The notes beneath the pieces were generated by a model. The model searched no databases. It saw only the letters and a program-made list of their open reading frames with translations, and was not told the origin of the DNA. The translations under genes were made by a program, and so were the position numbers. From Strigops habroptila (lineage: Eukaryota; Chordata; Aves; Psittaciformes; Psittacidae), in the NCBI RefSeq assembly GCF_004027225.2, contig NC_046358.1, forward strand, positions 1,048,911-1,112,910: 64,000 bases of DNA, read 5' to 3'. This document shows, one piece after another, positions 1 through 64,000 of this stretch; positions within the stretch are counted from its first letter, which is position 1, and each line of letters starts with the position of its first letter.

Positions 1-80
1 CACAGGGAAGAGCTTCTCCCTTATACCTAACCTGAATTTCCCCTGCTTCAGTTTAAGCCCATCACCCCTTGCCCTATCAC
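1..80 (-). mobile_element. CR1 LINE fragment cut by the window edge
   Basis: This is the reverse complement of the CR1 3'-region segment that is also present at about 2815-2890 (GATGGGTTCAAACTGAAACA). It lies in a CDHR5 intron, and its 3' end is outside the window. Confidence 0.8.
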
Positions 81-240
81 GGAGCTTTGGGTGCTCTCTT
101 TGACTGAGAGGAGTGTGCCTGCAAAGAAAAGGACATCTCCTCATCCAGGTCTGTGGACAAGGAGGAGCAGAGGGAAGCGTGTGCTGCCCTGCAGTACCGC
201 ATAACAGGGCTGGGTAGAAGAGGTTTGGAAGAGCACTCAC

Positions 241-1619
241 CATCACATCAGAGTTCCAACAAATCAGGGTCACCATCAGCACATTGTTTTCCTGTAAAAC
301 CAAAACCCAGTCAGTGTAGAAACAAACGAAAATGTACTAACTCCTTCTAAAGTAAATGAGACAAGTACATGCATTGCTGGATCAGAAATGCTGCTGGGCT
401 TTCTTCTTGCTCTCAGGAAAATCTAACTTCCTCTTTCTTTCCTTTACAGCCATCCATCAGTACAGGGATCCTGTTTATGATGAAGTCAAAGCAAACCTAT
501 CTTCGAGCCTCTCTCCCTGCGATTCCTGTAGCATCAGAAGAGCTATTGGCCATTTTCTAGGACTTCAGGTAAATCCAGAGATTTCTTTTCCACTTGAACA
601 AAATAGAAACGTCCCACTCGCACCACAGTGCTGCCTGCGGGCTGTTCACTCTCTGCTGTTCTCCACTCACATACACGTATGGGTTTGCATTAGGGGAAAG
701 ACAGCTTAAGGATGCTTATGGCTGTGAACAGAGCACTCCAGGAAGGTAAAATAATTTAGTAGCAACCTAAACTGAACACACTGACCTTTCAGGCTGCCTT
801 TATGCTTCACACAAGAGCTCCTCACTGCTCAGAGCTATGTTTGCTACAGGCACACAGGGATCATTTTATAGGAGTCCTGGAGATTTCTGAATACTACAGT
901 TGCCACATTTTTGGTTTTAAAACTTCCTCTTGCTTTAATTCAGACAGAGTCATTGAAGGAAGATGACAGCAGGCACACCATGCACTTCCTTCCTCCCTAT
1001 TCTCTGCTAGTGGAAGGGTGACCTCCCAAGCAGTGAACTCAAACTCAACTGATCCTTTAAAAATGGGTTATGAATTATGGGAGATCCAAGCCCCCAGGTT
1101 GAAACTCATTGCATCCCAGAATTACCCATCTCATCCTTACAGCCTGCTAGCTAAAGGCTTACCTCATAGTCCACTGTTTCAGCCAGCTGCAGCTCAGACC
1201 CCTGTATTGTGAAAAATTTGGCATCTTGGGAAGAAGCATCAATGGACACAGTGAAGCCTGGATCCACGTGGATGGTGGTCAGCACATAGCCAGGAGGGTT
1301 ATTTTCATAAACACTTACTTCACTGTCACTGACAGAACACCCTGGAAAAACACACAAATGAGAAAAAACTGCCTTTGTGACAGAGCTGGGTGAGACCTGA
1401 GGCCCCTCTGGTTCCTGTTGGGGAGAAGGTCATTGAACAAAGCTGTCTCAGAGTAGGAGTGTAAAAATCTCCCCCCTGCAATGGTGGAACCTGCTGCCAT
1501 GGGGTTATTCCCTAGTGGTCATAGATCTTCTGTAAGAGCTTACCTTGCTGTGCTGAAACATGTGTTATGAAGAGCAGCAGAAGCAGCACAGAAGTGAGGA
1601 GCCAGTGAGAAACAGCCAT
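241..1619 (-). CDS. CDHR5: Cadherin-related family member 5, first three coding exons (gene continues left of window)
   Basis: CDHR5 (mu-protocadherin) is a brush-border cadherin that joins CDHR2 to link microvillus tips. Three exons are visible on the minus strand: 1619-1544 (ATG at 1619), 1341-1163 and 291-241. Each has GT-AG borders, and the phases agree (phase 1, then 0, then 0). Residues 1-23 form a signal peptide (MAVSHWLL, a leucine run, then THVSA), with cleavage likely before QQG. The mature start, CSVSDSEVSVYENN followed by IQGSELQLAETVDYE, aligns with recalled human CDHR5 (CSVNKDIFEVEEN, then IQGNQLFLNVTPDYE), and exon 3 (ENNVLMVTLICW) aligns with its LLEAQLLC stretch. This is the first half of cadherin repeat 1. 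Later exons, including the rest of that repeat, lie beyond position 1. A TATA-like TATAAG on the minus strand at about 1776-1781 could place the start site near 1750; this is weak. Position next to SCT agrees with the human order. Confidence 0.88.
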
Positions 1620-2424
1620 GTTGAGAAAAGCCCCTCTCTCTGATGGAGCTGGTCTTCTCTCCCTGTTTCTCTCAGTGCCATCTGCTGCATTCACTAGTTC
1701 ATGAAGGCAAAAAGCATTGCCTGGCTGGCGTGGTCTGCTGCAGTTCAACCTTTGCCTCTTTGCCTCATTGGATGACTTATAGAGAGCCATTTACCACTCA
1801 TGGAACATGATGACGCATAGATTTCTATTTCTACTGTGTTCCTGGGTCTTACCTGCCCTAAACTCCCTGTAGCAACAGGATATATTTGAAGCATTCCAGA
1901 ATTCAGAGCCAAGCCCCCTGAGATGAGCATGAGAAAGGACAAGGGCTGAGCTCTCAATAAGCTCCCTGTATACTCCAACCTGCTGCAGTGGGGAGGAAGT
2001 GGACAAACACCCTTGTTTTCAGCTTGCCCATGGTGTAGAAGGAGAAAAGGCACAGCTGATCTCACAGCTCCTTTTAACATCCCAATTGATTTCAGAAAGT
2101 TCTCACATGCTGCATTTTAGCCAGATGGTCATTAGTGGCTTAACAAAATACAGGCTGTCAACACTCCTTCTGAAAGGTCTCTTTCCTATGGATCAAAACA
2201 GATAAATGTCAAGGTCCTTGAGAAGAGCATTTCAGCATCACAGCAAGGGAATGGGTGCTTAGATGAACATTTGAGAGCAACTGGCTTCTTTGGTACTTCA
2301 TAAATGGTGAAAACTGATGGTACAGGACAGATGAGCAGTTCTGCAATAGGCACACATGATTGCAACTGAAGATGCTTAATTTAAACCTGCTCTTCAAAAT
2401 CATTGTGTCTCTGTTGTGTAGTTC
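1620..2424. other. CDHR5 5'UTR, promoter side and upstream flank
   Basis: This stretch holds the 5' untranslated and promoter side of CDHR5, read leftward. No coding exon is seen. The short open frames here lack splice or homology support. Confidence 0.5.
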
Positions 2425-3072
2425 TCAGTACAGAGAAACTGAACATGACCCAGCTTCAGTGTGTGCTTGAGGCCAGAAACCCCCCATGTGCTGGGCTGCA
2501 CCCCCTGAGGGTGAGCAGATGGTTGAGGGAGGTGATCCTGCCCCTCTGTTCTGCTCTTGTGAGACCCCACTTGCAGCACTGTGTGCAGTGCTGGTGTCCT
2601 CAACATAAGAAGGACATGGAGCTGTTGCAGCAAGTCCAGAGGAGGCCTCGAGGATGCTCAGGGGCTGGAGCACCTCCCGTATGGAGCCAGGCTGAGAACA
2701 TTGGGGCTGTTCAGCCTGGAGAAGAGAAGCTGCGTGGAGACCTCAGAGCAGCTTCCAGTGTCTGAAGGGGGCTACAAGGATGCAGAGAGGGACTCTTCAT
2801 CAGGGACTGGAGTGATAGGACAAGGGGTGATGGGTTCAAACTGAAACAGGGGAAGTTCAAGTTAGATATAAGGCAGAAGCTCTTCCCTGTGAGGGTGCTG
2901 AGGCGCTGGCACAGGGTGCCCAGAGAAGCTGTGGCTGCCCCATCCCTGGCAGTGTTCAAGGCCAGGTTGGACACAGGGGCTTGGGTATGAGGCATCACTA
3001 GACCCCATGGCAGAGGGTTGGAACTGGATGATCTCAAGGTACTTTCCAACCCAAACCATTCCATGGTTTTAT
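2425..3072 (+). mobile_element. CR1 LINE, 5'-truncated, with end of ORF2 and 3'UTR
   Basis: This is the longest CR1 copy in the window. It starts in the last part of the reverse-transcriptase ORF (segment around GTGATCCTGCCCCTCTGTTC) and runs through the 3' region (GAGAAGCTGTGGCTGCCCC) to the tail at TTCCAACCCAAACCATTCC. The coding part is short and not open as a protein. The final part diverges somewhat from other copies, so it looks older than the copies at 40.5 and 53.1 kb. Confidence 0.9.
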
Positions 3073-4617
3073 ACATTTCTTTGCAGCAAACTCTAGCACC
3101 TGGATGAGTTTCTGCTAAATGGAGGCCCTGATACTGGCCTCTTTGTACAGTTGGGCTGTGGACAGTTCTGACTCCCAGCCATGGAAGGCATGGCCAGGGA
3201 CTCCAGCTGATCCCAACGTGGTTTATGTGGGGAAAGCCTGGCAAAACACCTCTTCCCTCACATCCCACATTCCTAATGGTCCAACACCAAACCCTTATTC
3301 CAAAAGAGCAGCCAAAGCACAGGAGTAGCTGACAAATCTTTATTTGACTTCAGAAGCAGGCAGATGCTACCACAGAGTGGAAGTGATGTGCTTCATTCAG
3401 GCTCCATCTACTGACAGCACTTCACACTGACATCTATTGCACTCCTCATAATCAAAGAGGTTTTATTGGGATTTGGTGGCTTTCCAGATTATTTATTTCT
3501 TTATTTACTTGCTGATGTCCAGGGTTTTTCCTAAGCGAATCCAGTAGCTTCCCTGTTTATTTCAAGGCTATATACATGCAAAAATGTCTCCTTGGCTGTT
3601 TCTTCACCCTCAGTCAAAACTTTCTGTGTCTTCCTTCATGTCTGCAGCCAGATGCATAAGGATGGGACAAATGTACTGGCTGGTAACTGCAGCAGCTTCC
3701 CTGGCATCATCCTCTGGGTGGCTGTTGGAAGGGAACAGATGAGTGACAGTTTGTTATTCCTGGGGGCACAGACTGCAGGAGGTGTGACAAGGCCACCTTG
3801 TCACGTTCAAAGATTACTCCAAGCAGCAGATGTATGATAGAGGGACCCTGATTGTGACTTCCTGCAGCCAGACACCCCACAAATGCACAGGTTGGTGCTA
3901 CCATCCCCATTTTTGTGGGCAACATGGACAAGAGGTACTAAGGGCCAGCTTATTCCTCCTGATTTTCATGATTTCACAGTGAGATGTCTCACTGAAAATG
4001 GTTGGTCACCACGAAGAGACAACGTCCAGGTGCTGGGACAGCCCATCCTGAGGTGTGTGTTTGAATCAATAACTGAAGGAAGACAGGGTAGAAAAGGCTT
4101 TCCATTTTAACTGCTAGATCAGGCCTCCTCATGGGATGAACTATTGTTTCAGTCCAGGATGATTAGAAAAGGATACTATTTAATTTCCCTGGGATTATTA
4201 TTTTTAATAACTGGCTTTTACATGGCACTTCTCTGTAACTCTCAATGCCAGCTTTGCTTTAGGGAAGGCAAAACTGAGTGCCAGGTGTGCTTGGCACATA
4301 GAAATAGAGGTTACCATGAAAGTAGGCATGGAAACCAATTGAGATTACATACAGCCACGTCACCTTGCAGTTCAACTACAGCATTTGCTTTTCCAGCTCT
4401 GCAAACCACCCCTGGGAGTGTGGTTGTGGGCAGAGTGACAGGAGGGACCAAACTGTGTGATGGAGGCTGCAATTCAGCAATGACAGTTCCTCAGATGGTG
4501 CCTCACAAGCTGATGGGGAATGAGGCAGAAGTGATTTTAAGATATGGACAATTTAATAAATCTTCCACCCTTCCCCTTTTTAAAGATATTTTGGAGGATA
4601 TTTTTGAAGATCTGTTT
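3073..4617. other. Intergenic sequence without recognised genes
   Basis: No exon with convincing splice sites and no known repeat was recognised. A 158-codon open frame at 4144-4620 runs into the next CR1 copy and has no recognisable protein features. Confidence 0.4.
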
Positions 4618-5081
4618 TAGTTGGAGCAAGTGCAGAGGAGGCCACGAGGATGATCAGGGGCTGGAGCACCTCCCGTATGGAGACAGGCTGAGAACATGGG
4701 GGCTGTTCAGCCTGGAGAAGAGAAGCTGCGTGGAGACCTCAGAGCAGCTTCCAGTGTCTGAAGGGGGTACAAGGGTGCTGGAGAGGGACTCTGCATCAGG
4801 GACTGGAGCAATAGGACAAGGGGTGATGGGTTCAAAATGAAACAGGGCAAGTTCAGGTTAGATCTAAGGCAGAAGCTCTTCCCTGTGAGGGTGCTGAGGC
4901 GCTGGCACAGGGTGCCCAGAGAAGCTGTGGCTGCCCCATCCCTGGCAGTGTTCAAGGCCAGGTTGGACACAGGGGCTTGGAGCAACCTGCTCTAGTGGAA
5001 GGTGTCCCTGCCCGTGGCAGGGGGTTGGAACTGAATGATCTTAAGGTCCTTTCCAACCCAAACCATTCTATGATTCTATGG
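4618..5081 (+). mobile_element. CR1 LINE 3' fragment with intact tail
   Basis: The copy starts inside the CR1 3' region (GAGCAAGTGCAGAGGAGGCC) and ends in the octamer tail (ATTCTATGATTCTATGG). It shares long runs with the copy at 2.4-3.1 kb in the same orientation. Confidence 0.92.
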
Positions 5082-5351
5082 TATCAGCTGAGCCCTTCAG
5101 ATCATTAACATCAGACTTGTGTGCTTGGGGAAAAACCTGGGCATATACAAGTTACTAAAAGTCTTCTTTCAGCCTCAATACTGTGACGAGCAGGGCCATA
5201 GAGGTGACAAACCTGTCCCACCTACCTGGTGTTTAGAAAGCTTTGGTACAACCTCAGAAAGCAAAGTTCCTCATTGCTGTTTTCATCTTCTCTCTCCTGC
5301 ACATACGTGTTGACTGGCCCTGGAGGGCTGGTTTAGATAAAGAAAATCATT

Positions 5352-5445
5352 AATCATAGAATCACAGACTGCTTTGGGTTGGAAAGGACCTTAAGATCAT
5401 CCAGTTCCAACCCCCTGCCATGGGCAGGGACACCTCACACTAGAC
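5352..5445 (-). mobile_element. CR1 LINE 3'-end fragment
   Basis: The reverse complement of the last 90 or so bases of CR1, starting from the octamer tail (CATAGAATCACAGACTG on the plus strand). It may supply the last codons and stop of the candidate SCT terminal exon. Confidence 0.85.
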
Positions 5446-7917
5446 CATGTAGTGTAAGCAGCACAGCTGTAAAGCAGCACTGCTCTGGAAGGCAGGTTCA
5501 CCCCACAGCACCCCAGTGATGGTCCCATCTCTATTAACGTGCTGTCACCAGTGCTGTGCAGGAAGAAGAAGAAGTGTCCTCTTCAAATTAGGCTCTATGC
5601 TTTCTTGCTGGCAAAGGGACAGGCTTTAATATGCACTTGCTCTCTGACTCATTACCCAGTTACTGGCATGTCCTTCCACTCACGGATGTATATACCTTTT
5701 CCAAGCATTTGGAAATGAAAACTCTCCTGCATCTGCCAGGGCTTTGTTAGTGGTGCGTGCCACAGAAAATATCAAAGCACACGGAACAGATGGGAAGGAA
5801 TCAATGTGCTGTCTGTGCCTTGAAGGAAGGACCATGCTTGAAGGAAATCTCTGCAGGCAATATTGACCCTTCATAACATACCAGCATCAAGGGCAGCAGC
5901 AGCTGTGGGTTGTATCACAGTGCTTCACATATTGTAACTGCTGATGTGTTCATATATGTGGCTTCAGTGAGAGCAGTGGCCCCATATTTCAGCTGGATAA
6001 AAGGCCCCATATTTGCCATATATATAGGATTATGTCTAAAGTCTGCCCAGTTTGGCAGTCAGAGCCGGGGGGGGGACAACTGTGTCCAGTTCTGGGCCCC
6101 TCACTGCAAGAGAGACATTGAGGGGCTGGAGCGGGGCCAGAGAAGGGCCCTGGAGCTGGTGCAGGGCCTGGAGCACAAGTGTGATGAGGAACGGCTGAGG
6201 GACCTGGGGGGGTTTAGTCTGGAGAAGAGAAGGCTCAGGGGGGACCTTCTCGCTCTCTGCAACTGCCTGACAGGAGCATGGAGCTGGAAGGGGGCTGGTC
6301 TCTGCTCCCAAGGGATGGAAGAAGAGGAAATGGCCTCAAGCAGCACCAGGGGAGGTTTAGATGGAGATTAGGAACACGGCCCAAGCTCCTTCCCCTTCCC
6401 AGGAAGCAGAGCTCTTACCTGCGCTTGCGGCCAATCAGGTTTTGGATGAATTTCTGGACCTGAGCATTTCCTCTCATCTTGCTGTACTCACTGGTGAACA
6501 GTCCATCTGAGTGCCTCTGGGACCTGGGAACATGCAGTACAATGCCTGTTCCTCTCAGACATGTGATGTGGAGCTCATCATCACCAGACACAGGAACCTC
6601 TCTCTTCCCACCATCAAGGTGCCCTGTAGCCCTCCCCTTCTCCTCTCCTGTCTCATCTTGAGCATCTTTTGGATGAAGCCAGCGCTCAGGCTGGCTCTGG
6701 AGCTGGAGAAAGCTCAGCCTCATGGACACCACCCTCATTGCTGGGATCCTATCTTCCTCTGGAGACTTCCAGACCCCAGAAGGGTGGCTTTGGCTGGTCC
6801 TTACCTCTCCTTGAGGCCCACCAGGTGCTTGACCAGCTGCCGCACGAAGGCATTGCCATTCATCTTGCTGAGCTCGCTGTGGAAGAGCCCATCAGCATGT
6901 CTCTCAGTCCTGGGGGGTCCGGAGAGGAAGAATGGTGAAAAGGAATGGGTTTAGGACCAGAGAAAAATGGGATTTAAAACTGTTCCCTCAAGGAAAGAGG
7001 GTTCCAAGCAAAGATGGGCAAGAATTTGAGAAAGCTTCACACAAAAAAGGAGGCAAATCTTATAGGAACTCCTATCTTTGTTCATCATCACACAGAGAAA
7101 CTACCTGCACCTGCTTCCTTCTGATATGATCATCAGGATATGGGAATGGGAGGTTAATGCTGATTTAGCACAAAAGAGCAGGACAAGAGTCTGGAGAAAC
7201 AGTAAATTAAACACCCAACTACGTAAACCTTGAGGAACAGGCAGATAATGGTGGTGGTACCAAAGCCCAGCACCCACAGTGGCTGAGTCACAAGGCATTA
7301 AAAGCAGTGCTCAAAGCCCCTTGTTGTGGCTGCAGAGGAGCCCCAGCTCTGTCCTCTGACAGCCCAGCTCCTTTAGTCCTCTGTGCTTTAACTGCTCCTG
7401 CACAAGAGGGAGGAGGGACAACCCTGCCAAGGCCTTACACGCAGGATTGTGAACTGGTGAGCTGACAAGTTGACTGGTTTGGGTTATGTTTTCATGCGAA
7501 TACGCTATTTGAAACAGAAACTTCCACCTCTATCAGCCTGCGTAAGTACGTAGCAGGAAAACAGGCTCAAAAGTGTCTTTTTTACTGGAGTTTGGTCTGT
7601 TTGGGGCCCTGATTTTCTCTCCCAAACAAATCAATATTTCTGTTCTTAAGCAAGACAAAATGTCCACAACATTTGCTCTCATTTAACTAAATCAATTTAG
7701 GGAAGAAAAAATCCAACAGCCAAGCAGATGCAAGTTGTGGAGGGAAGATAAAAGGCTGACTTTATAGCTAACAGGATCTTTGAGCAAGCCGTGCAGAAAA
7801 GGGAAGCAGAGGCACAGGGAATGTTTACCTTTGCCGGGATGGAAGAGATGCTGAGAAGTGTGAGAGCACAACCATGGGAATAACCAGTTGCCACAGACCA
7901 GTCATTAGGAAAACCAT
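5397..7917 (-). CDS. SCT: Secretin precursor with an additional secretin-like peptide
   Basis: The gene encodes a secreted peptide-hormone precursor of the glucagon/secretin family; secretin acts on the class B receptor SCTR. Exons on the minus strand: 7917-7829 (signal peptide, [17 protein letters not shown]), 6909-6805 (secretin-like peptide), 6523-6419 (secretin) and, less surely, 5553-5397. The first three junctions all keep phase 2, so the reading runs [16 protein letters not shown] and then [13 protein letters not shown]. Both peptide exons are 105 nt, the mark of a tandem exon duplication. A two-peptide secretin precursor has been described in chicken. The terminal exon is chosen because of a strong acceptor (CTTCTTCCTGCACAG) and because it gives GRKR-S-TGDS, which resembles human GKRSEQD; its stop would lie in CR1 sequence. 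With it the precursor has 151 residues. Confidence is high for exons 1-3 and low for the last. Confidence 0.88.
6062..6400 (+). mobile_element. CR1 LINE fragment (second subfamily), 3' end missing
   Basis: This matches the CR1 stretch GGGACCTTCTCGCTCTCTGC, preceded by the ORF2 end (ACTGCAAGAGAGACATTGAG) and followed by GGAGGTTTAGATGGAGATTA. It lies in the last SCT intron and stops before the CR1 tail. It belongs to the same subfamily as the inverted copies at 14.7 and 41.6 kb. Confidence 0.85.
6419..6523 (-). CDS. SCT: SCT exon 3: secretin
   Basis: The exon encodes [18 protein letters not shown], continues [12 protein letters not shown], then GRKR. This matches recalled chicken secretin except for Ile instead of Met at the last residue (position 27). 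Gly followed by Arg-Lys-Arg is a proper amidation and convertase site. Acceptor TTCCCAG, donor GTAAGA, phase 2 at both ends. Confidence 0.96.
6805..6909 (-). CDS. SCT: SCT exon 2: secretin-like peptide
   Basis: The exon encodes [18 protein letters not shown] and continues [16 protein letters not shown]. The His-Ala-Asp-Gly start and the SKM-GNA core match secretin family peptides and the following exon. The upstream cleavage site is a single arginine (TER). The downstream stretch is GLKER, not the usual Gly plus dibasic amidation site, so C-terminal processing is uncertain. Acceptor CCCCCCAG and donor GTAAGG are both good. Confidence 0.9.
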
Positions 7918-10900
7918 GTTCTCTCCTGAATTAAAGCACAAGCTTTTATGAGCAGCAGCAATGACCTTGCTCTTTGTCTAATATAGTCCACATGCCACTC
8001 AGAAGTCCTGGCTCTTCTAATAACACCATTATATGTAAGACAGGAATTCCTGCCAGCAAAGGTTGTATTATTTAAAATACAAAAGAGGAACAGTTCAAAT
8101 CATTCATGTTGTCAGCTCATTGGAAGGTGGATGTAGTTGTTATCCCACCACTGTGCAGTCCTGGAGCACAGGGCTGAGGGTGACTGTGTGAAGTGATGGG
8201 TGTGCTGGAGTTTTGCTGTGAGTCAGTGTAATATACATTGAATGCACAGGGAGGTATGGCATGAGTTAATCCATCAGCAGCACAACACCATGGAATAAAG
8301 CCCATTCTCCTAGAAGTCTCTGAGAGCTGAGCCTTCAGGGAGAGGATTTAAAGCCCTCACATCCCACACAGTTATTAATATACGTGGAGGATGCTCAGAA
8401 AAAAGCTATTTGGGATTTTTCAGACCAAAACAAATGGCATGTACCAACTAAAAGTTCATGTCCACACAGGGGAAGGGAAGAGCTCTGTGTGTGCCTGTAT
8501 CTGTCTATGCTCTAATCTTTCAAGAAAGAAAAGAGAAATAACCCACATTTACAGGAGCAGCAGAACCTCGTTTCGTTTTCTTACTGAAATGAAAAGAAAA
8601 GCACATTTTGTTCATCACAAGCCATTGCATTGTTTCCCCTTTTATTTCCAGGCTCTTTTTGCAGCCCTATGCCAGCAGAGATGGGGCTGTGCCTTTGTGG
8701 GTGCTCACATTTCCCCAAGGATTCCCCAGGAGCCACATCTGTAATGTATAATACTTCTGCCTTCGTCCTGCGCAGAAGCAAGCCTTGCTTGCTTTGTCCT
8801 GTCCTGGAAATTCTCACATAGCACTTGCTAACCCCAAAACTCCCACTTTGGCTTTATTTTAGTCTGAAACTAGACAGTAAAAAGAGTATTAAAGGGCTGT
8901 CAGAGTTCCTTGGACAGTTTCTAGCCACCCTTCTGGGCCTGCTTACTGCTCTTGAGATGAGAAGAGGCTTTATACAGAAATGTATTTGCTGTAAACCACA
9001 GCACAAATACTAATGGTGTCAAAGAGCAGATAGGTGAGAGGTTTTGTATGACTAAGGAGCCATAAGCTTCATCTCACTCACACTTGTGACGCTCTAGTGT
9101 TGTGTTTTCCTGCCTGGTTTGGCTTTGAGGGAGGTGGAATAAGTAAAACAAGAAGGAAACTTCAAAGTTTCTTATTGGAGTCCATATAAACAAGACTCCA
9201 CAGTTCTGCTTCCCAGCTGAGGGATGGGAAAGAGCTGAAAACAGCCACTGAAACCAGAGAACACCATCCTTCAGGGGTGAAACCTGGATCCGGAGCCTTG
9301 CTCCCAGCCAGGATCTCACCACAGCACTTTGACTTTCCCTGTGCCAGCCCTGGGCTGGCATTTGTCTTGGAGCACCACGTTTACGAGCCCATTTTAAACC
9401 CCAGCCCTAGCTCCAGTTTCCTCTCTCTTCATAACCTTTCTAGCTGATCAAGTGGATCAACTTCCCTTTTCCCTTTCCCTAACTTTGTCTTTCCTGTGCA
9501 GATCAGACTTGCTTGCTGAACTTGCTAGAACAGAAATGGCTGCTGGGGAACTCCTGTGTGTCAATAATGATGTATTGCATTGGGTTTATGTCAATCAGAC
9601 CCCAGGGAGAAGGCAGATCTTCAGTGTCCTCACAGTAGAGCCATTTACCTTTCTTAAGATACTTCTGAGCTTTTCATTGCCCTCCCCAGTGATGCTGGCT
9701 CTCAATAAATGCAAACTCCTTCGCTAGCTGGGACCTTTAGCTGGAAGAAGTGTGTACCAAGTCAGCCCAGGACCTGGGAGCATCTCAGATCTTTCCAGAT
9801 CCATCCTGCTGAAATGTCAGATTGCACCCAAAGGCTTTGCTCAGTCAAGGCTTCCATCCCCCTGCAAAAGCACTAGTGCTAGGAGAGCTTCCAAACAGGC
9901 TGGTACAGAGCCATTTGAGCACCTTCGTGCTCCTGCCCATCTGCTCTACTCTACCTAAAACTAAAGACCATGCATTTCTGGAAGCCATCTGGTCCAGCTG
10001 CTCTCTGGGCTGTTCTTTCCACTGGTTGCTCCAGAGGAGGAAAACCCCCCATATTACCAGCACCGCAGTTCAGGACATGGACAGCCTCGTGGCAATGGCT
10101 CAGCAAAGCATCACAGGGGCCTGAAATCCCCCACCCAAAAACTGAGAGAAGGGAGAAGGCCATGGGGCCAGTCTGACCATGCCAGCACCATGGTACTCAC
10201 CACCCCGTGGTCACCCCCGGCTCTCCGCCGTCTCACTGCGACGATGATCCACTGGCCCACTCCTCTCCATGGCCCCCCTATAAATGTGCAGCCCTTATCA
10301 GAAGCAATTATTTGGGTAAAGATATGAATATGAGTAATTGTGATTAACAGCAAATAATCCAGTTCTGCTGATGGGCAAGAATTCCTGCTTCTGTCTCTAG
10401 TGACAGTAATTCCTTGGGCAAACATCCCTGTATGGATTGATTCGTTATGATTGTCATCATTATCTCTCCTCCTGACTTTAATTACCTCTTGATAGCAGCT
10501 TAATCTGCCATTCCTTTTTAGTCCTGGCTTGCCTTTTGTTTGCAGCTGCCCGGAACTGTTGGTGGGTGCATGTGTGCACCTGGGATTTGCCTAAACACTG
10601 GACACATTTTAGGGCAAACATTGTCTGATCAGTAGGATGAGGGCTGATTTCTGCAGGAAGGGACAACACCTTCTCAAGCTGTGGTTTCACAGCCATGTCT
10701 GGGAAAGGGCTGTATCGCAGCCTCTGTCACAGCTTCAAGAAAAGAAGCATATTCATACATGCATAGAAAACATGTGGAGTAAATTCCCTGCTTTTCCTGG
10801 GGTTTGGAGCTGGTTGCTCTCAAAAACTAAAGGTGGCGTGGAAATGGAGGGAAAAAACAGGATTATGATCTTTCTCTTCTTCTTTATGTTGTATGAAGTA

Positions 10901-13900
10901 GCATGAAAGGTATAATGATTACAAATAAATCTTCTTTATCTTCCAACTGGAGAAATAGGAGCTATCTTACACTTCTTGTTGTCTACTTACCTTGTTTTCT
11001 TTGGAAAAGCAGAGGGAATCCCCATGACTGGAGAGCTGGGTGGAATCTGATCTTCCCTGTCATCTTTCCCTTGGAAGAATAACCCACAGCCTGCTGAGCA
11101 CCAAGCCTCAGTACCAGTACCTGTGACTGCAGGCTGCAGCCAGCCCCCTGCAAATGCGAGGGGAAGAAACAGCAGGGACATTCCAGGTCCCGTTCCAGGA
11201 CTGGAATATGGAGAGATGCCATGGCCACCGCTGGGACTGGGAAGCCCATTTCCTCTTTCAGACAGTGCAGGTCAGTCCAGACCCAACCATCTTCTGTGTA
11301 CAGGGACTGCTTTCCTCAGCTGCCTTTGTGCTGCCATTCCTCTCTGGCGCCCAGGCCCTGCTTTGGGAGCCCCCAGTGACATTGGTGACATCTGAAATTC
11401 TTGTAGTTTTCTCATTTGCATTTAAATCTTATTTTCTGTATTTGTATTTTCTGTTTGCATCAGTGGTGGCAGCTTCAGCTTGGGCTCATGGTCTTGCCGA
11501 ACATCTACAGGTAACAAAGACCATGTAGGAACAAGGCCAGGAGGAAACAAGGGAGCTAACATATAGGGAGCTACAAATGATTGATGTCGTTTCCTTCCCT
11601 TTGCAAAGAACATCAATGGGTCTGAAATTGGGAAAACTCAGTTTGCTGTGAGAATCTAACCTTGTCTAAGGCAGAGGCATCCAGAAGAGGTTGCAATGAC
11701 GAGGTGGCCCCTTGATGGCAGCAGAGGGTGAGTAACAGCAGGGCAAAAGCTGCTGGGGACTGGAAGAACATGGACCAAGTAACCTGATGCAACAAAGCCC
11801 GAGGTTTGCCTGGCAGCAACCAGGCAGAGAGGGAAAAGGTGATGGGGTAGAAAACTGTGTGGCCATGGCCAGCACCGCTGCAACATAATGCAGGTGACAG
11901 ACACAGCTTGAGCTTAACGGCAGCTCCTGAGGTCCCTGATGAGGAAATTAAGGACCACAAAAGGAAACCCAAAAGCTTTTGGAAGCTGAAATTTAAACCT
12001 GGGTAAATAGGAGCCCAAAGCAAATCCCCAGTCCTGAAACAACATCTGATTGTGCTTTAACTAGAATTGACATTAAACTCTCATCAGGAGACATTATGGA
12101 AGCAGGAGTGATAAACAGGACTGCTTAGCAGTATCAGCTGAATGGAGCCTGGTGAATTTGCAGCTTGCTTTTCCCCTTCTCCATTTGCGTGAGCATTCAA
12201 GGTGGGAGAGGAGATTTCCCCTGCCTGCATGCAGTGGGAATAAAGTGTGATTAAATCATCCATTAATCACTGGTATCTAACCCATCATCTCTGTGCAGCA
12301 TCATTGCAGAGGAAAACTCCCCATCATTGACTCTAAGAACAAGGGAAAAGGATATCATTGCCCTCATCTGATCCCTGCTCCTTGCACAGTTGTCACACCC
12401 GAAGCTGCATGAAGTCAGTGTTGAACAGATCCCTGCCACCAGCTGCCGGTGACTTACCTGTTCAGGGGACATAACACCATTTCGCAGGGTGTATAGCAAA
12501 GTGCACCAAAGAGGTGACACTAAGGAGTACTGAGGCCGTGCACCAACACTCCTTGAAGAGGACAGGGGCACAGATCTGAGGGAGAAGGGGTCTGTGAGCC
12601 TTGGGGCCACCCCTGAGCAGGACATGAGCTGCCCTCAGGACATCGCCAGGTATAAAGCCACCAGGATCTTGGTGCAGTCACTTCTGCTTAGGCTTGACAC
12701 CAACTGACACGCGCAACGTGGAGAGACCTGTGGTGAGCTGCATTAAGTAAATCCAGTCACTACAGGTCCAGGAGCTATTCCCAGCAGCCACACTGTTGGC
12801 TGGGGACACCCTTGTGTGTGGCAGTGAGCACAGTTACGAAACAGAGGGGCCATCCCTAATTTGACACCAAGACCCTGCATTAAAGGGTACCTACTGGCTA
12901 GTGCCCACAAGCTGACGCATCCCGAAGGCATCAAAGCTGAGAGTGGCAGAGAAGGTCTTTTTTCTCCTCTTTAGGGAGGGAGTCACCAAACCTGCAGTGT
13001 GAAATGCAGCATCTTACAACCATGTTAAATGTATTAGCCCCAAATGTGGCAATGTTTAAAAAGAGTACATGAGCCTGTGTTGGAGGAAAAGACACAAGGA
13101 CCAAAGTTTGGAAAAAGAGAGGGTTTCATCATTAAGCTGTGAATCCTGACCCCACACTACCAGAAGGAGGCAGGCAAGGTCTCAAAACCAGCACACAGAG
13201 CTCAGGGGGATCATTCAGAAATCTGAAGGAGAAAAATTCCCCTTCACACTGCAAAAGAAGTTGATACAGGAGATCAGGAAAGACTCTGGCTGGAGGAGCA
13301 GAATGGATGCACTCAGACTCCACTTCCAAAGAGCTTTACGTGATAAATGCTGCTACAGTATCATGTGGACATCGTTGCTCCTGCCTGGACGAGGAAAGCC
13401 CATCCAGCCTTTGGGGATGCTGTTTATCCAGGGCAACCCATCCCAGGCAGCATCCCTTGCCAGCTTGTCCACAGTCCAGAGCCCAGCTGTGTTACTGCAG
13501 CAACTCAGGATCTGTTGGGGCTGCTCTTCTTCATGCACACACCTTGGTTGCCCAAAATGCATATCCCAAAATGCTCCTACAGCCTCTGCACTGCTCTCTT
13601 TGAGGTCCGTGGCCCCAAAGCCAAGTGCTCAGGGTCAAGACAGGCTGAGAAAGGTGGGAAAGGACCATCTCCTCCACCACACACGTCCAGCAATGGTGTC
13701 ACAAAGCCCTGTTGAAGCTGTCTAGGTGCACTGAGCTTTGAGGAGCTCAGGCACAGGTTATGACCCCATCCAATGGTGGCCCCTGCTGATGACATGGGAG
13801 TTTATCGAGGTCACATGGTGCCAGGAACTGCATGGCTAAATCCTTCCTACGTAAAATACCCTTTAATCAGCTTAGGGGGTGTTCAGGAACTTCTACCTCC

Positions 13901-14657
13901 CCCATTCTTTTTTTAGCTTCCTTAACCTCTGTGTGTGTGAGTCCGTGTGTGTGGTGGGGATTTTCTCCTGTATGTTTGTAGGTGAGTCTTCCCCACGTCA
14001 AGGAGCTGATCATGATGCTGCTGTCTCCTCAGAGCACATTGGAGTCATTTTTAGCATCACTCCCAGGTCTGTAAGAGAAAGGATCCTAATTGGAATAAGG
14101 GGATTGGAGGATTTAGCCTTCTAAATGCTCCTTTCTTGCAAAGGATGGTTTCAGGAGTGGTTTTAATCTTTACCACCTGATTTGGTAATTCTGGCTGCAA
14201 AAGGGAAGAGTGGGATGATAGGAAGGGGTGAGTGGGACAGATGAAGGTGGCCCTGGGAGAGGAAGAGACAAGGAAATCACAGTCCTATATGGTTGTGGGA
14301 ACATAGAAAAACCCCCAGCCCCCTCCCAAGCCCCAAGGTGGACTCAGTTATTATTCCCAAACCCTCAACAGGGTATGGAGCAATCCTTGTTATGGAATAA
14401 ACCCAGTGTCACTGAAGCATGCCAGCCCCTCATGGCCCCTTTTGGAGGTCTGTGTTTGAAGCAATGCACAAACAGAGGGAAAAGCCACGTTTGCTCTGTT
14501 TTGTTGGCTTTCCAGTGCCTCTGTGTGTGTAAATGGGCTATTTCACTCTCCAGAAGGTTCCCTCTGTGACCAGGGAGTATGCACCTCCCTGTGACCAGTA
14601 TGACAAGACACCTGGGTGTCATTCAAGTCCCAACCTGGATATGGGAGAGCCCTGTCT
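7918..14657. other. SCT upstream flank and intergenic sequence
   Basis: The SCT promoter must lie just right of 7917, but no clear TATA box or CpG island is seen there. A short TG-rich stretch lies near 13,930-13,960. No other coding exon, RNA gene or repeat was recognised. The many open frames of 60-150 codons lack splice and homology support. Confidence 0.4.
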
Positions 14658-15110
14658 TTCATAGAATCATAGACTCATGGAATCAACCAGGTTGGAAAAG
14701 ACCCTTAAGACCATCAAGTCCAACCATTCCCAGCACTGCCAAGGCCACCACTAACCCATGGCACTGAGGCCTCGGCTACACAGGGTGTGAACACTTGCAG
14801 GGACGGTGGCTCCAGCCCTGCCCTGGGCAGCCTGTTCCAATGCCTGAGCACCCTCTGGGGAAGGAATTGTTCCTCATCTCCATCTAAACCTGCCCTGGTG
14901 CAGCTTGAGGCCGTTTCCTCTTGTCCCATCCCTTGTTCCTTGGGAGCAGAGCCCAGCCCCCTCCTGGCTCCATCCTCCTGTCAGGCAGTTGCAGAGAGCG
15001 AGAAGGTCCCCCCTGAGCCTTCTCTTCTCCAGACTAAACCCCCCCAGGTCCCTCAGCCGTTCCTCATCACACTTGTGCTCCAGGCCCTGCACAAGCCCCA
15101 GTGCCCTTTG
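14658..15110 (-). mobile_element. CR1 LINE, second subfamily, with 3' tail
   Basis: Read on the minus strand it runs from near the end of ORF2 to the tail (plus strand CATAGAATCATAGACTCATG). Compared by eye with the copy at 41,608-42,020 it shows about four differences over some 340 shared bases, so both copies are young. Confidence 0.92.
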
Positions 15111-16274
15111 AGGCTACATGGCAGCATCTGATTCAGCAAGGGGCAAACTACTCTAAGCAGAGACGGTGTCTGGATCCAGGATGTGCGTGGCTCACTCTCA
15201 ATCTGCCTGTGCAGCTCCTGAGCTGCTCTTGGGGTTGCTTAGATTGCCTCTGTCACTCCTTTGCTTTACTTGGCTGGGCAGCAGACTCCAACTAGGTTGT
15301 GCTTCACTGCAGCATATGGCAGCTTTCTGGATTTGCACAACTTTAAAAAGAAAGTTAAGATGTGGGAGCCAAAAACAAGATGTCACCTTCACTTGCTCTG
15401 GTGTCTGGAAGGAAGGTGCTGGACATGCCAGCTAGCTCCATGGTTGGCAGCACCACCCAGGGGCAAGGACAGCCAAACCTTTGTGTTAGGAGCTCTGGGC
15501 TGTGCTAGAGCAAACTTCAGCCAATCTGATCCAAGTTGGATCTGCTTCCAGCCAAATCCTCAGGTGAAATCTGCAGCAAACACCAGCTCTTTTCAAAGAA
15601 GAGATTAAGAAAAATATTTGATGTTTGGCTCCCACTGGAAAAATTAAAAGCTTAAAACATTTTGCTAAGAAATGGGAAAAGAAAAGGGAAAAGTGCCCCA
15701 CTGGTGCATGAATGGTACCTTGGGGGCTGGCACAGTGCCTTGGCTCTCCATGGGATGGGAAGCAAGCCAGAACATCCCTCACCCCCTGCTCTGGATCAGG
15801 GAGGTGTGCTAGGCCAGAGGGGCCCTCAAGGGTGCTGAACTGCCTGTCTAGAGGTGCTCTGCCTGGGAATGCTGGGGCTGAGCCAGGCTCATCCTGCAGA
15901 TGCTGCTCCCTGTGCAGACACACCTGCAGCAAGTAGAATAGAGCCTTGAATTTGGAAGGGTTGCTGTGAGGCACTTCCCTCCTGCGAGCAAATCCTCCTC
16001 CCTGCTGGGGAATGGACACTAGAGAGAAACAAGGGTTGGGTTTGCCATGGCTGGCACTGCAACTGGAAAAGGAAAAGCCAGCTTCAGGAACAGTCTGGTT
16101 TTCAGAGGAAGGGGGAACTCTGTTTTTCCAACCTATGTGTGTATTGTGGCTGTCTCTCTGCCACCAAGGAAGCCCAGAGAGCGTTAGAAAGACCTGCAAA
16201 GACAAACTGCCACCCTGATCAATCACTTGCTGGTTTTTTACACCCTATGGGCCTCCTTCCAAATCTCCTTTGAG
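15111..16274. other. Intergenic sequence with a long unexplained minus-strand open frame
   Basis: The minus strand is open for 246 codons at 15,486-16,226. No domain, signal peptide or family is recognised in it, and it is not counted as a gene here. Confidence 0.35.
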
Positions 16275-16475
16275 GACTATGAGGGTGCTGAGGTGCTGGC
16301 ACAGGGTGCCCAGAGAAGCTGTGGCTGCCCCATCCCTGGCAGTGTTCAAGGCCAGGTTGGACACAGGGGCTTGGAGCAACCTGCTCTAGTGGAAGGTGTC
16401 CCTGCCCATGGCAGGGGTTGGACCTGGATGAGCTTTAACATCCCTTCAACCCAAATCAGTCTGGGATTCTACGAT
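16275..16475 (+). mobile_element. CR1 LINE 3' fragment
   Basis: The fragment starts at GAGGGTGCTGAGGTGCTGGC and ends at CAGTCTGGGATTCTACGATA. It includes the diagnostic GCTCTAGTGGAAGGTGTCCC stretch. Confidence 0.9.
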
Positions 16476-16876
16476 ATGATTTAATGACTGCTGAAGTGGG
16501 TGCACTCTGCCTGTCCCCAGGTGGACTCCACAGTGTGGAGATGGAACACGGGTGAAACAGATACCACTGCAGACACATGATGGAACAGGACTGGGGGGGC
16601 TTCCTCCCCAGGACTGCTCTGGCCACCCGTGCCCTCCTGGCCCAGCATTGCTTCTGCCCAGCCAGAAGCCACCTTGTACCTTGTCATGGAGGAGCTCCAA
16701 GTGCCGCCTGTCCCCAGCAGAGCTCTGTGCTGTTGCTCCCCATGCATGTGGCCTTATCACAGCTCTAATTGGCATCAGTGCCTGTAATCTCAGCCTCCAG
16801 CTGTTTGCTGGGTCTGGGGAAGAGGAGAAAGCACTTCAGAGGATTAGTTTTAATTATAAGAATGCTGGGGACTGTG

Positions 16877-17006
16877 GCCAGGCTCTGTGTGTCCAGGCTC
16901 TGTGTGTGTTCAGGCTCTGTGTCCATGTCCAGGCTCTGTGTTCAGGCTTTAATTGGCACCAGTGGCTGTGTCCAGGCTCCGTGTCCAGGCTCCGTGCCCA
17001 GGCTGA
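16877..17006. repeat. Irregular tandem repeat of CCAGGCTCTGTG-type units
   Basis: About eight copies of CAGGCT, mostly followed by CTGTG or CCGTG, lie in 130 bases with variable spacers of roughly 12-30 bases. It is a degenerate minisatellite in the SCT-DRD4 intergenic region. Confidence 0.75.
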
Positions 17007-18844
17007 CAGGCTCCCCCAGCTGTTCCAGGTGTGCAGTGCCAGCAATGAGACAGCAGCTCCTGACAGCTACACAGCTGCAGGTCTTCATTTTGGCTGCATC
17101 CCTGTTTGGACTTTATCAGGGACCTGAAAGAACATCCCTTCCAGGTGAGCAAGAACAGGCTTTGTGAAGATGGAGGTGGATGGAGATGCACTCATCAGTG
17201 CTTGCTGCTTGCAGGCATGCCCTTCCCTGCCCATGCTGCCTTCCCTTCTCCTCCTCCCCAGGAGGTTTCTCATAACAAGTGGCTCTAATAAGCTCACTGA
17301 GGTTTTAAAACCACTAGGAGCTCTTGAAGTATATTAATTTGATCTGCCCTATGACACAAACTCTTAGATTTCAGCAGGTTACCCCTGCATGAGATCAATT
17401 ATGTGGCTTAGTCTGAAACCTCAAAAACATCTACTGTTGTCTTGAAGCTGAGACAGAAAATCCAGCCATTTTCTCTGTAGTTCCATCCCCACGGCTAATT
17501 ACCATCCCAAATGCGTTAGTTTTTACATCTTACACGGATTTATCATAACTTGCCAGAATGTTAAATGTCAAAAGATCTATTCAGTGAGTACATAAATCCC
17601 TGCAGCTTCTTGGAGGGGGCTCAAGAGAGCCCGGAAAGCCAGGAGAGCCGTGCCGTCCTCTCCCTCTCCTGTAAAGGTTAACCTGAAAGGCAGGATGCTG
17701 CTCTGTCTCTTTTCTGGGAAGTGCATTTCAGAGTGTAAAGCAGGATGGCTTTGCTGCAGATGATACTTTCACAGAGAATTGCTCAGCTAAATATATCAAA
17801 TAAAAGGAACACGATTGGCCTTAAAAGCTCTTGATTTTCCTCCCTTTGTTCTGAACCTCAAGATAGCCCCGGTGATCTGTTGCCCAGGTATCAGGGTACT
17901 ATTCAACAGCTGACTTTAAGCTGAAACTCTGGCAGGTAATTTTGTTCTCTTTTTCTATTTAAAAATCCAGTGTTTCAAGTGGGAGAAACTACAGTGATAA
18001 AAGCTCCATATCTCTGACAGGTACCACAATTCCCAACCTTCCTAATCCTTTGAACTGGCTCACGACTGAATCCTCCACTAACTCGTCCTTGGGGGGGTCT
18101 GTGGAACTCCTGGCTCCTTGGCTGGATGCTGGGGACCAGCTCAGCTGAAAAGGCAGATCTCCCACTGTTGTGCTGGCTTGCAGAAGAAATGCGTGTTTTC
18201 CTGGTGCTGCCACGGGCTGGTCTCTGGCAGCTGAGTTTGGAGGTGGCTGGAGGGCAGTGACGGTGACATTGAGCTCACAAGCCAAGGCTTTGCATGCCAG
18301 AGGCACAGAAGGAAAGGCAGAGGTCCTAAGAGGAACTGGGTATGAGAGACTCATTCCCTGTATTTGACAAGCAGTGACATGGGTTTACACAGAGACTCCA
18401 TCCCTGGTGTACGGACAAAGCTGTCTCTGGAGTGGCTGCAGGACCAGTCTGCCAGTTTATAAGAGGGAAACTGAGGCACCATCTTGCGTGAGGCCGGGGT
18501 GTCTGTGCTGGCAGGAGGTGCTGCTGTTCATATCTTCTGTCCTTCATAGCACCTCCTTAGGACAGAATAAAGCATTTTTTCCTGACAAAAGAGCAGCTAT
18601 GGATGGCTTTCCCAGCCTGTCCCCCTGCTCTGAGCCAGCAGCATGTCACAGTGTGACAGGGGAACCAGGACGCTGCAAGCTGCACACCCAAGCAAAACAA
18701 GGCTGTTCAAAACCACTGACCACATCACTCTCCAAAGGTGCTCTTAAGCACTCACTGTCCATCACTTTGACATGTAACTTTTTGCTTTCCATGAGAGTGA
18801 CCAATGGCTCTGTCATTTGTCATCTCTTTTTTTCTTGCAGTGAC
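17007..18844. other. Intergenic sequence without recognised genes
   Basis: No exon, known repeat or RNA gene was recognised. The stretch at about 17,300-17,960 is AT-richer than its surroundings and contains no CR1, but conservation cannot be judged from one sequence. Confidence 0.35.
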
Positions 18845-19195
18845 ATGAGATCCAGTGTCTGAAGGGGGCTACAAGGATGCTGGAGAGAGACTCTTCATCA
18901 GGGACTGTAGCGACAGGACAAGGGGTGATGGGTTTAAACTTAAACAGGGGAAGTTCAGGTTGCCTATAAGAAAGAAGCTCTTCCCTGTGAGGGCGCTGAG
19001 GTGCTGGCACAGGGTGCCCAGAGAAGCTGTGACTGCCCCATCCCTGGCGGTGTTCAAGGCCAGGTTGGACACAGGGGCTAGGAGCAACCTGCTCTAGTGG
19101 AAGGTGTCCCTGCCCGTGGCAGGGGGTTGGAACTGGAGGAGCTTTACGGTCCCTTCCAACCCAAACCAGGCTGGGATTCTGTGATTCTATGACCT
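18845..19195 (+). mobile_element. CR1 LINE 3' fragment with intact tail
   Basis: The fragment runs from CAGTGTCTGAAGGGGGCTAC to the tail (GGGATTCTGTGATTCTATGA). It shares the subfamily of the copies at 2.4 and 4.6 kb. Confidence 0.92.
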
Positions 19196-19606
19196 TCATA
19201 TGACCTGACGTATCACCAAACTTCCTTCTCCTCCACTAGGACAGTTCCTCTTATCCAAGAAAGGGACTGTGTCTGATGCTTATACCTGCCAACAGGAAAA
19301 AAAGGTGCTTTTCTGCTAACCTTTGCTCTCCAGGATTCAGTGCTCCCCTGCAAACACTGTCACACAGCAGAGCTGAATCAGTCAGCCCATGCAGGACGTG
19401 GTTTACAGCCCTGTGTCTGCCAAGGGATGCTTGTGGGCAGAGTGGCAGCAGGCACACAAGGAGGAACTGTGGTGCTCAGTGATGGTGGGCAAGGCTTAGT
19501 GCAGCCTGTGAGTGTGCAGAGGAAGAGCCACCCTAATTACTGCTTCGCATAGCTGCTCAGTTTTGGACATCAAAAGCCTTATTTCACATTAGTTTAATCT
19601 ACTCCA

Positions 19607-19759
19607 GGATTAAACTAGTTTAGGATTAAAGCACTGCTAGACTGGAATAAGGGCTGCCACGCTGAGAATTAAGAGTCATTCTGCACTAACACACAGCGAA
19701 AATCAAGATAATGAATAGAAATTAACTGCTAACATGGATTAGGTACAAGGCGTTAATCC
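19607..19759. promoter_or_regulatory. Cluster of four OTX/CRX-type (TAATCC) homeodomain sites upstream of DRD4
   Basis: GGATTA occurs at 19,607-19,612, 19,623-19,628 and 19,736-19,741, and TAATCC at 19,754-19,759. This is the core bound by K50 homeodomain factors such as OTX2, CRX and PITX. The first two lie in a short local duplication (AGGATTAAA). The cluster is 1.3-1.5 kb upstream of the DRD4 ATG. Function is inferred only. Confidence 0.4.
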
Positions 19760-20689
19760 CTGTGGGAAGGGAGCCTTCATTCACAGCCCCATCCCGCTCT
19801 CTTTGCTGCTCAGGTAGTTTAAACATAAATAGATTAAGGGTGTTCTGTCCACACAGGGTTTCAGTGCCATTTCATTAATGCACTTCAGGACCTCCTCTGG
19901 CTAATTTGAGTTGATTTCTTGGAGTGAAAGGGCTGTAGTAAAAGCTGCTATACCAGCTCACTGAGTTGAAGGCTGTGACAGCAGCAAATGCCAGCAGTGA
20001 GGTTTTTAGGGACCAGCCACCAGACCTGACAGCTGTGACCAGGTGATAGAAACCACTGAGCACACTCACACTCTCATGACATATGGGTTTAAAAAACACT
20101 GGTGGGGTACTTTTGTCTCCATTTACTGCACTGGATAACACAGATCTTCCTTGTCTGAACTTCCCAGCAGATGAGGACACTGCCAGATGAGCTCTTCCCA
20201 ACCTGATGGATGTGCAGCCGTGATTGTGCCCACCAGAGTCCAGCACAGACTGTTCCCAAAAGAACGCAGAAGCACAGGCAGAGCCTAAGGCACGTGAGTT
20301 CCCACTCCAGTGCTGTTTGGAGAAAGACCTGGTCCCATTCAGAGGAATGGAGAGAAATGTGCTGGTTTTTACCACTCACAGGGCAACTGACCACTGCTTT
20401 GAGGTGGGAAGTGCCAAATATGGAACACCAACCCACTGCTGCTGTACCTGAAGGAGGGTGGCAAATCAAAGAAGAAATCTTAGGTGTGGCAGTGCACAGC
20501 TGTCCTCTTCCTCCTGCTCAAGAGGCAACGTAAAGCCTAATCCCAGGAGAAGGTGGCTCCTCCACTGGAGGAGGTGGCTGAGGTAAATTGGGCAGTGAAG
20601 GGCAAGGCGCTAATCCCCGGCATTCTCTCGGTAAAGCCCGGACTGCCAGCACTCACCTGGGCCACGGGAATAGCTGGACCACAAACGGA

Positions 20690-21830
20690 GATCGGTCCCA
20701 CGACGAGCATCCTCCAAGGGCTAGACGGGCCACCTCCACAACGCGCCTCTCACCTCCGGGCCGGAGCGGGTGGGGGTCCCCCGGGGCTCGGCGGGGGGAG
20801 CGGGACAGGGACCCCGGGAGTCCGTTCCTCCCCCCCCCCCGCCACCCCTTAAGCCGCTTGGTGACCCAGTTGGGAGCGCGGGGGCCGCAGCCGGGTGGGG
20901 CGGGCGGCGGAGGCTCCTCCCCGCTCCGCGGAAAGTTTGGTGCGGGCCGGCGGAGCGCGGCCGCGGGGCTGAGCGCGGCGGGAGGCGGCGGCAGCGGCGG
21001 TGGGGCTGAGCTGGGCGCCCGCGGTCGGGGGCGCTCCCATGCGCCGGGCTGCCGGGGCCGCGCCGGGGCCGCGCCATGGGCAACGGCACCACCGGGGCCG
21101 CGCCCTGCAACGGCACCGCGCTGCCCCCGGCCCCGCCACCGCCGGCCGCCGGGCACAACATCGCCGCCCTGGTGCTGGGCATCGTCCTCATCCTGCTCAT
21201 CGTGGGCGGCAACGGGCTCGTCTGCCTCAGCGTCTGCACGGAGCGGGCGCTGAAGACCACCACCAACTACTTCATCGTCAGCCTCGCCGTCGCCGACCTG
21301 CTGCTCGCCCTGCTCGTCCTGCCCCTCTATGTCTACTCCGAGGTGAGCACCGGGGATGGAGGGGCACTGGCTGGGCGGGGGATCCTGAAAGTTACAGGGC
21401 TGCGGGGCGGGATCGTCAAGAGACCAAGGATCGAGGGTTAAAGCCCTTCTCCGTTTTGCTCCCCACCTCCATCCCTCCGGATCGGGGGTGCCACCGCCAC
21501 TGCTCAGCCCTTCGGGACAGCCCCAGCCCTGCTCCGCTGCAGGGACCCTGGTGGCGCTTTCAAACCGCCGCGGCTTTTACCTCTGAGTCTCTCATGGAAC
21601 CTCGGCTGTCAGCATCGCAAATCCACTGCAGGACAGTGACCGGTGGTGGCGGCAGCCGGCGCCGTGCAAGTTCGGGGGCTCCTCGGTCCTGCCGGGCCAT
21701 TGCCGAGCTGCAAATGCCCCGAGTGGAGATGCCCCGGGGGAGTGTGTCTCCCCGGGCCGGGTCGGCAGCTCTGGGGAGCCTTTGTGTTGCCATCAGCAAA
21801 TGGTTAGGAAGGGAGAGAGCTCCTGTGTGA
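20690..21830 (+). promoter_or_regulatory. DRD4: CpG island promoter and first exon of DRD4
   Basis: The sequence changes abruptly to very high GC and CpG content at about 20,690 and stays so through exon 1 and the start of intron 1. It contains a run of C at about 20,829-20,841 and many GGGCGG-like SP1 boxes. No TATA box is seen. An upstream ATG at 21,039 precedes the DRD4 start at 21,076, in a different frame. Confidence 0.8.
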
Positions 21831-24800
21831 CAGAGCTGTGCTGTCCAGCGTAAGGTGAGCAGGTTTTGGCGGCAATCAGAATAGAATCATGGAATATCAG
21901 GTTGGAACAGAACCTCAAGGGTCATCTGGTCGAACCTTTCATGGCAAAAGCACAGTCTAGACAAGATGGACCATAAGGGACACCTTTAGCCAAGAATCAG
22001 GTTCCCATGTCGAGTTGAGAGGGGAAAGAGGTCTTTTTAGGGAGCTAAGTAGGATCTGTCACTCTACATCAAGGTACCTTTGGCTGGGTTGCTGCAGGGC
22101 TCCTCCTGGCAGGTTCTGTGGTTTGCACAAGCCTGACCCTGCATGTGCTGGTGGTCGTGGAGAGCCACCTTAGGGAGACTTTGGGTCAGGTTTTCTGTTC
22201 ACCTCCAAGACTGTGACAGCTGAGGGAAAGAAAAACAGGAGCTCCGGAGGCTGAGCGGTTTTGGATCTCTCTCTCTGTGTCTCTGTAACAGGGAGACAAA
22301 TGTTTACTGTGAGGGGATTGATAATGCCTTTAAGTGGGGGGCTGTGTTGGATGGGGGTGAGGAGCCCTACTAGAGCCTGACCATTAGCACTAGCTGTCAC
22401 CTCCTTCCCTGCTCCAGTGGATGAAAGCACCACAAGCCAAAATAACAGGTTTTTGTACCCACCCCTGTGGAAGAAAGAGCAGTCCTCTTCTTTCCAGATG
22501 TGGGGAGAGGCAGGACACAACCTTGTGCACAGTGAGCAGCCCCAGCAAGCTGCAGTGTGATGAACCTTGCATTTTCTGATAGACACATGAGTTGCAAGGT
22601 GGTGGCTTAATGCTTCCTTGGGGAGTGAAAGGGGTTGTCCCAAGAGTGAGACCAAATGGTGTTCCTGTCCTTGAAGGCAAACACAAGAGCACACCAGCAG
22701 TGTTCGGGCTGTAGCATCTCCCATTCTCTCCCACAGCAGGGCTGCTGCTCAGCACCTCACAGGCATGGAGCTATACTTAAGCAAGGCAGGCTGAGGATTA
22801 GAGCTTAGGATGCTTTTAGCCTCTCTACCTGGTCCTAGGATTTTGCAGGACACTGTGACCTCTCTGAAGACAGGTATTCTAGAGGGACAGGCTCATCTGG
22901 GGACCATACTGAGAACCAGTGAAGAAGAGGAGCATTAGATTCCCCTTTCCACCACACTGACAAGAACCCCCCATGCTGTTTGGTTGTAGTGGTTTTGCTC
23001 TTCCTTCACAATCTCTCTGGTTTTGGTGGTTGGAAAGTCTCTGTCTTCATTCTTCTTCACAGCTGCTTTTGCTAACTTGGATCTCCTTTTTCTCCTTGCT
23101 CTTTCTGTTGTCTCTCCATGCTTCCAGCTCCTGTTTCTGTGGGCAGCCACACACACCAGTGTGGTTTCCTCTTGCCTGCAGGCTTGAGCTTTGCTGGTAT
23201 CTGTAAAATGCAGGTTAATATACACTGGGATACCTCTGAAAATGCTTCCATTTGGGCATCAGCAGCGTGGGGCTTTCCTTGGGTACCACAGACATCCCAC
23301 AAATTCTGGATGCTTGGACAATGGGTGTTCAGCCCTGCATGAACCTTAGAAATATGCTGAGGGGAAGTTTGAGTAACCATTGAAGCAGTGCCAGGGGATG
23401 GAATTCTTGTAGGTTTTAGTTTTTCTTTTCTTGGAGGCAAAGCAAAACAAGAATCAGACGCTTGACAGGGGCTATAGTGGTTGCTGCTGCTTAAAACCAG
23501 CTTGAATTCAACTTGCATTCTGTACCACTGCATTTACCCACTGACAATGTGGCATGGGCAGTCCTGAATGTTCAGATCAACCTTTGTTCTTGCTGTGGGA
23601 TTTTTCTTTGGTGGTTGTTTTTAACTTGAGTGCAGCTCCTGACAGAGTAAAGGTGACTTTGAGGGCTATTGGAAAACTTGAAAACCAGCTGAGAGGGTGG
23701 GTATTTTTTTGCTTCTTGTTGAACAGGAACAGAACAAGGAACTCTGACCACTTCTTTCATTCAGCAGGAGATGCTTGGTCATCTTGTGCTTTCTTCCTGT
23801 ATGAACTCTTCTTGTGTTTGGTGTTTGGAACCATCCCTCCCAGGCAGGGCTTTAGAAGACAGCTGGAGGGATTTAACATTTGAGGTGAGATCTGACATCC
23901 CCACAACAGATCTCCCACAAGCGTCAGAGGGGATGGGATTCCTTCCTGTGAGATGTGAATTATCCTTTGCTGCTGTTCACAGAAGCTGGAACACAGTGTG
24001 AGAGGCCTTGATCTTGACTGTTATTTCTAGTTGCTAAAAAAGCTGATTGTGATGCTTCAGCTGCAGTTGTTGTCACCTATTCTCCTTCTGTATTTCTGAA
24101 AGAGCCAGCGTAACTTTTTGTCACAAATAAACCCTTAGTCCATGAGGAGGATTCAGAGGTCTTGGCTGTAGGAAGCCAAATTGTGTCAGTTCTCACTGTA
24201 TGTCCCTTGTTTGTGCCTGCAGGGTTGGAGGATTGCTGAAAGCAGGTGCGAGATAAGGGGGAAATTGGTGTGTGTGGTCACAACTGCTTCTTTTCTGTAC
24301 CATTTCACAATCACTGCAGCCTCAACGGGAACCAGAGCTTGGCAGAAGGGCAGGAAATGGGACCATCTAAAGCAAACCTCCCCTAGTCCTGTCCTCTCAG
24401 GTGCAGCTCAGGGGAGAAGCACCACAGTGTGCAGTGGTGCTCTCATGGTGACCAGGAGATGGTGTGTCTTACTCCTGGCCAGTTGTGGGCCCACAACCAA
24501 TATAAAAATGGACAGTCCTTGGCTCAGAGAACTTTCTTTGGAACTAAAATGAATAGCTCCCACTGACCTGGGGCTCTGTGGCTCTCTCCAGGCATGCAGG
24601 AAAGCCTGTGGGCATCTTCTCCCCACTGACCAGCCTCGTCTGTGTGAGATGAACATTTTCTCCTGAATCCTGCCTGTCCTAAAACTCTCTCTAGTGCTCA
24701 CTGTGCATTGGTGGGAGTGCTTCAGAATGTATTTCTTTCCTCATTAATTCGTCCTGTCAAATTTACCTACCTGAGCAGCTCAAGTTAATGCTTGACCTTA

Positions 24801-27800
24801 ATGAGAAAGTGCTAAAACTGCTGTTACAAAGCTGGTCTTCCATAAACCCAAATGTTGCTGTCACTTGTCAGTTCTGATCCTTCACAACCAGGAAGTACCC
24901 TATGGATGTGAAGGAAGAAACATCAGCTTTCCACTGGCTTAAAGCATCAGTTTCCAAACTGAGCCTGTGGACATGAAGTCCTGACAGGGCAGTGTTTGCA
25001 GCCAGTTTCTGTCTAGAACTACATATCTTTAAAGAAAACCAGATGAACTTCTGGACCCTGATCATTCCTCACTCTGTCTGGAGTGCTGGCTTGGATGGAG
25101 GTGAATGTTTGCCATGTCAGCTACTGCTATCAGCATGTGCATAGGAAGTCATACACCAAATAACAGTGTGGTGATGCAGATGTGTCCAGCACCCTCCACT
25201 GAACTTGTTCAACCACAGAACAGGGACGTGTTCTAGTGCTTGCCAGTTGTTGATCACCACACAGCAGGCTGCCGTGATGTGCAGAAGGTGCTTCTCTTCC
25301 AACTTGCTTGGGAATCTCAGGTCTTAGCAGTATGACAGGGAGAGGTAAAAATCCATGGGGAAGGTAGACCACTCATCTGCAGCAGCCTTGTCTTTCTGAG
25401 GAGAGCATGAAATACTCTCCTAGCAATCAATCCAGTGCCAGTAAGGCAAGGATGATGGGAAGCAAGCGGGAAGAAGGTGGCCTGGGGCACTACCAGGGGT
25501 GCACAGTGATTCCCCAGGAGCAAAGCCCTGCTTTTGTGTGAAGAGAGGCCAGGAGAAGATACCAGAGTCAGCCTGGAGCAGTGACAGCACCGACAATGGG
25601 GGTTACCACTCCCCTGAGGCAGTGAGGACACATGAGAAAGCAGAGCTACAAGGTACTGTGGAGGTACTACAGAATCTCCTTGGGCTCTGAGTGGCTTTGC
25701 CACTAGAAATCTGCAGGGAGGGAGCTGCATGGCTCCAAAGGCTTGTCTGTTTTTAACTAACTGCTTCCTCTGCCCAAAGACTCCATGACAATGGCAGGAG
25801 CCAAAGCCACAGTTTATCTGGTCCTCATTAAGTGAAGGCATCCCCAGCAATTAGGGCAGATGTCAGGCTGAGCAGCTTCCACTCTTGTACTCACTGTAGA
25901 ACATCCCTCTTACCTGCCTCGCTCTGCACAGGGCTCCTCTGGTCAGCTCTCCTTAATCCATGCTGGTTTCCTGAGCTGAGGAACACATCTGATCCAGGGG
26001 CTGGGCAAGGCAGCATTACATAAACGTCTTTGCCACTAAGATCTGTGTGAGTAAGAAAAAAAGGAAATGGTTTTAGCAGTGCTTACCCAGCTCCTTTCAC
26101 AGGTCAGGCAGGATGGGCCTTTCCAGCAGACACTCCACCTCACACATCCCCAGAGCTGCAGAGCAGCCAGTACTGTCACACAAGCTGTGCTCTTGGTCAG
26201 GGTGAGGCTGTTCTGCATAACATTTTCTGGGTGTCACTTATACCACTGGTATCAAAAGGGCTCTTTGAAGCATCTCATGTGTATATGTGCTTGTGATGCA
26301 GCTCTTCTGCTGAGAGACCAGAGCTCTACCCTCCTCCAGATTTCCTGTGGCTCCCTGTGAGTGCGTGTCATCCTTTCTGTTGCAGTGTTCAAGATTAGCC
26401 ATTCCCAAATCATACAGTCTTAGTGGAAAGAGATGTTCTTGTAGGCCTGACTGCTGCCTGAGCCACAGTCTCTGCACACATACTGGGAGGTGATACACAC
26501 CAGTGCTAAGGATTTTATTTTCAGTGACCAGTTAATCATGGGGAGGTGTCTTTGAATTTTGGACCCTCATAATGCTTCAGGTGGATGATGAGACTTTCTT
26601 CTCACTCTGAAAACCCTCGACCTCAATGACTTAAGTCAAGAAAGGATGTTAGAGCAGACGTGAGGCCACCTTCCTCTCCCCTTGCAGCTGCATTGTGTCT
26701 TTGGAGAATGCAGAAGCCATCACAGCTCATGAAAAAGGCCCAGAGTCTGCTCCTTGTGGCATTTGGACAGTTCTTTGATGCTGGACTTTGCCCCCTTGCA
26801 AGGTTATTGCTCTTCTGATTGGTGGTGTAGCCTTCTCAGCAGGCCTTGGCTCTGAGGACTAGTGCTTTTGATGTCTTCTATGTGATGTGTTTGAGCCATG
26901 TCCTTGCTGAGGGCAGGCAGGTGCTTGTTCAGAAATTCATCTGGGCAGCTCTTCATTCACTTTGAGGCTGCTGTTGCTGTGTATCTTATCGCCAAAGATC
27001 AAAGGATCCCTTTCTGCCCTCTGCTTCTTAGTAAGCCTGTTTGTAGGGCTGGCAAGAGGGGCAGGTATGCAGCTGCCGTGTGGTGCCCTGTAGAAGCATG
27101 TGACAGGACTGAGACAAGAGCTGTTATCAATAAGAAGACTAAACCCTTTGGCCCTGTCCTGGTTCATGCCCTCAGGAGCACTGGTGGTGTAAGAGCTCTT
27201 CAGGCAACAGGCTAGTTTGCAAGAAGGCAGATTTTTGTCTTGGAAATCAGTTGGGTGTAGGGATAGGGACATCAAAATGACCTGACTAGGAAGGCAGCCC
27301 GCAAGGGTGTTTGAGAAGTCAAGTCCCATCTCCTGCCATCCACCGTCCTACAAAATCTTTTCCGTAACCTTTTTGTATTCAATCATAGAATGGTTTGTGC
27401 TGGAAGGGATCTTAAAGCTCATCCAGCTCCAATCCCCTGCCACAGGCAGGGACACCTTCCCCTAGAGCAGGTTGCTCCAAGCCCCTGTGTCCAACCTGGC
27501 CTTGAACATTTCTTAGTAAGAAGCAGTTGGAGTTGTTCCTCCTCTGCACATCATGCTTGATTCAGAACCTAAGTGCCATTTGTAGTGAGATACTGGTATA
27601 TTGCAAGAGACCACAGTGGTTACATGTGAATTTAATGGCATTGCCAACCCTGGTTGGCTAAAGAAGCAGCCACTCTGCACCTGGGATACCACTGGGAAAG
27701 GGGCTTGTGTCTGCAGCAGTGACCATTATCACCTTCCTATAAACCTTCCTTGTCTGCCATGAAGCGCTGAGCTACAGCAGAGCATGACCCTCTCTGCCCA

Positions 27801-30800
27801 TATAGTTTTCCATCCTCTTCCAAGAAGTGATGCCTGGAGGTTTTGAGGGTGGTGGCCAATATCCTCACCCAAGCAAGGCTCAGCCAGAGCTGTGCAGAAC
27901 ATGCCACCAGCCTTAGAAGCGATGCAGCAGCTAGGCTGGCTTGGTGAGGTTATATTTGCAGCTCTGATTTAATTTGTTAGGGGAGGCACTTTGTCTCCAG
28001 AGCATGTTTTCGCTGTGCACCTCCCCGTGTCCTCGCAGCAGCAGCACCACTGATGAGCATCGCTGGAGGAAAACAAGGGACCTCGGGCTGAAAAAGCAGA
28101 GAACCCAAAAGAGCCGCTGGAAGTGGAGTCCCTCTGGAGCATGTCTTAGAGGCAGCTTGAGCTGTTTATGATCCCTAAAGCCCTACGCTGCGTACCTCGA
28201 TGGGCTAATCTTCTCCTGTGATTAGGTACCACTCGATCACATGGCCCTGCAAAGCCAGCTACGCCTCTAATCCAAAGTCACTCACCCATCCAAGAGGTTC
28301 TTGGCACATTTTGCAGCCAAGAAACATGGTATAACAGGAAGTCCTCACCCAGCATGTTCCCCCCAGTCAGTGCTGGGGGTTGTTGGGGAAAGGAAGGGTT
28401 TGGAGCATTTCCTAAGAGCCCATCGTGAATCTCTCGGTAAAGGCTGAGTCCTCTGGAGATGATGCAGCCCAAGAGCTCTTGTCCTTTTCAGAACCAATTA
28501 GTTCCCCAAAATCACACAGGTTTTGGAAACTGCAGCCCAGAATCAGATTTGACGTTGGCAGGGTCCCAGCGAGCTCGGCAACAACTGGAGGGTTGGTTCT
28601 CCTGATTCAGCTCCCAGATTCAGTTTGGGGTGGCTGATCCGTGCTAGAGAAGAGGCTGGATGAAGCATTCAGGTCTGAAGCCAGCCCTTCCCAGGAGGTT
28701 TGGGCTACCTCTCAGGGAGATGGCTATACAAAAATAGCCAAACAGTTTCTTCAGAGTCTCCTTTGGCTTTGCAGCTCCACTAATTATAATCCCGTGCATG
28801 ACATCATTACTGCCTGATAGTAACCCTGCAGAGCTGTTCTGGCAGGGGCAGGGGGTTCTGCTCCTGCCCAGCATTACGTGGCTGTGTTCCTTGTGCCAGG
28901 ATGGATAAAACCACAACCTGTTGTTTAGCATCTGTACATGAACAAACCCACACTCTGAACTGTGCATGGGGTCAGCAAAGTTAGACTGTATGGGCACCGG
29001 GTGACTGTTGCTATAGGTTTGCTTTGGGGAGAGGCTGGGGAGTAGCAGTGGAGTAGGGGTGGAAGTGCCTGGCTCACTCTGGGGTCCCCTGGCTGTGTGC
29101 CTGGGGAAGTGGGGCTGCTCAGGGCACATGCTCCCAGTTTACTCATCAGTTTTGGTCATGTAACCTGTGCATAAGTGCTGGGAGGTGCCACCTGCCTCCC
29201 TGGGTGCCTTTGTTTCACGTTACTTAGCCAAAACGAAAGCCCTTTTCCCTACCTCACCTGTTTTAGAACCAAATACAGCAACTGTTTAATTATTTCTCTT
29301 CTTGGCTTCATCCCATCATTCCTCACTTGGCGCTGGCACATGGTGGAACTCCTCTCTGCACTCTTGGCACGTCCTCTGTTGTCCCCATGCAAGGTGTTGG
29401 GCTTATTCCTCATTCTCTTGAGATGCTGGATTGGGCTTTTTTAGCTTTCCCTCTCATTTCTTAACAACAGTTAAAATTGCTCCCAAAGTGTGTATTACAG
29501 AGCTAACCCAGGGATGTGGTGGAATAGCAGCTCTGTCTCCAGGGGGTGTGCTTCAGGTGTGCTTCTTGAAGGTTCAGGTACCACAGAGCAGCTCCACAAA
29601 CACAGCTGTAGCATTGATGTTGTAAAGCAGAATACATAATATATAATAATATGTTATGTATGGTTTGTGTAGTTTACTGCATATTACCATAATATAGGAT
29701 GTATAATATAGACATTATTTATATATCATAGAGTCACAGACTGGTTTGTGTTGGAAGGGACCTTAAAGCTCCTCCAGCTCCAACCCCCTGCCACGGGCAG
29801 GGACACCTTCCACTAGAGCAGGTTGCTCCAAGCCCCTGTGTCCAACCTGGCCTTGAACACTGCCAGGGATGGGGCAGCCACAGCTTCTCTGGGCACCCTG
29901 TGCCAGCGCCTCACCATATGTTCTATATTATATTATTATTATATGTTCTATAATACAAGGATCCCTATATGTATATATGTTCTATGTTATATTTATATAT
30001 TAATGCACTGTATAATACATAATATTAATTCATTGATAAATTATATGGATTAAAATATAAGTATAGAAAATAAAGTCCATGGGACACATACATATTTATA
30101 TATATAAATATTTTTATATAACACATTACATATAGATAAAAATATATAGTTAATCATATATATTGCATGTAGCAGTATTTATGTTATATTTATTACTACA
30201 ATAATATATATTTATAATAGTGAGAGTATATGTAGAGTATATATAGTTTGATGTTTTGCAACGTTCCAGAGGCATTTTATATTTCTTTGTATGCAATCTA
30301 ATTTCTAATCATAAATACATTAACTTTAAATTTTATAAATACACATACAGGCCAAGGGGAATGGCTTTAACTTACCAGCAGAGAGATTGAGATGAGCTCT
30401 CAGGCAGAAGTTCTTCCCTGTGAGGGTGCTGAGGCACTGGCACAGGGTGCCCACAGGAGCTCGTGTGTTTCTTGCTGAGCTGAGCTTATTTCTTGCCAGG
30501 TAACATCTCAATGTTCCCTGCCAGTGCCCCCACTTTGTGCCCTGCTCCTGACAGCAGCAGCAGAGAGGCTCAGGACCCCGTTAGAGCAGACACAGGCAGC
30601 TCAATTTGTTGTGCCTGGGGCTGAGTGGGTTGGACAAGAACTTCATCTGGAGTCGCTGCCTGCAGCCCCCACACAGTGTGTGGGGTCTGAGCTTTGTCTG
30701 AGCATGACACGGGGGAAGGAGGGAGCCCTCCCTCCTCTGAGCTGCTGAACTAGGAGGGAGGGGGCTGAGCTTGAGCTGAGCAGGGTTTTAAGCCCCTCTT

Positions 30801-33755
30801 TTATTGTCAGGGGAAAACAAAGGCAGCTTCTCTTGTATTAATGCTGTTAATGGTCTCCTCCTGGTCTGATTAAAATGCTGTTGATGGTCTCCTCCTGGAG
30901 GCAGTTTCCTGGTGTGAGGAAAGGAAGGTGATGTTCAGTGCATCAGCTCTGGATGCAGGAGGGTCTGGACAAGTGTCTGGTTGGTGAACCCTGACTTATT
31001 TTAGTGCTCCTTGAGCTCATCCTTCCATTCCCATTGCCAACAGCTGATTCACAGCACCCTGCTGAGCAAACATTCCAGTTCCATGGGCTGGTATTGATAA
31101 AGCACAAACCCTGGGCCATTTCCTGGTTTTGTTGGGTTTCTTCTGAGAATTATTTAGGACACAGAAGTGTAGATTTTTAACTTAATACCTTTTGCATAGC
31201 AGAGCCAGTGCTTCTGAGTAATACAGACCAATGGCACATGTCTGGCAACTGGAGAGCAGGGGCAAGAGATGGTGTCTGACTGCCTTGAACAGTCCGGCCT
31301 TGGGCTTAGCATGACAGAACCAAACAATTGTGTAGCACCTGGAACTATCACATCAGCTGCAAACAGGGTGTTGGAGCAGTTGGAACATGAAAGAGGAGGT
31401 CTGTGCTCTGTCCCTTATTCAAGAGCCTCTCCCTGCCTCCTCAGTGACCCATGGCTAGTGATGCTGTGTAGGGAATGCTGAGCCCTGCATTACTGGGGGG
31501 ATTGTGGCATGGAGTTTGAGGAGTTTGGATTCCCATTAATGGGCCTCTGCACCCTTTAGTGTGCCCAGCACCCCTTGCTTGGCAATGCTGGTGGGTTGTG
31601 GGCTCAATTCTCCAACCAGGCTGGGACCACAATGTCCCAGGCAAGCTGTGAGCTCTTGTGGGGGGCTATTCCATGTGCTGCTGCTTTCCTGGGCAGAGAG
31701 GATCATGCCTGGAGCAGGAGTGCTCCAGGGCTGGCTGCTCACCTGGAGGGAGACGTGAGTGGTGGAGGTGCCCAGGCACGGAGCTGTTTTGAGGCATTTT
31801 CACACAGTGGGACATGGCACCTGCTGACCTTGGGGATCTTTTCAGTTCCAGGGAGGTGTGTGGTCCCTCAGCATGGTGCTGTGCGATGCTCTGATGACCA
31901 TGGACGTGATGTTGTGCACAGCCTCCATCTTCAATCTCTGTGCTATCAGTGTGGATCGGTAAGTGCCTTCCTCCTCCTCCTCCTCATGCCAGGGGAGGGA
32001 AAGCTGTGTCCTGGCACCAAGCTGCTTCCCTGCAGGCCCCATGCTCTGCCCTTCATTTCCCCCTTCACCAGCTTTGTGTCCATCCATACCCTTGCACAAT
32101 AACATGATAAGGGCAGAGCTGCCCCTTCGGGTGCTCTTCTGAGGGGCTGACTGGTGATAGCCCAGGCCTTGGCTCTGTAAGTGAATTCACCAGGGGGAAG
32201 GGCAGTGGCAAGAGGCTTTAGGACTCACGTTACCAGTGGTACCACCACCATACAGGGACTGACTCACCTGGGGCCTGTGTTGGCAGGTTTATCGCTGTTT
32301 CAATCCCCCTGAACTACAACCGGCGACAGATCGACCTGCGGCAGCTGATCCTCATATCCACCACCTGGATATTCGCCTTTGCCGTCGCATCCCCCGTCAT
32401 ATTTGGCCTCAACAGTGTCCCAAACCGGGACCCCAGCTTGTGTCAGCTGGAGGATGACAACTACATCATATACTCCTCCATCTGCTCCTTCTTCATCCCG
32501 TGCCCCGTCATGCTGGTGCTCTACTGCGCCATGTTCCAAGGACTCAAGCGCTGGGAAGAAGCCCGGAAGGCCAAGCTCAGGGGCGGCATCTACGGGGCCA
32601 ACAGGAAGCTCTATCACCCTGGAACTTTCATTGCGAGCGAGCAGACCAGGCTGGAGCCAGATGAGTGCAACCCCTATGTCCTCTCCAGCCACCCAGGAGA
32701 CTGTGGGATGAGCAATGGGATCCAGACTGTCTCCTACTCCCACCTCAAATACCCACACCCGGGACACAGTCGGAAGCAGGCCAAGATCAATGGCCGGGAG
32801 CGGAAGGCCATGCGGGTGCTGCCTGTCGTTGTTGGTGAGGAGTAGTTGGGGTTGGCTGGGGAAGGGCAGGGGACATGTCGTGCTGGGCTTGGTCCAAGCA
32901 GGACTTGTTTGAACCTGGGGAAGCTAACACACACCTTGGCCTCCCCTACCAGGAGCTGCATGGCCCAGGTGTAGTGCTGAGGACTGGGTTTTGTCCTTGC
33001 TGGAGGGGGTGAGGGTGAGACAAGAGCCACCTCCCTCTTATTCCAGCCCAGGTCCTCCTCCCTCTCCCTCACATACACTCGTTTTAACACCCACCCTCCC
33101 CTTGTCCCTGTGCCTGGTTGTGGCTTAAGATCCGCTGCGCTCATTGCTCATCATCAGGAAATGATTATCTGGGGAAAGTCTCAGTATCCCTTTGAGCAGG
33201 GTAGTGCCACCAGACACCTCCCCTGGGACAGAGCAGGAGCACCTACAGCGTATGTAACCCAACCTCTTACTCAAGGTAAACCTGTGACTCCTCACACCTT
33301 AAATGCAAATCCAAACTGATCCGTAACTCTGACTTTGCACCAGTGTTTAGGATGATAAATACATCCTTGTCTGGGCATGAACCCAGCTCTACACATCAGC
33401 CCATCTGCTGCTTCTGCCTTGGCCCTCTGAGCTCTCTCCCTTCTTGTTTAGCCCAGGCTTTGTGTTAAATTAACCCCTTTTTTTGTTAAATTAACTTATT
33501 AACCTTTTTTTGTTCAATTAACCCCTTTTTAACATTCACTGTCCTTCTGCAGGTGCTTTCCTCTTCTGCTGGACTCCTTTCTTCGTGGTCCACATCACCA
33601 AGGCTCTCTGCAAGTCCTGTGCTGTTCCCACTCAAGTCACCAGCACCGTCACCTGGTTGGGTTATGTCAACAGCGCCGTCAACCCCATCATCTACACCGT
33701 GTTCAACGCCGAGTTCAGGAACTTCTTCCGCAAGGTCTTGCACCTCTTCTGCTGA
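21076..33755 (+). CDS. DRD4: Dopamine receptor D4
   Basis: DRD4 is a Gi-coupled class A receptor of the plasma membrane that binds dopamine. Exons: 21,076-21,342, 31,846-31,958, 32,287-32,834 and 33,553-33,755; GT-AG borders and phases 0, 2 and 1 agree, giving 376 residues. The 113-nt second exon equals the human length as recalled. Landmarks: NGT glycosylation sites at N3 and N12, N46 in TM1, D74 in TM2, amine-binding D109, a DRF motif at 126-128 as in human D4, the C102-C179 disulfide, TM5 serines at 190, 191 and 194, CWTP at 315-318, NPIIY at 353-357, and a terminal cysteine (LFC) as likely palmitoylation site. Intracellular loop 3 (about 214-300) lacks the 16-residue proline-rich repeats of primate D4. 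The start ATG has a good context (G at -3, G at +4). DEAF1 converges from the right. Confidence 0.97.
21882..21985 (-). mobile_element. Older CR1 3'-end fragment
   Basis: On the plus strand it begins ATAGAATCATGGAATATCAG and continues with AAAGCACAGTCTAGACAAGA, which fits another CR1 subfamily read on the minus strand. Confidence 0.65.
27385..27510 (-). mobile_element. CR1 LINE 3'-end fragment
   Basis: The reverse complement of the last 125 or so bases of CR1, from the tail (AATCATAGAATGG on the plus strand) to TGGCCTTGAACA. It lies in DRD4 intron 1. Confidence 0.88.
29635..30345. repeat. AT-rich low-complexity block in DRD4 intron 1
   Basis: Apart from one CR1 piece inside it, the stretch consists almost only of A and T, with many irregular TATA, ATATT and TAATATA runs. 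No regular unit is kept. It is bounded by CR1 pieces in opposite orientations. Confidence 0.85.
29728..29918 (-). mobile_element. CR1 LINE 3' fragment inside the AT-rich block
   Basis: It runs from the tail (CATAGAGTCACAGACTGG on the plus strand) to TGTGCCAGCGCCTCA and then breaks off into AT-rich sequence. Confidence 0.92.
30346..30455 (+). mobile_element. CR1 LINE internal fragment, plus orientation
   Basis: It matches CR1 from GGCCAAGGGGAATGGCTTTA to GGCACAGGGTGCCCA, then ends. It is the part of CR1 just upstream of that in the inverted copy at 29.7-29.9 kb, and it has no tail. Confidence 0.85.
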
Positions 33756-33796
33756 GCCCTGGGACAGGGCCGGGCGGGTGGGGTTTTGTATAGTTC

Positions 33797-33802
33797 ATTA
33801 AA
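33797..33802 (+). terminator. DRD4: DRD4 poly(A) signal (ATTAAA)
   Basis: ATTAAA lies 42 bases after the stop codon, followed by a T- and G-rich stretch (TTCTATTTCTGTC). This would give a very short 3'UTR of about 60-70 bases; a longer form cannot be excluded. Confidence 0.6.
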
Positions 33803-34136
33803 GTTCTATTTCTGTCTAAGGGCTGCTGTCTTTGCTGGGGGAGGGGGACAGCTGAAGGCTGTGTGTTACCAACTCATTACAACAAGGAGTTACAGGTGGG
33901 TACCCCTGGATACAGCTCTGAGACTTGTTTAACACTTGGTGCGTGGTGTAAGCAGAAAATGGATGACAGAGCTGGGCCTGGCTTTGGGTTGAAGTGTTTG
34001 GGCTGGGCTGCGCTTCTCTGGGCCGGCACTAGGGGAAGTGACCTACCCCTGTCCCACCAAGATGCCTAGAGCTGGGACAGCTTTGATCCTGGTGGCTGCT
34101 CTGGCCTGGAGAGTCACAAATGAGTCCCTGCACAGG

Positions 34137-34315
34137 ACAACAAACCAGCCTCCATCCCCTGGAGCACAGGGAGTGACAAACCAGCCTCCATCCCCTGGAA
34201 CACAGGGAGTGACAAACCAGCCTCCATCCCCTGGAACACAGGGAGTGACAAACCAGCCTCCATCCCCTGGAACACAGGGAGTGACAAACCAGCCTCTGCC
34301 CCTGGAGCACAGGGA
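34137..34315. repeat. 36-bp minisatellite, five copies
   Basis: The unit begins GTGACAAACCAGCCTCCATC and ends GGAACACAGGGA. Copies start at about 34,137, 34,173, 34,209, 34,245 and 34,281; the middle three are nearly identical, and the last has a one-base loss and substitutions. It lies about 380 bases after the DRD4 stop codon, between the converging 3' ends of DRD4 and DEAF1. It does not belong to any coding exon. Confidence 0.95.
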
Positions 34316-34931
34316 GCACCATGTAATGATACCTCCGAGTGTCACACAGGAAGGAACAGACTCATCAGAAGCCATCAGACTCTGGCATTTTCCATCTCAT
34401 CTTTCTCTGTTATTAACTTTCCTGTAACTCCGGATAGGATTTGTGATGCTGGATTGGATCACTCTGATTCAGGGAGACCCCTCCTGGACTGTGAGCTGAA
34501 CACCATCCTCCTCACCCACCAGTACCAAATGGGAGCAAATAACCAACAGAAGTGACCCCTGAGAGCTGTGAGATGAAACCCACCCCCCCCCTCCTCCCAG
34601 CAGCATGTGGGGCCCCTCAAGCCTGGGCACCATCTTCAGCCACGAGTGACAGCACCTGATTAGCCTGAATTACTAAAGAAACACATTAATAATGAAATTA
34701 TTTTGTTGCAGGTAACAAAGCAAATCACTTCCCAATGCTCACCATGGCTGTGATTAGCCCTGACAGGAGCAGGGCAGGACAACCCTCTGTTAATGCACAG
34801 AGGGTTTGCTCTGATAATGGATGTCCCCACCTGAGCAGAGGACACTCGCCCGTCACCGCTGCTGCCACTCTCTGCCTTCACCTATGGGAACTGACCCAGA
34901 AGCACCAGCCGTGCAGCTGCTTTCACCTCAT

Positions 34932-34937
34932 TTTATT
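34932..34937 (-). terminator. DEAF1: DEAF1 poly(A) signal (AATAAA on the minus strand)
   Basis: TTTATT on the plus strand reads AATAAA on the minus strand, about 520 bases after the DEAF1 stop codon at 35,456. It would give a 3'UTR of roughly 540 bases. Confidence 0.6.
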
Positions 34938-35455
34938 TAACAACATGTTCTTTTGCACTTGGATTCAAGTGCAGAAGCTCCAACGTGTTCCACGTTTGCC
35001 CAGCACAGAGGGAACACAGGAAAATACCCAACCAAAAGTCAGTCCTTCTGCTACACGCTGAGAACTTGTACCGAGCTTTTCAAGGCAATTAAATAAACCA
35101 AATGAAGGTTCTTTTCTTTGTTCAGACCAGAGGTAGGAGGCGCAGGGAGAAGGGGACAGCGGCGGGTCCCACCGCAGCACCCGCTGCAGGCCCAGCTCAC
35201 CAGAGGTGGGTGATGAGGAGGTCGCTGCTGTCCCCGCAGTGGAGGTTCCCCTCGGTGAAGCCAAAGCTCCCAGCACCGGAGGATTTCACAGTCTCTGTTT
35301 TACTCAAAGTCCTGGAGGAGGCTCAGGAGGAAGCAAATGATGTCCCAGTATCAAAACGTCTTTCAAAGCCGGGTCTGTCCGCAGGCAGGGTGCGGGTGGT
35401 GGAGGACACCAGTCAGTGGGTGGCCGATCCAGCGGCCACGCTGAGGTAGCTTTGC

Positions 35456-55970
<20,515 letters not shown>

Positions 55971-56206
55971 CCGAGGCGGGCGGGGGGAACCGAGCCCGGC
56001 CGGGCGGGCCCCAGCACCCGCCGCGCCCCCGGGGCGCCGCTGAGGGTCCCGCGGACGGGAGGGGGCCGTGAGGTGCGGGGGGACCGGTCCTCCGAGGTCA
56101 CTCGAGCGCTTTTCGGCGGCGGGCCGAGCGGGGCCGAGCTCGGCCGAGCGCTTCCGAGCGTGTTCCCCGGGCGGAATCGAGCGCTTCCGAACCGCTTCCG
56201 ATGGTG

Positions 56207-56634
56207 CCCGAAGTGTCCCGAGTCTTTCGAGGCCTCGTCCGAGGGCTAGCGATGGTTCCCGACGAGCGGGGCCCGCGTTTCCTGCCGGCTGGCCAATCCC
56301 AAAGCAGGAGGCAGCCGAGCCCGGCCGAGTCCGTAGGCGCGCGGCCCGAAGCGATACCTGACAGATCGGGTGGGGAACCCGAGCGCGCCCGAACAGGGCC
56401 GAGTCCCCGAGCGGTCCGGCCCAGAGGGTCGAAGAATCCCGAGCTCGTTCCGGTCTTTTCCGATCTTGCCCGAAGGCGGGTGAGGCGGACGCGAGGAAAG
56501 CCGAGCTGTGCCGAGTCCTCTCCGATCGCGCCCGAATTCCCCTTCGCCGGCCCGAACGGAGACGCCCGAACGGGCAGTGCCCGAATCCGCCCGAACGCGA
56601 CCGAACCGGGCCGAGCGCTCCGATCGCACCCGAA
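56207..56634 (-). promoter_or_regulatory. Homotypic cluster of TTCGGG (DEAF1 half-site) in the DEAF1/TMEM80 promoter
   Basis: CCCGAA on the plus strand, which is TTCGGG on the DEAF1 strand, occurs ten times at 56,207, 56,345, 56,388, 56,469, 56,531, 56,551, 56,565, 56,580, 56,590 and 56,629. The opposite orientation (TTCGGG on the plus strand) is not seen here. CCGAG and CCGAT variants fill much of the rest. DEAF1 is known to bind TTCG-containing sites and to act on its own promoter. Confidence 0.65.
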
Positions 56635-56747
56635 GGCAGGAGGGGCGGGGGTAGGGCAGCCAGCTCCGCCCAAGCGCACAGACGAACGGTCGCGGCGCGG
56701 AGCCTGCCGGGACGCTGGAGGACTGGGAGGGGGGGCGGCGCGCCAAA

Positions 56748-62843
<6,096 letters not shown>

Positions 62844-63742
62844 ACCTACAGGTCTTCAACGTGTTATCAACACATTTCTAATATAAAAGATTGGGGTTAT
62901 AGTTCATCTATTTAATACTTTCACATAAAAAAATCCTGTAAAACTTTCCTGTGTTTAAAGTACAGGTTTTTGAGGGGCAGACCTGAGTGACGGGTAACAC
63001 ATCCTGTCCAGCAGCTGGGTTACGTTCTCTGATCTGTCAGCTGATGGGCAAAGGCAAGAGGTGATTCAGCAAAACCTCTTAATGCCCTGGTATTCCTCAG
63101 GGATATCCACACTCACTATTCATTCCCAACACATAACAGCAGCCAGGGCATCATCTGAGCACTGTTGAGATGCTCAGATCACAGCACCTACACCCAGAGT
63201 GACACAGAAATGAATGAGGGCGACACAGCACGGGCTCATTTCTGCCGTACCCGCACCACGTTCGTGTTTGAGGGCACGGTTTCTCTGCTGCTCTCATTTG
63301 TGTTTTCAGACTCCAGTGGTAATTTCCCTGACTTTACTAGGGCAGAACCTGGTTTATCCCTGTGGGAAGGAGTTGAATTGAGTTTTGTGTGCAGCCAGAG
63401 AGCTGAGCTGCAGGGTTTGGGCAGCTGGAGAGACCAAAGGCCTCTGGAGCATGAGGGTATGTTAGTTTAACTAGGATGGCCTTAAGGTGAGCCTAAACAT
63501 TCACCACTCACTCACTTTTCTGTCCTACTTAAAAGTTCCAACAGGAGTATTTCTATTTGATGTTAAATGTGTTTATCCTATTAAATGACTACATTTAAGT
63601 CTTGTCTTTTAAATGCAGAGCTGTGTTGAAGCTCAGAGTTTTTATTGTATCAAACCCCTGTGTTAATGGGAAGTTTGGGGTGTTTGGGGGGGAGTTGTAC
63701 AAGCAGGTTTTATATTTGGAAGTTCTTGTATTTATTTGTTCA

Positions 63743-63752
63743 AATAAATAAA
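63743..63752 (+). terminator. TMEM80: TMEM80 overlapping poly(A) signals
   Basis: Two overlapping AATAAA hexamers (AATAAATAAA) lie 900 bases after the TMEM80 stop, followed by GTTTTGGAT and GTGTTTGAAGTG. This implies a 3'UTR of about 0.92 kb ending near 63,770. Confidence 0.75.
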
Positions 63753-63774
63753 GTTTTGGATCTAAGAAGTGTTT

Positions 63775-64000
63775 GAAGTGCAGAGCATCTTGCTCACATC
63801 CTAGGCTACAGCTACGCTACACAAAGGAGGCTCGGGTGAGCCTCAAGGTGTGCGCAAAACCCCTCAGATCCTGCCGCTGCTCCATGTAGGCCATTCTCCT
63901 GCTCTGGGGAAACGTGCCTGAGGTCTGCCCTTGTTTGCAGTACCCAAGGGCTGAAAATCCAGCAGTGCAGGCCCTGTACAGCCCCAGCCATGCTGCAGGC
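63775..64000. other. Downstream flank of TMEM80
   Basis: No exon is recognised in the last 225 bases. In human the next gene on this side is EPS8L2. Confidence 0.4.

Follow-up and report, generated by a model that had tools for sequence, protein, structure and literature searches.

A one-directional TCGG array with a 10-base step between DEAF1 and TMEM80: a candidate array of DEAF1 half-sites

Results

Genes and promoter setting

We analysed a window of 64,000 nucleotides, by which we mean the whole stretch of DNA under study. An earlier note on this DNA had placed the feature of interest between DEAF1 and TMEM80, and our analysis confirms both neighbours: DEAF1 lies on the minus strand, with SAND and MYND exons; TMEM80 lies on the plus strand, with Transmemb_17 matches; and the array described below is located between their start codons. 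The exons and open reading frames (ORFs) that identify the two genes are as follows:

36219..36485, minus strand: ORF with a DEAF1 MYND exon (MYND E = 2.8e-6)
51832..52038, minus strand: ORF with a DEAF1 SAND exon (Pfam SAND E = 7.2e-19; KDWK at 51907-51918)
55697..55970, minus strand: first coding exon of DEAF1 (start codon 55968-55970, ATG; donor GT at 55695-55696 by eye; end placed from the sequence)
56748..56766, plus strand: probable TMEM80 first coding exon, by eye, followed by GTGAGC
62580..62840, plus strand: ORF with a TMEM80 Transmemb_17 exon (Pfam Transmemb_17)

The DEAF1 start peptide is encoded at 55935-55970. A second SAND piece at 52780-53007 scored 21.3 bits, just below the Pfam cut-off of 22, and the sixth ORF that we examined, 43845-44264, matched no Pfam family. 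Transmemb_17 is matched by two exons of the plus-strand gene, one with E = 8.9e-15 and the other with E = 2.1e-7; TMEM80 has this domain, hence the name of the gene, and the peptide encoded at 56748-56766 resembles the N-terminus of human TMEM80. The gene to the left of DEAF1 is presumably DRD4, a name that we base on its protein text. A separate tandem array of a 36-base unit (34140-34316; 4.9 copies, 96% matches), the length of which may vary between individuals, lies between the MYND exon of DEAF1 and the last exon of this DRD4-like gene (about 33522-33752, by eye).

The region between the two start codons belongs to a CpG island, with a CpG observed/expected ratio of 0.98 over 55351-57100, which suggests low germline methylation of the island. 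Just within DEAF1 intron 1 (by eye), at 55670-55679, is the sole copy in the window of the palindrome GCGCATGCGC, which we take to be an NRF1-type site. Two oppositely directed fragments (57024-57170 and 57973-58114), both beyond the island toward TMEM80, appear by eye to derive from one element, presumably a CR1 element. CR1-like repeats, together with the gene content, point to a bird genome.

A one-directional array of TCGG cores

The starting observation was a set of ten CCCGAA words (TTCGGG in the DEAF1 sense) in one orientation, and we reproduced their places and spacings (138, 43, 81, 62, 20, 14, 15, 10 and 39 bases) exactly: all ten are on the plus strand, at 56207, 56345, 56388, 56469, 56531, 56551, 56565, 56580, 56590 and 56629. 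Di-, tri- and tetranucleotide-preserving shuffles of 56207-56634 (k = 2, 3 and 4) contained on average 0.90, 2.08 and 4.57 copies; ten was reached by 0 of 1000 in each case, and the excess thus stands up to the dinucleotide check and to both stricter ones. The chance expectation of 0.1-0.2 proposed earlier was a single-base estimate, about 5-9 times lower than the dinucleotide expectation, although the excess that it was meant to underline holds. Over the wider interval 55980-56740, one of 1000 tetranucleotide shuffles reaches the CCCGAA count, and over both strands of the whole 64-kb window the word occurs 20 times against a shuffle mean of 10.2 (0 of 100 reach 20).

TTCGGG itself does not prove to be the organising unit: the enriched word is the wider CCGA on the plus strand, with 33 copies in 56085-56650 against three on the opposite strand. 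The extent first given, 56207-56634, also starts too late, since the first CCGA is at 56092 and the cores are dense from 56124. We therefore describe the array as follows:

56092..56634, minus strand: TCGG core array (CCGA on the plus strand), mostly YTCGG in the DEAF1 sense; in 15 of the 32 successive steps the distance is exactly 10 bases
56124..56262, minus strand: DEAF1-proximal block; CTCGG in 6 of 10 cores; holds the sole three-copy 10-base call of Tandem Repeats Finder
56264..56314, no strand: the array's longest gap; CGA is missing between 56263 and 56316, 53 bases from CGA to CGA
56315..56530, minus strand: middle block; CTCGG, TTCGG and ATCGG mixed
56531..56634, minus strand: TMEM80-proximal block; carries 6 of the 10 CCCGAA words

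The base that follows CCGA on the plus strand is G in 16 cases, A in 12, T in four and C in one; read in the DEAF1 sense, CTCGG (16) is commoner than TTCGG (12), and ten of the cores read TTCGGG. Among the 40 TCG in 56119-56636, the preceding base is C in 19, T in 13, A in six and G in two; relative to local composition, G is depleted (p = 9e-6) and T enriched (p = 0.01), and C does not differ significantly (p = 0.14). TTCGG cores lie toward the TMEM80 side and CTCGG cores toward the DEAF1 side (Mann-Whitney p = 0.017). Runs of like cores were considered and rejected, as 15 neighbours are alike against 11.9 expected (p = 0.15).

A 10-base step between cores

Counted from 56092, 18 of the 32 successive CCGA steps fall at 9-11 bases, most of them at exactly 10, and ten more at 20-21 or 31-33; the remaining four are 8, 14, 15 and 56 bases. 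The ten CCCGAA words alone barely reveal this step; the CCGA and CGA cores do. In 56119-56650 the 40 CGA form 20 pairs exactly 10 bases apart and 24 pairs at 9-11, compared to shuffle means of 2.9, 8.7 and 9.0 (k = 2, 3 and 4; 0 of 1000 reach 24), and CGA-CGA distances peak further at 20-21, 31 and 41 bases. We also ranked the exact-lag pairings of every 4-mer present four or more times, over lags of 5-60, for the array and for windows slid along the sequence. CCGA at lag 10 comes first in the array (15 pairs) and first among the sliding windows across the whole 64 kb; it is outside the six strongest pairings of three control blocks, namely the DRD4 exon-1 island (20501-21900) and the two array flanks, one toward DEAF1 exon 1 and the other toward TMEM80.

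A single helical phase over the whole array has no clear support: power at 10.1-10.55 bases exceeds that of random positions and does not exceed that of shuffled spacings (p = 0.13-0.61, four settings). The block 56085-56265 by itself is strongly periodic (12.3 of 16 at 10.52), a figure that stands without its own null. Two further readings of the array were set aside. As RNA, the array folds no better than shuffles do (z = +1.43 and +0.87 on the two strands, with equal or better folding in 92 and 80 of 100 shuffles), which speaks against RNA structure; and although long open frames run through the array on both strands, the 10-base step shifts the frame at every unit, and such openness fits GC-rich sequence.

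Core pairs at a spacing selected by DEAF1

DEAF1 selects two CpG half-sites like TTCGGG, with a strong preference for TT before CG; among 58 selected sequences the gap between the CpGs was 6 in 23, 8 in 24 and 9 in 11; gaps of 6-11 are bound, gap 7 less well; and methylation of one CpG blocks binding (PMC4274154). A 10-base step corresponds to gap 8. YTCGG cores form 11 pairs at this gap, against shuffle means of 0.07, 0.48 and 1.26 (k = 2, 3 and 4; 0 of 1000 each), and 12 pairs at gaps 6-11, a count reached by 0, 0 and 26 of 1000 shuffles; only one pair has gap 6. The three control blocks lack a YTCGG pair at gap 8 on either strand. Two pairs at gap 9 are present in them, both plus-strand: one belongs to the DRD4 island, the other to the block with DEAF1 exon 1.

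Pairs of strict TTCG half-sites are few: two at gaps 6-11, both with gap 8 and both from the triplet 56581/56591/56601 in the TMEM80-proximal block. Two or more such pairs are reached by 39, 498 and 489 of 1000 shuffles (k = 2, 3 and 4) over gaps 6-11, and by 1, 38 and 29 of 1000 at gap 8 alone.

Cores and spacers compared with models of a worn repeat

An obvious alternative is that the array is a worn 10-base GC-rich tandem repeat, in which a unit like GGGCCGAGCG expanded and then decayed without constraint, its likeness to DEAF1 sites being incidental. The step of exactly 10 bases is what such a history would leave, as are the small pieces, and only small pieces, called by Tandem Repeats Finder: a three-copy 10-base repeat at 56121-56150 and two-copy remnants at 56314-56333 and 56448-56467. 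The clustering of TTCGG on the TMEM80 side agrees with it too, and so, weakly, do the five-base spacers, since neighbouring spacers share an identity of about 0.41 compared to 0.31 for non-neighbours (permutation p = 0.013), a faint trace of tandem duplication.

The likeness, however, is not spread over the whole unit: spacers of non-neighbouring units have an identity of about 0.31, near the background of 0.296 and unlike the core. We simulated uniform decay of 52 copies of one unit (three starting units, 200 runs each per setting) down to about 40 TCG and 32 TCGG, and obtained a mean spacer identity of 0.76-0.78, the lowest of 600 runs being 0.598, against 0.314 observed. In a model with turnover by ongoing duplication and mutation (40 runs per setting), 35 or more TCG survived in 33 of 200 runs, and among these the non-neighbour identity was never below 0.39; for neighbours, the means of the individual settings ranged over 0.68-0.94, against the 0.40 seen. 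Nor do the longer internal repeats help, a 45-base pair 62 bases apart and a 30-base pair 160 bases apart: larger duplications were rejected, as the best match is reached by 23 to 42 of 300 sequences in a core-keeping null. Both simulations are simple, with a fixed unit, no indels, few settings and a core picked after the data had been seen, and their outcome counts against the plain neutral models that we simulated without extending to all neutral histories.

As the spacers are only about 31% alike, where uniform decay predicts 76-78%, the TCGG core looks constrained or separately accumulated; and as neither the decay model nor the turnover model reproduces the spacer identity, a worn repeat with a purely neutral history explains the array poorly. 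These results would agree with an array that began as a repeat and came under constraint in its core afterwards. The earlier note had itself raised a worn repeat with a CCGA bias, pointing to CCGAG and CCGAT, which we count 16 and 4 times; in its purely neutral form this suggestion fits poorly. GC-rich minisatellites and short tandem repeats of promoters share with the array the 10-base step and a faint likeness of neighbours; unlike them, its units share little beyond the core, and non-neighbouring spacers are at background. Taken together, we regard the unconstrained repeat as doubtful, yet as the alternative that survives best.

Discussion

We propose that the cores are DEAF1 half-sites, arranged as a homotypic array within the CpG-island promoter that DEAF1 and TMEM80 share, and that this array mediates autorepression of DEAF1; we put the probability of this reading at roughly one half. 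That DEAF1 binds TTCG half-sites and acts on its own promoter, as the earlier note stated, is published for mammals: its own promoter is repressed by DEAF1, and human disease is linked to changes in the SAND domain that abolish this autorepression (PMC4274154); a DEAF1 promoter plasmid bears multiple TTCG sequences (PMC3307728); and in a reporter assay the DEAF1 promoter was repressed by DEAF1 (PMC5458005). Given these reports, the published spacing and the excess of YTCGG pairs at gap 8, an autorepression array is the simplest functional reading. Two features of a DEAF1 autoregulatory element are present at the locus: TTCGG(G) half-sites stand in the DEAF1 promoter region, and the adjacent DEAF1 gene encodes a SAND domain with KDWK.

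According to the proposed mechanism, each TCGG core, at its best as TTCGG, would serve as a half-site for the SAND domain; adjacent cores of like orientation that are 10 bases apart, with 8 bases between their CpGs, would form overlapping two-half-site targets; DEAF1 molecules, for which DEAF1-DEAF1 contacts are known in the literature, would bind one another and load side by side along the cores; and as DEAF1 accumulates, the promoter would be repressed. The observed parts of this reading are the array with its direction and 10-base step, and the way in which core and spacer differ; beyond these, the DEAF1 of this species would bind the array, repression would result and TMEM80 may be affected. 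The CTCGG and ATCGG cores would be weaker half-sites, and the nearest support for such sites comes from Htr1a: the mouse gene has a single low-affinity CTCGTG site, and in the human site TTCG is paired with an ACCGA half (PMC4274154).

Several results favour the DEAF1 reading: direction and step are far beyond shuffles; gap 8 is one of the two commonest spacings selected by DEAF1 (PMC4274154); and the spacers are at background while the cores persist. Others weigh against it: strict TTCG half-sites form just two pairs over gaps 6-11, not more than in k = 3 and k = 4 shuffles; CTCGG outnumbers TTCGG (16 to 12), though selection favours TT before CG; gap 6 is found once among YTCGG pairs, yet it is nearly as common as gap 8 in selection; neighbouring spacers are somewhat alike; and the phase over the whole array is not stronger than with shuffled spacings. 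The sites do not give the sign of the effect, because DEAF1 activates EIF4G3 (PMC4274154) and also acts as an activator in fly, where three of nine enhancers became less active once their Deaf1 sites were lost (PMC8686523). The earlier proposal that the array lets DEAF1 dose itself and TMEM80 is therefore upheld in part: gene pair, place, step and mammalian autorepression agree with it, and the two strict TTCG pairs and the prevalence of CTCGG do not.

That the commonest core is CTCGG, rather than the TTCGG preferred by DEAF1, would be more readily explained if the array served another reader of unmethylated YTCGG, such as a different SAND protein or some zinc-finger protein, with the adjacency of DEAF1 a coincidence. 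We scored the words of ten factors in 56119-56636: those of GMEB (the only other SAND protein scored), NRF1, E2F, BANP, YY1 and CRE are absent; those of NF-Y, ETS and GRHL occur once each and that of Sp1 twice; and none of the ten forms an array. As DEAF1 in addition acts on its own promoter and the step matches one of its commonest selected spacings (PMC4274154), we consider another reader quite unlikely. A signal of DNA shape without a specific protein site, such as rotational nucleosome positioning, is highly improbable: a 10-base step of T and YT amid a GC-rich background would suit it, but it needs neither the one-strand bias (33 to 3) nor a fixed TCGG word, A/T outside the cores is only weakly raised at lag 10 (0.106 vs. 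0.078) and lower there than at lag 12 (0.119), and coherence does not go beyond that of shuffled spacings.

Read as a DEAF1 array, the locus resembles the mammalian DEAF1 promoter, with N52-69 and other TTCG sites, in its direct TTCG(G) half-sites at DEAF1's own promoter (PMC4274154, PMC3307728, PMC5458005); repression by DEAF1 was seen there in reporters. N52-69 is a pair of half-sites with 11 bases between their CpGs, compared to 33 one-directional cores here, with 15 of 32 steps at 10 (gap 8) and CTCGG as the commonest core. The EIF4G3 element, TTCGK N5 TTCGK, has a CpG gap of 8 and so the same step as the array (PMC4274154), but it is a single element activated by DEAF1, in contrast to a long array at DEAF1 itself with two strict TTCG pairs at gap 8. 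Homotypic clusters of transcription factor sites, e.g. those of TTF-I at rDNA (PMC3772059), likewise hold many copies of a site near one gene; unlike such clusters in general, leaving the TTF-I spacings aside, the array is often regular in spacing and nearly fixed in direction. Among the literature matches listed, no title or start of an abstract concerned the DEAF1 promoter of a bird or an array of this kind. A second SAND array that is long, regular in spacing and one-directional is not known to us.

As a natural series of many putative half-sites, set at a gap that DEAF1 favours in selection, the array would offer a ready substrate for testing cooperative binding of DEAF1 along DNA and for questions on how a factor measures its own dose. 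A bolder idea, which we think rather unlikely, is that it constitutes a built-in dose meter: half-sites graded from CTCGG toward DEAF1 to TTCGG toward TMEM80, set at helix-like steps, would let DEAF1 oligomerise stepwise over about 500 bases and read its own level in a smooth or switch-like manner, with the spacing under selection and the spacers free to drift. Kept cores beside drifting spacers make a clear prediction for an alignment of bird genomes.

Other reports touch the locus more remotely. DEAF1 lowers expression of PI3KC3 and ATG16L1, and FOXO factors control Deaf1, which represents another route of control (PMC11849978); a mosquito study concerns similarity of a motif to that of DEAF1 only (PMC5640250). 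The single long gap of the array contains a CCAAT box at 56293-56297, on which the finding of DEAF1 as a newly seen NF-Y partner in K562 ChIP-seq bears loosely (PMC7793273).
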